The position numbers and the translations under genes are program-made. This document shows, piece after piece, positions 1-64,000 of a DNA stretch of 64,000 nt. Position 1 is the stretch's first letter. Each line of letters opens with the position of its first letter. The notes beneath the pieces are model-generated. The model was not told the origin of the DNA. It did no database searches and worked only from the letters and a program-made list of their open reading frames with translations. The stretch comes from an uncultured Chlorobiaceae bacterium (GTDB lineage: Bacteria > Bacteroidota > Chlorobiia > Chlorobiales > Chlorobiaceae). The DNA lies in assembly GCA_903895195.1 (NCBI GenBank), contig CAITSZ010000011.1, positions 186,001-250,000 of the forward strand. Direction: 5' to 3'.

Positions 1-516
1 CTAAATCAGGTTGGTCAGGTGGTGATTCTTTCCCACAGCAAACCGTTCCTTTGTCGAGTTTGGGAAAGCGCTACGTCCGTTCAGAAAGGGGCGCTTCAAG
101 TTGTAAGACAAGGAACGTCGTCCACGATTGCTCATTGGGACGTGAATGCCGATTCAATAACTGAGAATGACAGGCGGCATGAGGCAATGCGGAATTATTT
201 AATCAATGGCGGGCCTAATGAGCGGGAAATCGCGGCAGCAATTCGACCAAGTCTCGAAGCGTTCTTTCGAGTTGCATATCCAGCGTATTTCCCCCCGGGG
301 ACTCTTCTTGGGCCTTTTCGCGGCATCTGTAGCCAGCGGGTAGGTACACCACAGGAAATCTTGTCTCAGCAAGATATAGATGAATTGAGAGATATTGGTG
401 AATATGCCAATCTGTTTCATCACGACACTAACCCAGCGTGGGCATCGGAAGTGATCAACAGCACGCAACTTGAAGGTTTTGTTCGGCGAGCTTTGGCTTT
501 TGCGAAGCGTCCATAG
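1..516 (+). CDS. AAA-family ATPase, C-terminal part (RloC/type I RM-associated type), cut by window edge
   Basis: The reading frame is open from base 1, so the gene starts outside the window; about 171 residues are visible. The first residues, QVVILSHSKPFLCRVW, resemble the strand after Walker B plus the conserved histidine region of ABC/AAA ATPases. The tail (YANLFHHDTNPAWASEVIN, then FVRRALAFAKRP) matches what I recall of the C-terminus of large AAA ATPases found beside type I restriction-modification genes, some related to the RloC anticodon nuclease. Walker A lies outside the window. The C-terminus looks intact. A stub resembling the start of hsdR follows 13 bases later, which supports a former restriction operon. 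Function in defence is inferred, not shown. Confidence 0.65.
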   Translation, partial: LNQVGQVVILSHSKPFLCRVWESATSVQKGALQVVRQGTSSTIAHWDVNADSITENDRRHEAMRNYLINGGPNEREIAAAIRPSLEAFFRVAYPAYFPPGTLLGPFRGICSQRVGTPQEILSQQDIDELRDIGEYANLFHHDTNPAWASEVINSTQLEGFVRRALAFAKRP

Positions 517-529
517 CTAGGAAATATCG

Positions 530-604
530 ATGCCCAAACCCGGAGAACATGAATCTCGACACCGAGTCGTGATTTGCAGAATTCGTGCAGACGTTATCCC
601 ATAA
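530..604 (+). pseudogene. hsdR: 5' stub of a type I restriction subunit R gene (hsdR)
   Basis: ATG at 530 follows a GGAA box and opens with MPKPGEH. This heptapeptide is, as I recall, the usual N-terminus of many HsdR proteins (MPKPGEHKTVQARIL). The frame stays weakly similar for a few residues (VVICRIRADV against TVQARILAYA) and stops at codon 25. A real HsdR is about 1000 residues. I read it as the relic of an hsdR gene whose body has been deleted, directly downstream of the ATPase that normally precedes it. Seven conserved residues is thin evidence, so a chance short ORF remains possible. Confidence 0.45.
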
Positions 605-928
605 ACTTACAATACTTGTGATTAGATCAGTCACTTTTTGCTCGATAAATTAAAGCATGTAAAGTCCTCCTTTTTTGTCGCCAAGATGTGTTGTATAACA
701 ATCATTATGTAATCTACGATAACGTAATATCCTGAAATGTGTTAAGTGTAATTTAGCTTCTGAAGCCCACTTTTTTTCTTCTCTATTTTGTTATGGGTCT
801 CGATAGGGATAGGGTTGTATTGAGAGCAAATTTCTGTGCGGATAACTGACCAACATGGACTATGAAAATCAAATATTTGCCAGTAAAAACGGTTTGCTGT
901 CCAATATTTGATGCCTAATTATTAACCG
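605..928. other. AT-rich intergenic stretch without a recognisable gene
   Basis: 324 bases between the hsdR-like stub and the 3' end of higA. No ORF of plausible length, RNA gene or clear terminator was recognised. It lies where the deleted part of the restriction locus would have been. Confidence 0.6.
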
Positions 929-1270
929 TTAATGGCTTGATAGAGCATTTCCGGCCATATTGGCCACCTTCGGAGCTAAAGGGGTTATGCTTTTTAGCAG
1001 GTGATCTTCTGCATTTTTTGCATGATAGAGATCCCATCGCTGTTGGAGATTCATCCAGTAGTCAGCGGAAAGGTTGAAATATTTTGCGAGTCTCAGTGCT
1101 GTGGCCGGTGTTACACCACGTCTGCCATTGATGATTTCATTAACCCGCTGATAAGGAACGTGGATAGCGTCAGCTAATTGCCGCTGGGTAATTCCCATGG
1201 GGTTCAAAAACTCTTCAAGAAGCATTTCTCCAGGATGAGTCGGTGCACGATGTGTCGGTATGCGTAACAT
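929..1270 (-). CDS. higA: HigA-family antitoxin (XRE-type helix-turn-helix)
   Basis: 113-residue DNA-binding antitoxin of the HigA/VapI family. It has the typical opening HPGEMLLEEFLNPMGITQ, followed by a helix-turn-helix (about residues 26-66, QRQLADAIHVPYQRVNEIING) and the family ending LSADYWMNLQQRWDL. In intact type II systems the antitoxin neutralises the HigB mRNA interferase and represses its own promoter. The ATG at 1270 overlaps by one base the stop codon of a 15-codon ORF that resembles the start of HigB, so the toxin gene appears to be lost. No other toxin gene is seen on either side. The antitoxin may persist as a stand-alone repressor or as protection against related toxins. Confidence 0.85.
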   Translation of the reverse strand: MLRIPTHRAPTHPGEMLLEEFLNPMGITQRQLADAIHVPYQRVNEIINGRRGVTPATALRLAKYFNLSADYWMNLQQRWDLYHAKNAEDHLLKSITPLAPKVANMAGNALSSH

Positions 1271-1317
1271 TATCGCTTCTTTTTATCTGTTGCCTGATCC
1301 TTAACGGATTGTATCAT
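1270..1317 (-). pseudogene. higB: 15-codon remnant of a higB toxin gene
   Basis: On the minus strand, ATG at 1317 starts MIQSVKDQATDKKKR and ends in TAA overlapping the higA start (TAATG). HigB toxins commonly begin MIQSFKDK/MIKSFRCK and are about 92 residues, encoded immediately upstream of higA. The match covers about 11 residues, after which the frame runs into lysine codons and stops. An internal deletion that removed the toxin body but kept the start and the coupling to higA would give this arrangement. A regulatory leader peptide is the alternative. Confidence 0.45.
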
Positions 1318-1700
1318 GGTAACACGGCTATCATGCTATTTATTGAAAGTAACTAATTATTTTCGGATGCCAAGAGAAATACTTGACAATGAATATGCTG
1401 TTTATCAACACCATGAAAAAGAATTAAAATACACTTTTTCTAACGTTATCTGACGTTTGCTTGACAGCGCAAGAGCTTGGGAGCGGAGTTCATAACGTAC
1501 CGTGGCAACCTTTTTATTGCTTTGGGGAGTTTCTTGAGGTGCTGGTGTTTTGTGATGGTGTGTGGTTGGTGTATATTTAATAAGAAAATTGATTATTAAC
1601 ACGCATAGTCTTTCGTAGTGTAACGGTGCGAAGCAAACTCAGTTTGCTTGGCGATGAAAATCGAATCAACCCGGAACTGAAAGGACGCAGAGAAAAAGCC
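1318..1700. other. Intergenic stretch upstream of the unknown gene pair
   Basis: About 380 bases. A possible plus-strand promoter is TTGACA at 1383-1388 followed by a weak AT-rich -10 region near 1403. Upstream of higB/higA, the minus strand carries only AT-rich sequence. I see no convincing gene; the small ORF on the minus strand at 1405-1602 has a composition unlike its neighbours and no family resemblance. Confidence 0.4.
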
Positions 1701-2315
1701 ATGAGCGAGCAACCCGTTTCTGATTCCATCCAATCCAAGTCTATCGCAGTCGCTGTAGCGCCCTCCATCTCCAGGCTCTTGGGGGTAGTGCCGATTTTAC
1801 CGGGAGAGTCTGCCGATCTCTATCAGGCAAGTCTTGATACGCTTATCGAAGAGTTAGGCGCTCGTTCAGTGCTTCAGGTCTACCTCGCTGAAAAAATCCA
1901 TGAATGCCTCTGGTGGATGCGTCGCTATGAGGAGCAAAAGCGGGCGACAGTCAGTATCCGGATGGCCTCAGAGCTTAATTCTGGTGTTCCTTTTCACAGC
2001 CTCACCACGGAAGCGCAGATTCGCAACTCCCTTCTGGCCCATAAGGTTGATGCCGGCATCGAAGAAGCCCTCAATACTCGTCGGCATACCCTTGAGTCAC
2101 TCCGACAAGTAGCCATGAGAGGGGCGCACTTGGATATTCTTCAGCTCGACCAGCAAATCGCCCTCCAAACCAAAATCCTGGCCGGCCTCCAGGCCTCCTA
2201 CGAAGTGGCCTTCAACCGCAAAATGAATGTCGAGCGCATGCAACTGCAAAACGCATTGCTCCGTCGCAATTTACAGCCCATCGAAGTAGACGCAATAGAG
2301 CTCACCCAACCATGA
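1701..2315 (+). CDS. Conserved protein of unknown function, first of a coupled pair
   Basis: 204-residue, mostly helical, soluble protein of unknown function. ATG at 1701 (MSEQPVSDSIQS) is preferred; an in-frame GTG at 1626 would add 25 residues without family-like sequence. The core GARSVLQVYLAEKIHECLWW followed by MRRYEEQKRAT resembles the segment LxExIxxxLWxxRR that I recall in the C-terminal part of another widespread unknown family whose hallmark is the motif in the next gene. The C-terminal third is a probable coiled coil rich in Leu, Gln and Arg. The stop overlaps the next start by four bases (ATGA), so the two are translationally coupled and probably act together. No membrane segment or catalytic motif is visible. 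Confidence 0.6.
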   Translation: MSEQPVSDSIQSKSIAVAVAPSISRLLGVVPILPGESADLYQASLDTLIEELGARSVLQVYLAEKIHECLWWMRRYEEQKRATVSIRMASELNSGVPFHSLTTEAQIRNSLLAHKVDAGIEEALNTRRHTLESLRQVAMRGAHLDILQLDQQIALQTKILAGLQASYEVAFNRKMNVERMQLQNALLRRNLQPIEVDAIELTQP

Positions 2316-2755
2316 CCAGCCCTGAACGTGATCATTTTTCTCCTCACTCAGCACTCAGCACTTTCTTTCCCCTTGCCAACTGCCCACTCTCTTCCTCTTC
2401 CCTCAGCACTGTTCCAACTATGACGAACGCTAAACGTACCGCCGCAAATCAGCGTAACGCGCTACGCTCATCCGGCCCCCGAACAGACGCAGGCAAAAGG
2501 AGATCCTCTGTTAACGCCATGCGGCACGGCCTCACAACATCGATCGAAACCTCCCTCTGGTGGCCTCACCTCCAGTCGCTCCAGGCTCTTCTCGAGTCCG
2601 ACGGACTGAATCCACCGGAAGCCCGAGAGCTTGCACTATGCATCCTCAACTACGAGCGCAACGTCCAGTCCCACCGCAAGCTCCATCATGCCATCAGGCA
2701 CCTCAGGCGAGCAGCAAATCAGTTAATCACGCAGTGCAAGAGCTTGACGATTTGA
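2312..2755 (+). CDS. Unknown protein with the GPRTxxGKxxSxxNAxRHGL motif
   Basis: 147 residues from the coupled start at 2312; a second ATG at 2420 begins directly at the conserved part (MTNAKRTAANQRNALRSS). The stretch NQRNALRSSGPRTDAGKRR, then SSVNAMRHGLTT, is a recurrent N-terminal signature of a large family of unknown function. The 36 residues between the two possible starts (HSALSTFFPLANCPLSSSSL and similar) are translated from degenerate 7-bp repeats, so they are probably not ancestral protein. No ribosome-binding site precedes 2420, which favours coupled initiation at 2312. Basic, soluble, no catalytic motif seen. It might bind nucleic acid, but nothing in the sequence proves that. 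Confidence 0.55.
   Translation: MTSPERDHFSPHSALSTFFPLANCPLSSSSLSTVPTMTNAKRTAANQRNALRSSGPRTDAGKRRSSVNAMRHGLTTSIETSLWWPHLQSLQALLESDGLNPPEARELALCILNYERNVQSHRKLHHAIRHLRRAANQLITQCKSLTI
2344..2411 (+). repeat. Heptanucleotide repeat block A, inside a coding sequence
   Basis: Contains CACTCAG-CACTCAG-CACT (2346-2362 region), then GCCAACT-GCCCACT (2374-2388 region) and CTCAGCACTG at 2402-2411. These are the same 7-bp units as in the other blocks of this window. They separate the coupled start of the gene at 2312 from its conserved domain. Confidence 0.7.
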
Positions 2756-2798
2756 GGCGGTTTAATAAAATTTACAAAACGAACCCACTCACCAAGTC

Positions 2799-2935
2799 CA
2801 GTTTGCAGTCCACAGTAAGCAGTAGGCACTCCAAATCCCTCAACCCCCTCTATCTTCACTTGCCAACTGCCCACTGCCAACTGCCCACTGCCCACTGCCA
2901 ACTGCCCACTTCTTCATCTTCGCTCAGCACTGAGC
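2799..2935. repeat. Heptanucleotide repeat block B (three sub-arrays)
   Basis: Sub-array 1 (2799-2833) is five consecutive 7-mers: CAGTTTG, CAGTCCA, CAGTAAG, CAGTAGG, CACTCCA. Sub-array 2 (2861-2909) is seven consecutive units of TGCCAAC or TGCCCAC. Sub-array 3 (2921-2935) is CGCTCAGCACTGAGC. Period seven is exact in each; only unit content varies. It fills most of the 320-base gap between the unknown gene pair and the ABC-ATPase gene. Confidence 0.85.
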
Positions 2936-2962
2936 ATAGGATTGCAGCTTTTCCGCAAATAC

Positions 2963-2987
2963 AGCTCCGTCTTTCGGGGCTTTTTTG
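2963..2987 (+). terminator. Rho-independent terminator
   Basis: Seven-pair stem AGCTCCG/CGGGGCT (one G-U pair) with loop TCTTT, running directly into six T residues. It would end transcripts of the unknown gene pair before the housekeeping cluster starting at 3077. Confidence 0.75.
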
Positions 2988-3076
2988 TTATATAATACCA
3001 TACAGGTTGTATGTGTAAAAAGCTTATGACGTTAACGGCTGGATTGTAAAGAATAACATTACGGAAACAGTAACTG

Positions 3077-3820
3077 ATGGCTGAAGTCATTCTCAAACTT
3101 GAGGGTATACGAAAGGAGCTTGAGCTTTCTCGTGATATCCGTCAGACCATCATCCCGAACCTATCTGTAGAAATTATGGCAGGGGAGTTCGTTGCTATTA
3201 CAGGGCCTTCAGGTTCCGGTAAATCAACACTGCTCTATATTATGGGCGGGCTCGACAAGCCGACAGCAGGCAAGGTATGGCTTGATGGAGAGGCGATTAA
3301 CGAAAAGAGTGAGCCTGAAATGAACCGGATCCGGAACGAAAAGATAGGGTTTATCTATCAGTTTCATTTTTTATTGCCGGAGTTTAATGCTGTCGACAAT
3401 GTCAGTATGCCGATGATGATCAATGGCCGGCGCACGAGAAAGGAGATTAAGGATAGAGCGAAGTTGCTGCTCGATCTGGTTGAAATGCAGAACAAGTATA
3501 CCAACAAGCCAAGCCAGCTTTCGGGGGGGCAGCAGCAGCGCGTCGCTATTGCCCGGGCACTGGCAAATGAGCCTAAAGTGCTTCTTGGGGATGAGCCGAC
3601 CGGCAACCTCGATTCGCGCTCTGCGAACAATGTTTATAATCTTTTTGACCGTCTCAACCGGGAGCTGCATCAGACCGTAATTGTTGTCACCCACGATGAG
3701 GAGTTTGCCAACCGTGCAGGGCGGCGGATCCATCTCGTTGACGGAAAGATAGAGAGCGATGTACTGTTGCGGCCGATGGTAGACAATAGAGCAGAAGAGC
3801 AAATGCAGACCATGAATTAA
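3077..3820 (+). CDS. ABC transporter ATP-binding protein, LolD/MacB-like
   Basis: 247-residue ATPase subunit of the LolD/FtsE/MacB class. Walker [10 protein letters not shown] is at 43-51, Q-loop near Q95, signature LSGGQQQ at 148-154, Walker B VLLGDE at 168-173 followed by PTGNLD, and switch histidine H206. It energises an integral permease that either releases lipoproteins (LolCDE) or drives a MacAB-type pump, but no permease gene is in the window. The residue string [20 protein letters not shown] is typical of LolD. The start is ATG 3077. cruA follows after 23 bases on the same strand, so the two may be cotranscribed even though their functions appear unrelated. Confidence 0.85.
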
Positions 3821-3843
3821 TACCTTTTTAACTATAGACACTT

Positions 3844-7423
<3,580 letters not shown>

Positions 7424-7625
7424 GGTTGAAGAAAATGGTAATCACTATTGTTATGCAACAGGATGCATAATGGTTCCTCACTTGCCGGGTTGCAATATTC
7501 GGATCTGCAAAAATTCATGCAGACCGGCTGACCGAGGAGCATGCCTGTCGTAATTTTACAAAATATCAAGCAGAGATAGAATCAAACAATCGGATCAGTA
7601 ACCAGTTGAAACCGCCATTAAACCT

Positions 7626-8006
7626 GTGAACGTCAACAGACACTATGTGACAATTCTCTTCCGTCTTTTATTGGCAGGTACTCTGCTCTTTATAAGCTGG
7701 CAGGCTACAATCCGCAATGGGATAGCACTTCCTCTTGCCAACAGCGACAAGGAACTGCATTTTCTTGCTTTTTGTACCCTTGCTGTTCTGTTGGATTTCG
7801 CTTTTCCAAAGAGTCGTTTCGGGTGGTTCAAGATTCTCGCGCTGATTGGTTACGGAATCTTGATAGAGGTAGTCCAATCTTTTTTTCCATACCGCTCAAC
7901 TGAACTGGCGGACGTATTTGCTGATATTGTTGGTATTTTTGCTTATGCGGTGACCATACCGCTCCTTCGACGGTTCACTTTTTATCAGGAGTACCGTCAG
8001 TTGTAA
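7626..8006 (+). CDS. VanZ-family small membrane protein
   Basis: 126 residues with a GTG start at 7626. Four hydrophobic segments and the family signatures DKELHFLAFCTLAVLLDF and GILIEVVQSFFPYRS followed by ELADVFADIVG place it in the VanZ-like family, whose founding member gives low-level teicoplanin resistance; most members have no assigned role. Single gene between ligA and the convergent menG. The stop codon lies in the loop of an inverted repeat. Confidence 0.8.
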   Translation: MNVNRHYVTILFRLLLAGTLLFISWQATIRNGIALPLANSDKELHFLAFCTLAVLLDFAFPKSRFGWFKILALIGYGILIEVVQSFFPYRSTELADVFADIVGIFAYAVTIPLLRRFTFYQEYRQL

Positions 8007-8019
8007 TGTCCTGACGGTA
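7992..8019. terminator. Inverted repeat between convergent genes, terminator-like
   Basis: Perfect nine-pair inverted repeat TACCGTCAG/CTGACGGTA with a ten-base loop that contains the TAA stop of the VanZ-family gene. There is no T-run on either side, so it is not a classical intrinsic terminator. Its place between convergent genes suggests 3'-end formation or RNA stabilisation. Confidence 0.45.
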
Positions 8020-8045
8020 TGGTCTTGCGTGAAAGAGCGGTCTTA

Positions 8046-8795
8046 TTATTTGGATGCGATATAAAGAATTGATGTTTCAAAGGTCATCGGAAAAAATTCA
8101 GCCGTTTTGAAGCCGTTTTTTTTCAGAATGGCTGTAAATGCAGTAGTCTGAGGAAACTGTTCAACCGAGTGCGGGAGGTAATCATAGGCAAAACTTGATT
8201 TGCTGAACAATCCTGCAATTTTGGGGAGGACCTTTTTAAAGTAGATCAGGTATAGTTTTTTCATCACCCCGTTGCGCGGGATCATCGGTTCAATAATAAA
8301 GGCATGGCCACCCGGTTTCAGGACACGGTGGAACTCCCGCATTCCCTTGGCAAGGTCTTCAAAATTTCGTACTCCAAACCCTGCACTGACGACATCAAAA
8401 CTGGCATCCTGAAAGGGAAGTTCTTCGGCATATCCTTCCAGAAAAGTGATCTTCGGGTACTTCTTTCTTGCTATGGCCAGCATTTCAGGCGACAGGTCAA
8501 GTGCCGTTACCTTTGCGCCTGATATTTTTGCCATGGAGTCCGCCAGATCACCTGTGCCTGTAGCTACGTCAAGAATTCTCGGCGAAGGATTTTTCTCAAG
8601 AAGTTTTTTTGCCTTGCTTGTGGCCTTGGCCCGCCAGTAATTATCTATTCCAAGACTCAAAAGATGATTCAAAAAATCATATGTTGGTGCAACCTCGTCA
8701 AACATTCGTTGAATCGAGGCTCTTGATTTGGTCTGGTTGAGGGATTTGGCGCTCTCTTTTGATTGACTTACTGCCATGTCAATTTTTTTTACCAT
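8046..8795 (-). CDS. menG: Demethylmenaquinone methyltransferase
   Basis: 249-residue class I SAM methyltransferase of the UbiE/MenG family. It performs the last step of menaquinone synthesis, methylating demethylmenaquinone; green sulfur bacteria use menaquinone and derived chlorobiumquinone in photosynthetic electron transfer. Family motifs are [20 protein letters not shown], the SAM-binding VATGTGDLA, and [29 protein letters not shown] box six bases upstream of ATG 8795 supports that start; ATG 8777 (MAVSQSKE), just after the hisI stop, is a possible alternative. The start region overlaps the end of hisI, so the two are coupled on the minus strand. Confidence 0.93.
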
Positions 8796-9192
8796 AAACA
8801 TCTTCCGGATTAAACATCAGAGTGTCACAGATTTCCATGGTCGTATCATCTTTGGCTCTGCGATAAAAGCAGGAGTGATAGCCCGCGTGGCATGCTCCGC
8901 CGATCTGAGAGACCTTTAAGAGCAGTGTATCGCCATCGCAATCAATCAGAATCTCATGAACAGACTGCATGTTTCCGGAGGATTCCCCTTTCAGCCAGAG
9001 CTCTTTGCGGCTGCGACTCCAGTAGCAGGCTTTCTTTTTGTCCAATGTCATTTGAAGGCTTTCGCGGTTCATCCATGCCATCATCAGGACTTTTCCTGTT
9101 TCATGGTCCTGGACAATTGCCGGAACAAGTCCTTTTTCGTCAAACTTTACCGTTTCAAGAAAGCTTTTCTGTAAATCTTGATTATCGCCCAT
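8779..9192 (-). CDS. hisI: Phosphoribosyl-AMP cyclohydrolase
   Basis: 137 residues; opens the adenine ring of phosphoribosyl-AMP in histidine synthesis. Signatures: [30 protein letters not shown], the metal-binding DCDGDTLL and the zinc ligands in [14 protein letters not shown]. It is the stand-alone HisI form without the HisE pyrophosphatase domain. It overlaps the start of menG by 17 bases, while hisH and hisA are elsewhere in the window (15621-17019), so the his pathway is dispersed. Confidence 0.96.
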
Positions 9193-9358
9193 TGAAGGTG
9201 TAGATTAAGTGTTTTTTATGCAATACTCTCAGTGTTGCATCTCGGGGAAAGAAAAATGTTTTTAAAGATTGATAAAATTATGGAAAAACCAAGGTCAGAA
9301 TGGATAAAAAGTTCAAAACATGTAACTTCCTGAAGATGAATTAATAATAACGGTACCA

Positions 9359-10441
9359 ATGAAGTCTCTACAAAAATTTCTTCCAAAATATTCCATCGCT
9401 CTTGCAGTCGTTTTTATTGCGACCGTTGTTTTTCTGATTACCAAAGGAAATAGTGTCGATATTGAGGCCGGAGAGGTTACGTATGCAGAACTTGTTCAGG
9501 CCATATATGGGACTGGGTTTGTTGAGGCAGATGCAGTAGCCAACCTTAGTGCTGAGTATTCAGGCACAGTCGGTTCTGTCGGTGCACTTGAAGGTCAGAA
9601 AGTCAGTGCCGGAGAGAAAATCCTTGAAATCAAAAGCGCTAATCCTGAGCTTGCTGTCCGTCAGGCAAGAGCCTCCTTTGCCGAACAGCAGGCTTTGATG
9701 AAGGATAATCTGCTGCAGAGTACGAGAAAGAAAAACCTTTTCAAGGAAGGAGCGATATCCCGCCAGGAGGTTGATGACGCCGAAAAAAACCGCATTCAGG
9801 CAGAAGAGTTGCTTCAGCAGAAAAAGTTTATGCTGAAGATGCGAGAGGATGATCTTAATAAACTCACTGTCAGGGCTCCTTTTGCCGGTACGCTTACATT
9901 GCAGAATGTTAAGGAAGGCGATTATGTAACAGCCAATACGCTGGTAGCCAGAGTTGTTGATACTTCGAGTTATCTGGTCAGTGTTGAGGTTGATGAGCTT
10001 GATGTGCCGAAGATTCGGAATGGTCAGGCAGCAACGGTTGCTTTTGATGCCTATCCTGATCAACGTCTCTCGGCGGTTGTCTCCCGTATAGTGCCTCAGA
10101 CAGACAAGATTACCAAAACATCAAAAATTTATTTGACTATCGGAAAGTCGGTGGGCAACATACAGGCAGGCATGACAGCGACGGCAAACATCATATACAA
10201 TACAAAGCAGCACGCTCTTCTTGTCAGAAAAAGTTCTGTCTTTGAGGAAAACCATCAGAGCTATGTCTGGAAAATTGACAATGGTCGATTGAAAAAACAG
10301 CAGATTATGCAGGGCGCCAGTGATATGACCTTTATTGAGGTTCTGAAGGGATTGAAACAAGGGGATAAAATTGCACTGGTTCCTGATAAGAGTTTACATG
10401 AAGGTCTGGATGTAAAGATTAGGGCGCCTCGAAAGTCCTGA
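9359..10441 (+). CDS. Periplasmic adaptor of an RND/ABC efflux system (HlyD family)
   Basis: 360 residues. An N-terminal membrane anchor (about 10-29, YSIALAVVFIATVVFLI) is followed by the biotinyl-lipoyl half (GQKVSAGEKILEIKSANPEL), a short coiled-coil hairpin, the second lipoyl half (VRAPFAGTLTLQNVKEGDYV) and beta-barrel and membrane-proximal domains. Such adaptors connect an inner-membrane pump to an outer-membrane channel. No permease, ATPase or channel gene is adjacent; the ferrochelatase-like gene follows after 17 bases. Substrate unknown. Confidence 0.85.
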   Translation: MKSLQKFLPKYSIALAVVFIATVVFLITKGNSVDIEAGEVTYAELVQAIYGTGFVEADAVANLSAEYSGTVGSVGALEGQKVSAGEKILEIKSANPELAVRQARASFAEQQALMKDNLLQSTRKKNLFKEGAISRQEVDDAEKNRIQAEELLQQKKFMLKMREDDLNKLTVRAPFAGTLTLQNVKEGDYVTANTLVARVVDTSSYLVSVEVDELDVPKIRNGQAATVAFDAYPDQRLSAVVSRIVPQTDKITKTSKIYLTIGKSVGNIQAGMTATANIIYNTKQHALLVRKSSVFEENHQSYVWKIDNGRLKKQQIMQGASDMTFIEVLKGLKQGDKIALVPDKSLHEGLDVKIRAPRKS

Positions 10442-10458
10442 GATTACCACTATGGTTC

Positions 10459-11484
10459 ATGCAGCAAAAAAAGAAAATAGCTGTTATTTTTGCAGCTCAT
10501 GGCGAGGCTGAAACCACCCGTTTCATTGAAAACTACCGGGTAACCCTCCAGACACTCGCTCATGCCTCTCAGGTGATGCCGATTCCAGGCGCATTGCAGC
10601 ATACTATATCCTTTACCTCATCAATTAAAAAGCTCATTCGTTCCCGAACCAATGCTGAGTGTTCCCCGCATAACAGTATAACGCGTGATCAGGTTGGAGC
10701 TGTGCAGCAGCTTCTGGACGATTCACCCTATGCAACCCGATTCGACTTCGAGGTATATGCTGCTTTTTCAGCCTCCCCGCCCTATGTTGAGCACGTTATT
10801 GAACAGACGCGAGATTACGATGGACAGGTGATCGTCTCCATGTCGCCTATTGACAACAGCCTCTCCTGCGGTCTGCTCTGCTCCTATCTTGCAGCATCCA
10901 GAAGCCCCGGGGAACTTGGAAAAGTTAAAGTTCTCAGCAGGTTTTGGTGTGATGAGAGACTTTATTCAATGTACTGTGATTATTTATTTGAGCACAGTTC
11001 TGATCAATGCAGAACAAGGGCGGCTGTAAAGGATGAAGAGCGAGTTCTTCTGCTTCTTTTTCATGGGACACTGGTTAAGGATTCCAAAGGCAATCCTCCT
11101 CTTTTCCGTACCGGCCATGATGAAACCATGAGGTTTGCCCGGCGCCTGCAGGAAGTTCTGCTTGGTGATACAAGAAATCCTTACGGCAGGATCATGACGG
11201 TCTACCTCAATCACAATGTCGGCGGAGAGTGGACCAGACCTTCATTTGAGGAGGTCTCCCGGATGCTTAAAGAAGAGGGTTCTAAGGTTGTTGATCTGTT
11301 TGGCAGCGGATATTTTGCCGATGGCAATGAAACCATTCACAGGGCGGGAGAGCTTCGTCGCACTTCATTGGTCATGGAGGCGACCTCTATTCCTTGTCTA
11401 AACAATACCCCGGCTTTTACCGGCTATCTTGCATCAAGAGTTATTGATGCAGCAAGGCAGATCATGAGAGGGGAGATGAAATGA
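10459..11484 (+). CDS. Ferrochelatase-like protein
   Basis: 341 residues with the two-lobed chelatase fold seen in motifs: AVIFAAHGEAETTRFIENYR at the N-terminus, AECSPHNSITRDQV (compare SPxNxxT in HemH), and the metal-site region LLLLFHGTLVKDSKGNPP with the conserved histidine. The closing section VVDLFGSGYFADGNETIHRA corresponds to the glutamate-containing acidic patch of ferrochelatases. It is divergent and may insert iron into a porphyrin for haem synthesis, or be a chelatase paralogue with another substrate. No other haem gene is adjacent; the adaptor gene lies 17 bases upstream. Confidence 0.65.
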   Translation: MQQKKKIAVIFAAHGEAETTRFIENYRVTLQTLAHASQVMPIPGALQHTISFTSSIKKLIRSRTNAECSPHNSITRDQVGAVQQLLDDSPYATRFDFEVYAAFSASPPYVEHVIEQTRDYDGQVIVSMSPIDNSLSCGLLCSYLAASRSPGELGKVKVLSRFWCDERLYSMYCDYLFEHSSDQCRTRAAVKDEERVLLLLFHGTLVKDSKGNPPLFRTGHDETMRFARRLQEVLLGDTRNPYGRIMTVYLNHNVGGEWTRPSFEEVSRMLKEEGSKVVDLFGSGYFADGNETIHRAGELRRTSLVMEATSIPCLNNTPAFTGYLASRVIDAARQIMRGEMK

Positions 11485-11585
11485 AACTCTTGATATGACT
11501 ATTGAATGGTTAATGCTCCTCTGATGTTTATTTTTCTGGATAAAATCATGATGATGCAAAGCTAAAAATAAGGGGAACTGAACGA

Positions 11586-12428
11586 ATGGGCCGTGCGGCT
11601 GTTTTTATTGACGGGGCAAACCTGTTTTTTACCCAGCGTCACCTTGGGTGGCAGATTGATTTTTCTCGTCTGATGGCATTTTTTATCTCGGGGTATGCCT
11701 CAGTTCAGGCGAATTATTATGTGCCTGCTTCCGAGCCTGTTTCTGAAGAAAATGCCGCGTTTACGAGAGTCCTGACTGCACATGGCTATCGGATCACCTC
11801 GAAATCAGTCAAGAAAATTGTCAATAAGGAGACCGGAGTGATTGTCATGAAAGGCAATCTTGATGTTGAACTTGTTGTTGATGCTTTGATTGATGTTGAC
11901 CACTACGATACGTTTGTACTTTTCAGTGGCGACAGTGATTTTATTCCTTTGCTTAGAGCTTTAAAAGCTAAGGGTAAAGAGGTTATCGTTTATTCTACCC
12001 AGGGGTTGAGCGCTCGAGAGCTGCTTGCCGAACCGGGTATCGATTATTGTGATATTTCAGTTTTGAAAGAACGTATTGAGCAGGTAAGGCCGGGAGATTC
12101 AGCTCGCATTGAACCGACATTCGCAGCGGGCGAGCAGGAGTTTTCGATTCGTCTTCCTGATATTGGAGAACTGTTTACCGGTACAGTGCTTAAGGTGCAG
12201 CCGTACGGTGTTTTTTTAAGTAACCCCTTTCATGTTAAGTGTCTTCTTCCTCTCAGCTTTTTCGGCATCAGTAAATATATCAAGGATTTAACCGCGATTG
12301 TTCGAATGAGTGATGTTTTTGAAGTGTCTGTCTTCCACGTCAATACCACTCGTGAAGTTCCGGAAATTACTGTTAAACTTGTTGATAAAAAGAAAGTTGA
12401 AGAGCTCTCATCGAGGATAGACGGATAA
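11586..12428 (+). CDS. NYN/PIN-like nuclease domain fused to an S1-like RNA-binding domain
   Basis: 280 residues. The N-terminal half is a LabA/DUF88 NYN domain: IDGANLFF with D9, then D93 and D99 (GNLDVELVVDAL), then D116 and D118 (FSGDSDFIPLLRAL) form the acidic site of PIN-like ribonucleases. The C-terminal part from about residue 187 (GELFTGTVLKVQPYGVFL, then FEVSVFHVN) has the shape of an S1/OB RNA-binding domain. The fusion suggests an RNA-processing or decay enzyme. An in-frame relic of another gene begins four bases after its stop. Start ATG 11586 is preceded by AGGGGAAC. Confidence 0.8.
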   Translation: MGRAAVFIDGANLFFTQRHLGWQIDFSRLMAFFISGYASVQANYYVPASEPVSEENAAFTRVLTAHGYRITSKSVKKIVNKETGVIVMKGNLDVELVVDALIDVDHYDTFVLFSGDSDFIPLLRALKAKGKEVIVYSTQGLSARELLAEPGIDYCDISVLKERIEQVRPGDSARIEPTFAAGEQEFSIRLPDIGELFTGTVLKVQPYGVFLSNPFHVKCLLPLSFFGISKYIKDLTAIVRMSDVFEVSVFHVNTTREVPEITVKLVDKKKVEELSSRIDG

Positions 12429-12432
12429 CTGA

Positions 12433-12582
12433 GGATACCCTGTTTTTGGCTTTCTTGATGACGTTGAGTTCCGTTTAAGCGCTACTGAAGGAGAGATTCA
12501 TGTCCGCTCGGCTTCAAGGCTTGGTATTTCCGATCTTGGTGTCAATCGCGGTCGGGTAGAACAATTGAGGGCCGTCTTTTAG
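12433..12582 (+). pseudogene. C-terminal remnant of a DUF1499 gene
   Basis: A 49-codon open stretch follows an in-frame stop at 12430-12432 and has no start codon. It encodes VFGFLDDVEFRLSATEGE, then IHVRSASRLGISDLGVNRGR and ends VEQLRAVF. This is the conserved C-terminal signature of DUF1499 proteins (hVRSASRxGxSDLGxNRxR). The N-terminal two thirds are missing, probably by a deletion fused to the end of the NYN gene. DUF1499 proteins are small secreted or periplasmic proteins of unknown role. Confidence 0.7.
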
Positions 12583-12656
12583 AAAGCCATTCTTCAGCAT
12601 TAAAGGCGAAAAAGAGCTCCAATTATCAGGATAGGAATAAAACAAGTCTTGCAGGG

Positions 12657-13073
12657 TTATTCAGTCGAAGAAGAGATACTCAGGCTAAGATGCTTTACTC
12701 CCACCTGTACCTTGAGGGTTGTTGCAAGATTTTCGACATCTTTAGAACTACCTTTTACGGCAATAATTTCAAGGCAGTGGTGATGATCAAGGTGAACGTG
12801 CTGGGTTGAGATTATTGTCTCCTGAAAGTCGTGCTGAATGTCGAGGAGCACATTAACCAGTTCGCGTTTGTGATGGTCATAGGTCATGACAATCGCTCCT
12901 GCGACGGTGCCTCCCTCAGTCCACTGTTTTCTGACCAGATCTTCACGGATGAGATCCCGTATGGCTTCTGACCGGCTTTTGTAGCGTTGCGCTTCAATGT
13001 GGTGGTCAAAAGCCTCTATCAGTGTCTTTTCAAGGGAGACCCCGAACCGGTAGACTTCACTCCTGTGTTTCAA
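12657..13073 (-). CDS. nikR: Nickel-responsive regulator NikR
   Basis: 138 residues. An N-terminal ribbon-helix-helix (about 1-50, VYRFGVSLEKTLIEAFDHHI) is followed by an ACT-like domain with the nickel ligands in HVHLDHHHCLEIIAVKG (His-X-His, His, Cys). NikR tetramers bind Ni(II) and repress or activate nickel uptake and Ni-enzyme genes. The gene starts inside the end of sudA, a 17-base overlap on the same strand, so it is the last cistron of a sudB-sudA-nikR operon. No nickel transporter or hydrogenase gene is in the window. Confidence 0.92.
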   Translation of the reverse strand: MKHRSEVYRFGVSLEKTLIEAFDHHIEAQRYKSRSEAIRDLIREDLVRKQWTEGGTVAGAIVMTYDHHKRELVNVLLDIQHDFQETIISTQHVHLDHHHCLEIIAVKGSSKDVENLATTLKVQVGVKHLSLSISSSTE

Positions 13074-14496
13074 TCCCCATCAGCTTGTCGTGGATAGCTT
13101 TTGCAGCTGTACGTCCTGCCCCCATGGCAAGGATAACTGTAGCTCCACCGGTTACAATATCGCCGCCGGCATAGACATCTTCTTTTGAGGTGGCCATTGT
13201 GTTGAGATCCACCACAATGGTGTCGCGCTTGCTGACCTCAATATCGGGAGTTGTCTGTTTGATGAGCGGATTTGAGCCGTTTCCGATAGAGATGACAGCC
13301 ATATCGATCGGAAGTATGAATTCAGAGTCTTTTATCGGTATCGGCCTGCGGCGTCCGGAATCGTCGGGCTCGCCAAGTTCCATCTTGAGGCATTTTGCCC
13401 CTGTAAGCCACTGCTGTTCATTTCCGACAAATTCCAACGGGTTCATAAGCATGAGAAATTCAATTCCCTCTTCCTTTGCGTGATGAACTTCCTCAAGACG
13501 CGCGGGCATTTCCGTTTCTGAACGGCGGTATACAATATAGGCATGTTCAGCACCCAGTCTTTTAGCTGTTCGAACGGCATCCATAGCCGTATTGCCGCCA
13601 CCGAACACTGCAACATTCTTTCCCTTGCAATTGAATACAGGGGTGTCATTGTTCGGGAATTGATAAGACTTCATCAGGTTTACCCTGGTTAAAAACTCAT
13701 TAGCTGAATACACCCCAATGAGGTTTTCGCCAGGGATACCAAGGAACCATGGCAGACCCGCCCCGACTCCGATAAATACCGCATCAAATCCCTCTTCTTT
13801 TAGAAGTTCATCGACGGTTACTGACCTTCCGGCGACTGCATTGGGAATAAACTTGACGCCCAGTTTTTTCAGACCTTCAATTTCCTGTTTAACAATTTCC
13901 TTGGGAAGCCGGAATTCTGGAATGCCGTAAACCAGAACACCTCCAAGTTCGTGGAGTGCTTCAAAAACAGTGACCGAATGGCCAAGTTGTATCAAATCGT
14001 TGGCACAGCTCAGTCCGGCTGGTCCGCTGCCGATAACCGCAATTTTTTTTCCGGTTGAAGCTTTTACTGTCGGCAACTCAACATTACCGGTTTCCCGTTC
14101 GTAATCTGCCGCAAACCTCTCCAGATTGCCGATGGCAACTGATGTATGTTTTTTGGTAAGAATGCAGAGCTTTTCGCACTGATCCTCCTGAGGACAGACT
14201 CTGCCGCAGATGGCTGGAAGCACATTGTCTTCCTTGATTTTTTTTGCAGCGCCAAGAAAATTCCCATCAGCAATAAGCTTGATAAACTGATCGATCTTGA
14301 TGTTAACCGGGCATCCCTTTATGCATGCGGGATCCTTGCATTGAATACATCGAAGAGCTTCTTTCTGTGCAAGTTCAGGTGTATAGCCGAGATTCACTTC
14401 CTTGAAATTTTTATTCCGTACATCCGGGCTTTGAGCAGGCATTTCCTGACGTGGAATGGCAAAGCGCTCTTTGGTCGTAATATGTTGTGGGCACAT
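13057..14496 (-). CDS. sudA: SudA/NfnB-type FAD subunit of ferredoxin-NADP oxidoreductase (GltD family)
   Basis: 479 residues from ATG 14496 (MCPQHITTKERF). The N-terminal cysteine cluster CIQCKDPACIKGCPVNI plus CGRVCPQEDQCEKLC should hold [4Fe-4S] centres. The FAD site is VIGSGPAGLSCANDL and the NADPH site VFGGGNTAMDAVRTAK; the end GGDIVTGGATVILAMGAGR is typical of GltD-like flavoproteins. With SudB downstream of a shared promoter it forms an NADPH:ferredoxin or polysulfide oxidoreductase (SudAB, NfnAB family). In an autotrophic green sulfur bacterium it would balance reduced ferredoxin and NADPH. Which of the named activities it has cannot be told from sequence. Confidence 0.88.
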   Translation of the reverse strand: MCPQHITTKERFAIPRQEMPAQSPDVRNKNFKEVNLGYTPELAQKEALRCIQCKDPACIKGCPVNIKIDQFIKLIADGNFLGAAKKIKEDNVLPAICGRVCPQEDQCEKLCILTKKHTSVAIGNLERFAADYERETGNVELPTVKASTGKKIAVIGSGPAGLSCANDLIQLGHSVTVFEALHELGGVLVYGIPEFRLPKEIVKQEIEGLKKLGVKFIPNAVAGRSVTVDELLKEEGFDAVFIGVGAGLPWFLGIPGENLIGVYSANEFLTRVNLMKSYQFPNNDTPVFNCKGKNVAVFGGGNTAMDAVRTAKRLGAEHAYIVYRRSETEMPARLEEVHHAKEEGIEFLMLMNPLEFVGNEQQWLTGAKCLKMELGEPDDSGRRRPIPIKDSEFILPIDMAVISIGNGSNPLIKQTTPDIEVSKRDTIVVDLNTMATSKEDVYAGGDIVTGGATVILAMGAGRTAAKAIHDKLMGIETQE

Positions 14497-14615
14497 AATT
14501 TTTTCTAAAAAAGATGGTGTGTTTATGCAAAAAAAATTCATTCCTGCACTGAAATCAAGGCAGGACGGTCATCATGACAGAATGAAAAAAGCCAACAGGA
14601 ATTTTAATTTCCCGC

Positions 14616-15452
14616 TTATTGCAGGTTGCATTTGTGTGCAAATGCCTCAGCGGATTGTTTTTCTTCCGACAGGTAGACTTTGTTCCTGTCAGTAAGATTT
14701 TTAAAATCGACCTGATGAGCATCAAATTCCGGCCCGTCAACACAGGCGAATTTAATCTCGTTGTTCACCGTAACCCTGCAGCCGCCACACATGCCGGTAC
14801 CATCGACCATAATAGGGTTGAGACTGACCATGGTTTTGATATTGTATGGACGGGTAACCTCTGCAATGGCTTTCATCATTGGAATCGGCCCGATGGCAAG
14901 TACAAAATCGATTCTTTTCCCTGAATCTATGAGTTCCTGAAGTTTCTGGGTTACAAAGCCGTGAAAGCCGTAGGATCCGTCATCAGTTGTAATGTATGCT
15001 TCATCACTGACCGCTTTCATCTCCCTTTCAAGGATCACAAGATCTTTTGAGCGGGCACCATTAATTGTAATGACATAATTTCCAGCCTCTTTAAGTGCGA
15101 CAGCTGTTGGATAGGCAATTGCACTCCCTACACCTCCCCCAATGCTTACTGCTGTACCGAACTTTTCAATGTGTGAAGGCGCTCCAAGCGGGCCGACAAT
15201 ATCACTGATGGTGTCGCCAGCCTCTTTAGTGTTTAACTCTTTGGTGGATTTGCCCATTCCCTGGACAATGATGGTAATCGTGCCTTTTTCAGGATCAGCA
15301 TCGGCAATGGTAAGCGGGACTCTTTCGCCCGTCTCGTCCACCCTGATCATGACAAACTGTCCCGCTTTTCTTTTTTTAGCAATACGAGGCGCCTCTATTT
15401 CAATTTTTTTGATATTTTCAGCTAAAAATATGGCAGAAACAATCTTATGCAT
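14616..15452 (-). CDS. sudB: SudB/NfnA-type ferredoxin-NADP reductase subunit
   Basis: 278 residues from ATG 15452 (MHKIVSAIFLAENIKK). An FAD-binding barrel (GQFVMIRV, RVPLTIAD) and an NAD-binding domain (GGGVGSAIAYPTAVALKEAG) are followed by the [2Fe-2S] cysteines in MCGGCRVTV and FACVDGPEFDAHQVDF. This is the small subunit of the SudAB/Nfn complex. sudA follows after 119 bases on the same strand. The gene is divergent from hisH, with about 170 bases between them for promoters. Confidence 0.9.
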   Translation of the reverse strand: MHKIVSAIFLAENIKKIEIEAPRIAKKRKAGQFVMIRVDETGERVPLTIADADPEKGTITIIVQGMGKSTKELNTKEAGDTISDIVGPLGAPSHIEKFGTAVSIGGGVGSAIAYPTAVALKEAGNYVITINGARSKDLVILEREMKAVSDEAYITTDDGSYGFHGFVTQKLQELIDSGKRIDFVLAIGPIPMMKAIAEVTRPYNIKTMVSLNPIMVDGTGMCGGCRVTVNNEIKFACVDGPEFDAHQVDFKNLTDRNKVYLSEEKQSAEAFAHKCNLQ

Positions 15453-15620
15453 TTGTTTTTCGATTTCTTGTGAAATTGGATACTTTCCGTTTTGCCCCGT
15501 AATGTGCAAAAGTTATCATTATAAGCATAATAGATAAAATATAAAAATGACCGGGAAGTTTGACGGTCTGCTTATGGGTGCATTTCCGAAGGATTTCCTG
15601 AACTATTCAAAGGGTTTTTT

Positions 15621-16226
15621 ATGGTTTTTATAGCCGATTATGGTGCTGGCAATCTTCGCTCAGTTCAGAAGGCATTTGACTACCTTGGGGTGAAGGCCAT
15701 AGTCAGCAGCGATCCGGCTAAACTTGCAGGCTACAGAAAGGTTGTCCTTCCCGGGGTTGGCGCATTCGGGCAGGCTATAGATACACTCAATGCATCAGGA
15801 TTTACTGAAGCAGTTGCAGAGCATGTCGATAAAGGCGGCCAGCTTCTCGGAATATGCCTGGGCATGCAGCTTTTGTTGACTGACAGTGAGGAAATGGGAG
15901 ACAATAAGGGGATGAACCTGATACCGGGTAATGTTCTTCGTTTCACGAGTGACACCGACAAGATCCCTCAGATAGGATGGAATTCGGTTGATCAGCAGAA
16001 AGAGAGTGTGCTTTTCCGGGGAATTCCGGATCACTCGTTTTTCTATTTTGTTCATTCATATTACTGTGATCCAGTATCTTCTGATTCGGTGGCTGCAACC
16101 ACCTGGTTTGCAGGAAAAAACTTTTGTTCGGCTATTGAAAAAAATGGTATTTTTGCAGTTCAGTTTCATCCGGAAAAAAGTTCTGATGCCGGGTTGCAGG
16201 TACTGAAAAACTTTTCCGAATGTTAA
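15621..16226 (+). CDS. hisH: Imidazole glycerol phosphate synthase, glutaminase subunit
   Basis: 201 residues. Class I glutamine amidotransferase with nucleophile C79 in GICLGMQLL and partner residues H183 and E185 in VQFHPEKSS. It supplies ammonia to HisF for closure of the imidazole ring. hisA starts 22 bases downstream; hisF is not in the window. An AAAGGG box precedes the ATG. Confidence 0.97.
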   Translation: MVFIADYGAGNLRSVQKAFDYLGVKAIVSSDPAKLAGYRKVVLPGVGAFGQAIDTLNASGFTEAVAEHVDKGGQLLGICLGMQLLLTDSEEMGDNKGMNLIPGNVLRFTSDTDKIPQIGWNSVDQQKESVLFRGIPDHSFFYFVHSYYCDPVSSDSVAATTWFAGKNFCSAIEKNGIFAVQFHPEKSSDAGLQVLKNFSEC

Positions 16227-16248
16227 AATCGATTTTTGTTATTCAGTT

Positions 16249-17019
16249 ATGTTGATTATTCCAGCGATAGATATTAAGGACGGGAAGTGTGTAAGGTTGA
16301 CCCGTGGTGATTTCAGCAAGAAAAAAATATATCTCGACAATCCCCTTGACATGGCAATTATCTGGCGAAAACAGAATGCCAAAATGTTGCATGTCGTTGA
16401 CCTTGATGCCGCACTTACCGGAGATATGGTCAATTTTGAGAAAATCAGGGAAATTGTAGTTAATCTCGATATTCCTGTTCAGGTCGGCGGCGGTATCCGC
16501 TCTCTTGATGCGGTCAAGAGATATCTTGATATTGGCGTTGGTCGGGTGGTCATTGGTTCGGCTGCGGTTACTAATCCGAAACTTGTTGAAGAGCTTCTGA
16601 AAATATATCGGCCTTCCAAGATTGTTGTTGGTATTGATGCTGAGGATGGTGTCCCGAAGATTAAAGGGTGGACTGAATGCAGCGGATTGAAAGATTACGA
16701 GCTTGGACTCCGGATGAAAGCCATGGGAATAGAACGGGTGATTTATACAGATATAACCCGTGACGGGATGATGCAGGGATTCGGTTATGAAAGCACAAAA
16801 AGATTTGCTGAAAAAACCGGGATGAAAATCACTGCCTCAGGCGGTGTTACCAATATCGGCGATTTGAGACGTCTCGATGAGCTTAAGTCTTGTGGTGTAG
16901 ATTCTGTCATTATTGGTAAAGCCCTCTACGAAAACAATTTTCCCTGTCAGCAGTTATGGTATAATTATGAAGAGGGCATTTGCCTTGACCATAATTTTTC
17001 GACTGCCAGGACAAAATAG
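16249..17019 (+). CDS. hisA: Phosphoribosylformimino-AICAR-P isomerase
   Basis: 256-residue TIM barrel. The catalytic aspartate D8 is in IIPAIDIKDGKCVRL, the second one in VVGIDAEDG; phosphate-binding loops VQVGGGIRS and ITASGGVTN are conserved. It isomerises ProFAR to PRFAR, the substrate of HisF/HisH, and forms an operon with hisH. The last 20 residues beyond KALYENNF are an unremarkable extension. Confidence 0.96.
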   Translation: MLIIPAIDIKDGKCVRLTRGDFSKKKIYLDNPLDMAIIWRKQNAKMLHVVDLDAALTGDMVNFEKIREIVVNLDIPVQVGGGIRSLDAVKRYLDIGVGRVVIGSAAVTNPKLVEELLKIYRPSKIVVGIDAEDGVPKIKGWTECSGLKDYELGLRMKAMGIERVIYTDITRDGMMQGFGYESTKRFAEKTGMKITASGGVTNIGDLRRLDELKSCGVDSVIIGKALYENNFPCQQLWYNYEEGICLDHNFSTARTK

Positions 17020-17079
17020 TAGCCCTTTTTTTAATCGGGCGAAGGCAGAATCCTCTTCTCTAACATCTAACAGAAGCAT

Positions 17080-17715
17080 GTGCAGAAGAAGGACTTACAG
17101 TTGCAGCAATATATAGAGGCGGTTATTTTTGCTTCTGAAGAAGCGGTTACCCTCCAGACGATCCGGCAGGTTACCGGTATTGATATGGATTCCGCTGAGT
17201 TTCAGTCAATTATTGAGAAACTCAATGCAGAGTACGCTGAAACCGGAAGGACGTTTCATATTCACCGGATTGCAGGTGGATACCGTTTTCTTTCCAGGCC
17301 TGAATTCAGTGACATCCTTAAAAAACTTCTTGCCCCTAACATCCGCAGAAGGCTTTCACAGTCTATCCTTGAAGTTCTTGCCGTTATTGCCTATAATCAG
17401 CCTGTTACCAAGGGGGAGATTCAGCAGATTCGAGGCGTGAGCCCTGATTATGCGATCGACAGGCTTCTGCTTCGCGGCTTTATTGAGGTTAGAGGCAGGG
17501 CGGATTCTCCCGGAAAGCCCCTCCAGTATGGAACAACAAAAGAATTTTTGGATCTTTTTCATTTATCGTCATTAAAAGACCTGCCGAAACTCCGGGAGAT
17601 AAAAGAAATTCTTCAGGAGCATGAGGAGCAGGAGTACCTGACACGACAGGATGATCAGGATATACCATCACTTGAAAACTATCAAGAGGAAACGATACAA
17701 GAGAATGAAAAATAG
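17080..17715 (+). CDS. scpB: Segregation and condensation protein B
   Basis: 211 residues with tandem winged-helix domains (IEAVIFASEEAVTLQTIRQ, then LEVLAVIAYNQPVTKGEIQQ and IRGVSPDYAIDRLL). ScpB bridges the kleisin ScpA and SMC in the bacterial condensin. GTG at 17080 is the likely start; an ATG two bases earlier is out of frame. The Glu-rich C-terminus overlaps the start of rluB by 11 bases. smc itself is at 28747-32283; scpA is not in the window. Confidence 0.93.
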   Translation: MQKKDLQLQQYIEAVIFASEEAVTLQTIRQVTGIDMDSAEFQSIIEKLNAEYAETGRTFHIHRIAGGYRFLSRPEFSDILKKLLAPNIRRRLSQSILEVLAVIAYNQPVTKGEIQQIRGVSPDYAIDRLLLRGFIEVRGRADSPGKPLQYGTTKEFLDLFHLSSLKDLPKLREIKEILQEHEEQEYLTRQDDQDIPSLENYQEETIQENEK

Positions 17716-18448
17716 CAGCAAAAGTGATGATGTCAGAATCAACAGGTTTCTGGCGTCATGCGGCATAGCTTCGCGAAGGGCAGCTGACCAGCTCGTGCTG
17801 GACGGGCGGGTTATGGTCAACGGTACAGTGATTACAACCCCGGGGATAATGATTAATCCCTCCAAGGATGAGGTTATTGTCGATGGCGAGCGGTTTGCCC
17901 AGCCGGAGGCAAGGAAGGTCTATATCCTGTTGAACAAACCCAGAAACGTTATCACCACGAATAGTGACGAAAAAAACCGGGAAATGGTGCTGGATTTTAT
18001 CGATGTCAAGGAGCGGGTTTTTCCCGTAGGCCGGCTTGATAGAAAAACTACCGGTGTTATTTTGCTGACAAATGACGGGACGCTGGCACATAAACTCATG
18101 CATCCTTCTTCTAATGTAAAAAAAGAGTATATTGCTGTGCTTAATGAAAAATTTACGCCAAATCTCCTGCAGCAGCTTACAGGGGGAATGCGTTTGAAAG
18201 ACACCGGGGAAAAGGTTAGTCCCTGCAGGGCAAAGATACTCGACGAAGGTATGCAGGTACTGCTGAGCATTCATGAAGGGAAGAATCATCAGGTCAGAAG
18301 AATGTTCGAAACCCTCGGTTTTGAGGTTAAAAGGCTTGAAAGAGTTGCTTATGCAGGTCTTCAGGCTGGAGAGCTCCGGCGGGGCGAATGGCGGTATCTG
18401 AGCCGGAATGAGGTTCAGGAACTCTATAAGTTGACGGAAAGCCTATAA
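17705..18448 (+). CDS. rluB: 23S rRNA pseudouridine synthase, RluB/RsuA family
   Basis: 247 residues from ATG 17705 (MKNSSKSDDVRIN). An N-terminal S4 domain (about 10-60, RINRFLASCGIASRRAADQL) precedes the catalytic domain with nucleophile D112 in PVGRLDRKTTG. The end GKNHQVRRMFETLG is typical of the RsuA/RluB/RluE/RluF subgroup. The scpB-rluB overlap is common in bacteria and makes RluB (helix 90 region of 23S rRNA) the best assignment, though the exact target is inferred. Confidence 0.88.
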   Translation: MKNSSKSDDVRINRFLASCGIASRRAADQLVLDGRVMVNGTVITTPGIMINPSKDEVIVDGERFAQPEARKVYILLNKPRNVITTNSDEKNREMVLDFIDVKERVFPVGRLDRKTTGVILLTNDGTLAHKLMHPSSNVKKEYIAVLNEKFTPNLLQQLTGGMRLKDTGEKVSPCRAKILDEGMQVLLSIHEGKNHQVRRMFETLGFEVKRLERVAYAGLQAGELRRGEWRYLSRNEVQELYKLTESL

Positions 18449-18484
18449 GCCATCCTCCGGTTTTGTTAACGCACAAAACCCTGA

Positions 18485-20530
18485 ATGGTTATGAGAAAGC
18501 TTTTCATTTCTCTCAAACGTCATGTACTGCAGTCAGTCATGACGTTTTTTTTATTTCTGACACCCCTCTTTTTTCCTTTTTCCTTTCTTCATGCTGAAGA
18601 TCGTGACCTTCAGCAATTGTTCGACAGCGCAGAATCTGAAGCAAATCTTGAGCAGTTGGTCAACTTGATTGAAAATTTAAAAACCAAAAATATTTCTCTC
18701 AATCAGGCAGACGCCGATGAACTCCGACAGCTTCCCTGGCTGACAACCTTCGATGTTCAAGCCATTTTGTCATATCGCCGTGATAAGGGTCCGATTCTTT
18801 CCCTTGAGACACTTGAACCTATTTTAGGAAAAGAGAAAACCACCGCCGTTGCCCCCTATATTCTCCTGAATTCAACCACAACTCCTCCATCCTCAGCACT
18901 CAGCACTCAGAACCCAGCACTTTCCTTTTATAGTCGCCTGAGGTGGGAAACAACAGAGCGTAAAGGCATAATAACCGGTGCCTACAGTGGGGATAATTAC
19001 AAACTTAATCATCGCCTGCAGTTTTCTGCTCCTCACTTTGATGCCGGTTTCGTTCAGGAAAAAGATATAGGTGAGCCTGATATTGCAGACTTTTCGTCAC
19101 TAAGCATTCGTGCCTATGATTTTGGGGTTATAAAAAATGCTGTTATCGGTAACTATCGGCTGAATTTTGGAGAAGGGGTGCTCATCGGACAGAGCCGAAC
19201 GTTTTCTAAAGGCTCTGAACCGATAAAGAGTGTCCAGCTTTTATCAAAGCAGATATCCGGCTATACATCCAGTTCCGAAAGCGGGTTTCTGCAAGGTGCT
19301 GCAACAACGTTGAAGCTTGATCATGTTGAGGTAACTTCATTTTATTCGGCTAACCATGTCGATGCCGTCATCAATAAAACAAGTGGACTGATTACCAGTT
19401 TTGATGAATCGGGTAACCATCGTACCTCTCTTGAAACAAGCCGGAAAGACAATGTTACAGAAACCCTCACAGGAGCAAATCTGCTTTATCGGTATCAAAC
19501 AGACCTTTTAAGCGCCAAGCTTGGCGGTACCCTTTTCTACTACAATTATTCCCAACCCCTCGCAATCCTCAACCCTCAGCCCTCGGCCCTCAGCACTCAG
19601 AACTCAGCACTATGTTATAGTATCCAGGCAGATGCTTCCCTCGACAAGGTCAATCTTTTCGCCGAAGCGGCATTTTCAGAAAAGCCAAATGAGGCCTCAT
19701 GGATAGCAGGCTCAGAGTTTGAGATTGTTAAAGGCGTCAGCATGATTGCATCTCTCAGGCGCTATGGAACCTATTTTTATTCACCGTTCTCGGGAGCGTT
19801 TGCCGAAAGGGGAGTTGGCGCCTCAAACGAACAGGGAGACTATGTCGGTATCAAGGCAAAAGTAAATAACAGACTCTCAGTAGGTGCTTATTATGATCTG
19901 TTTACCTTTCCATTGCTTGACGATCATTGTTTGTACCCTTCTGACGGGAATGATTGCAGAGTGTTTATGACATGGAAGCAATCGCCATTCGTAATCTGGA
20001 ATCTGGAATTGCAGCATAAATATAAAGAAGAACAGGCAAATCAGGGGAGTACGGGCAATCCGCTATGGACGGCACTCCCGAAAATCACTGATCGCAGCAG
20101 GCTGGATTGTGATGTAGACGTTTCCAGGCGTGTTCATCTGAGGAGCCGTGGAGAAGTGAAAAAAGTTGTCAATAAATATCAGTCAGGTGACTCAGCATTG
20201 TTTGGATGGCTGATATATCAGCAGGCGGGTTACCATGTTGGCACATTCAGTCTGAAAGGGCGGGTTACCATGTTCGACAGTGATGATTATGATGCTGCCC
20301 TCTATGCTTATGAAGATGACCTGCCGCTGACCTCGACTCTCGGCCTTTACAACGGACGCGGGAAATCACTTTTTATATTGGCATCATGGCAGGCCATGCA
20401 GGGGATGAAGCTTGCAGTACGTTACGATATGGCCTGGTATAGTGATAGAGATCTCTTTGGCAGCGGCAATGACGAACGAGCCACCAGTTCTCCCGGCTCA
20501 TTCCATCTCGGCTGTTTATTGTCATTCTGA
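18485..20530 (+). CDS. Helix-hairpin-helix outer-membrane beta-barrel protein
   Basis: 681 residues. A signal peptide (MRKLFISLK, hydrophobic run to about 35, cleavage near LHA-ED) is followed by a ComEA-like helix-hairpin-helix segment (ISLNQADADELRQLPWL, YRRDKGPILSLETLEPILG). A long beta-rich region follows, ending in Phe (GSFHLGCLLSF), as in outer-membrane barrels. Similar proteins are known in Bacteroidetes and Chlorobi without a set function. Two insertions, SSALSTQNPALS (about 137-148) and NPQPSALSTQNSAL (about 362-375), are translated from heptamer repeat DNA and probably sit in surface loops. An AATCTGG-AATCTGG doublet near 19997 may be a third, smaller case. Confidence 0.75.
   Translation: MVMRKLFISLKRHVLQSVMTFFLFLTPLFFPFSFLHAEDRDLQQLFDSAESEANLEQLVNLIENLKTKNISLNQADADELRQLPWLTTFDVQAILSYRRDKGPILSLETLEPILGKEKTTAVAPYILLNSTTTPPSSALSTQNPALSFYSRLRWETTERKGIITGAYSGDNYKLNHRLQFSAPHFDAGFVQEKDIGEPDIADFSSLSIRAYDFGVIKNAVIGNYRLNFGEGVLIGQSRTFSKGSEPIKSVQLLSKQISGYTSSSESGFLQGAATTLKLDHVEVTSFYSANHVDAVINKTSGLITSFDESGNHRTSLETSRKDNVTETLTGANLLYRYQTDLLSAKLGGTLFYYNYSQPLAILNPQPSALSTQNSALCYSIQADASLDKVNLFAEAAFSEKPNEASWIAGSEFEIVKGVSMIASLRRYGTYFYSPFSGAFAERGVGASNEQGDYVGIKAKVNNRLSVGAYYDLFTFPLLDDHCLYPSDGNDCRVFMTWKQSPFVIWNLELQHKYKEEQANQGSTGNPLWTALPKITDRSRLDCDVDVSRRVHLRSRGEVKKVVNKYQSGDSALFGWLIYQQAGYHVGTFSLKGRVTMFDSDDYDAALYAYEDDLPLTSTLGLYNGRGKSLFILASWQAMQGMKLAVRYDMAWYSDRDLFGSGNDERATSSPGSFHLGCLLSF
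18892..18921 (+). repeat. Heptanucleotide repeat block C, intragenic
   Basis: Four units CTCAGCA, CTCAGCA, CTCAGAA, CCCAGCA plus CT. Read in frame as SALSTQNPAL inside the outer-membrane protein at 18485-20530. Confidence 0.88.
19556..19613 (+). repeat. Heptanucleotide repeat block D, intragenic
   Basis: From 19572 the units are ACCCTCA, GCCCTCG, GCCCTCA, GCACTCA, GAACTCA, GCACTAT, with CCCCTCG further left. Read in frame as PLAILNPQPSALSTQNSAL inside the same outer-membrane protein as block C. Confidence 0.88.
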
Positions 20531-20548
20531 GCAAAATCAAAGAGCCCT

Positions 20549-21496
20549 TTAACGCTTTCCCGATGCCCTTATGAGTCTGTCTCTTATTGCCCTGCCGATG
20601 CCAATGTTTTCGGGCAGTTCGCAGTATATCATCTTGATGCCCTGAGAATCACAGTGCCGGAAAAAACTGAACAGGTGCCGGCCGTACTCCTGAAGAGTCG
20701 GGCATATCCTGAACAATGAAACTCCTTCCGGAGGCGCTGATAGCCCGATGTAAGCTGAAGAAGGTCGGATGGTTATTTCATCATTGGCTTGTAACAGGCG
20801 AATCGATGCTTTTGGTGCATAATGAGGATATTTCAAACCAGGGCTTTTCGGAATCTCCTGCTTATCCGTGTGGACGTTCACTATGATTTCAGGTAGAACA
20901 GCCTCAAGTTGTTCAAGGGTTATGGCACCGGCCCTGAGAAGTACCGGCACAGAGCCGGAACAGTCCACAATGGTCGATTCAATGCCGATAGTACTCGGCT
21001 TTCCTCGAAGGAGAGCGTTGATTTTTCCGTGAAGATCTTCATAGACCGCTTCCCAGCTTGTAGCGCTTGGAAGTCCGGAAAGATTTGCTGAAGGAGCAGC
21101 AACAGGAGAGGAGCAATGGCTGAGAAATTCCTGTGCAAGAGGATTTGCCGGGCATCGGACTCCGACCGTTTCAAGCCCCGCGGTAACCGAATAAGGAACA
21201 CGTTGATTTTTTTTCAGAACAAGAGTAAGAGGGCCGGGGAAAAAATGTTCAATCAGTAGCCTTGCACTCTGATTTATTTCTTCAGCAACATCAGTCAGCT
21301 GTTCCGGACTATAGATATGAACTATTAACGGGTTGTCTCCAGGGCGGCCTTTTGCATGAAAGAGCTGTCTGATAGCCTCCGTGTGGCATATTCCTGCGCC
21401 AAGGCCATAAACTGTTTCTGTGGGAAATGCAACCACTCCGCCAGAGTTAAGGATGTCTGCGGCTTCTTTAGCTGAATCAGTAAGAGTGGTCTGCAT
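20549..21496 (-). CDS. sua5: L-threonylcarbamoyladenylate synthase, Sua5 type
   Basis: 315 residues: a YrdC domain (GGVVAFPTETVYGLGAG, FHAKGRPGDNPLIVHI, CSSPVAAPSANLSG, PSTIGIESTIVDCS), the linker SPGLKYPHYAPK that is diagnostic of Sua5, and a C-terminal Rossmann-like domain. It makes threonylcarbamoyl-AMP from threonine, bicarbonate and ATP for the t6A37 modification of ANN-decoding tRNAs. It converges with the outer-membrane gene and lies 19 bases downstream of the kinase gene on its own strand. Confidence 0.95.
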   Translation of the reverse strand: MQTTLTDSAKEAADILNSGGVVAFPTETVYGLGAGICHTEAIRQLFHAKGRPGDNPLIVHIYSPEQLTDVAEEINQSARLLIEHFFPGPLTLVLKKNQRVPYSVTAGLETVGVRCPANPLAQEFLSHCSSPVAAPSANLSGLPSATSWEAVYEDLHGKINALLRGKPSTIGIESTIVDCSGSVPVLLRAGAITLEQLEAVLPEIIVNVHTDKQEIPKSPGLKYPHYAPKASIRLLQANDEITIRPSSAYIGLSAPPEGVSLFRICPTLQEYGRHLFSFFRHCDSQGIKMIYCELPENIGIGRAIRDRLIRASGKR

Positions 21497-21515
21497 TATA
21501 TGCTTCGGTTATCAA

Positions 21516-22169
21516 CTATCTGCCTATGGAAAGAAATGGTATTTGTTCAGGGAGAAAAAGAACATAACAGAGCATGCCGATTGAAGCGCTGACCAGGGGG
21601 ATGGAAAGATTATCGTCAACCTTGAAGTTTCCAATACGTACAAAAAAAGTCTCAGTCAATGTGGCTGCAACTGCCATAGCGAAACCGATAACGATATTAA
21701 GCTCTGGAACCATGGCAATAATTACCAGTGAGGAGAGAAAAAATGCAATGCTTCCTTCAATGCTTTTTTCTCCAAACCGGTGTTTGCCAAAGGCTTTTCC
21801 GATAATTGCAGCAAAGGTATCTGAAATGGAAACCATCGAGAATGTGGCAATGACAATAATTTTAGGGAAAAAAACAACCAGTAGAAGGGCGCCCAGAGTA
21901 ATGTAGGTTGCTCCGTTCAGATAAGGTTTATTTTCAAGTTCATGGGTTCTCAGCATAGCGTCAAAAGTGCTGTGATACCATTTTGAAACGGGGCCATAAA
22001 AATTTTTAAGCAGGTCAACAAGAAAAAAACCGGAAAAAAGCGGAACAAGCAAAAGCAGTGCGACGTCTCGACTGATAAAGTAGTAGATCACTGGAATTGA
22101 TAAAGAGGAGAGATGAATCGTTTTTCGTGCAACTTCATAGCGAAGTTTTAACCGGTCGATTTTTTTCAT
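21516..22169 (-). CDS. SEC59/DGK1/VTE5-family membrane kinase (CTP-dependent)
   Basis: 217 residues with about six hydrophobic segments. The pattern EVARKTIHLSS at the N-terminus, SDTFAAIIGKAFGKHRFGEK with SIEGSIAFF in the middle, and KVDDNLSIPLVSA near the end is that of dolichol kinase, yeast Dgk1 and plant phytol kinase VTE5. These use CTP to phosphorylate a lipid alcohol. In a green sulfur bacterium, phytol or farnesol released from (bacterio)chlorophyll is a plausible substrate, but diacylglycerol or a polyprenol fit equally well by sequence. Confidence 0.75.
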   Translation of the reverse strand: MKKIDRLKLRYEVARKTIHLSSLSIPVIYYFISRDVALLLLVPLFSGFFLVDLLKNFYGPVSKWYHSTFDAMLRTHELENKPYLNGATYITLGALLLVVFFPKIIVIATFSMVSISDTFAAIIGKAFGKHRFGEKSIEGSIAFFLSSLVIIAMVPELNIVIGFAMAVAATLTETFFVRIGNFKVDDNLSIPLVSASIGMLCYVLFLPEQIPFLSIGR

Positions 22170-22293
22170 AGGTAAAAAACGGTATACAAGTCGAAAAAAA
22201 AGATTTTACCGGGGAACTGGCTGGATATCTGTTGATATCAGGCTTGAATATACACTGAAAACTCCATAAGAGAAAAGGGCAGCTGGGGGGCAA

Positions 22294-22325
22294 TAAAAAA
22301 ACCCGGGATTACCGGGGTTTTTCTC
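22294..22325 (-). terminator. Intrinsic terminator of the minus-strand gene at 22335-22565
   Basis: On the minus strand AAACCCCGG, loop TAAT, CCCGGGTTT followed by seven T residues. The stem has one mismatch or a single bulged base. It separates the small hypothetical gene from the kinase gene downstream. Confidence 0.75.
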
Positions 22326-22334
22326 TATTTCCTA

Positions 22335-22565
22335 TTACCGGGTGGAAAAGCATTCAGTAGAACATTTCCCCCTCTTATTCATACGAATAATGCCTACCCG
22401 CTTACCGATTTCATTGATCAGCCATACGTTATCGCCACTCTCAATAACCTCTCTGAAGACTGTATAAATTTTAAGTTCCGGTACTTCGTCATTCTTCTTT
22501 TTATTCTCTGCTCTTCGAGAAGAAAGCTCTATTAACCGATCTAAAGAAAATTCTAAATCGCTCAT
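22335..22565 (-). CDS. Small hypothetical protein
   Basis: 76 residues from ATG 22565 (MSDLEFSLDRLIEL); GTG at 22574 and a longer ATG at 22643 are possible but add hydrophobic residues without a clean start. The protein is charged and soluble, with a basic middle (SSRRAENKKKND) and a C-terminal beta-like half (LKIYTVFREVIES, VWLINEIGKRVGIIRMN). No family recognised. The strong terminator just behind it argues that it is a transcribed unit. It is divergent from ppx with a 336-base gap. Confidence 0.55.
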   Translation of the reverse strand: MSDLEFSLDRLIELSSRRAENKKKNDEVPELKIYTVFREVIESGDNVWLINEIGKRVGIIRMNKRGKCSTECFSTR

Positions 22566-22901
22566 GACAACCACGCTCCCGTTTACAAATAAGAAAAAAA
22601 TATTCGCAGTTTTACTGATGAAACTTTGAATATTGTTGATCAACTGTAAAGAAGGATATGTGCCACGGGGGAGCTCAGATTATATTCTGAGACGTACATA
22701 CAATCCGATGGTATTATACGTATTTTTTGTGTTAGTGCAAACAGATGTGAAAAGCAAAACCCTGAGGTGCAGCAAAATGCTTTATCAGATCTACTGCATC
22801 CAAATTCATCAAAAATCCCGGATTTTGGCTGGTTGCAGGCATACCGGTTTTTTGTATTTTCTTTCTGTATCGTTTTGTGAAATCGCCTTTAGACTATTGG
22901 T
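22566..22901. other. Divergent intergenic region without a recognised gene
   Basis: 336 bases between two divergent genes. Contains a small perfect hairpin CTCAGA/TCTGAG at 22674-22691 and AT-rich promoter-like sequence. An ORF at 22633-22905 has no ribosome-binding site and no family look. No regulatory motif recognised. Confidence 0.4.
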
Positions 22902-24461
22902 ATGACAACTGAGAAATTAAGAGTAGCTGCTATTGATCTCGGCACCAACTCCTTCCACATGATCATTGTCGAAGAGAGCCGGGGTAAAGGGATTGTTGAG
23001 ATCGACCGTGTGAAAAATATGATTTGTATTGGTCGAGGCAGTATTTCAACAAAGATGCTTGATGAAGGGGCGATGCAATCGGGTATTGCTGCTTTAAAGA
23101 ACTTTCTTGTTTTAGCAGCTCATCATGGTGTCGCTCCGGAGAACGTTATTGCATTTGCTACCAGCGCTATCAGGGAAGCAAAAAACCGTGTTGATTTTCT
23201 TAAGAGGGTTCGGGATGAAACCGGTCTGAAAGTCAGAGTTATATCAGGTCGGGAAGAGGCTGAGTTTATCTATTACGGAGTCCGTAACGCTGTTAAGATA
23301 GGTAAAGCGTTTGATCTTCTTTTTGATATTGGAGGAGGGTCTGTTGAGTTTATTATTGCAAACAATAAGGGTGTCCAGCTTCTTGAGAGCCGTAAAATCG
23401 GTGTTGCCAGAATGTATGAACGGTTTGTTTTTTCTGATCCGATTGTCCGGCATGATATCAAGATGCTTGAGCAATTCTTTTCGGCAGAGATGGTTTCTGC
23501 TGTCGCTGAAGCCTCAAAGCTGAAAGTTGCCCGTGCTATAGCATCCTCCGGCACAGCTCAGAATATTGCACGAATGATCTTTGCGATGAATGGCAGCCCG
23601 AACAAAGCATCACTCAACAATAGTCTCTTTACCCGAAAAGAGTTTCAGGCTCTTTACACAGCTCTGATACCTCTTGGTTCTCTTGAACGCCGGAAATTTA
23701 CCGGTCTTGATGCAAACAGGGTCGATTTGATTGTTCCGGGTCTGATTCTTATTGATATGATTTTCAGACTTTTCAATCTCAATGAAATTGTTGTGTCAGA
23801 TTATGCCCTGCGGGAGGGTATGGTACTTCACTATCTGAAGGATCAATTTAATGCTGTGGGTGAGCAGGAACATGAATTTGAGCTTGATATCCGCAAGGAG
23901 AGTGTTTATGAACTCGGGTGTCGTTGTGATTGGAATCGTAAACATTCAGAGCATGTTGCCACTCTCTCCCTGCAGCTGTTTGACAGTCTGGCATCGCTGC
24001 ACCATCTTGAAGCACCCTACCGCGAACTGCTCGAATGTGCCTCGCTTCTGCATAACATCGGATCCTTTATTTCTATATCATCACATCACAAACATAGTCA
24101 GTATATCATCCTTAATGGCGAACTCCGCGGATTTTCTCCGACTGAAATCGAAATTATTGCGCATGTAGCACGCTATCACCGCAAATCTCCTCCTTCTGAG
24201 AAACATACGGCATACAGTATTCTCAAGCCGACACAGAAAAGGGCTGTTGATGTGCTTTCAGGTATTCTCCGTCTGGCGAACGGCCTTGAACGAGGCCACA
24301 GGCAGAACATTCAGCATGCTGCAGTTACTGTGAAAGGGAGTGTCATTACCCTGCATATCAAACCCCGCTTTGAACCTGATATTGAAATCTGGTCAGCAGA
24401 ACTCCTGAAATCCTGGCTGGAAACTGTTTTGCAAAAAACAATCATCATTGAAGCTTCCTGA
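22902..24461 (+). CDS. ppx: Exopolyphosphatase / pppGpp phosphohydrolase
   Basis: 519 residues. An ASKHA-type N-terminal module carries the phosphate loops AAIDLGTNSFHMIIVE and DIGGGSVEFI, plus the conserved SGREEAEFIYYGV. The C-terminal HD-like domain carries RKHSEHVATLSLQLFDSL, LHNIGSFISISSHHKHSQYI. In the second motif the usual LHDIG reads LHNIG. The protein hydrolyses inorganic polyphosphate and/or pppGpp; sequence does not decide between Ppx and GppA. pabBC starts one base after its stop, so the two share a transcript. Confidence 0.9.
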   Translation: MTTEKLRVAAIDLGTNSFHMIIVEESRGKGIVEIDRVKNMICIGRGSISTKMLDEGAMQSGIAALKNFLVLAAHHGVAPENVIAFATSAIREAKNRVDFLKRVRDETGLKVRVISGREEAEFIYYGVRNAVKIGKAFDLLFDIGGGSVEFIIANNKGVQLLESRKIGVARMYERFVFSDPIVRHDIKMLEQFFSAEMVSAVAEASKLKVARAIASSGTAQNIARMIFAMNGSPNKASLNNSLFTRKEFQALYTALIPLGSLERRKFTGLDANRVDLIVPGLILIDMIFRLFNLNEIVVSDYALREGMVLHYLKDQFNAVGEQEHEFELDIRKESVYELGCRCDWNRKHSEHVATLSLQLFDSLASLHHLEAPYRELLECASLLHNIGSFISISSHHKHSQYIILNGELRGFSPTEIEIIAHVARYHRKSPPSEKHTAYSILKPTQKRAVDVLSGILRLANGLERGHRQNIQHAAVTVKGSVITLHIKPRFEPDIEIWSAELLKSWLETVLQKTIIIEAS

Positions 24462-24462
24462 T

Positions 24463-26304
24463 ATGGATGGATCGGCAACCTCTCAGCGGATCGCCGAAAC
24501 TCTTGCAAGGGAGGGTTCACTGTGGTTTGAATCAGCTTTCTGTAAAGGGTTACATTGCAATGCACTGCTTTTTTCTGATCCAGTTGAGGTCATATTGCTC
24601 TCCTCTCTTTCCAGTCTGGAAAGTTTTTTCCATACCCTCGAAGGAAAACTTGCCGAAGGCTACTACCTGGCCGGCTGGTTGAGTTATGAGGCCGGTTACG
24701 GTTTTGAACAAACTCTTTTTTCCATTGAAGCAGCAAAGCAATCACCTTCACCACTTGCTTGGTTCGGGGTTTACAGGGCACCGGAGCGTTGTTCAGAGAG
24801 CCTTGTTGAACGACTGTTTGCTGACAACGAGGCGGCTTCCCCCGGCTTTATATCTTTTAACCTCATGCTGGAAGAGTATGAGGAGAAGATAGGGATCATC
24901 AAAGATGAAATTGCCGCAGGAAATGTCTATCAGGTAAACTTTACCGGGCGTAACAGGTTTACGTTCAGCGGGTCTGCTTCAGCACTGTTTAGTGCATTGA
25001 GGGGCATGCAGCCCTCATCATACAAAGCATTTCTCAAAACCGGACCACAAACAATTCTCTCTTTTTCTCCTGAGCTTTTTTTTATAAAACGCGGTATGGT
25101 TATTGAAACAATGCCGATGAAGGGAACTGCCCCGCGAGGAAGCAGTGCTGAAGAAGACAGTCGTTTGCGAAAGGGTCTGGCTCAATGCAAAAAAAACCTT
25201 GCCGAAAATCTCATGATTGTTGACTTGTTGCGCAACGATCTCGGCAGAATATGCCGTCCGGGTTCGATTCTGGCCGAAGCACTGTTTACAACGGAAACCT
25301 ACCCGACTCTTCATCAGATGGTTTCAACAATCCGCGGAGAACAGAGAGAAAATATCGGGTTATACGAGCTGTTCAAAGCGCTTTATCCGTCCGGATCAGT
25401 AACCGGCGCTCCAAAAATAAAGGCAATGAAACTTATTCAGGCCCTTGAAACAGAACCAAGAGGAATCTATACAGGAACAATCGGTTTTATAACGCCTCAT
25501 CGCGACATGGTCTTTAACGTGGCGATCAGGACTGTTGAGTTGTCAGGAGAGAAAGGGCTCTATGGCTCGGGCAGTGGAATCGTGTGGGACTCTGATGCAC
25601 TGCAGGAGTATCGGGAGTGCCAGCTTAAAGCGAAAATCCTTACTGATGCCGGCAATTTGCACGTAGAGCTTTTTGAGAGTATTCTATGGGCTGGAAGTTA
25701 TCTCTGGCTTGAGGAACATCTATGCCGTCTTGCATCATCAGCCCGTGCATTAGGATATCCTTATGACCATGCAGCAGCCATCCAGATCATCACTCAGCTT
25801 GAAGAGGAGTTGCGCCGAAGGGTCCATCGCGTCAAAGTCAAGCTTACCCTTTCATTGCAGGGGACATTTTCTACCACCTTTCAGCCTATAGAAGTCGTGA
25901 GCACATCTCTACCAGTTCGCCTTTGCCTTGCCACCCAAAGAACTGACTCATCGAAGACGGCACTTTATCACAAAACAACAAAGAGAGCTCTTTATGACCT
26001 TTATTACAGTGCTGCCTGTGAAAAGGGTTATGACGAAGTCCTTTTCCTCAATGAGCGCGGAGAGTTGACGGAAGGGGCAATCAGCAATCTTTTTATCAGT
26101 AAAAATCGACATTTCTATACTCCGCCTGTGAGTTCCGGTCTTCTCAATGGCATATTCCGCCAATATTTCCTTGCAACTCGCTCATTTGCCTCCGAAAAAC
26201 TTATAACCCTCCAGGAGCTTCTCTACGCCGACACGATCTACATTGCAAATTCAGTGCGGGGGCTGAGGCAAGCCGTTTTCACCGGTGATCACCTCTCTTT
26301 ATAG
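24463..26304 (+). CDS. pabB: Aminodeoxychorismate synthase component I fused to aminodeoxychorismate lyase (PabB-PabC)
   Basis: 613 residues from ATG 24463. Residues 1 to about 390 are a chorismate-binding PabB (GNVYQVNFTGR, MPMKGTAPRG, ENLMIVDLLRNDLGRI, YPSGSVTGAPKIKAM). The rest is a class IV PLP aminotransferase fold like PabC (HKTTKRALYDLYY with the lysine, GYDEVLFLNERGELTEG, SNLFIS, PPVSSGLLNGIFRQ). Together they take chorismate to p-aminobenzoate for folate; folP is at 32444-33343. The glutaminase PabA must be encoded elsewhere. The stop codon TAG is the first triplet of a 9-bp repeat array. Confidence 0.92.
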   Translation: MDGSATSQRIAETLAREGSLWFESAFCKGLHCNALLFSDPVEVILLSSLSSLESFFHTLEGKLAEGYYLAGWLSYEAGYGFEQTLFSIEAAKQSPSPLAWFGVYRAPERCSESLVERLFADNEAASPGFISFNLMLEEYEEKIGIIKDEIAAGNVYQVNFTGRNRFTFSGSASALFSALRGMQPSSYKAFLKTGPQTILSFSPELFFIKRGMVIETMPMKGTAPRGSSAEEDSRLRKGLAQCKKNLAENLMIVDLLRNDLGRICRPGSILAEALFTTETYPTLHQMVSTIRGEQRENIGLYELFKALYPSGSVTGAPKIKAMKLIQALETEPRGIYTGTIGFITPHRDMVFNVAIRTVELSGEKGLYGSGSGIVWDSDALQEYRECQLKAKILTDAGNLHVELFESILWAGSYLWLEEHLCRLASSARALGYPYDHAAAIQIITQLEEELRRRVHRVKVKLTLSLQGTFSTTFQPIEVVSTSLPVRLCLATQRTDSSKTALYHKTTKRALYDLYYSAACEKGYDEVLFLNERGELTEGAISNLFISKNRHFYTPPVSSGLLNGIFRQYFLATRSFASEKLITLQELLYADTIYIANSVRGLRQAVFTGDHLSL

Positions 26305-26340
26305 GTTCCATAGGTCTTATAAGTCCTATAGGACGTATAA
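26302..26340. repeat. Degenerate 9-bp tandem repeat with central palindrome
   Basis: Four 9-mers in tandem: TAGGTTCCA, TAGGTCTTA, TAAGTCCTA, TAGGACGTA, then TAA. GTCCTATAGGAC at 26323-26334 is a perfect 12-bp palindrome. The first unit supplies the stop codon of pabBC. Similar TCCTATAGG-type arrays occur between genes in other bacteria, as far as I recall. Confidence 0.7.
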
Positions 26341-26398
26341 CAAAAGAAACCTATATTTATAGGTAAGTAATCCACTCAAAAACTTACTGCAAAACGAC

Positions 26399-26866
26399 AT
26401 GCGTGACCACACTCCTGACTTCAAACTCAATGAGCTCTCAACCGACAACAAGGCGCTCATTCGTCAAACTGTTCAGCAGCTGATTGAAAAACTCTTTGCC
26501 GACGGCAAACTCACGCCCCATACCCATCTCGAATTCTGGATCGAAGTCCCCGGCATTCAGCGCCCGCGAGGCACCTTCAGGACCGGCTTCCTCATGCCCG
26601 ACAGCTTCATCTACATCAGCGACTACTTCCAGTCCGGTGACCATACACCCCCGACGCTAAAGCCCAGTCAAGCCTATATCAACGACGGGCTCACCCTCAA
26701 CAATGTCTGGGACGATCTTCTCGACGAACTCTATTACCAGGTTGAAATTTTTACCTCCCAAAAAGCTACAGAAAAAGGAATAACACTTGAAGTGTGGGTA
26801 GGCAATCGGCAGCGCCCGGAGGGGGAGTGGATCTATGCAGTTGACCGTAAAGTAGAGCTTGGTTAG
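26399..26866 (+). CDS. Hypothetical protein
   Basis: 155 residues, acidic, soluble, no signal peptide. Helical N-terminus (LSTDNKALIRQTVQQLIEKL) then a beta-rich part (THLEFWIEVPGIQRPRGTFR, IYISDYFQ) and a C-terminal strand pair (ITLEVWVGNRQRPEGEWIYA). Codon use matches the neighbours, but I do not recognise the family. It stands alone between the 9-bp repeat and convergent nth, overlapping nth by four bases at the 3' ends. Confidence 0.65.
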   Translation: MRDHTPDFKLNELSTDNKALIRQTVQQLIEKLFADGKLTPHTHLEFWIEVPGIQRPRGTFRTGFLMPDSFIYISDYFQSGDHTPPTLKPSQAYINDGLTLNNVWDDLLDELYYQVEIFTSQKATEKGITLEVWVGNRQRPEGEWIYAVDRKVELG

Positions 26867-27495
26867 TTTTTTTCGGGATAATCGCAGACGCTGCTTACAC
26901 CACAACGTTGACATTCCGGCTTTTTTGCTTTACAGGTGTAACGCCCGTGCAGGAGCAGGTAGTGATGGAAATCAATGACCCATGCTTCAGGAATGATTTT
27001 CATCAGTTCCGTTTCAGTTTGCTCGACCTTGTCAGTTTTGACCAGACCGATTCTATTTGAAACCCTGTGCACATGGGTGTCAACAGGCATGACCGCCTGA
27101 TGAAAAGCGCTGCTCAACACAACATTTGCTGTTTTTCTTCCCACCCCCGGTAAACTCTCAAGCTCCTCCCTTGTTTCAGGCACCTTGCCGTTATAGCGCG
27201 TAACAAGTATCCGGCTGACTTCGAGGATGTTTTTCGCCTTCGTATTGAAATAATTGATCGAGCGAACAAAGCCGATTACTGTGTCAAGCTCCAACCGGCT
27301 CAAACTTTCGGCATCCGGCGCACTCTTGAACAATTCGCGGGTTATGATATTAACCTGCCTGTCGGTTGCCTGAGCTGCCATAATGGTTGACACCAGGAGT
27401 TGAAAAGGGCTGTCGTACTGCAGTTCGCTTTTCGGATTCGGGTACTCTGCCCCAAGAATCTCCTTAAGAGCAACAATTTTTTCCTCAGGTCTCAC
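26863..27495 (-). CDS. nth: Endonuclease III
   Basis: 210 residues with a GTG start at 27495. Helix-hairpin-helix LPGVGRKTANVV with catalytic lysine K121, catalytic D139 in MPVDTHVHRVSNRIG, and the C-terminal [4Fe-4S] ligands CKAKKPECQRCGVSSVC. A bifunctional glycosylase/AP lyase for oxidised pyrimidines in base excision repair. nusB ends five bases upstream on the same strand, and the HAD and smc genes precede it, so it belongs to an smc-HAD-nusB-nth run. Confidence 0.97.
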   Translation of the reverse strand: MRPEEKIVALKEILGAEYPNPKSELQYDSPFQLLVSTIMAAQATDRQVNIITRELFKSAPDAESLSRLELDTVIGFVRSINYFNTKAKNILEVSRILVTRYNGKVPETREELESLPGVGRKTANVVLSSAFHQAVMPVDTHVHRVSNRIGLVKTDKVEQTETELMKIIPEAWVIDFHHYLLLHGRYTCKAKKPECQRCGVSSVCDYPEKN

Positions 27496-27500
27496 CCGAA

Positions 27501-28016
27501 TCAGCTATCTATTTCTGTCTTCTCAATATCGCTCTCACTCTTCTGAAGCTTTGCTACCGACTGATCGATAAGTCCCCTTCCGTTTTTGTGAACTTTGCCC
27601 TCAGCTTTAAGGTCATTAAAGATGGCGTCAAGAATTCCATTGACGAACTTGCTGCTTTTATCAGTACTGTTAAATTTTTTAGCAATTTCAATTGCTTCAT
27701 TGATCGATACCTTTGGTGGAATATCCTCGCAGTAAAGGATTTCCGTCAGTGCCATACGGATGATATTTTTATCGATGATAGCTATACGGCTCATATCCCA
27801 GTTAAAGGTGTGCTTCACAATGTACCGATCAATCTCTTCCATGTGCTCCTTGATGTTTTTCAAGAGCATATTGAAGAACTTCATTGCATTGGCGTCAGCA
27901 AGAATCTCTTCGGTCAAAAGCCAGCCTGCTGCAGAATCTATGTCCGTATCTCTTATCTCAATGGTATAGAGTGCCTGTAAAATTTTCTCACGTATTTGTC
28001 GACGGTAGGTCTTCAT
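27501..28016 (-). CDS. nusB: Transcription antitermination factor NusB
   Basis: 171 residues, all helical. [40 protein letters not shown] and [20 protein letters not shown] followed by [11 protein letters not shown] are the family core. NusB with NusE binds boxA for rRNA antitermination. The last 30 residues are a charged tail. Sits between the HAD gene and nth in the same run. Confidence 0.95.
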
Positions 28017-28026
28017 AAAAGAGCAG

Positions 28027-28728
28027 TTAATTTATTGAGGATTCGAGTATCTCACTGATAACACTATCGGTCGCACTTAAGTTTTCATAGAGAATATGCG
28101 GATTGTGCTTTTTCAGTTCCGCCGATGAATATAGGCCGGTTGCTACAGCTATAGACCTTGCGTTCACTACCCTGGCACAGGCAATATCGTGTTCAGTGTC
28201 ACCAATTATGACAATATTTTGTTCTGAAAATTTTTTGCCGGTGATTTGGTAAGCTTTATCAACAGCAACCTGAGGCAGTTCGTTGCGGCTTGCAGCATCA
28301 TCGGCGAAGGCCCCGAATGGAAAATAATGGTTTATATCGGGCATGAGCAGTTTATGCCGTCCTGATCCCTCGAAATTGCCGGTCAGAAGACCAAGCATCA
28401 GTTCAGAACTTGCTGAAAGCTTGTCAAGGAGTTCGCGGATGCCTTCCATCAGGATGATGTCGGTATGTTTAGCCTGCATGCAAAACATCTCAATATAGGT
28501 TTTCTTTGCCGTGTCGAATCTTTCCGCTATCACCGCGTCACTCAGCCCGGCATTCTGCAGTACTTCATAGATAATGACACTGTCCATTTTACCAGCGAAA
28601 TTGTGAGTGCCGGCACTTCCTTCAGTGCCATAGACCTCCCTTAACGCATCCATCAGAATACGACGATTGATACTGTTCACCGACAGCAACGTTCCATCTA
28701 TATCAAATAACACAAGTTTTTTCAGCAT
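28027..28728 (-). CDS. HAD-superfamily phosphatase (phosphoglycolate phosphatase-like)
   Basis: 233 residues. Motif [10 protein letters not shown] supplies the nucleophile aspartate, motif II LGLLTGN, and motif [16 protein letters not shown] the Mg ligands; an inserted helical cap spans about 20-90. Overall shape fits the Gph/HAD subfamily IA. Substrate is not evident: 2-phosphoglycolate or another small phosphoester. Located between smc and nusB, 18 bases downstream of smc. Confidence 0.82.
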
Positions 28729-28746
28729 ATCACGATCCGGAATCTC

Positions 28747-31700
28747 TCAACCCCTTATTTTTTCAAGTCGTACAGGTATCAGTTTTGACACCCCTTCCTC
28801 TTCCATCGTTACACCATACAGTGCCTGGCAGGAAGCCATGGTTTTTTTGTTGTGCGTAACAATAATGAATTGGGTGTTATTCTCAAATTTTTTCAGAAGT
28901 TTAATAAAACGGGTGACATTAGCATCGTCAAGCGGGGCATCAACTTCGTCAAGAATACAGAAGGGACTCGGTTTAACCAGATATATGGCAAAGAGGAGAG
29001 AGAGGGCGGTCAGTGCCTTTTCTCCACCGCTGAGTTGCTCGATCGAGAGTGGCTTTTTCCCTTTCGGTTTTGCGACAATTTCAATATGTGCATCCAATGG
29101 GTCTTCACTTGCATGAATGAGCAGATCCACTTCATCTTCCGCATCGAAGAGTTCCCTGAAAATAGTAATAAAGTTTTTTCTTACAGCACGGAAGGTCTCG
29201 TCAAATTTCCCCAGAGCGGTTTTGTTGATTTCCTCAATGGTCGAACGAAGCTGTGCTTCTGCGCTGAGCAGATCCTCTTTCTGTTCAGTAAGAAAATCAA
29301 ATCGCTCTTTCTCTCCTTCATACTCGTCCAGGGCGAGCTCGTTGACGGCGCCGAACTGTTCGCGTTGCCGGGTTAAGATTTCAAGCTTCTGCTTTGCCGC
29401 TTTTCTGTCGAACGCAGTTTCAATAACCGGGTGAGTCATAGAGGCAAGGTCAGAGTTGTATTTTAGCTGAGCCTCTGTAAACAGATGATCCAGCGAGTAT
29501 TCGAGTTGAATACGCTCGCTGTTGAGGGTTGAGAGCAGTTGCTGTCCCACTTCGTATTTTCGACGGAGATCCCTGAGCGTCGCCTGTATTTCATGATGCC
29601 GTGCCTGATGTTCGCGATATGCCGATTCAAGGTCATTCACCTCTTTCTGTTTCTCGGCCGCAACTATAAGCAGCGCATCAAGCTCTTCTTTTATCTTTTT
29701 TGAAGCATCATGACTGAGCTGTTTTTTCTTTTCAGCAGTTTCAATGTCGGTGTTCAGTTTATTGATCTCTTCCGAGAGTGACCGCCGGTTTTCTGTAGAG
29801 GCGGTAATGTTGATCTTCAGCTTTTCAAGTTCAAGAAGCGAGTCCTTATAGCGGCTCTGGCTGGCTTGAACTTCAAGTCCGAACTGGTGATGGCGGGTTT
29901 CAAGGGTGATCAGATTTTCCTGCATCTGACGGATTCTCTCTCCGAGAAGTGTGCTTTTTGAAACACCTGTGCTGATAGCGGGAAGAAGTTCGTTCAGTTC
30001 ATTGTCGCATGCAATTTTTTGATGACGAATGGCAGCAATCTCCTCTTCTGTCTGCACTTCGTCCCGTTTTCTTTCGCTCTGTTCAGCCTCGAATCGCGCT
30101 AACCTTTTTTCAAATCCCCCGAGTTCCATTGTTAACTGCTCAATCACCCTGCGCTGTTCGGCAACTTTAATTGACTCCAGTTTATTGCGTAACTGCAGGA
30201 GAATCTCCTCCTCCTCTTTGATTGTTTTCTCAAGGCTTGAAAGTTCGTTCTGCAAAGTGTTGCGTTCGGCTTTTTTCCCTAACCGCAGGCCTTCATTGCT
30301 TTTTGAGCTTCCGCCAAAGAGGATGCCGTTACCGGAAAACGTTTCCCCTTCAATGGATACAAATGAGCAGTCTCGGTTGACGAGGGCAAGGGTCTCAGCT
30401 GTTCTGAGATCCGGTACGATATAACTTTTGTGGAGCATCAAAAGAAGCGCATCATGAAGTTCCTGCGGGTAAGAAATGAGCTCAAGAGTTTTTATGGCAC
30501 CGCTGATGACGGGATAGTCGTTGTCAATTTTTCCGGTTATAAGATCGAGTACAAGAAAATGAACTTTTCCCTTGTTTGAGCGTGTAAGATTTGCGATTCC
30601 CTCTTTTGCTTCACTGAGCGATCGGCACACGTAGTAGCTCATGCTCTCGCCAAGCGCAGCACTGACAGCTTTTTTGTATGAACCCTCAAGCGATAGCAGG
30701 TCAGTCATGCAGCCCAGTCCATGTTTTCCAGTTTTCTGCTTTTCAAGGAATCCTACTCCTTCCGGCATACCTTCAAAATTATCGAGCACTGAATCAGCCA
30801 GTAAAATCTGGTTATGCAGTTTATCCCGGCCTGACCTCTGCACAAGTAGGGACTCTTTTTTTGCCTCGATCTGGGTTGAAACTTTCTCCTGTTGTTCCCT
30901 TAGCGCACTCTCCCTGCTTTTTGCTTCGGCGATCTGTGAGGCTTTGAGGGTGATCTCTTTCGATAACTGCTCCTCATCCGATCTCGATCCGTTAAGCTTT
31001 TCAAGAATCGCCTGTTTCTTTATTTCAAGACGTTCTCCAGTTGTTCGCAGGTACTCTTTTTTCGATTCAAGAGTGCGCTTTGTCAGTGCGAGCTGGTTCG
31101 CAGTGCTTTGTTCTTCAGCGCTTGACTTGCGCTCCAGAGTAAGCGCATTTCTCTCCTCTTTCAGTCTTGTATTGAGCTGTTCGTGTTCTGATACCAGGTT
31201 TTGAAATGCTGAGTTTAATGCGGTGCACGCTTCTTCACAAGGTACCTTGCGCTTTGTCAGCTCGCGTTCGAGAAGTTCCTGTTCACGTATTTTCAGCTCC
31301 TTTTCACTGATGATGATTTTGAAGCGTTCGGTTTCCGTCACAAGGTTTTTCTGATGCTCTTCAAATTGTAAAAGCTGCTTTTCAAGAGCATGAATGCTCT
31401 GATTGCTTTCGTTCAGCTTTTTCTGTATTTCGGATAGTTTCGTTTCTTCCTGAAGCAGCAGCAGTTCAGTTTTCTGGGATGTGCTGTCTTCAGAGGCGAT
31501 CTTTGTGGCACATGCATGGTTCAGCAGTTCCTCTTCGCGGATGCGCCTCTGCATCGGTTCAAGCTTTTCGCGAAACTCCTCCATGGCGAGCCAGGAGAGG
31601 GTAAGATCTATACCTTGAATCTCTTTTTTCAGCTCCCTGAGTTTCTCGGCTTTTCTGACCTGCAGTTTGAGGCTTTTCACCTTTTTTTCAACTTCCGCCA

Positions 31701-32283
31701 GGACATCATCAACCCGGGAAAGGTCTCTTGCAGCACTCTCAAGCAGCTTGAAAGTCTGTTTCCGTCGTTGTTTATATCGGGTTATTCCTGCAGCTTCCTC
31801 AAAAAGTTTCAGTCGTTCTTCACTTTTGTTGCTGATAATCTCCTCAATCATCTTGAGCTCAATGACCGAATAGGCATCGCTACCCATTCCGGTATCGGTA
31901 AAAAGGTCAAGAATATCCTTTAATCGGCAGCTGACCTGATTTAAAAGAAACTCGCTCTCTCCGTTGCGGTAAAGGCGTCGGGTGACGGTAACTTCAGTAT
32001 ACTCTACAGGCAGGACGTTTCGGGTATTCTCTATAGTCAGAGAGACTTCTGTTAGACTGAGGGGCTTGAGGTTTTTTGAGCCGTTAAAAATAATGTTTTC
32101 CATTTTCGCTGACCGGAGCAAAGAGGACTTCTGCTCGCCCAATACCCAGCGCATGGCATCGATCACATTAGTCTTGCCACATCCATTAGGTCCAACGATA
32201 GCGGTAAGACCCTTGTCAAATTTTATTCTGACCTTATGCGCAAAGCTTTTAAAGCCAAAAAGCTCAATTTTCGAAAGATACAT
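28747..32283 (-). CDS. smc: Chromosome segregation protein SMC
   Basis: 1178 residues from ATG 32283 (MYLSKIELFGFKSFAHKV). Longer in-frame starts would be translated from the heptamer repeat upstream and are rejected. Walker A GPNGCGKTN is at 31-39. Two long coiled coils flank a hinge around 500-660 (PEGVGFLEKQKTGKHGLG, GNGILFGGSSKS). The C-terminal head has the signature LSGGEKALTALSLLFA and Walker B FCILDEVDAPLDD. It is the ATPase core of bacterial condensin with ScpA/ScpB; scpB is at 17080-17715. First gene of a run with the HAD, nusB and nth genes. Confidence 0.96.
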   Translation of the reverse strand: MYLSKIELFGFKSFAHKVRIKFDKGLTAIVGPNGCGKTNVIDAMRWVLGEQKSSLLRSAKMENIIFNGSKNLKPLSLTEVSLTIENTRNVLPVEYTEVTVTRRLYRNGESEFLLNQVSCRLKDILDLFTDTGMGSDAYSVIELKMIEEIISNKSEERLKLFEEAAGITRYKQRRKQTFKLLESAARDLSRVDDVLAEVEKKVKSLKLQVRKAEKLRELKKEIQGIDLTLSWLAMEEFREKLEPMQRRIREEELLNHACATKIASEDSTSQKTELLLLQEETKLSEIQKKLNESNQSIHALEKQLLQFEEHQKNLVTETERFKIIISEKELKIREQELLERELTKRKVPCEEACTALNSAFQNLVSEHEQLNTRLKEERNALTLERKSSAEEQSTANQLALTKRTLESKKEYLRTTGERLEIKKQAILEKLNGSRSDEEQLSKEITLKASQIAEAKSRESALREQQEKVSTQIEAKKESLLVQRSGRDKLHNQILLADSVLDNFEGMPEGVGFLEKQKTGKHGLGCMTDLLSLEGSYKKAVSAALGESMSYYVCRSLSEAKEGIANLTRSNKGKVHFLVLDLITGKIDNDYPVISGAIKTLELISYPQELHDALLLMLHKSYIVPDLRTAETLALVNRDCSFVSIEGETFSGNGILFGGSSKSNEGLRLGKKAERNTLQNELSSLEKTIKEEEEILLQLRNKLESIKVAEQRRVIEQLTMELGGFEKRLARFEAEQSERKRDEVQTEEEIAAIRHQKIACDNELNELLPAISTGVSKSTLLGERIRQMQENLITLETRHHQFGLEVQASQSRYKDSLLELEKLKINITASTENRRSLSEEINKLNTDIETAEKKKQLSHDASKKIKEELDALLIVAAEKQKEVNDLESAYREHQARHHEIQATLRDLRRKYEVGQQLLSTLNSERIQLEYSLDHLFTEAQLKYNSDLASMTHPVIETAFDRKAAKQKLEILTRQREQFGAVNELALDEYEGEKERFDFLTEQKEDLLSAEAQLRSTIEEINKTALGKFDETFRAVRKNFITIFRELFDAEDEVDLLIHASEDPLDAHIEIVAKPKGKKPLSIEQLSGGEKALTALSLLFAIYLVKPSPFCILDEVDAPLDDANVTRFIKLLKKFENNTQFIIVTHNKKTMASCQALYGVTMEEEGVSKLIPVRLEKIRG

Positions 32284-32298
32284 AGCGAATAAAATAGT

Positions 32299-32347
32299 AG
32301 TTGGCAGTAGGCAGTCAGCAGTTGGCAGTCCTGATTGCTGAGTGCCC
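32299..32347. repeat. Heptanucleotide repeat block E upstream of smc
   Basis: Seven consecutive 7-mers: AGTTGGC, AGTAGGC, AGTCAGC, AGTTGGC, AGTCCTG, ATTGCTG, AGTGCCC. The complement is the ACTGCCA/GCCAACT type found in block B. It begins 16 bases upstream of the smc start codon and ends about 97 bases from the 3' end of folP. Confidence 0.9.
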
Positions 32348-32443
32348 ACCCCCTAATCTGTCATCCCGACCAAAGGGAGGAATCTATTAAAACCCCAAAT
32401 ATAGTCCCTCATAACTCAACCCAGAGAAATTTGCCAACTCTCT

Positions 32444-33343
32444 TCACTCGGCCCTCATCACTATCTTCAAACTCTGCACCGCCTCACCAACATCATGCAC
32501 CCTTAAAATACTTGCACCATTCATCAATGCAATAGTCCCTGCCGCAATACTGGCTGCCAGTCTTTCCGAAGGCGGGGGTAATTCCTCTTCCGCCCCGCAG
32601 AGAGCGTAACCTAAAAACGATTTTCTCGACACACCAACTAAAACAGGGCGTCCAAGGTCCAATATTGCCCCAAGCTCTCGAATTAACCTGAAATTCTCTT
32701 CCACACTCTTGCCAAACCCAAACCCTGGATCTATAATAATATCGTCAATCAAGTGCTCTTCAGCTCGTGCTATAGACTCCCGAAGAAACCTTTTAACCCT
32801 TGTCACTATATCCTCTCCCTCCGACTCTATCCCCCTGCTCCATCCCATCGATCCGGGCTTAACCTGAGTATGCATTAAAATCACCCCTGCCCCATACTTC
32901 CGGCAAATAGCAGGCAACTCCTTATCAAAAGTAAACCCTGAAATATCGTTGACGATATGAGCTCCGGCTCGCAAAGCCTCCTCAGCAACTACAGCCTTAT
33001 ACGTATCTATCGAAATCAGCACATCCGTTCTCTCCCGCAACATCGCAACAAGCGGCACCGTGCGCTCAATCTCTTCACTTTCTGAAACCAGTTCCGCGCC
33101 AGGTCGTGAAGATTCTCCACCAATGTCGATAATGGTTGCGCCGGCCTCCTTCATCGCGACTGCCTGATCGAATGCTTGCTCCAGATTGATTCCACATCCC
33201 TTTTGCTGAAACGCCCCTCCATCATAAAATGAATCCGGAGTTGTATTCAGAATGCCCATAATGACCGGACCTTTAGAGAGATCGAGTATGCGACCTGCGC
33301 AGTTGATCCGGAAGCGCCCATTCTTGATTATATCGGAACTCAT
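32444..33343 (-). CDS. folP: Dihydropteroate synthase
   Basis: 299 residues, TIM barrel. IMGILNTTPDSFYDGG, DIGGESSRPGAE, ISIDTYKAVVAEEAL, NDISGF, IDPGFGFGKSVEENF and VGVSRKSFLG are the family blocks that bind pterin pyrophosphate and p-aminobenzoate. It joins these to dihydropteroate in folate synthesis. Its last codons and stop (RAE, TGA) coincide with heptamer-like units on the other strand at 32445-32465. The M50 protease gene ends 11 bases upstream on the same strand. Confidence 0.96.
   Translation of the reverse strand: MSSDIIKNGRFRINCAGRILDLSKGPVIMGILNTTPDSFYDGGAFQQKGCGINLEQAFDQAVAMKEAGATIIDIGGESSRPGAELVSESEEIERTVPLVAMLRERTDVLISIDTYKAVVAEEALRAGAHIVNDISGFTFDKELPAICRKYGAGVILMHTQVKPGSMGWSRGIESEGEDIVTRVKRFLRESIARAEEHLIDDIIIDPGFGFGKSVEENFRLIRELGAILDLGRPVLVGVSRKSFLGYALCGAEEELPPPSERLAASIAAGTIALMNGASILRVHDVGEAVQSLKIVMRAE
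32445..32465. repeat. Short heptamer block F at the 3' end of folP
   Basis: CACTCGG, CCCTCAT, CACTATC in tandem, preceded by TTGCCAACT at 32431. On the folP strand this reads CCGAGTG with TGA, which supplies the stop codon. Confidence 0.5.
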
Positions 33344-33354
33344 GACCTGACTTT

Positions 33355-34350
33355 TCAGATTATATCAAATGGTACTGGAGTAAATGTCAGAAAAAAAATC
33401 GCAATTGCTATCCATCCGAGCACTTTTCTTGGTATTGTCACCGGGTGGTCATGCCATGTCGGTGGATGGCTTAAACCAATGACCCGCGAGAGAATGAACG
33501 CCCAGAGTAGCCAGCCTGACCATGACCAATGCAGAAGTAGATGCGGAATAAACAGTACTGCATCTGGTTTGAATAGAGTCAGCAGCAACTCCAGAAACGA
33601 TGGAAAGCCAAGCAGCACTATAAATATTAGAAAAGTTCTGGCGGCTTTTTCGTGTCCTTTACGGCCAAACATGGCATAGGTGATATGCCCTCCATCAAGC
33701 TGACCTACAGGAAGCAGATTCAGCGCAGTGACGAGTGAGCCAAGCCAGCCAGTGAAGAGAAACGGATAGTGATACATCTCGGTCATAGACGGAAGGTTTT
33801 TGGGAGCTATAAAGTATTCCAGAGCTATCCATAGAAGATTCTTCCCGAGGCTGAGAGTCCCTCTGGGTACCGGGATTTGTATGCCTGGTTGTGTCAGGTA
33901 TTCAGGATGAATGGTGTAGATAAAATTTGCAGGAGGAAGATTCAAAAACCCATAGATGAGAAGTCCTGAGCATACTGCAAAACCGCTTAATGGGCCTGCA
34001 ATGCCGATATCGAACAGTGCGTTTGTGCTCGGTATTTTTTCTTTGATTTTGATTACCGCCCCCATAGTTCCAAGGCTGAGGAGAAACGGCAGGGGAGGAA
34101 CGGGAATGTAATACGGGAGTGTTGCCCGAACCCGGTGGTGCAGCGTTGCAAAAAAATGACCGAATTCGTGAACGCTTAAAAAAAGAAGCAGGCAAAAAGA
34201 GTATGGGATTCCAGACGCAAGAATTTCCTTCCCGCTCCAGAAAGCCCCTGCCCAAAGTGTTGAAAGTACCGTTAAAAGAAAAAGCGTCAGGTGAAGAGGG
34301 TAGTTTTGAAGTGCAGGAGTGCTTCGTGTACGAAAAATTGGAAAACTCAT
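33355..34350 (-). CDS. M50-family membrane metalloprotease (site-2 protease type)
   Basis: 331 residues, about seven hydrophobic segments. The zinc motif HEFGH is at 61-65 within a membrane helix, and the third ligand lies in NLLPVGQLDGGH. There is no PDZ domain, so this is the short group rather than RseP; similar enzymes cleave membrane-bound regulators or signal peptides, but no target is next to it. An AAGGA box precedes ATG 34350. folP follows after 11 bases. Confidence 0.88.
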   Translation of the reverse strand: MSFPIFRTRSTPALQNYPLHLTLFLLTVLSTLWAGAFWSGKEILASGIPYSFCLLLFLSVHEFGHFFATLHHRVRATLPYYIPVPPLPFLLSLGTMGAVIKIKEKIPSTNALFDIGIAGPLSGFAVCSGLLIYGFLNLPPANFIYTIHPEYLTQPGIQIPVPRGTLSLGKNLLWIALEYFIAPKNLPSMTEMYHYPFLFTGWLGSLVTALNLLPVGQLDGGHITYAMFGRKGHEKAARTFLIFIVLLGFPSFLELLLTLFKPDAVLFIPHLLLHWSWSGWLLWAFILSRVIGLSHPPTWHDHPVTIPRKVLGWIAIAIFFLTFTPVPFDII

Positions 34351-34409
34351 GAAATCCTTGCTGAAACAGTTGTGAGCGGGGGGAGAGGTGTTTGTCAGAA
34401 AAATTCCAC

Positions 34410-34441
34410 ACTACCCGGCTGGATGGCCGGGCAGTTTTTTT
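34410..34441 (+). terminator. Ten-pair stem with T-run, oriented to the plus strand
   Basis: ACTACCCGGC, loop TGGATG, GCCGGGCAGT followed at once by a run of T to 34441. On the plus strand it is a textbook terminator, but both flanking genes are on the minus strand. On the minus strand the same stem is followed only by GTGGAATTTTT, so it could act weakly for the cytochrome gene. Confidence 0.65.
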
Positions 34442-34447
34442 GCGGCA

Positions 34448-34894
34448 CTACTCTTTTTTCTTGCTCTTCTTTTCACCGAATGTTGCAACAAGGCCATCAA
34501 CAAGCTGCTTTTTTTCATCAGCATTCAACTTCGCTTCCGGATGAGCAGGAAGATAGATAAAGAGAGGCATTTTGCCTTTTCTTACCTCAGTCGCCGCTTT
34601 ATCACCTTCATTTTTGCCCGTTCGTCCCCATTCTGACGTATTGAAAACACTCCGTCCAAAAGAGACGTCAAGTTGGGTCAGCCAAGATACCGGAGCATAA
34701 GAGCTGTACCAGGGCCAGACAGTTTCGTTGGAATGGCAATCTTTGCAGGCACGGTTATAAAGCTCATGAGTTCTCGGAGAGTCCCATTTTGGTTCACCCG
34801 CAACCGGAGGGTTCTTGTGGTCCCGGCCATAAGGCACAAACTGTATAGCCGCCAGAACAATGACACCGCCAACCAATAGCTTCACAACCTTCAT
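34448..34894 (-). CDS. Haem-binding domain c-type cytochrome
   Basis: 148 residues from ATG 34894. An N-terminal membrane anchor or signal ([20 protein letters not shown]) precedes the haem site C50-X2-C53-H54 in [16 protein letters not shown], followed by SYAPVSWL and a probable axial Met in [11 protein letters not shown]. The arrangement matches the Haem_bd family of small periplasmic cytochromes, often linked to cytochrome c peroxidase or other periplasmic electron transfer. The C-terminus is Lys-rich. It is a single gene; the partner is unknown. Confidence 0.87.
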
Positions 34895-34903
34895 ACGTAC
34901 CAA

Positions 34904-34910
34904 CTCCTTT
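34904..34910 (-). promoter_or_regulatory. Strong ribosome-binding site fixing the cytochrome start
   Basis: AAAGGAG on the minus strand, nine bases before ATG 34894. It decides this start over an in-frame start at 35017 that would read through heptamer-repeat DNA. Confidence 0.8.
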
Positions 34911-34968
34911 AATGTTTTCGTAATATTATTACACCAATATAACCGATTTTCCCAAATACCCCGCGTTT

Positions 34969-34989
34969 CAGTCGGCACTCGGCCCTTTC
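34969..34989. repeat. Short heptamer block G upstream of the cytochrome gene
   Basis: CAGTCGG, CACTCGG, CCCTTTC in tandem, followed by looser TCCTCGC/CCCTCAT sequence to about 35008. Same unit type as block F. Confidence 0.5.
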
Positions 34990-35020
34990 TTCCTCGCCCC
35001 TCATCCCTAATTGACACTGC

Positions 35021-35920
35021 TTAAAATCTTACAGTAAGCACACTCAACGGCCACGAACACTCTACCGTATGCCCTCTTCTTCCAGTAGCGATCTCAGCAA
35101 TAATATCCAGTTCAAGTTCAGAATAGAATTTTCTCGCGGAAGTCAAACCGTCAAGAGTAAATGACTCTATTCCCTGAAGGCTGGCAATAAGAGGCACACC
35201 CCCGGCAAGCAGCATACTCCGGTATCCGTCAATACCGATAAACGCAGTGACGCCTTTGTTGCCCGATTGGGCTATAATGACCGCCAGTTGCCCCGGAGTA
35301 AAGTGGTGTAAACTTTGCGCCATAACCACTATATCAAATTCACTCATCTCCAACTCGTTCATATCAAACGCATTGATTAAGCGGAAGCTGACAGGAAGTT
35401 TTTTTTTCGCAGCTGTACGATTCCCCTCCTCAATAAAGGCAGGAACAATATCTGAGGCAGTAATACGCACATGAAGATTGTTTTTCTGTGCCGTCTCACC
35501 GAGTGCGAAAGCTAGCCCCCCTGAACCGCTTGCCAGTTCAAGTACCCGAACCTCCCGTTTTGTGTGTTCAGCGACCTCGTTGATGAATGGGAGAAGCGTG
35601 TCTATGTATCGGTGGTAGAGTTGCATCATGACGTTTTGCCGATCCAAAGCCTGCACCAGTTCAAGTCGTTCGCTTTCGGGCAGGTTCGGTTTATCCATAC
35701 GTTCGTTATCCGAGGTGCGTATCGCGGTGTCAAGAAGCTCAAGCAGTCCGAAAAAACCGCCAAGATCTTGAGAAACAGCAAAGCGGTCATCAAGAAAACG
35801 AGCAACGGCTTCGTCAGCTTTCAGATTCAATTCATCCATATTATGGAACCCAGCAGGGAAATATCCCGAAGAACGGAGATTTTCCAAGGCTTTAAAACCG
35901 GCGGTTTTCAGCTGCAGCAT
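35021..35920 (-). CDS. Class I SAM-dependent methyltransferase
   Basis: 299 residues. A helical N-terminal region (1-110) precedes a Rossmann methyltransferase domain with motif I VLELASGSGGLAFAL, an acidic residue region ITASDIVPAFIEEG, and motif IV FDIVVMAQSLHHF. The substrate is unknown; the N-terminal extension is not one I recognise. It is divergent from the B12-radical-SAM gene at 36045, with 124 bases between, which makes a shared modification pathway possible but unproven. Confidence 0.75.
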   Translation of the reverse strand: MLQLKTAGFKALENLRSSGYFPAGFHNMDELNLKADEAVARFLDDRFAVSQDLGGFFGLLELLDTAIRTSDNERMDKPNLPESERLELVQALDRQNVMMQLYHRYIDTLLPFINEVAEHTKREVRVLELASGSGGLAFALGETAQKNNLHVRITASDIVPAFIEEGNRTAAKKKLPVSFRLINAFDMNELEMSEFDIVVMAQSLHHFTPGQLAVIIAQSGNKGVTAFIGIDGYRSMLLAGGVPLIASLQGIESFTLDGLTSARKFYSELELDIIAEIATGRRGHTVECSWPLSVLTVRF

Positions 35921-36044
35921 AGTATTTGTAATCCGGTGTTATAGCGGTTTCCTCAAAATCTCCAACTTCTCAATCAATATACTCAGCCTGAAGTGGTTTA
36001 GAAAAATCACTGTATCAATTCTGTATTCAGCTACTTAGTTCCAT

Positions 36045-37937
36045 GTGAAAACGTCTATAATGCGTATATTCAAAAAAAATATTACAGGTAAACAGGTTAA
36101 AGATCAAGGTTTTATGGCATATTTTAACCACCTCTGTCTTGTTGAGGCACCCCAGACCATTATTATCCCCTTTCCCAGGTTTATCACAGACTGTATTGGA
36201 GTCTGCTACCTTGCCGCAGCAGTCGAGCATGATGTAGAAACTCTGGTTATGCCTGACAACTTCTATAATGACGGAGTTTTCGATAGTCTTCGCTTGCTTT
36301 TGAAAAAAAGCCCTATTGACCTGGTTGCCATCTCCTCAATGACCGGAGCCTTCAACCAGGCGGAACGGCTTGCCCGAATTGCCAAGGAGGCTGGTAAATT
36401 CGTTGTCATGGGTGGATTCCATCCAACCGCATTGCCAGAAGAAGTCCTCAAGCTCTCCTGTGTTGATGTTGTAGTCATTGGTGAGGGTGAAGAAACCTTC
36501 AGGGAGCTGGTACTTAAAGGTCCCTCCCGTGATGTCAAAGGGATAGCCTATCGTGAAGGTGGAGGCATTGTATATACCGGTACTCGGGAGACTATTGCCA
36601 ACATAGACTCCATTCGTTTTCCCCTGCGCTCCCTTCGTCCCGAACGGTATGGCGAAAAAGGCAATGCCTACTCTATTGATACTATTTATACCTCAAGGGG
36701 TTGCCCGTGGTCATGTTCCTTTTGCGCCAATGACCAGATGCATAAAGGCTGGAGAGGAAGAAGCGCTGAAAATGTGGTTGAAGAGATTGCCCTTCTGCAC
36801 GATCCAAAAAATAAAAAGCTCATTAAAATCTGGGATGCCAACTTTCTAACCAATATCGGCAGGGCAGAAAAAATCTGCGACATGATGCTCGAAAGGGGAT
36901 TGACCAATTTCCGTATCATGACCGAATCCAGAGCAAAAGACCTTGTCCGGGCCGAACGCATTCTCGACAAACTTCGCCGCATAGGACTGAGCAAAGTAGG
37001 TCTCGGTATCGAAAGTCCGAGCGAAGCTACTCTTGCCCTGATGAACAAAAAAAACAGCCTCGGCGACGTAGCCAGAGCCATAGAGCTTTGCAATAAAAAC
37101 AGTATCGGTGCTGAAGGGTATTTCATCATAGGCCACTATACCGAAAATATCCAGGACACCCTTGCCTACCCGGAGTTCGCAAAATCGCTTGGTCTTCGGC
37201 AGGCTCTTTTCATGATCATGACGCCTTATCCTGGCACAGGGATCTACCATGAGTATAAAAATGAAGGAAAAATCCGTTCATTTGACTGGGATCTCTACAA
37301 TAACTACTGCCCTGTCATTGAGACCCGCAGCATGGACCGCGATACCCTGATCGCCATGCTGGCATACTGCAATGTTGCTTTCAATCGCTACAAGTCAGCA
37401 ATGAAACGCAACAGCAGCAACGCTGTACTCATCAGCTTCCTGATCGATCTATTCCAGCTCAGCTGGCTCATGAGGGTTAACAAAAACCTTTCAAACAAGC
37501 AGATCAGCGATCTATTGTTCAATGCGCTTTTAAGGTTTCTTGAGCACGAACACGGTGTTGTCGAACAACCCGCCACCGCTAAATGCAAAACCCTGCAACA
37601 GCCCATTGCTCTGCGGATAGTTCACTCATCAGGCAAAAGCATTGATTACTCTCTTTCAGAGCGGGCAGGTAATCGGGTGCTTACCATGACGGTGTTGGAA
37701 AATAATCGACCATTTACCGGTCCCCAGATCAGGCTTGACGAACTTATTGAGTGTGCGTGCGGCGTTTCTATGGACAAACTCATGAGCGTCCTCTATAGAA
37801 ACGAGTGGATGCGTAACAACCCCGGACGAATGACCGGGTTACTTTTCTCCCTTTTAACCGATCGTGAAGTTCTAGGTTTTGCTACAAAACTTATCAAACT
37901 CTTTCTCGGTTCTTATCGTAAAAGCAGCAGAATATAA
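36045..37937 (+). CDS. B12-binding radical SAM protein of unknown substrate
   Basis: 630 residues (GTG 36045; ATG 36060 or 36114 are alternatives). An N-terminal cobalamin-binding-like Rossmann domain (about 38-160, VAISSMTGAFNQAERLARIA, FVVMGGFHPTALPEEVL, VIGEGEETFREL) precedes the radical SAM domain with C220-X3-C224-X2-C227 in SRGCPWSCSFC. The 400-630 tail is not a domain I know. The layout is that of BchE, BchQ and BchR, which cyclise or methylate bacteriochlorophyll, and of many unrelated methylases. A DxHxxG cobalamin-ligand motif is not seen. Single gene, divergent from a SAM methyltransferase gene. Confidence 0.82.
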   Translation: MKTSIMRIFKKNITGKQVKDQGFMAYFNHLCLVEAPQTIIIPFPRFITDCIGVCYLAAAVEHDVETLVMPDNFYNDGVFDSLRLLLKKSPIDLVAISSMTGAFNQAERLARIAKEAGKFVVMGGFHPTALPEEVLKLSCVDVVVIGEGEETFRELVLKGPSRDVKGIAYREGGGIVYTGTRETIANIDSIRFPLRSLRPERYGEKGNAYSIDTIYTSRGCPWSCSFCANDQMHKGWRGRSAENVVEEIALLHDPKNKKLIKIWDANFLTNIGRAEKICDMMLERGLTNFRIMTESRAKDLVRAERILDKLRRIGLSKVGLGIESPSEATLALMNKKNSLGDVARAIELCNKNSIGAEGYFIIGHYTENIQDTLAYPEFAKSLGLRQALFMIMTPYPGTGIYHEYKNEGKIRSFDWDLYNNYCPVIETRSMDRDTLIAMLAYCNVAFNRYKSAMKRNSSNAVLISFLIDLFQLSWLMRVNKNLSNKQISDLLFNALLRFLEHEHGVVEQPATAKCKTLQQPIALRIVHSSGKSIDYSLSERAGNRVLTMTVLENNRPFTGPQIRLDELIECACGVSMDKLMSVLYRNEWMRNNPGRMTGLLFSLLTDREVLGFATKLIKLFLGSYRKSSRI

Positions 37938-38071
37938 GAGAGCTTGTAAATGATTATAATAATTCACTCGTCATTATGAATGATATTCGTAGTTATATTA
38001 TTATAATTAAGTGTGTTATACGTTATAAATTATATGCTTGTATGGAGATCAAACAATAATTTTATTACCGA

Positions 38072-38662
38072 ATGCCAGAAGTTCAGAGTTTGCAGTGGTA
38101 TGCAGTGTATGTAAGGTCTCGTCATGAAAAAAAAGTGCATCAGATGTTGCTTGAGCAGGATCTTTCAAGCTTTTTGCCCTTGATTGAAACATGGAAACAG
38201 TGGAGCGATAGAAAGAAGAAAGTGAGTGATCCATTGTTCAGGGGTTATGTGTTTGTCAATATTTGCCTTCGCAAGGATAATATTAAAGTGCTGGACACTG
38301 AAGGAGTGGTCAAGTTTATCGGGATCGGTAAAAACCCTTCGGTTATTGGTGAAAAAGATATCGATTGGCTGAGAAAGCTGGTGAGGGAACCTGATGCGAT
38401 ACAAGGCGTTGTTGTCTCTCTTCCTGCCGGGCAGAGGGTCAGGGTGCTTGCCGGGCCCTTTAAAGATCTGGAAGGTGTCGTTGTAAAACAGGGAAGAGAG
38501 ACCAGAATGGTGGTTTATTTCGACAGTATTATGCAGGGGGTTGAGGTCAGCATCTATCCTGATTTGCTTATGCCGATTTCCAGTGCGGCAAAGCCTTCTC
38601 ATGATAATTTATCTGAGCATGACAAAATTGTAACGGTCGAAAAACATTTTCTTCGGCTGTAG
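38072..38662 (+). CDS. NusG-family specialised antiterminator (RfaH/UpxY-like)
   Basis: 196 residues. N-terminal NGN domain (LQWYAVYVRSRHEKKVHQML, SDPLFRGYVFVNI, VVKFIGIGKNPSVI) and a C-terminal KOW motif (AGQRVRVLAGPFKDLEGVVV). Divergent NusG paralogues of this kind bind RNA polymerase and suppress termination in one or a few long operons, usually polysaccharide clusters, where they are often the first gene. Here it is followed only by an MFS gene 52 bases downstream, and no glycan genes are visible. The leader 37938-38071 is AT-rich without an obvious ops-like element. Confidence 0.85.
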   Translation: MPEVQSLQWYAVYVRSRHEKKVHQMLLEQDLSSFLPLIETWKQWSDRKKKVSDPLFRGYVFVNICLRKDNIKVLDTEGVVKFIGIGKNPSVIGEKDIDWLRKLVREPDAIQGVVVSLPAGQRVRVLAGPFKDLEGVVVKQGRETRMVVYFDSIMQGVEVSIYPDLLMPISSAAKPSHDNLSEHDKIVTVEKHFLRL

Positions 38663-38701
38663 CTCTTTTTCGAAAGGGAGCGAAGTGATATAAAAACCTT
38701 T

Positions 38702-38707
38702 AAGGAG
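38702..38707 (+). promoter_or_regulatory. Ribosome-binding site supporting a TTG start
   Basis: AAGGAG followed by seven bases and TTG at 38715. No ATG or GTG is suitably placed, so this decides the start of the MFS gene. Confidence 0.75.
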
Positions 38708-38714
38708 ATTTTTT

Positions 38715-39956
38715 TTGCAGCAAAAGGAGCATGCATCGATTCGCGATGTTTTCAGTTTGCCGGTGATTGTGGCGGCTCTTGGTTACTTTGTCGATATCTA
38801 TGATCTGGTACTGTTCAGTATTGTCAGGGTGCCGAGTCTGAAATCATTCGGGCTTTCAGGGAAGGAACTGATCGATTACGGGGTTTACCTGCTGAATATG
38901 CAGATGATCGGCATGCTGGTCGGGGGCATCCTCTGGGGCTGGCTTGGCGATAAAAAGGGCCGTCTGAAAATTATGTTTGCCTCTATTCTGCTTTACTCCC
39001 TTGCCAATATTGCCAATGGTTTTGTCTCATCACTTCCTGCTTATGCAGCGTTGCGGTTTATTGCCGGTGTCGGCCTTGCCGGTGAACTTGGGGCTGGTAT
39101 TACCCTTGTCTCAGAGGTGCTGCACACAAAGATAAGAGGATACGGAACAATGCTGGTCGCCTCTATCGGGGTTTCAGGAGCTATTCTGGCTAATGTTGTC
39201 GCCAATGCTTATGAGTGGCATAATGCTTTTTTTATCGGAGGCGGACTCGGACTTCTCCTTCTTGCAGCACGAGTTAAGGTTGTCGAGTCGGGAATGTTTA
39301 AGGCGATGGAACAAAAATCCGGAGTCAGCCGCGGGAATATGCTTGCCTTGTTCACCGATCGCAGCAGGTTTTTCCGTTACATAAACTCAATTATGATCGG
39401 CGTGCCGATTTGGTTCGTTGTTGGGGTACTGATTACCTTTTCACCTGAATTTGCTGTAGCACTTCATATTACCGGACCGGTTTCAGCGGGAAACTCGGTT
39501 ATGTATTGTTATCTCGGGCTTGTGTTTGGTGATCTTTCAAGTGGACTGTTAAGTCAGTTGCTACAGAGCAGGAAAAAGGTCATTCTGTTGTTCATGCTGC
39601 TTTCGGTCGGAGCAGTTGCGCTCTATTTTCTGCAGGGAGAGAGCAGCCCGAAATTTTTTTATCTGGTCTGTGCGGCCCTTGGTTTTGCCGGTGGTTACTG
39701 GGCTATATTTGTGACCGTTGCAGCCGAACAGTTTGGTACAAATCTGCGTGCAACCGTCGCAACAACGGTTCCAAATCTTGTTCGCGGGATGGTGGTGCCG
39801 ATAACAATGCTGTTTCAGTTTTTCCGGAGCTTTTTGGGGCTTGAATCAGGCGCATTGCTGGTAGGTGCAATTTGCATAATAGCTGCGTTCTTTTCGCTTG
39901 GAGCCCTTGAAGAGACCTTTCACAAGGATCTTGACTATTACGAAGAATTTATCTGA
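38715..39956 (+). CDS. Major facilitator superfamily transporter
   Basis: 413 residues with a TTG start, twelve predicted membrane helices. The loop 2-3 signature GWLGDKKGRLKIMFAS is clear, as is the sugar/metabolite:H+ symporter-like LRFIAGVGLAGELGAGITLV followed by SEVLHTKIRGYGTM. D27 and D30 in YFVDIYDLVLFSIV may take part in proton coupling. Substrate unknown; an organic acid or sugar is possible. Probably cotranscribed with the NusG paralogue upstream. Confidence 0.88.
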   Translation: MQQKEHASIRDVFSLPVIVAALGYFVDIYDLVLFSIVRVPSLKSFGLSGKELIDYGVYLLNMQMIGMLVGGILWGWLGDKKGRLKIMFASILLYSLANIANGFVSSLPAYAALRFIAGVGLAGELGAGITLVSEVLHTKIRGYGTMLVASIGVSGAILANVVANAYEWHNAFFIGGGLGLLLLAARVKVVESGMFKAMEQKSGVSRGNMLALFTDRSRFFRYINSIMIGVPIWFVVGVLITFSPEFAVALHITGPVSAGNSVMYCYLGLVFGDLSSGLLSQLLQSRKKVILLFMLLSVGAVALYFLQGESSPKFFYLVCAALGFAGGYWAIFVTVAAEQFGTNLRATVATTVPNLVRGMVVPITMLFQFFRSFLGLESGALLVGAICIIAAFFSLGALEETFHKDLDYYEEFI

Positions 39957-39957
39957 T

Positions 39958-39985
39958 ATAAGGGCTGCAGCCCGCTCGCCCTTAT
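39958..39985. terminator. Inverted repeat between convergent MFS and uvrA genes
   Basis: ATAAGGGC/GCCCTTAT with a twelve-base spacer, itself containing GGGCTGCAGCCC. The right arm includes the uvrA stop codon. There is no T-run, as at 7992-8019. Confidence 0.5.
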
Positions 39986-42822
39986 GCTTGTGACATCTCC
40001 ATTTTCAGGAAATGCCCTGTGTAGGAGTGTTTCATTTCGGCAATATGTTCCGGCGTGCCTTCTGCAATTATTTTCCCTCCTTCAAAGCCCCCTTCAGGGC
40101 CGATATCTATAATCCAGTCGCTGTTTTTAATAATGTCAAGGTTGTGCTCGATGATAATGACGCTGTTCCCTTTGTCAACGAGTTTACGGAGCACTTCAAG
40201 AAGATGCTGTATATCCTGAAAATGGAGTCCGGTTGTAGGTTCATCGAGAATATAGAGGGTTTTGCCAGTCTGTATTTTTGCAAGTTCAGACGACAGCTTT
40301 ATTCTTTGTGCTTCGCCGCCTGAAAGCATGGGTGAAGGTTGGCCAAGCTTGAGGTAGCCGAGTCCGACACTCTGCATGGTGGAAAGGATGCGGAGGATTC
40401 GGGGAAAGTCGGTAAAGAAGTCGGCAGCCTCCGTAATAGTCATTTCAAGCACATCGGCAATCGATTTCCCGCGATATTTAACCAGTAACGTTTCGCGGTT
40501 ATATCGCTCCCCCTTGCAGTTTTCGCATTGGACATAGACATCCGGCAGAAAGTTCATTTCAATTTTCCGGGTTCCAGCTCCCTGGCACACTTCACACCGG
40601 CCACCTTTGACATTAAAGCTGAATCGTCCCGCTTTGTACCCCCGTATCTGTGCTTCAGGCAGGCGGGTAAAAAAGTCACGGATAAAGGTGAATGCTCCGG
40701 TATAGGTAGCCGGATTGGAGCGGGGCGTTCGGCCGATTGGAGACTGGTCAACATTAACAACCTTGTCGATATTTGTTATCCCTTCAATGCTGTCAAAGGG
40801 ATAAGTGACCAGTTTTGACCGGTAGAAGTGGCGTGCAAGAATCGGGAAGAGTGTTTCGTTTATGATTGTTGATTTTCCTGATCCGCTGACGCCGGTAATG
40901 CTGACCAGTGAACGCAGTGGAATAGTGATATCGATGTTTTGGAGGTTGTTTCCACGACACCCTTTCAAACGAATGAATTGCTGCTCTTCCGATGTGTCTT
41001 TGCCCTCTCCCTTGAAACAGACCTGCAGAGCACCTGAAAGGTATTTAGCTGTCAGTGACTCTGGGTCAAGGGATGCGGCGGGTCCCTGTGCGACAATTTC
41101 TCCGCCGTATTCTCCTGCACCGGGCCCAAGATCAATAATTTCATCAGCCTCAAGCATGGTATCCTTGTCGTGCTCAACAACAAGGACGGTGTTGCCGAGG
41201 TCTCTGAGGCGTTTCAGCGAAGTAATAAGCTTCTGGTTGTCGCGCTGGTGAAGTCCGATACTCGGTTCATCGAGCACATAAAGCACTCCGCTGAGTTGTG
41301 AACCGAGCTGGGATGCGAGTCTTATACGTTGAGCCTCTCCACCTGAAAGAGTTTGAGAGCTTCTGTCCAGGGAAAGGTAGCTGAGTCCGACATTGAGCAG
41401 AAATTCAATACGTTTGACGATTTCATGTAATATTGGAGTCGCAACAAGCCTCTCCTTTGCGGTCAGTTTTTCAGGCAGCGCTGCAAAAAAAGCAAGAGCT
41501 TCCGGTAACGGCAGGGCCTCGGATTCAGCTATGTTAAGATCATTCAGTTTGACTAGCAGGCTCTCTTTCCGCAGTCTTGCGCCTTTGCATTCAGGACATG
41601 GCTGACGTATCATGTAGCTCTCAGCCCACTCCCGCACTTTGGGCGTACTTGCGTTTTTCCGGATTTCATCAACATGGGGAATAGCTCCTTGAAAAGGCTG
41701 CGGGTAGAGTGTATCATGACCTGAGTAGCTGTAGCTGACATCAAAGGTTCTGCTGCCTGATCCGTAAAGCAGGATATCCATCGCGGGCTTGGGAATATCT
41801 GCAATCGGGGTGTCAAGGGTAAAGTCGTATTCTCTGGCAATTGCTTTTATCACCTGCCAGAGGTTCCGTTTTCCTGATTTCCCGAAAGGATCAATGCCAC
41901 CTTCGTTGAGTGAGAGTGTCGCATCCGGGACCATCAGTTCGGCGGAAAGCTGCATAAGCTCTCCTAATCCATTACATTCAGGGCATGCTCCATAGGGCGA
42001 ATTGAAGCTGAAGTGGTTTGGCGCGAGCGTATCAACCGGTACGGAGCCATCCGAATAGGCATACTGTGTACTGAATGTCAGTTCTTTCAGCTCGCTTTCA
42101 ACCGGTTCACAGATAACTGATGATTTGTGTTCAGACATGCTGATGGCAAGTTTGAGCGCCTTTTTCAGGCGTTCTTCAGCATCGGGACCGATAACTATAC
42201 CGTCAACAACAAGTTCAATTGAGTGGCTTTTATAGCGTTCGAGCTGCATATCTTTTTCCATTTCCCGGTACTTTCCGTCAATGCGGACGCGGAGAAACCC
42301 TTTCAGAAGCAGCCGTTCAAAAAGTTCCCGGTAGTGACCTTTTCGCCCGGTTACGAGCGGTGAAAGTATCTGGACTTTCGTACCCTGCGGCAGAGTTAGA
42401 ATGGCTTCAGCGATGCTTTCCTCGCTTTGCTTTTGCAGCATATGTCCGGTGACAGGATCGTAACGTCTCCCTGCTTTTGCATAAAGAAGACGGATAAAAT
42501 CATGAATTTCTGTGATTGTTCCGACTGTTGAACGGGGTGACCGGTTCGTACTTTTCTGGTCGATGGAGATGACCGGCGAAAGCCCTTCTATAAAATCAAC
42601 GTCCGGACGTTCAATGCTGCCGATATACTGTCGGGCATAAGATGAGAGCGTTTCCATAAAACGGCGCTGTCCTTCTGCATATATGGTGTCGAAGGCAAGG
42701 CTTGATTTGCCTGATCCTGAGAGGCCGGTAATGACAACAAATTTGTTGCGCGGAATATCAAGAGATATATTTTTAAGATTGTGGACTCTTGCTCCCCTGA
42801 TGTTGATATGGCTGAATTCCAT
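39982..42822 (-). CDS. uvrA: Excinuclease ABC subunit A
   Basis: 946 residues from ATG 42822 ([20 protein letters not shown]), the conserved UvrA start; an in-frame TTG at 42867 is less likely. Two ABC-type ATPase halves have Walker [13 protein letters not shown] and [12 protein letters not shown], signatures [17 protein letters not shown] and [17 protein letters not shown], and two zinc modules (CPEC...CPEC, and [16 protein letters not shown] with [10 protein letters not shown]). It recognises DNA damage with UvrB in nucleotide excision repair. Confidence 0.97.
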
Positions 42823-43051
42823 GTGAGGTTTTTGTTCTCTCTTTCTTTTTAGCTGCCCGGACAGCAATTTCTTTAATGATGCTGTTTAGCTCAACCGTAA
42901 GATGAAGGCTATGGTTGCTTTTTTACAAAAAAACTTTATAAAAAAACTTTCTGATTTATATTTGGTCGATCTGTCCGAAGCTTTTTAAGGTCAAAATCGT
43001 ATGGATACTGATTTGATTGAAAAATAACGCAAACATTAAGCAACATTCAAT

Positions 43052-43210
43052 ATGGAAATTATTTACCAGAAGCAAGCCGAAAAAGGTAAACAGTGTCAGG
43101 ATTGTCAGAGCTTTACTCAAAAAGCAGATAATCCTGCAGCAGGTACTTGTTTTGGCAAAGATGTCATTGCCGAAGGCGGCTGCATGTTTTTTAAGAAAAA
43201 GGAAGCGTAA
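43052..43210 (+). CDS. 52-residue four-cysteine miniprotein, possible Fe-S or zinc binder
   Basis: MEIIYQKQAEKGKQ, then C15-X2-C18, C33 and C44, ending GGCMFFKKKEA. The pattern CxxC...GTC...GGC with aromatic residues after the cysteines recalls small HiPIP-like subunits of glycyl-radical enzymes and other miniature ferredoxin-like proteins. A single 4Fe-4S or zinc site is likely. The frame, rather than an overlapping ORF at 43017, is chosen for the regular cysteine spacing and for the stop just ahead of a perfect terminator. Convergent with ppdK. Role unknown. Confidence 0.7.
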   Translation: MEIIYQKQAEKGKQCQDCQSFTQKADNPAAGTCFGKDVIAEGGCMFFKKKEA

Positions 43211-43235
43211 AGAAAGTTCTGAGTGCTGAGAATAT

Positions 43236-43270
43236 AAAGAGAAAGGCGGCCTTGGCCGCCTTTCTCTTTT
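43236..43270. terminator. Bidirectional terminator between the miniprotein gene and ppdK
   Basis: Perfect fifteen-pair stem: AAAGAGAAAGGCGGC, loop CTTG, GCCGCCTTTCTCTTT, ending in a T-run on the plus strand and an A/T-rich tail on the minus strand. It can serve both convergent genes. Confidence 0.92.
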
Positions 43271-43292
43271 ACCGGGATGTAGTGCTGGTTTT

Positions 43293-46043
43293 TCAGCTCT
43301 TCAGTGCAGCTCTTGCTGCGGCAAGACGTGCGATCGGCACTCGGTACGGACTGCATGAAACATAATTAAGACCGATCTCGTGACAGAACTCAACGGTTGA
43401 TGGATCACCGCCGTGTTCACCGCAGATGCCAAGTTTGAGGCCTGGCTTCACTCCCCGGCCCTCTTTTGCAGAAATGCTTATTAACCGTCCTACTCCATCT
43501 TTATCGATTGATTCAAACGGATTGCGGGCAAAGATATCCTGATGCTGGTAAATAGGCAGGAACTGGCCGGAGTCGTCTCGGCTCATACCGAGAGCCATCT
43601 GGGTCAGGTCGTTGGTACCGTAGCTGAAGAAATCAGCGGCGGTGGCAATCTGGTCTGAGGTGATGGCAGCACGTGGCACCTCGATCATCGTGCCTACCAG
43701 ATATTTAATTCCGGTTCCTTGTTCGGCGATGACGCTTCGTGCCGTTTTGTGGATGATTTCACTGGTAATTTCAAGCTCTTTGACGGTGCTGATGAGTGGT
43801 ACCATGATTTCAGGCACAACTTCAAGCCCCTCCTTCTTGAGCCTGCAGGCAGCTTCGATGATTGCCCTCACCTGCATCACCGTTATTTCAGGATGAAGGA
43901 TACCGAGGCGACAGCCCCGGAGACCAAGCATTGGGTTGAATTCATGATGATCGCTGATGAGCCTTGTTACAATTTCGTAAGATTTGCCCATTTTTTTAGC
44001 AAGAACCTTGATCTCCCCATCGGTGTGCGGCAGAAATTCATGCAGCGGAGGATCAAGAAGTCTGATGGTTACAGGCCTGGAACCCATGGCTTTGAAGAGT
44101 CCGTAAAAGTCTTCACGCTGGTATGGCAATATTTTGTCGAGCGCTTTTTTTCGGCCTTCGATATCGTCAGCTAAAATCATTTCGCGCATAGCGTCAATTC
44201 GCTCTCCTCCAAAGAACATATGTTCGGTTCGGCAGAGGCCGATTCCTTCAGCGCCGAACGTAATGGCAATTTCAGCCTGATCAGGCTGATCTGCATTGGT
44301 ACGGATGTTGAGCTTGCGGTATTTATCGGCCCATTCCATAAGCTGTTTGTAAATAGGCCATGTCGGAGCATCTTCGGGTTTAAGCGTTTTATCGACCAGG
44401 ACTTCAATGATTTCAGAGTTTTTAGTGGCTATTTCACCTGCAATGACTTCACCGGTACTGCCGTCGATGGAGATGTAATCGCCTTCACGGAGCACCGTGT
44501 TGTTACCGTGAACCCGTATTTCTGCTAATTGATAGTCGATATTCAGCGCTCCGCATCCTACAACGCATACCTTGCCCATTTGACGGGCCACCAAGGCTGC
44601 GTGGGAGGTCATGCCGCCGCGTTCGGTAAGTATCCCTTCTGAGGCCGCCATGCCTTTGATATCTTCCGGAGAGGTTTCAATACGGACAAGAATAACGGCT
44701 TCTCCGCGTTTCCCTGCCTCAAAAGCATCCACGGAATTAAAATAGATTTTTCCGGTTGCGGCGCCGGGACCGGCATTCAGTCCTGTTGCAATAAGTCTTC
44801 CGGCTGAAATGGCGGCCTGTTTCTCGTTTATGTTAAAGACAGGTCTGAGCAGCTGATTGAGTTGCTCGGGTTCTATGCGTAACAGTGCTTCTTTTTCATC
44901 AATGAGCTTTTCATTGTACATGTCGAAGGCAATTTTGACCGCTGCCATTCCGGTTCTTTTACCAACCCTGCACTGCAGCATGAAAAGCTTGTTGTTCTCT
45001 ATGGTGAACTCGATGTCCATCATGTCGCGGTAGTGGTGTTCGAGAATCGAACGAATCTCTTCAAGCTGATTATAGATGTCCGGGTTTTCTGCTTTGAGCT
45101 GTTCGATTTTAAGAGGAGTTCTTGTGCCGGCCACCACATCTTCACCCTGGGCGTTCATGAGAAACTCACCATAAAAGATATTGTCGCCGGTAGCGGCATC
45201 GCGGGTGAATGCTACGCCGGTTCCGCAATCTTCGCCCATATTGCCGAAGACCATAGCCTGAACATTGCAGGCTGTACCCCAGTAACCGGGAATGTGATTG
45301 AGCTTGCGGTAGACGATAGCCCGTTCGTTGTTCCAGCTGTTGAAGACGGCTCCAATTGCTCCGACGAGCTGTTCTTTCGGGTCTTCAGGGAACGTCTTGC
45401 CGGTTGCTTCAAGAATAGCCGCTTTATATTTGGCAACAATGTCCTGGAGGTCTTCAACCTCGAGTTCAGTGTCGAGCGTTATGCCAAGTTCGTGTTTTTT
45501 TTCTTCAAGTATTTTTTCGAAGGGATCAATCTGTTTTTTATCGGTCGGCTTGAGGTCAAGGACGACATCGCCATACATCTGCACAAAGCGCCGGTAGCAG
45601 TCCCATGCGAAGCGGGGGTTTCCTGATTTTTGTGCCAGACCGGCGACAGTTTTTTCATTCAAACCGAGATTGAGGATAGTATCCATCATGCCGGGCATTG
45701 AGGCCCTGGCCCCTGAACGGACTGAAACAAGCAAAGGGTTTTCTGTATCGCCAAACTTTTTCCCTAATACAGTCTCAATTTTGCGGAGTGCATTCGGGAT
45801 ATCCTGTTCGAAAAGATTTCTGGGATAATTTTTCTGGTTATCGTAGTAGTAGGTGCAGACTTCTGTTGAAATGGTGAATCCTGGAGGAACTGGCAGGCCG
45901 ATATTTGCCATTTCGGCAAGGTTGGCTCCTTTTCCTCCAAGCAGGTTTTTCATGGAAGCATCACCTTCAGAAGACCCTCCGGAGAAACTGTAAATGTACT
46001 GTTTGCTTGAAGCCTTTTCGTTGGTAATCTCAGATTTTGGCAT
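43293..46043 (-). CDS. ppdK: Pyruvate,phosphate dikinase
   Basis: 916 residues from ATG 46043 ([12 protein letters not shown]). The N-terminal ATP-grasp domain ([40 protein letters not shown]) is followed by the swivelling domain with the phospho-histidine in [15 protein letters not shown] and the C-terminal pyruvate/PEP barrel with its cysteine in [15 protein letters not shown]. It converts pyruvate, ATP and Pi to PEP, AMP and PPi, the step that links the reductive TCA cycle to gluconeogenesis in green sulfur bacteria. Long in-frame extension upstream of 46043 lacks family sequence. Confidence 0.97.
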
Positions 46044-46197
46044 AATTGTAAGCGGTAATAATTTACTTTGCAAAAATAAAAAACGTGAGTAGGTGGCGAA
46101 AAAACAGGTAGAGTTTACTATTTTGTTTATAGTCCGAAATTTAATAAAAAATCCTGCTGTAAAAACTACCTGAAAGGATATTTCATACTGATTAATA

Positions 46198-47079
46198 ATG
46201 GGGATTGAGCCTGTAGTCATTCTTTTACAAGTTGTGCGTCTGGCTGTGCCCTATACACTTACTTCCGTCGGGGCAACATTTTCGGAACGGGGGGGTGTTG
46301 TTAATCTTGCCCTTGAGGGCATGATTCTTGTAGGCGCTTTCGGTGCCGCTTTTGGTCAGTACCAGACAGGATCGGCGATCATAGGGGTTTTTCTGGCTCT
46401 TCTCTGTGGTCTTTGTGTCGCTTTGATTTTTGCTTTTGTTACAGTCACGCTTAAGGCCGATCAGATTGTCGCCGGAATCGCCATCAATATTTTTATCATG
46501 GGAGCTACCCGTTTCGGGCTAAGCCTCCTCTTTGGAAGTTCAATGAACTCGGAACGTATAGCAGGGATTGACGTTCCTTTTCTTTTTATGGATCCATTGT
46601 TTTTGATGGCTGTTATTTCAGTTGTTGCCGGTCATCAGCTGCTTTTTAAGACTCCTTACGGGCTGAGGCTTCGTGCAGCAGGTGAAAGTGCTGAAACAGC
46701 CGACAGCGCAGGGATCAATGTTGATCGAATGCGCTATTCAGGAGTGCTGATATCTGGAGCACTTGCTGCGCTTGCCGGAGCTTTTCTTGTTTTTCAGCAG
46801 CATACCTTTACGGATAATATGTCTGCCGGTCGTGGATATATTGCACTTGCCGCTATGATTATAGGAAAGTGGACTCCAGCGGGAGCCGCTCTTGCGAGTA
46901 TAATGTTTGCCGCTACCGAGTCTTTGGAAATATGGCTACAGACAGGACTGATTCCTTCCCAGCTTGTGCAGTCACTGCCGTATATAATTACACTTTTTGT
47001 GCTTGCGGGAATTGTCGGCAGAGCTTCTGCCCCAAGGGATGCAGGCATTCCTTTTGAAAAAAATCGCAGGTCAGAGTAA
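46198..47079 (+). CDS. ABC transporter permease, BMP/nucleoside-uptake type
   Basis: 293 residues, eight or more hydrophobic segments, BPD_transp_2 family. [20 protein letters not shown] and [14 protein letters not shown] match the YufQ/NupQ type of purine nucleoside permeases that pair with a BMP lipoprotein, a second permease and a double ATPase. None of these partners is next to it; they must be elsewhere or upstream cistrons were lost. Divergent from ppdK. Its 3' end overlaps convergent elbB by nine bases. Confidence 0.85.
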
Positions 47080-47727
47080 GCTGAGTATATCGGTAACCAG
47101 CTTTTCAATGCCTTTGGAGACCTCTCCTATTGTTGTACCAAGCATATAGGCCGGCGTGCTGACTATGTTGCCGTTTTTGCTGATAACGGTGTTCCAGACA
47201 GGGCTTTCGATGTGTCTGGCGCCCATGGCTTCAATGTCTGCCGATGTTTTTGGATCATTACCGATTGTCAGTTCTATATGTTCATTGCCAAGCACTTTTG
47301 CCGCTATAGCGGGTGATATGCATATAAAACCAAGGGGTTTGCCGGCATTATAGAATGATTGCAATGCCATTGCGACCTCTTCATTGACATCGCATTCGGA
47401 AGCTTTGAATTCATAATTGCTGAGGTTTTTTGCCACACCGTATCCACCCGGCATGATAAGAGCATCGATGGCAAGGGTGTTGATCTCTTTGAGATTATGG
47501 ATAGAACCTCTGGCAATTCTGGCCGATTCAACAAGGACATTACGAGATTCATTGGCCATTTCCTGTTTTGTGTAATGATTAATAACATCGTGCTGCAGGA
47601 TGTCCGGTGCCAGACAAACAGCTTCTGCACCGGCTTTGTCGAGTGCAAGGAGAGTCAGAACGGCTTCATGTATTTCCGACCCGTCAAGAAAGCCGCATCC
47701 AGAAAGAAGAACGCCTATTTTTTTCAT
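47071..47727 (-). CDS. elbB: Isoprenoid biosynthesis glyoxalase ElbB (DJ-1/PfpI family)
   Basis: 218 residues from ATG 47727 (MKKIGVLLSGCGFLDGSEI). ALIMPGGYGVAKNLSNY and KPLGFICISPAIAAKVLG carry the catalytic-type cysteine in the elbow, here in CIS. The family is the ElbB/ES1 branch of DJ-1/PfpI; E. coli ElbB has weak glyoxalase activity and its connection to isoprenoid synthesis is genetic. The ICMT-like gene ends eight bases upstream on the same strand. Confidence 0.9.
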   Translation of the reverse strand: MKKIGVLLSGCGFLDGSEIHEAVLTLLALDKAGAEAVCLAPDILQHDVINHYTKQEMANESRNVLVESARIARGSIHNLKEINTLAIDALIMPGGYGVAKNLSNYEFKASECDVNEEVAMALQSFYNAGKPLGFICISPAIAAKVLGNEHIELTIGNDPKTSADIEAMGARHIESPVWNTVISKNGNIVSTPAYMLGTTIGEVSKGIEKLVTDILSLL

Positions 47728-47735
47728 ATTATTTA

Positions 47736-48242
47736 TCAGTAGATCCATGGAATGAATTTACGAACGTGATGGGCATAGTAGCTGTACTCTGGATGGAGTT
47801 CAGTCAGCCAGCTCTCCTCACGTGAGGCTTTGTAACTGAAAAAAACAAAGCCTGCAGCAGTTAAGAGAAAGTGGGAAAAGCTCATCTGGAAAACTGTCCA
47901 TCCAAAAGCGGCAAAAAGTTGACTGCTGTAAAGAGGGTGACGTACCAGCGCATAAATTCCTTTAGTTTCCAGTTTATTGTGTTCGACCGGATAGGGAAGA
48001 GTGGTCAAAGAGTGTTTGATCTGGTACAATCCTGCAGTTCCAAAAAGGATGGCGATTAGCGAGCATACAACAAGCACAGCAAATCTGATGACGGGGATAG
48101 TGTTGAAGAATTCAAAACCCGAACTTGAGGGATAAACAGGCAGAAAAATAAAGGTTAACAGCAGTATAAACTGAAGTGCAACAAGGTGTTCTCCCTTTTT
48201 GCCCCATGGTGATCTGCTTCTTTCTGAGGGTTTGGTATTCAT
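47736..48242 (-). CDS. Isoprenylcysteine methyltransferase-family membrane protein
   Basis: 168 residues with four hydrophobic segments. The SAM-binding end of the ICMT/PEMT fold is clear: ETKGIYALVRHPLYSSQLF and EESWLTELHPEYSYYAHHV followed by RKFIPWIY. Bacterial members methylate lipids or other small hydrophobic substrates; bacteria have no prenylated CAAX proteins. Substrate unknown. Upstream partner of elbB in a two-gene unit. Confidence 0.82.
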   Translation of the reverse strand: MNTKPSERSRSPWGKKGEHLVALQFILLLTFIFLPVYPSSSGFEFFNTIPVIRFAVLVVCSLIAILFGTAGLYQIKHSLTTLPYPVEHNKLETKGIYALVRHPLYSSQLFAAFGWTVFQMSFSHFLLTAAGFVFFSYKASREESWLTELHPEYSYYAHHVRKFIPWIY

Positions 48243-48342
48243 GGATTGTTCGTAAACCCGTATTTTAAAAACTACAATAATGTTGGTTTTCTCTTTTTAT
48301 ACTACCGTTTCAATCTAATTATTTTTCATTGAGGATATTGTT

Positions 48343-48885
48343 ATGATTACTTCCAAAGGAACACTTCTCTTGATTATTGATGTGCAGGGCAGGTTAGCTC
48401 AGGGTGTCTTTCAGCCAGCTGCTCTGGAAAAGAACATCAGTAAGCTGATCAGTGCTTGCTCAATTCTGGATGTCCCGATTCTGGTTACTGAACAGTACCC
48501 TAAAGGCCTGGGGCATACCATCGACTCTCTTAAGGCACTCCTGCCCGATCATGTTCCTGTTGAAAAAATTTCATTCAGTTGTTGTGGCAACGAGGAGTTC
48601 ATGGGGCAGCTTCGCTCATTTAAGCGAAACGATATTCTTGTTGCGGGTATTGAAACTCATGTTTGTGTTTACCAGACAGCAGTGGATCTGATCGAGTTTG
48701 GCTATAATGTTCATTTGGTGACCGATGCGGTCTCATCAAGAACCGAAGAGAATAAGGCGCTTGGGATTCGCTGTATTGAAAAAGCAGGAGCCTCTCTTAC
48801 CAGTACCGAGATGGCTGTTTTTGAAATCCTGCATGTGGCCGAAGGAGAGAGGTTCAAAGCTATTTCAAAAATCATCAAAGAGTAG
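48343..48885 (+). CDS. Isochorismatase-family cysteine hydrolase
   Basis: 180 residues. LLIIDVQGRLAQGV holds the catalytic aspartate, VEKISFSCCGNEEF the lysine, and VAGIETHVCVYQTAVDLIE the nucleophile cysteine. The subgroup with CCGN is usually annotated as isochorismatase-like or nicotinamidase-related with unknown amide substrate. Single gene with about 100 bases of divergent promoter region upstream. Confidence 0.88.
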   Translation: MITSKGTLLLIIDVQGRLAQGVFQPAALEKNISKLISACSILDVPILVTEQYPKGLGHTIDSLKALLPDHVPVEKISFSCCGNEEFMGQLRSFKRNDILVAGIETHVCVYQTAVDLIEFGYNVHLVTDAVSSRTEENKALGIRCIEKAGASLTSTEMAVFEILHVAEGERFKAISKIIKE

Positions 48886-48904
48886 ATGCCGGACAAAGGG
48901 TTTT

Positions 48905-49969
48905 TTATTTGTCGATAACGGCTTTCAGCATTGAGTGCAGCATCTCTTCACCTTCAAAAATATCTGTTTCGATTTTCAGATAATAACAGGGTCTTGAAGT
49001 AATAATGCGGATCAGTTCAGGGTGGCCGAGCATGCGGAAGTAGTCTTTTTCAGTGGTAATCAAGCTTAGTCCTTTTTCTTCGGCTTCCCGTCGTATTGCC
49101 TGCAGTTTTTTGGCACTAAGAGATTCATGGTCACGGAAAAAACGGTGCGCAGCTATGTTTACTCCCTCTTTTTGTAAACTTTCCAGAAAGTTTACGGGAG
49201 ACGCAATGCCTGCAAATGCAAACGCACTTAGGGTTTTTGGCAAAGGGGCTTCATCTGAAGACGCAAATGTACCTGAAAAGCATATCAGCTCTTTGTTTTT
49301 AACACGGGCTTTTACAATAGGGAGTCCTGTTTTTTCCAACTCTTTCATGATAATCCCAGCTTGCTCTTCATCCCTGATTTTATTCAGTATAACCAGGTCG
49401 GCTCTTGAAAGATTTTTCAGCGGTTCCCTCAGCCGTCCTTCAGGGAGCATTTTCGCTTTTGTAAAAGGTTCAGCACTATTGATGACTGCAATATTAAGGT
49501 TCCTCTCAATTGCCCGATGCTGGTAAGCATCGTCGAGGATGATAACCCCCGGTAATCTTTTTGCAAAGCGATTGGCGATATAGGTAACTGCGTTTTTTCG
49601 CTTTTCAGCTACGACAACAATTGCATCCGGGTTGTTCCATGCGAGCATCGTGGTTTCATCGCCGGCTTCTCTGCTGCTTAGCATGATTCTTAATCCATCA
49701 GAGACAAGCTGCACCCCTTTTGATTCCCGCAGGTAACCCCGTGAAATGATTGCAGGTTTACAGCCGATCGAGAGATAATATTTGACCACCCAGTCTACAA
49801 GAGGGGTTTTCCCTGTTCCGCCAGCTGAGAGGTTTCCGATTGATACAACAGGAATCGGTGACTTCCACACTTTAAAAACTTTCCTGTCGAACAGGGCATT
49901 GCGAAGCTGTACAATAGAGAGGTAGATCAGCGAAAAAGGTCTGAGAAGGAGAGAAAATGGGTTATGCAT
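48905..49969 (-). CDS. lpxK: Tetraacyldisaccharide 4'-kinase
   Basis: 354 residues from ATG 49969 (MHNPFSLLLRPFSLI). An N-terminal membrane-associated helix is followed by the P-loop SIGNLSAGGTGKTPLVDWVV and the family blocks SRGYLRESKGVQLVSDG, EAGDETTMLAW and VIILDDAYQHRAIERNL. It phosphorylates the 4' position of the lipid A disaccharide. The start overlaps the end of the DUF374 acyltransferase gene by eight bases, pointing to a small lipid A operon. Confidence 0.94.
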   Translation of the reverse strand: MHNPFSLLLRPFSLIYLSIVQLRNALFDRKVFKVWKSPIPVVSIGNLSAGGTGKTPLVDWVVKYYLSIGCKPAIISRGYLRESKGVQLVSDGLRIMLSSREAGDETTMLAWNNPDAIVVVAEKRKNAVTYIANRFAKRLPGVIILDDAYQHRAIERNLNIAVINSAEPFTKAKMLPEGRLREPLKNLSRADLVILNKIRDEEQAGIIMKELEKTGLPIVKARVKNKELICFSGTFASSDEAPLPKTLSAFAFAGIASPVNFLESLQKEGVNIAAHRFFRDHESLSAKKLQAIRREAEEKGLSLITTEKDYFRMLGHPELIRIITSRPCYYLKIETDIFEGEEMLHSMLKAVIDK

Positions 49970-50579
49970 GGCCGAGACGGTCAGAAAGGTTGGTGCTATA
50001 GATGCGCAATTCTTCTTCACTTTCAAAAAGAGGCAGATCAATGCGATGTATACTTACAGTCGCTCTGCTGAAGGGTTTAGGGATTTCAAATGTATCCCAG
50101 CTTTTCAGTCGCCATGCTTTTTCGAAAATGATTTCAGCAAAAAAAAGAGGACAGCGTTTACTGGAGGCTAAGCGCAAGGTTCCATATTTGAACTTGCAGG
50201 CAGGTCCCCGGGGTCCGTCAGGTGTAACAGCAATAATATCTTCTCTTTCGATAGCCTCATGCATGGCATTTTTGACCTCACCCCCTCCTTTGGAACTTGA
50301 TCCACGGATAAGTGTAAAGTCAAGTTGCTCAAGAGTATCGGAAAGGATACGTCCATCTTCCGAAAGGCTTACGACGGCCACTAATTTTTTTTCAGGAAAA
50401 AGTGCCTGGGCAAGAAGCCATCCTGCGACCATTTTTCCATGCCAGAAGGTAAAGATGGCTCCTTTGTCAGCCACATGATTGTTCCATGATCGGGGTGTCA
50501 CTGATATCCTGAGGCTTGCATAGAGAAGCTTCAGGGTAAAGGGTATGATAAGGCGGGAAATCAGTGGTGAGATGGCCAT
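49962..50579 (-). CDS. DUF374 lysophospholipid/lipid A acyltransferase-like protein
   Basis: 205 residues. FTFWHGKMVAGWLLAQAL holds the histidine of the acyltransferase-type site, VVSLSEDGRILSDTLEQL and RGSSSKGGGEVKNAM follow, and VTPDGPRGPACKFKYGTLRL is the diagnostic block of DUF374. Related to LPLAT enzymes; its place upstream of lpxK suggests a lipid A acylation or transfer step. A weak N-terminal membrane segment (5-25) is present. Confidence 0.88.
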   Translation of the reverse strand: MAISPLISRLIIPFTLKLLYASLRISVTPRSWNNHVADKGAIFTFWHGKMVAGWLLAQALFPEKKLVAVVSLSEDGRILSDTLEQLDFTLIRGSSSKGGGEVKNAMHEAIEREDIIAVTPDGPRGPACKFKYGTLRLASSKRCPLFFAEIIFEKAWRLKSWDTFEIPKPFSRATVSIHRIDLPLFESEEELRIYSTNLSDRLGHA

Positions 50580-50775
50580 TTGGGTATATCATATTTGCCG
50601 GTAGAGGAACCTTGAAGTACAGGAATAAATTTTTTTATTGTTTATTTTAGTCCTCTTGATTTATATACATGCTGTCAGCCGCAAAGACGGAAGTAATTTA
50701 ACAAACCATGCCGAAAAACCACAGAGCCAAACTGGCTGAAAGGTTATAATTCGGATAGCCCCTACAGAGAGAGCC

Positions 50776-52056
50776 ATGAATGTTTTGATCATAGGAAGCG
50801 GTGCCAGAGAACATGCCCTTGCCTGGGCAGTTGCAAAAAGTGAAAGGGCAGATCTGGTTTTTGTTGCGCCGGGAAATGGGGGAACGGCTCTGATTGGCGG
50901 AAAGGTCCGTAATCTTCCATTGAAAGCCACTGCACTGGATGGTTTGCTTGAGTTTGCCATTGATAACCATGTTGATCTTACTGTTGTTGGTTCTGAGCAT
51001 CCGCTTGAACTGGGTATTGTGGATCTTTTCCGGAGTGCCGGTAAGCAGGTTGTTGGACCAACCAAGGCTGCTGCCCGGCTCGAGTCGAGCAAGGTTTTTT
51101 CCAAGGAGTTCATGAGGCGTCAAGGTATTCCTACAGCCGGGTATCATGTCTTCGGTGATCTTAATGCCGCACGGAGCTATATCGAGTTCCCTGAGAGGGT
51201 CTATCCCCAGGTAATCAAGGCAAGTGGCTTATGTGCTGGAAAAGGAGTTTTTATAGCTCTCAATAGAGATGAGGCATTGAAAGCCATCAGTGAATTGTTT
51301 GAAGAACGTATTTTCGGCGATGCCGCAGATGAAGTGGTTATCGAAGATTTTCTTCAGGGTCAGGAGGCAAGTGTCTTTGCCTTGACTGACGGAACCCGCT
51401 ACCGGCTTTTTCTCCCCGCACAGGATCATAAGCGGATAGGGAATGGCGATACCGGAAAAAATACAGGCGGTATGGGCGCCTATGCTCCGGCACCGCTGGT
51501 GACTCCAGAAGTTTTACAGAAGGTTGAGGAACAAATTATTCAGCCCACCCTGAAAGGAATGGTTGAAGAGGGATATCCCTATACCGGTTTTTTATATGTC
51601 GGATTGATGATACACAATGGAGTGCCTTCCGTCGTTGAGTATAACGCTCGTCTGGGCGATCCTGAAACGCAGGTGGTGCTTCCTCTTTTGAAAAGTGATT
51701 TTATTACGGCCCTTCAGGCAAGTGTTCAGGGTACGCTTGGGGAGGTTCCTTTTGAGATGCACCGTAAATCTGCGGCAACGGTTGTTATAGCATCAGGAGG
51801 CTACCCAGACCATTATGAAACCGGTAAGCCTATCCATATTGCAGACGCAGTTGGAGGTATGGAAGATTGCCTGGTGTTTCATGCAGGCACCTCCTCGGAA
51901 GGAGGCAGGTTGACGACAGCAGGTGGACGGGTATTTTCAGTTACAGCTCTTGGCGATACACTCCGCGAAAGTATTGATCGGGCCTATCTTGCTGTTGAAA
52001 AGATAGATTTTGATGGAGCGTATTACAGAACAGATATAGGGGCCAAGGCACTTTAA
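50776..52056 (+). CDS. purD: Phosphoribosylamine-glycine ligase
   Basis: 426 residues, ATP-grasp. The N-terminal VLIIGSGAREHALAWAVAKS, then VVGPTKAAARLESSKVF, IKASGLCAGKGVFIAL, GDTGKNTGGMGAYAPAP and VVEYNARLGDPETQVVLPLL are invariant PurD blocks. Second step of purine synthesis, joining glycine to phosphoribosylamine. Followed after 22 bases by the JAMM gene. Confidence 0.97.
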   Translation: MNVLIIGSGAREHALAWAVAKSERADLVFVAPGNGGTALIGGKVRNLPLKATALDGLLEFAIDNHVDLTVVGSEHPLELGIVDLFRSAGKQVVGPTKAAARLESSKVFSKEFMRRQGIPTAGYHVFGDLNAARSYIEFPERVYPQVIKASGLCAGKGVFIALNRDEALKAISELFEERIFGDAADEVVIEDFLQGQEASVFALTDGTRYRLFLPAQDHKRIGNGDTGKNTGGMGAYAPAPLVTPEVLQKVEEQIIQPTLKGMVEEGYPYTGFLYVGLMIHNGVPSVVEYNARLGDPETQVVLPLLKSDFITALQASVQGTLGEVPFEMHRKSAATVVIASGGYPDHYETGKPIHIADAVGGMEDCLVFHAGTSSEGGRLTTAGGRVFSVTALGDTLRESIDRAYLAVEKIDFDGAYYRTDIGAKAL

Positions 52057-52078
52057 ATTTTCAGTCAGTGGTTGTTCT

Positions 52079-52510
52079 ATGAAACTATTCAGGCGTAAAT
52101 TTGAGATTATTCAGGAGCAGGCTTTTCGGGAGTTGCCCTATGAATGCTGTGGGCTGCTTGTCGGAAAGAAAAATATGGATCACAGGGGAAATGTTGAAAA
52201 CATAGTGCATGAGATTGCTCCCTGCAAGAATTGCCTTTATCATGGAAAGGAGCAGGGGTTTGAGATTTCCCACAATGAGTACCTTGATGTGGAGCGTGAA
52301 GCCAAAAGGCTCGGATACGAAATTATCGGCTCCTACCATTCTCATATCAACTCCCCGGCTATCCCCTCCCTTCATGATGTTGATTTTGCCCGGCCCGGCC
52401 ATACGTTATTGATTATATCACTGATGAATGCCCAGCCTAAAGAGGTGACGGCATGGTTGAGGCGTGATTCAGGAGGCTTTCACCAGGAACAGATTCGGGT
52501 TGTCGAATAG
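52079..52510 (+). CDS. JAMM/Mov34-type metalloprotease
   Basis: 143 residues. A stand-alone MPN+ domain: E22 (PYECCGLLVGK), then H87-S-H89 with S97 and D100 (YHSHINSPAIPSLHD) give the complete E-HxH-X10-D zinc site. Bacterial relatives remove residues from the C-terminus of ubiquitin-like ThiS/MoaD-type sulfur carriers in cysteine or siderophore synthesis. No sulfur carrier or cysteine synthase gene is adjacent; purD lies just upstream on the same strand. Substrate inferred only. Confidence 0.88.
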   Translation: MKLFRRKFEIIQEQAFRELPYECCGLLVGKKNMDHRGNVENIVHEIAPCKNCLYHGKEQGFEISHNEYLDVEREAKRLGYEIIGSYHSHINSPAIPSLHDVDFARPGHTLLIISLMNAQPKEVTAWLRRDSGGFHQEQIRVVE

Positions 52511-52598
52511 TTTGCCCCCGTTAAGGGACACAAACTCTTTATTTATTTTGTACATTACTTTTTTTTAAGCTTACCAAGCATTAAACCCCGAAAATAAC

Positions 52599-54077
52599 GT
52601 GCCAAAGCGGGAAGATATAAAGTCGATATTAGTGATCGGAGCAGGTCCTATTGTGATCGGTCAGGCCTGTGAGTTTGATTATTCCGGTACTCAGGCATGC
52701 CGGGCCCTTAAGGAAGATGGCTATCGTGTTGTGCTGGTAAACAGCAATCCGGCAACCATTATGACCGATATAGAGTTTGCGGACGCTACCTATATTGAGC
52801 CGATTACTCCGGAATATGTTCAGAAAATCATAGAGCGTGAAAAACCTGATGCACTTCTTCCGACAATGGGCGGTCAGACAGCTCTGAATATTGCGGTATC
52901 TCTTGCTGAATCCGGAATTCTTGAACGTAACGGAGTGGAACTGATCGGTGCCAAGCTTCGTGCGATCAGAAAAGCCGAAAATCGCGAGTTTTTCAGCACG
53001 GCTATGAAAAAAATCGGCCTTGAAATGGCCAAAGGTTTTTTTGTCCGCAACGAAAAAGAGGCCAAAGAGGCGCTTGAAGAGATCGGTCTTCCAATTGTGA
53101 TCCGTCCTTCGTTTACCCTTGGAGGTACCGGCGGTGGATTTGCAGAGACAAAATCAGACTATTATGAAGCAGTACGCCGGGGACTTGCCGAAAGTCCAAT
53201 CTCGGAAGTGCTCGTTGAGGAGTGTTTGATTGGATGGAAAGAGTATGAGCTTGAGGTTATTCGTGATCTGGCGGACAACGTCATTATTGTCTGCTCTATA
53301 GAAAATTTTGATCCCATGGGAGTGCATACCGGCGACAGCATAACGGTAGCACCTGCCCAGACACTCACTGATCGTCAGTATCAGGAGCTGAGGGATGCTT
53401 CAATTCGGATTATCAGGGAGATAGGTGTCGAGACCGGAGGCAGCAATATCCAGTTTGCCATTAATCCTGTGGACGGTCGTATCGTAGTCATTGAAATGAA
53501 TCCCCGTGTATCAAGAAGTTCCGCTCTGGCCTCAAAGGCAACCGGTTTTCCTATTGCTAAAGTTGCCGCGAAACTTGCAGTAGGATACACTCTGGATGAG
53601 ATTATCAATGATATAACAAAAACTACACCGGCCAGTTTTGAGCCTGTGATTGACTACTGTGTCGTAAAGATTCCCCGATGGGATTTTGAAAAGTTCAAGA
53701 ATGTTGATGCACGGCTTGGAGTGCAGATGAAGTCGGTTGGAGAAGTCATGGCTTTCGGAAGAAATTTCAGGGAAGCTCTGCAAAAATCTCTCCGTGGCCT
53801 TGAAATCGGTCGGGCAGGACTTGGCTCAGACGGTAAGGATGTCATGAATGTTCTCGATATGACTCAGCAGCAGAAAAAGTTTGCAAAAGAGGATATCCTT
53901 GAAAAAATCAAGATTCCTAAAGCTGACCGTATATTTTATCTTCGTTACGCCTTCCAGGCCGGTGCAACCATCGACGAGGTGCATAAGTCTACAGGTATTG
54001 ATCCTTGGTTTCTTGATAATATCTGCCAGATTGTTGAGCTTGAAAATGATCTCAGGGAATTGGCTGCAGTTGATTGA
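52599..54077 (+). CDS. carB1: Carbamoyl-phosphate synthase large chain, N-terminal half (split CarB)
   Basis: 492 residues with GTG start at 52599. It covers the carboxyphosphate ATP-grasp half ([70 protein letters not shown], and PRWDFEKF) and the first part of the oligomerisation domain ([20 protein letters not shown]). A fused CarB has about 1070 residues. After the stop, trpC begins and no second half exists in any frame, so this is a split gene like carB1 of some archaea and Aquifex, not a frameshift. The carbamate-phosphorylating half should be elsewhere in the genome. Confidence 0.93.
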
Positions 54078-54082
54078 ATGTT

Positions 54083-54853
54083 ATGACCTATTTGACCCGG
54101 ATATTAGAGGAAAAAAAGCGCGAAGTACAGGAACTTAAAAAAGAGAAACCCTCACAGCGTTACGTTGCTGAACAGGCTTCCTTTACGGCAACCCGTGATT
54201 TTACCGGCGCGCTCAGGGGCTGTGATGGAGAGCTGAAGCTTATTGCCGAGATCAAAAAAGCATCTCCTTCCCGCGGTCTTATTGTAAGTGATTTCGATCC
54301 TGTTGCCATTGCCCGGCGATATGGAGAGCTTGGTGCAGCTGCTTATTCTGTCCTTACCGATCGCAATTTCTTTCAGGGTTCCAACGACTATCTTCAGCTG
54401 GTCAGCCGTTCCTTTTCCCTGCCGCTCCTTCGCAAGGATTTCATTATCGATGAATCCCAGATTTTCGAGTCCCGACTGATTGGGGCTGATGCAATTCTGC
54501 TTATCGTAGCAGCGCTTGATCCTTGTCAGTTCAGCGATTATCTGCAGTTGGCTCTGAGCATCGGGTTGCATGTGCTTGTGGAAGTGCATGACCGCAAAGA
54601 GCTTGACAGGGCTATTGAAAAGGGCGCTTTGGTTATTGGAGTCAACAACCGTGACCTGAAGGACTTTACTCTCAAGCTTGAAACCTCCATAAATCTTCGT
54701 CCCTTCATTCCTTCTGAGGTTGTTGCTGTTGCTGAAAGCGGAATGAAAACTGCTGCAGATATTGATCTTATCAGACAGGCATCGTTCGATGCCGTGCTGA
54801 TAGGAGAGGGGTTGCATACAAGCACTGAGCTTCGTGAGCTTACCTGGTCATAG
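54083..54853 (+). CDS. trpC: Indole-3-glycerol phosphate synthase
   Basis: 256 residues from ATG 54083; a TTG at 54074 overlapping the carB1 stop is possible. TIM barrel with [64 protein letters not shown] and [12 protein letters not shown], all standard for IGPS. Converts CdRP to indole-glycerol phosphate in tryptophan synthesis. Monofunctional, without the TrpF fusion. The 3' end overlaps convergent rpe by 14 bases. Confidence 0.96.
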
Positions 54854-55505
54854 CCTTTATTGAAGCTGCACTTTTTGCCGGATCGGCTGATTTAAAGAAT
54901 GCGGTGCCGGCAATCAGAGAGTCAGCGCCGGCAGATACAACCGCCTGAGCATTTTCTTCCGTTATACCGCCATCAATAGCTATGACAAGGGCTGGATTCA
55001 GCCGTGAACGCATCTCGTGGAGCTGCTGGATTTTTCCTATCGATGAAGGTATGAACTTTTGTCCCCCGAACCCCGGATTAACCGACATCAAAAGAACAAG
55101 ATCGAGATCCGGTAAAATAGACTCAAGCGATGAAACCGGTGTTCCCGGGTTTATAGAAACACCGGCTTTTACTCCAAGGCTTTTGATGAACTGAATAGTC
55201 CGGTGCAGATGCGGGCAGGCTTCCTGGTGAACGGTGATCTGGTGTGACCCTGCTTTTACAAAATCTTCAATGAAACGGTCTGGAGCCGCAATCATCAGAT
55301 GGGTGTCGATAATGAGAGATGTGCAAGCTGCAATAGCTTGCACAATAAATGGGCCAAAGGTGATGTTAGGCACAAAGTTGCCGTCCATGACATCACAGTG
55401 TATCCAGTCTGCACCGGCTTTTTCGGCTATCTCTATTGAGTGCTTAAGGTTGGTGAAGTCAGCCGAAAGAATAGATGGAGCCAGAAGCGTTGATGTTGCA
55501 TGCAT
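54840..55505 (-). CDS. rpe: Ribulose-phosphate 3-epimerase
   Basis: 221-residue TIM barrel. [46 protein letters not shown]-like [30 protein letters not shown] and [11 protein letters not shown] are conserved. It interconverts ribulose and xylulose 5-phosphates in the non-oxidative pentose phosphate pathway, the source of pentoses in a reductive-TCA autotroph. Start ATG 55505. Confidence 0.96.
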
Positions 55506-55552
55506 GATGATACTTCCTTAATCGTGAAAAAAAGATTATTCCCGCCAAATAA

Positions 55553-57721
55553 TTAAAATGCTTCACCAATTCCAAAATTGAAGGTAAAGTCGTTGAGTTT
55601 CCATGTTGAAATTCGCCATGCATCACTCTCAGTCGGGTCACGCAGTTTATAGGCAAAATCAAAGCGGAAAGGCCCGATAGGAGATCCTATCCGCAGCCCA
55701 ATGCCTGCATCCCAGGCGTAGTTATTGATCATTGACCCGAGCGAAAATGCATATGGTCCGGTTCTGTCCCATATATTGCCCATATCAGAGAATACGGTAA
55801 TGCCTGATGATTGACGAAACAGCTTAAAAAATTTAAGTCTGTACTCAAGATTCAGTTCAAGTTTTATGTCTGCGCCAAAATTCGCAGCAGCGTTGCTGGC
55901 GCTGTTGGCGGGTCCAAGGGTATTGAAAAGCCAGCCCCTCAAGCTGTTTGCGCCACCAGCATAAAACCGTCGTTCTTGCGGGGTCGATTCAGCTTTTCCC
56001 CATGGCGTCATCCATCCGATATCTGCTTTTGCGGCGATTTGGCTCTGAGGAGAAATGGTTTGAATACAGCTTACCCCAGGCTCAACTTTTATATACTGAG
56101 TGTAGGTTGTGCCGAATATCTGCGGGTCATTGCTGGAGGAACCGCTGTATGTTTTAGTATCAAGATATTTATCGATCAGCCAGGGAATCGTTCCACAATC
56201 TTCAAGCAGAAGGTCAAGATTCCATGTTGTTGTTGGAGGCAGAACATTCTGGCGGTTCGTGAAGTTGTAGCGAAGCCGGAAGGTCTGGTCAATATGCGTT
56301 TTTAGAAGACTGTCAAGTCCCGCATTGACAGCGGCTTCCTTCGATGGATCAATCCCTATATTTTTTGCAAGGTTAGTTTTGAAAAGCTGCTTGAATCCTC
56401 GAAGCGAATCGTTTTTAACAAGTTCGAACTCAAAAAAATCAAAATTCACTCTTGATTTCGGGCTCAATTTTGCGCTGTAGGTTCCCCTGAGCAGTCCGTT
56501 CTGGGTTGAAAGCAGCACAGGTTGTATGGTGCTTGCGTATTCTGCTGTAACTGAATATGTGTTGCCCGGTTTTTTAAGAACAGGCATAACCAGACTGCTT
56601 TTCAGATTGAATTCATAGGGAATCACTTTTGCGTATTGAGCAGGGTCCAGGTTCTCCAACACACTGCTGCGGTTTCCCGCCTGCGTGCCGAATTCTGATG
56701 AGGTATGGAATTGTTCAGCTCCCCCAAGGAGATTCTTGTTTTCATAGGCCAGTGAGGCAGCGAAAAAGAGGGAGCCGAAGCGGTTATCCACCAGTAATTT
56801 CGGTTCAATCTGGTGCTTGGGTGCTGTTTCAAGATGCACTGTGGTGTAAAGTTCACCGGAACGTACAGAGTCAGGACTAATGTAGATGGACGAAAAAATA
56901 TTCGTTATGCCGAAATTCTGCAGGGTTCGTTGTTCGAGACTTTGTCGGGTAGCCATACCCGGGCGGTATTCAATGGCAGAGGTAATAAGATCGGGGGATA
57001 CGTTCTGCTGTCCGATAATTCTGGCGCTGATGTTATTTCTCGTAAACGTTTTTTCTGCTGGCTTTTTGTCGCTTCTTATGGGGTTGTGAACGACCGCATA
57101 GACAGGTCCATAGGTAAGTTTTTCAGGAAGACCCAGTATGAATCGAACCCCGGCATGATTTCCCACCGTATCAACCTTGATGCGAAGGCTGTCTTCATGA
57201 AAAAAAGCAAAGCCCTCTTCTTTGAAAAAGGAAATGGTACGGTTTCTTTCATCAATCAGTCGTTCAACGGAAAAAATATCGTTGACTTTCAGGCGTTTTT
57301 GATCAAGATAATGGGCTTTCAGCTCCCTGGAAATTTTTTCGAGTCCATCGTATTTCAGGGAATCAATTTTAGAAGGATCATTTTCACGGATCATTATGTT
57401 CAGATCCACCATCTTCCCGTTGTCTTTTTTTACAACAGTGGAGTTCACGTCAGTAAAAAAGTACCCCTTATAGCTATAGAGTTTTTTTATGAGACTGAGG
57501 TCTTTTTCAAAATCCTCGGCATTGAACGGCTTAAACGCTCCGCCGAAGAGGCCGAGTCCCAGAAAGGATGAGTGCTCAGAGGTGGCAATAACCTGCTTGA
57601 GCTCCTCGCTGCTGGTCGCCTTGTTGCCTATGAAGTTTATTTTCCGGACAAATGGCAATGTCACCGATTGATCTGCGTCAGCGCTCACTGACTGGCTAAA
57701 TGCCGGTAGGGCACAGAGCAA
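55553..57721 (-). CDS. bamA: Omp85/BamA-like outer-membrane protein with POTRA domains
   Basis: At least 722 residues. POTRA-like repeats in the first 300 residues (INFIGNKATSSEELKQVI, YSYKGYFFTDVNS) precede a bacterial surface-antigen barrel containing ERRFYAGGANSLRGWLFNT with the conserved RG pair, and ending in Phe (FTFNFGIGEAF). It is BamA or a paralogue such as TamA; POTRA number looks lower than five, so a paralogue is possible. The only usual start in frame is TTG 57721, which falls inside the signal peptide (LCALPAFSQSVSA). The frame is open further upstream and encodes more hydrophobic residues but has no ATG or GTG; a run of about ten A bases lies near 57774-57783 on the plus strand. 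The true 5' end is unresolved. Confidence 0.85.
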   Translation of the reverse strand: MLCALPAFSQSVSADADQSVTLPFVRKINFIGNKATSSEELKQVIATSEHSSFLGLGLFGGAFKPFNAEDFEKDLSLIKKLYSYKGYFFTDVNSTVVKKDNGKMVDLNIMIRENDPSKIDSLKYDGLEKISRELKAHYLDQKRLKVNDIFSVERLIDERNRTISFFKEEGFAFFHEDSLRIKVDTVGNHAGVRFILGLPEKLTYGPVYAVVHNPIRSDKKPAEKTFTRNNISARIIGQQNVSPDLITSAIEYRPGMATRQSLEQRTLQNFGITNIFSSIYISPDSVRSGELYTTVHLETAPKHQIEPKLLVDNRFGSLFFAASLAYENKNLLGGAEQFHTSSEFGTQAGNRSSVLENLDPAQYAKVIPYEFNLKSSLVMPVLKKPGNTYSVTAEYASTIQPVLLSTQNGLLRGTYSAKLSPKSRVNFDFFEFELVKNDSLRGFKQLFKTNLAKNIGIDPSKEAAVNAGLDSLLKTHIDQTFRLRYNFTNRQNVLPPTTTWNLDLLLEDCGTIPWLIDKYLDTKTYSGSSSNDPQIFGTTYTQYIKVEPGVSCIQTISPQSQIAAKADIGWMTPWGKAESTPQERRFYAGGANSLRGWLFNTLGPANSASNAAANFGADIKLELNLEYRLKFFKLFRQSSGITVFSDMGNIWDRTGPYAFSLGSMINNYAWDAGIGLRIGSPIGPFRFDFAYKLRDPTESDAWRISTWKLNDFTFNFGIGEAF

Positions 57722-57805
57722 AAGAAGAGCAGGAAGACTCCATCTTTTTGCTCTGGAAAGGAAGGAAGTTGCTAAAAAAAAAACACGTAACTGAGTTCCG
57801 TTATC

Positions 57806-58033
57806 CTATGTTAATGGCTCTTCATCACTGTAGCCGAAATCTTCATCTGTAGGATAGTCAGGCCAAATTTCGTCCAGACTTTCATACATATCATCGCTTT
57901 CAGGAAGATCAATCAGGTTTTCGATCACCTGTTGAGGTGCTCCGGTTCTGTTAGCGTAATTAATCAGTTCATCTTTTGTGACGGGCCACGGTGCGTCTGC
58001 TATATAGCGGGCGAGATCTAAATTCCAATACAT
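57806..58033 (-). CDS. DUF2795 small protein
   Basis: 75 residues. LARYIADAPWPVTKDELINY, ANRTGAPQQVIENL and YESLDEIWPDYPTDEDF form the DUF2795 signature; acidic tail. Widespread in bacteria with no known role. Sits between the M23 peptidase gene upstream and bamA downstream on the same strand, in the same reading frame as bamA but separated from it by its TAG stop. Confidence 0.85.
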   Translation of the reverse strand: MYWNLDLARYIADAPWPVTKDELINYANRTGAPQQVIENLIDLPESDDMYESLDEIWPDYPTDEDFGYSDEEPLT

Positions 58034-58057
58034 ACTACGTCGATTGATTTATTCAGG

Positions 58058-58837
58058 TTAAGAGTTATTGCCTTCTTCTTCAGGTGAAGTCTGTTTGATT
58101 GTGATGAGCTTGTCGGGTTTTCCGTCAAAGAAATAAGCGGTCGGATTGACTATGACATTATTTTTGTGAACCTCGTAATGCATGTGTGGTCCGGTTGAAA
58201 CACCGGTGTTTCCAGAAAGTGCAATGATGTTGCCACGACTGATTTTCTGTCCTTGGCGTACCAGCGATTTTGAAAGGTGGGCATAGACTGTTTTATAGCC
58301 GTACCCGTGATTTATAGTTACTTTTTGTCCGAACCCCTTGTCATAGCCTGAAAAAGCTACAATTCCATCACCAGTAGAGAGCACTTTTGTGCCCTCAGGT
58401 ACAGCAAAATCAATTCCGGTATGAAAAAGAGGGAGATGATATATCGGGTGCATACGGACCCCAAAACTGCTGGTAATAAAGCCTTCTACAGGCTTGATAT
58501 TGGGTATGCTTGAAAAAAACGAGGTGGGATTTGGGTTTTCAGTCAGTTCAGTGTTTTCAATCGTATTCTCTCTCTGGAGTTCAATCTGCCGGATCAGTTG
58601 CTCAATCATTTGTTCTGTAGATGCCAGGAGTCCTTCGGTTGTTTTTGGTGTCGCATTTTTCCGGGAGTTCTCAACAATCTGTTGTTCTTGAGCAAGTATT
58701 AGAGTAGGGGTCAATAAAAGAGAGGCAAAAAAAGCAAGGGAGAAAAAAAAACTGTGTACAGAGAGATGCATTAAAAGAACAGCTCGCACTTTTTTTCTGA
58801 ATCCAGAGAGAGTTATAAACGGTGTTGTTGAAAACAT
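58058..58837 (-). CDS. M23-family (LytM) peptidoglycan metallopeptidase
   Basis: 259 residues from ATG 58837; ATG 58771 (MHLSVHSFFFSLAFFA) is an alternative giving a shorter signal. After the hydrophobic segment and a linker, the LytM domain has HTGIDFAVPEGTKVLSTGDG, YKTVYAHLSK and GPHMHYEVHKN, i.e. HxxxD and HxH zinc ligands. It hydrolyses peptide cross-links, or acts as a divisome activator if degenerate; the ligands here are intact. Short Q-rich coiled coil precedes the domain (EQMIEQLIRQIELQRENT). Confidence 0.92.
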   Translation of the reverse strand: MFSTTPFITLSGFRKKVRAVLLMHLSVHSFFFSLAFFASLLLTPTLILAQEQQIVENSRKNATPKTTEGLLASTEQMIEQLIRQIELQRENTIENTELTENPNPTSFFSSIPNIKPVEGFITSSFGVRMHPIYHLPLFHTGIDFAVPEGTKVLSTGDGIVAFSGYDKGFGQKVTINHGYGYKTVYAHLSKSLVRQGQKISRGNIIALSGNTGVSTGPHMHYEVHKNNVIVNPTAYFFDGKPDKLITIKQTSPEEEGNNS

Positions 58838-58921
58838 GCAGTATCCGGATTGTGTGCCTGAAAAAGGGCCGTTCGTGAATGATCGACAAATATAAATAAA
58901 CTTTTTTTTATAAGTCAATGA

Positions 58922-61756
58922 TTAGTGGGCTTCGAGCCAGTTTTTTCCCATTCCGGTATCTACCTCAACCGGCACTGTTTTAAGTCCGCAAGTTATTGCA
59001 GCATCAATCATTGCTTTCTCAATAAGGAGTGAAAGCGCCTCTTTTTCATCATCAGTAGTTTCAAAAAGCAGTTCGTCATGTACCTGGAGAAGCATTGTTG
59101 ATTTCAATTTTTCGTCACGCATGCGCTTACTGCAGAGGATCATGGCGCATTTGATGATGTCAGCAGCAGTGCCTTGGATCGGGGTATTCATGGCCGCCCT
59201 TTCAGCAGCTTTCTTCAGGTTTGTATTTCTGCTGTTGAGATCGGCAATATAACGGCGACGTCCGAGAAGGGTTGTAACATAGCCATTTGTTCTCCCGGTA
59301 TCTATAATGTTTTGCAGCGCATCGAACAGCCCGGGATATTTGGAAATATATGTTTCGATAATTGCTTTCGCTTCCTTCTGGGTAATATTGAGCCTTTTTG
59401 AAAGTCCAAAAGGCATGATACCGTAAAGCACCCCGAAATTTACCTCTTTTGCTTTGCGCCGCATATCACTGTCAATCTCCGTGGTTCCGAAAATTACCCT
59501 TGCTGTCGCGGTGTGGATGTCTTCACGGTTTCTGAAAGCATCAAGGAGCTGAGGGTCACCGGAAATTTCAGCAGCAATCCGGAGCTCAATCTGTGAATAA
59601 TCCGCAGAGAGAAGCCATTTATCGGGCGATGAGGGAATGAATGCCCTGCGAATCTCTTTTCCGAGTGGGGTACGTATCGGGATATTCTGCAGGTTCGGTT
59701 TAGAAGAGGAAAGTCTTCCTGTCGCAGTGATTTGCTGGTTAAACGAGGTGTGCAGTCTGCCGGTTCGAAGGTTTACAATTTTCGGTAAAGCATCTATATA
59801 GGTATTCTTCAGTTTCTGGAGACTGCGGTACTCCAGCAGGTCGCTTGCTACGGGATGAAGCGGAGCAAGCTCCTCAAGTACTTCAACATTTGTAGAGAAG
59901 CCGGTTTTGGTTGTTTTTTTTGTCGGCAGACAGAGCACATCGAACAGGATATGGGCAAGCTGTTTGGGTGAATCAATATTGAACTCTGAGCCTGTTGCTG
60001 CATAAATCTTTTCTGTCAAGAGTTTAAGCTCTATTGTGGCCGCTTCTGAGGCTTTTTCAAGACTTTCGGAGTCAATGCATATTCCTTCATATTCCATTGC
60101 AGCCAGTACCTCTACAAGAGGAAACTCTATGTTTTCGCAAATCGAGAGCAGCTCTTTTTCACCCTCCAGTTTTTTGCGGAACATATCTTCAAGCTGAAGG
60201 GCAAGATCAGCATCCTGGCAGCCATAGTCAGAGAGCTTTCCAGGGTCAACGTCATAAATACCAATTTTTGTTTTTCCTATTCCGACAAGTTCCTCAAAAG
60301 TTGTTGTCCTGTACCCGAGATGGCGGGCTGCCATGTCATCAAGATTGTGCTGTTCTTCAGGGTCAAGCACATAGCTCGCAAGCATAGTGTCAAATCCGAC
60401 AGGCGAAAGTTCTATACCGTATTTTTTCAGAACGAGAATGTCGTATTTGAGGTTTTGCCCGCTTTTCAGTACTGATGGATTTTCTAAAACAGGCCTTAGT
60501 AGTTCAAGGGTGCTCTCTCTTTGAAGAGCGTTGTTGTTAAATGAAATAAAACTGGCTTTCCCCGGTTCAATTGAAAAAGAGATCCCTGCCAGTTCAGCTT
60601 CAAAGGTATCCAGACTTGTTGTTTCTGTATCCACAGCAACCCGTTTGGCATTTTTAAGTGAAAGCACCAGTTCATTCAGCTTTTCAGCAGTATCGACAAG
60701 TGTATACTCAGCGCCGGTTAGCGGTGAAAGAAGCTCAGGCTGTTTGTCCTCCGGCTCTTCAGATTGGTGCCTCTGCATTGAAGCCTCATCAGCTGGTGAC
60801 TGCTCGTAATCGTTGAAGACAACAGGGAGTCTGGATATAATGGTTTTAAGTCCAAGCTTCTGCAGTAACGGCAATAGTTTAGAGCGGTCCGGCACTCCGC
60901 ACTCAAGCTCTTTCAAGGTAACGTTTATATGCAGATCGGTACGGATAGTTACAAGCTTGGTTATCAGATCAAGTTGTGGCAGAAATTCTTCAAGGCTTTG
61001 GCGATTTTTCTGCGAAATATCGTTTAGATGCTTATAAATATTCTCAATAGAGCCGTATGTACCGAGCAGGCTTGATGCTGTTTTAGGTCCAATCCCTTTC
61101 GCTCCCGGAATATTGTCAGAGGTATCACCTGTCAGTGTAAGGAACTGGGTGAAGAGTTCAGGCGCCACCCCGAATTGCCCCGCAATCTCTTTCTTCCCGA
61201 ACAGTTCCAGCTCGTTCTGGTTTTTGCCTGGCTTGAGAATTTTGACTCCATCGTGAACAAGCTGGGCAAGATCTTTGTCTGGAGTTACAATATAAACCTG
61301 GCAGGAATCTTCAAATTTTCGGGCAGCTGTCCCTATTAAGTCGTCAGCCTCATAACCGGGAACCTTGAGAAGTGGTATATCAAGAGCATCAAGCAGTTCA
61401 AACACGGCATCAAGCTGCACGATGAGATCTTCAGGGGGAGTCTGCCGATTCGCTTTATAAGCGGGATACATATCGTGGCGAAAGGTTTTTTCCTTACTGT
61501 CGAATACCGCTGCCAGATAGTGTGGCTTATAGGTTTCAAAGATTTTAAAGAGTGCTGATGCAAATCCGTAAATCGCACCTGTCGGCATTCCGTCACGGCT
61601 TGTCATGCCTGCACGTTGCAAGGCAAAAAAGGAGCGGTAGATAATTGCCATGCCATCGAGCAGAAAAAGGGCAGGCTTTTCTTGTGGCGCAGTGATTGCT
61701 TCGGCTTTTAATTCCGGGTCGGCAGAAAGAAAGAATTCAAGTTGATTACTGCTCAT
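58922..61756 (-). CDS. polA: DNA polymerase I
   Basis: 944 residues with all three activities. The 5'-3' exonuclease (LFLLDGMAIIYRSFFAL, VPGYEADDLIGTAA, TGDTSDNIPGAKGIGPKTA) is followed by a 3'-5' exonuclease with intact DTE (VAVDTETTSLDTF), so it should proofread, and the family A polymerase core (LSADYSQIELRIAAE, RRKAKEVNFGVLYG, LLQVHDELLFE). The O-helix residue is Phe rather than Tyr. Its start overlaps the end of pheA by four bases. Confidence 0.97.
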   Translation of the reverse strand: MSSNQLEFFLSADPELKAEAITAPQEKPALFLLDGMAIIYRSFFALQRAGMTSRDGMPTGAIYGFASALFKIFETYKPHYLAAVFDSKEKTFRHDMYPAYKANRQTPPEDLIVQLDAVFELLDALDIPLLKVPGYEADDLIGTAARKFEDSCQVYIVTPDKDLAQLVHDGVKILKPGKNQNELELFGKKEIAGQFGVAPELFTQFLTLTGDTSDNIPGAKGIGPKTASSLLGTYGSIENIYKHLNDISQKNRQSLEEFLPQLDLITKLVTIRTDLHINVTLKELECGVPDRSKLLPLLQKLGLKTIISRLPVVFNDYEQSPADEASMQRHQSEEPEDKQPELLSPLTGAEYTLVDTAEKLNELVLSLKNAKRVAVDTETTSLDTFEAELAGISFSIEPGKASFISFNNNALQRESTLELLRPVLENPSVLKSGQNLKYDILVLKKYGIELSPVGFDTMLASYVLDPEEQHNLDDMAARHLGYRTTTFEELVGIGKTKIGIYDVDPGKLSDYGCQDADLALQLEDMFRKKLEGEKELLSICENIEFPLVEVLAAMEYEGICIDSESLEKASEAATIELKLLTEKIYAATGSEFNIDSPKQLAHILFDVLCLPTKKTTKTGFSTNVEVLEELAPLHPVASDLLEYRSLQKLKNTYIDALPKIVNLRTGRLHTSFNQQITATGRLSSSKPNLQNIPIRTPLGKEIRRAFIPSSPDKWLLSADYSQIELRIAAEISGDPQLLDAFRNREDIHTATARVIFGTTEIDSDMRRKAKEVNFGVLYGIMPFGLSKRLNITQKEAKAIIETYISKYPGLFDALQNIIDTGRTNGYVTTLLGRRRYIADLNSRNTNLKKAAERAAMNTPIQGTAADIIKCAMILCSKRMRDEKLKSTMLLQVHDELLFETTDDEKEALSLLIEKAMIDAAITCGLKTVPVEVDTGMGKNWLEAH

Positions 61757-62595
61757 TCTGTAACGACCCCGTAACTTCCAAGCACCTTGACCATCGTTGC
61801 GAACTCCCTCAGATGATTAAGTGCGTTGTGAATATTAGGATCATGCTGATGCCCTATGAAATCGACATAAAAGAGATACTCAAACGCTTTTTTTCTGAAT
61901 GGCCTCGATTCTATTTTCGCCAGATCAATATCACGTATGGCAAATGTTGCCAGAGCCTTAAATAACGAGCCCTGCACATTGGGAAGGGTAAACGCAATGG
62001 ATGTTTTGTGCTGAGAGGTGTCCGGTTTTGTTTTAAACCGCAATGGATCGCTTGTTTCTGAATGTGAAATACAGAAAAATCGTGTAATGTTCCACTCTTC
62101 ATCAGCAAGGTTTTCCTGCAGGATTTTCAGACCGTAAAGTTCTCCAGCCCTTTTTGAAGCGATTGCAAGTTGTGTCGGATCTTTTTCAGCGGCGATTATT
62201 TTTGCACTGCCTGCAGTATCATAGGCTACTTCCGGCTTAATGTTCTTGTGCGTTGAAAAAAAATTGCGGCATTGCGCAAGTGCCTGAGGGTGAGAAAGTG
62301 CTTTTTTGGCTTGTTCTATTGTTGCATTGTGGATACCCAGAAGGCAGTGTTCAACTTTGACAAAGGTCTCGGCAACAATAGTGACGGGATGCTGCAGCAG
62401 CAGGTCATAGTTTTGATGAATGCTTCCGCCGAGTGAATTTTCTATCGGGATGACTGCATACGAAACCTTATTGTTTTCAACGGCGGCAAAAACCTCTTCA
62501 AACGATTCAAATGGTTTTGGCTCTCCAATTCTGAGCGCAGCTATCTCGCTATAGGCTCCAGGTTCACCCTGATAGGCGGTCATCAAGTTTGTCAT
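61753..62595 (-). CDS. pheA: Prephenate dehydratase
   Basis: 280 residues, monofunctional (no chorismate mutase). TAYQGEPGAYSEIAAL, VIPIENSLGGSIHQNYDLL, VAYDTAGSAKIIAAE and the catalytic NITRFF are present, with a C-terminal ACT domain (ESRPFRKKAFEYLFYVDF) for phenylalanine feedback. It makes phenylpyruvate from prephenate. Overlaps polA; divergent from yebC. Confidence 0.95.
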   Translation of the reverse strand: MTNLMTAYQGEPGAYSEIAALRIGEPKPFESFEEVFAAVENNKVSYAVIPIENSLGGSIHQNYDLLLQHPVTIVAETFVKVEHCLLGIHNATIEQAKKALSHPQALAQCRNFFSTHKNIKPEVAYDTAGSAKIIAAEKDPTQLAIASKRAGELYGLKILQENLADEEWNITRFFCISHSETSDPLRFKTKPDTSQHKTSIAFTLPNVQGSLFKALATFAIRDIDLAKIESRPFRKKAFEYLFYVDFIGHQHDPNIHNALNHLREFATMVKVLGSYGVVTE

Positions 62596-62712
62596 TGTTT
62601 TTTCTTGTTAGTAACTTGCACGAATGCCGTTGGATTTGATTTTATTTAAAGAAAATAAATCTATTATCATAGGCATGGTGCAACGGGAATACTAAATCAG
62701 CAGTTTTTTATT

Positions 62713-63465
62713 ATGTCAGGACATAGCAAATGGGCAACCATTAAAAGAAAAAAGGCGGTAACTGATCAGAAAAGAGGCAGTTTGTTTACTAAACTGGTCA
62801 AAGAGATTACGATATCGGCAAGAATGGGTGGAGGCGATCCAACCGGTAACCCCCGTCTACGGCTCGCTGTCGATACCGCCAGAGATAATTCCATGCCGAT
62901 GGACAATATTTCCCGTGCCATCAAAAAAGGTACTGGAGAGCTTGAGGGAGTGACCTACGACGAGATTACCTATGAAGGGTATGGTCCCGCAGGTATAGCC
63001 TTGATTATTGAGACGGCGACGGACAACCGCAACCGTACCGTTGCTGATATTCGTCACATTATGAGTCGCAACAATGGTTCACTCGGTGAAAGCGGCAGTG
63101 TCGGCTGGATGTTCCATCGCAAGGGAACTCTTGATGTTCCCGTGTCGGCCGCCGGAGAGGACCGATTGATGGAAGTACTCCTGGACGCCGGTCTTGAAGA
63201 TCTCAATAGCGATGATGAGCACTATTTTACCGTTATAACCGATATCAAGGACCTCGAAAATGTTAAAAAGGCACTTGACGACTCTAAAATCAGTTATGAG
63301 AATGCAAAGATTGATCTTATTCCGGAAAACTATATAGAGCTCGAAGCTGAGGATGCCCGTAAAGTTATCAAGCTGATTGATGCGCTTGAAAGCAATGACG
63401 ATGTGCAGGGTGTATACAGTAACATGGATATCAGCGAAAGTGCAATGAGCAGCTTAAACGAGTAA
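62713..63465 (+). CDS. yebC: YebC/TACO1-family translation or transcription regulator
   Basis: 250 residues. [20 protein letters not shown] is invariant in the family, as are RARMGGGDP-like [29 protein letters not shown] and [17 protein letters not shown]. Members bind DNA or help ribosomes at proline stretches. ruvC begins three bases after its stop, the usual yebC-ruvC pairing. Confidence 0.97.
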
Positions 63466-63468
63466 AGG

Positions 63469-64000
63469 ATGGTTGTCCTCGGGGTTGATCCGGGAAGTCT
63501 GAATACCGGTTATGGTGTGATTAGCCAGAGTTCTGGAGTTCTTTCCATACTCGTTTGCGGCGTTATCCGTCTTAACCCCCGTCGGACCCATGCAGAGCGG
63601 ATAGGTGAAATATATCGTGAGCTTGAAGCGGTTATTGATGAGTTCAAACCGCAGCGATTAGCTCTGGAAACAGCGTTCTTGAGCAGAAATGTGCAGTCGG
63701 CTCTTAAGCTCGGTCAGGTTCGCGGTGCGGTTATAGCCCTTGCAATGAACCAGCATCTTGAGTTGCACGAGTATGCTCCGCGTGAAGTGAAATCGGCGAT
63801 AACCGGAAGAGGATCAGCAAGTAAGGAGCAGGTTGCTTTTATGGTCGCGAGAATGCTTGGTCTCAGCTTGCCGCCTAAACCTTTTGATGTTACCGATGCA
63901 CTCGGCATAGCCCTGTGCGATTTGCTTAGAGGGGAGAGCCGTAAGGCTTTTCTTCCTGCTGAAAAAGCCCGGGGAGGTGGCCGCAGCTGGTCGCAGTTTG
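63469..64000 (+). CDS. ruvC: Holliday junction endonuclease RuvC, cut by window edge
   Basis: 177 residues visible from ATG 63469, open to the last base. [15 protein letters not shown] contains D7; [19 protein letters not shown] holds the catalytic glutamate, and [14 protein letters not shown] the C-terminal aspartates. Resolves Holliday junctions with RuvAB. The visible length is already near the normal 160-190, so only the tail is missing. Confidence 0.95.

Follow-up and report, generated by a model that had tools for sequence, protein, structure and literature searches.

The heptanucleotide tandem repeats of the Chlorobium-genus genome G000 (2.49 Mb, 49 contigs) form one family of AGT-anchored arrays that change in unit number, replace one another in the same slots of related species, nest beside or within older arrays, converge where both orientations share a slot and lie in the sense orientation immediately downstream of stop codons; all these features can be read directly from the sequences. 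On balance, the arrays are probably non-autonomous repeats of the STRR or long-SSR-like kind, which would grow by slippage and be reshuffled by recombination in places that tolerate them. Heptamers are reported to be the most abundant class of long simple repeats in most surveyed bacterial genomes (Mrazek et al., 2007, as cited in PMC4679880), and the Chlorobium arrays bear on the question of why the unit should be seven.

The window, a stretch of 64,000 nucleotides (G000:C11:186001-250000), contains several such arrays (Table 1). The most elaborate of these, at 2799-2937, is located between a small gene that ends at 2755 and an ABC transporter gene at 3077, the named relatives of which come from Chlorobium sp. 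L227-2013-22 and other Chlorobiaceae MAGs. The preliminary description presented this locus as three adjacent sub-arrays with the units CAGTNNN, TGCCMAC and CTCAGCA. The first two are as described, except that about 30 non-repeat bases part them, and the third consists of only about two imperfect units (CTCAGCACTGAGCA, 2923-2936). The orientation was overlooked: the CAGTNNN sub-array is inverted relative to the other two, so that the locus is a foldback in the predicted fold of which the left arm pairs with the right arm. Past the locus, at 2963-2981, comes a hairpin that resembles a terminator.

Table 1. Heptamer arrays and their parts in the window
Feature	Positions	Strand	Basis
Left arm, AGTTTGC AGTCCAC AGTAAGC AGTAGGC (CAGT anchor, drifting triplet)	2800..2827	+	sequence
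Pyrimidine-rich non-repeat core between the arms, 34 bp	2828..2861	.	sequence
Right arm, seven AGT(T/G)GGC units (TGCCMAC on plus)	2862..2910	-	TRF, relatives
Pyrimidine spacer and worn CTCAGCA units	2911..2937	-	sequence, relatives
Nested composite, TGCCAAC block with pyrimidine spacers interrupting a CTCAGCA array	2340..2425	-	
CTCAGCA array within gene 18485-20530 (helix-hairpin-helix protein), encodes SALSTQN	18882..18921	-	
Second CTCAGCA-type array within gene 18485-20530	19559..19615	-	
AGTTGGC/AGTAGGC/AGTCAGC array, intergenic	32295..32333	+	
Two-unit AGTGCTG-type remnant (CTCAGCA reads on minus)	43216..43230	+ (AGT strand)	

The exact 7-bp period that had been claimed is borne out. 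In a sliding test of the window, period 7 yielded 4 runs against 0.0 expected from 20 second-order Markov sequences, and across periods 4-25 no runs were detected except at 7, 14 and 21. The best TRF scores in the window (79 and 93) belong to the period-7/21 array at 2861-2910, and TRF places further period-7 arrays at 2345-2362, 18892-18921, 19567-19608 and 32299-32329. The recurrence of the units across the window likewise stands: ACTGCCNACTGCC with up to two mismatches has 17 matches, compared with 4.0 +/- 2.0 in shuffled sequence (0 of 100 shuffles attain 17), and CTCAGCACTCAGCAC has 11 compared with 0.08. The arrays are not confined to the window, given that the exact ACTGCCNACTGCC pattern has 107 + 126 = 233 matches in the whole genome and its reversed control 1 + 0. 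In a 359 kb sample picked partly around matches, period 7 accounts for 69 runs and every period other than 7, 14 and 21 for at most 3; the genome-wide statistics rest on pattern counts and on sampled stretches selected around matches. Array slots are predominantly intergenic, with 28 between genes and 11 within genes in G000, 63 and 1 in the relative G041, and 25 and 7 in the relative G043. Tandem 7-bp units above chance, genome-wide dispersal mainly between genes and copy numbers that differ between relatives are the properties that characterize repeats of the STRR type, and all of them are found here.

On the proper strand nearly all units read AGTNNNN (AGTGCTG, AGTTGGC, AGTGGGC, AGTAGGC, AGTCGGC), and the CAGTNNN, TGCCMAC and CTCAGCA units are accordingly one family on one strand, with a fixed AGT and a variable tetramer. 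When arrays found by period alone are compared with their consensus, the A, G and T columns mismatch in 15, 16 and 25% of the units and the other four columns in 28-39%; this anchor difference was attained in none of 5,000 random rotations of the columns (p<2e-4), and the relatives agree. AGT-phased arrays occur in 191 of 296 genomes of the phylum. A role for AGT as the sole anchor in the phylum is rejected, considering that GAT-phased arrays, the remainders of which drift strongly (GATTGTT GATTGAT GATTAAC GATTTTT), are present in 49 of 99 phylum genomes and ATG-phased arrays in 36 of 99, although the reversed control of the anchor search, TGA, is not independent because many units contain TGAGT. 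The anchor thus differs by species; in G000, both the GAT and the ATG searches returned zero. The congener G318 bears AGTCCTC/AGTCCCC arrays. In another Bacteroidota genome (G192), the locus L109 combines three AGTCNNN arrays, each ending in AGTTCTATTAACGTTTAGATC, such that drifting heptamers lie within a larger repeat.

The composition of the units also bears on the possibility that the arrays form G-quadruplexes, a proposal made for the heptamers of Xanthomonas and Nostoc. Arrays cover less than 1% of the bases in the sample, yet seven of its 14 G3+N1-7 motifs overlap them. These seven motifs, however, compare with 80 arrays, a run of three or more G is not the rule among the units, and the commonest ones, AGTGCTG and AGTTGGC, contain no GGG. 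Such a role for the family is very improbable.

The arrays turn over fast between related Chlorobium species. At 2799-2937, the nearest relative (L051) carries the full composite between aligned flanks, with 10 units in the right arm as opposed to 7 in the window, and other slots vary too, so that the comparison of copy number between relatives that had been suggested does reveal variation. In three further sequences (L052-L054), the alignment stops at 2791 and starts again at 2923, and the intervening 35-56 bp include 2-5 clean CTCAGCA units. In five other slots, each of five relatives possesses a different composite of a different length, and the flanks can still be aligned. TGCCAAC blocks appear beside or within older CTCAGCA arrays: at 2312-2440, such a block is nested in a CTCAGCACT array, which relatives (L052 and L056) have without the block. 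An imperfect 18-bp direct repeat, ATGACCAGCCCTGAACGT (2312-2330) and ATGACGAACGCTAAACGT (2429-2446), borders this nested array and is common to the relatives. In the slot L031:1110-1380 and its orthologues (L091, L083), a NUDIX-like gene lies between arrays in G041, G042 has the gene but not the left array, and the gene is missing in G000, where the arrays alone remain. The G041/G042 pair provides the one clean case of a filled and an empty site, in which ATC borders the insert on either side, a possible 3-bp duplication that an insertion mechanism could also produce. Across 61 congeners, the counts of the AGT pattern range from 0 (24 genomes) to 415, with 158 in G000; array-rich and array-free congeners make Chlorobium a workable comparison set, and the arrays can serve as ready-made strain markers. 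The slots orthologous to those of L031 (L081, L083, L087, L091, L095) also hold other repeats, including runs of TATAGGAC(C/T)TATAGGACTTATAGG in G041, G042 and G044, and therefore look like general sites of insertion or expansion.

Variation in unit number, the frame-shifting 7-bp step and the presence of some arrays in genes are what would be expected of phase-variation (contingency) repeats that switch genes. Most slots, however, are intergenic or just past stops, and the in-gene arrays examined keep the reading frame across relatives, which makes switching a highly doubtful function for the family. In relatives, the loops that correspond to the two arrays of the helix-hairpin-helix protein consist of ordinary sequence: at 18882..18921 this holds for G046, where the length is about the same, and at 19559..19615 for G042 and G046, where it is similar. 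A gene for a class V aminotransferase (SufS-like; L033:10329-12545) encodes a long N-terminal extension that includes array-encoded repeats of the SAVGSRQ type.

Of the 36 pairs in which both orientations are present in one slot, 34 are convergent (AGT... ...ACT) over three genomes (11 to 1 in G000, 18 to 1 in G041 and 5 to 0 in G043); in at least half of the slots, all arrays point the same way. The RNAs predicted from convergent composites fold with z values of -2.6 to -12.8, compared with a mean of -0.3 for random segments. The fold alone is no evidence of function because some single-orientation arrays also fold strongly on the G-rich strand. What lies between the arms varies. In a gene for an Eco57I/N6-methylase, 127 bp of coding sequence separate two convergent in-gene arrays, whereas two C17 composites share a near-identical core of about 95 bp but have different arms, and a third contains a diverged copy of the core. 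The sequence between the arms is thus sometimes native, and a single element with a core of its own is not the general rule. The C17 copies had at first pointed to snap-back replication; the possibility that the arms are copies of each other was discarded, the unit classes of the inner arms being uncorrelated (rho 0.02 over 17 pairs).

Convergent arms that enclose a core, and in particular the near-identity of the C17 cores, which have a Y1_Tnp gene about 1 to 11 kb away, are reminiscent of MITE- or REP-like foldback pieces moved by a transposase such as a Y1/RAYT enzyme. The numbers of Y1_Tnp copies and of arrays are weakly correlated (rho 0.35, p 0.005) among genomes that are phylogenetically dependent. 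Against mobility, 16 of the 24 array-free congeners also encode Y1_Tnp, the core in one gene is native coding sequence, no consistent ends were seen and the single-orientation slots are as frequent as noted above; on this evidence, dependence on RAYT is unsupported and an origin from mobile elements is quite unlikely. The repeated word GGGGACGTTATTCATATCGTAC (L047:3972-3993; L041:268, 2991, 3098; L036:7458, 13881; L037:13926) is found once just upstream of a Y1_Tnp (RAYT-like) gene, L047:4097-5074, and may represent the palindrome family of that enzyme.

The arrays follow a strand rule at the 3' ends of genes. With genes called by our own codon-model predictions (80-86% coding) instead of annotation, with the nearest array outside each gene considered and orthologues merged across G000, G041 and G043, arrays that start 20 bp or less from a stop codon have the sense orientation at 36 of 39 independent gene ends (p 4e-8), including 26 of 28 for the AGTTGGC class and all 11 after TAA stops. 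Farther out, at 21-80 bp, the preference declines and loses significance (24 to 12), and there is no orientation bias at gene 5' ends (18 to 22). Orthologous gene ends differ in unit class and agree in orientation. A stop codon is met within 90 nt in 82% of the frames on the AGT strand compared with 36% on the other strand, and therefore part of the sense bias comes from arrays that truncate reading frames; the stop lies inside the array or within 3 bp of it in 35 of 83 sense cases. As an artefact of array-supplied stops, the bias is only partly explained: it persists when the stop lies outside the array, when TAA stops alone are counted and when orthologues are merged, the C-termini of genes show no accumulation of antisense arrays, and truncation does not explain the TAA stops that follow conserved C-termini. 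The sense rule separates the slippage, mobile-element and RNA-function models.

The proximity to stops, the bias in favor of sense, its absence at 5' ends, the retention of orientation at orthologous ends despite different units, and the folding of the convergent composites would all suit functional 3'-UTR elements, that is, G-rich foldable RNAs after the stop that affect mRNA 3' ends or the termination of translation and are kept in sense by selection. Yet 24 of the 61 congeners lack any match to the AGT pattern, the array is often missing or swapped at orthologous gene ends, arrays also occur inside genes and antisense near 5' ends, and no known RNA family in Rfam matches the arrays. A function of this kind is a minority possibility.

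Under the slippage-recombination account, the arrays would originate from short heptamer duplications, either fortuitous or already present, at sites that tolerate them, such as intergenic slots and protein surface loops; whole 7-bp units would then be gained and lost through replication slippage, and composites and convergent (foldback) pairs would arise by template switching or recombination between arrays that share sequence. Slippage has been put forward earlier for heptamers in bacteria (Mrazek et al., 2007, as cited in PMC4679880 and PMC4692102), and it fits the changes in steps of 7 bp; recombination or template switching fits the growth of composites by old arrays and the loss of a gene between arrays. 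We infer from these patterns that slippage and recombination are the agents and that a strong sequence-specific function is absent. Any explanation has to account for three regularities, namely the constancy of three bases next to drifting ones, the convergence of paired arrays and the sense orientation right after stops. Plain slippage with point mutation predicts neither the constancy of AGT nor the 34:2 convergence nor the 36:3 sense bias, and for this reason slippage with recombination is held to be only somewhat probable and the 3'-UTR role retains some weight. The strand rule in particular is not explained by slippage and recombination alone and needs selection or a transcription-linked bias on top; slippage with a transcription-linked bias would reconcile most of the facts. 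It is further conceivable, though improbable, that AGT-phased repeats are written immediately past stops by a process coupled to transcription or translation, and that AGTNNNN and GATTNNN units are made in the same way in Chlorobia, other Bacteroidota and Cyanobacteria. For example, expansion on the G-rich coding strand might be promoted by R-loops or seeded by stop codons, and the arrays would then be a strand-specific 3'-end element.

Transposition of the units, which the preliminary description had put forward for checking, is not supported: constant array ends were not seen, a repeated target-site signature was not found, and G000 has no reverse transcriptase. An origin by reverse transcription is rejected because no RVT_1 match exists in G000 despite its 158 AGT-pattern matches; the array-rich G318 has none either. 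Carriage by phages was also discarded, only 18 and 4 matching stretches being present in 2.9 million viral contigs. Five contigs of IMG/VR 3300005578 that are filed as viral (L135, L137, L140, L143, L146; G+C of 58.6 and 57.2% in L135 and L137) contain many tight convergent AGTGCTG hairpins and may derive from a phage of an array-rich host or be misfiled host contigs.

Dispersed heptamers are known in Cyanobacteria, Xanthomonas, Beggiatoaceae, some Bacteroidetes and Geobacter (PMC4692102, PMC4679880, PMC2700814). The likeness to cyanobacterial STRR that had been noted holds with respect to dispersed 7-bp arrays with one to few unit types per species; the accompanying statement that the units are different does not hold for all of them. 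STRR include GGGGA(C/T)T in Nostoc PCC 7120 (PMC4692102), and AGTCCCC of the congener G318 is the complement of the Nostoc heptamer GGGGACT (PMC4692102). The P6b stem of the Nostoc trnL intron consists of degenerate heptamers, Class I TDNGATT and Class II NNTGAGT (PMC4476775); AGTGCTG rotates to GCTGAGT, which fits Class II (PMC4476775), and the GATTNNN arrays of Bacteroidota resemble Class I. In both cases anchored heptamers have free positions and inverted copies form a stem, but the trnL heptamers are confined to one intron hairpin whereas Chlorobium has hundreds of dispersed arrays, many of them unpaired. Unlike the STRR of Nostoc PCC 7120, the Chlorobium arrays have AGTGCTG and AGTTGGC as the main units, and convergent pairs, few in Nostoc, are the rule. 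The likeness to cyanobacterial repeats is one of shared motifs only, seven-base units being too short to show homology.

The GGGAATC repeats of Xanthomonas, with 70 of 186 in convergent pairs in Xcc (PMC4692102), are likewise heterogeneous heptamers in which some positions are fixed and others free, with convergent pairs and with lengths that vary between relatives; the unit is different, however, and placements on the same and on the opposite strand are about equally frequent in Xanthomonas, whereas the Chlorobium arrays are in sense after stops. Between aligned ORFs, 30% and 35% of the repeats in Xcc and 18% and 34% in Nostoc are on the same and the opposite strand, respectively (PMC4692102); that survey reports no such sense preference for intergenic repeats between aligned genes, although distance to the stop codon was not tested alike. 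The TAACTGA repeats of Beggiatoaceae, Cyanobacteria and some Bacteroidetes (PMC4679880) are also dispersed, biased with respect to gene orientation and patchily distributed among species, and their complement, TCAGTTA, contains AGT; they lie, however, mostly just upstream of start codons and related units are rare, whereas the Chlorobium arrays lie just past stops and have many related units. In Geobacter metallireducens, 49 GGGACCG four-unit elements are dispersed between and within genes (PMC2700814), as are the Chlorobium arrays, but the element is fixed at four copies of a different unit. No earlier account of Chlorobium heptamers was found in the open-licence literature, which is weak evidence that none exists, and the literature searched describes no function for such repeats in green sulfur bacteria, in agreement with the preliminary description. 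As far as checked, the new elements are the occurrence and strong swing between species in Chlorobium, the vocabulary common with Nostoc and the sense orientation after stops.

A short hairpin, GATTCC/GACCCC...GGAATGACA or GGGATGACA, occurs seven times in the sample, and four of these copies are no more than 30 bp from an array (32359-32384 in the window; L046:9315-9341; L047:5425-5451 and 11952-11978).
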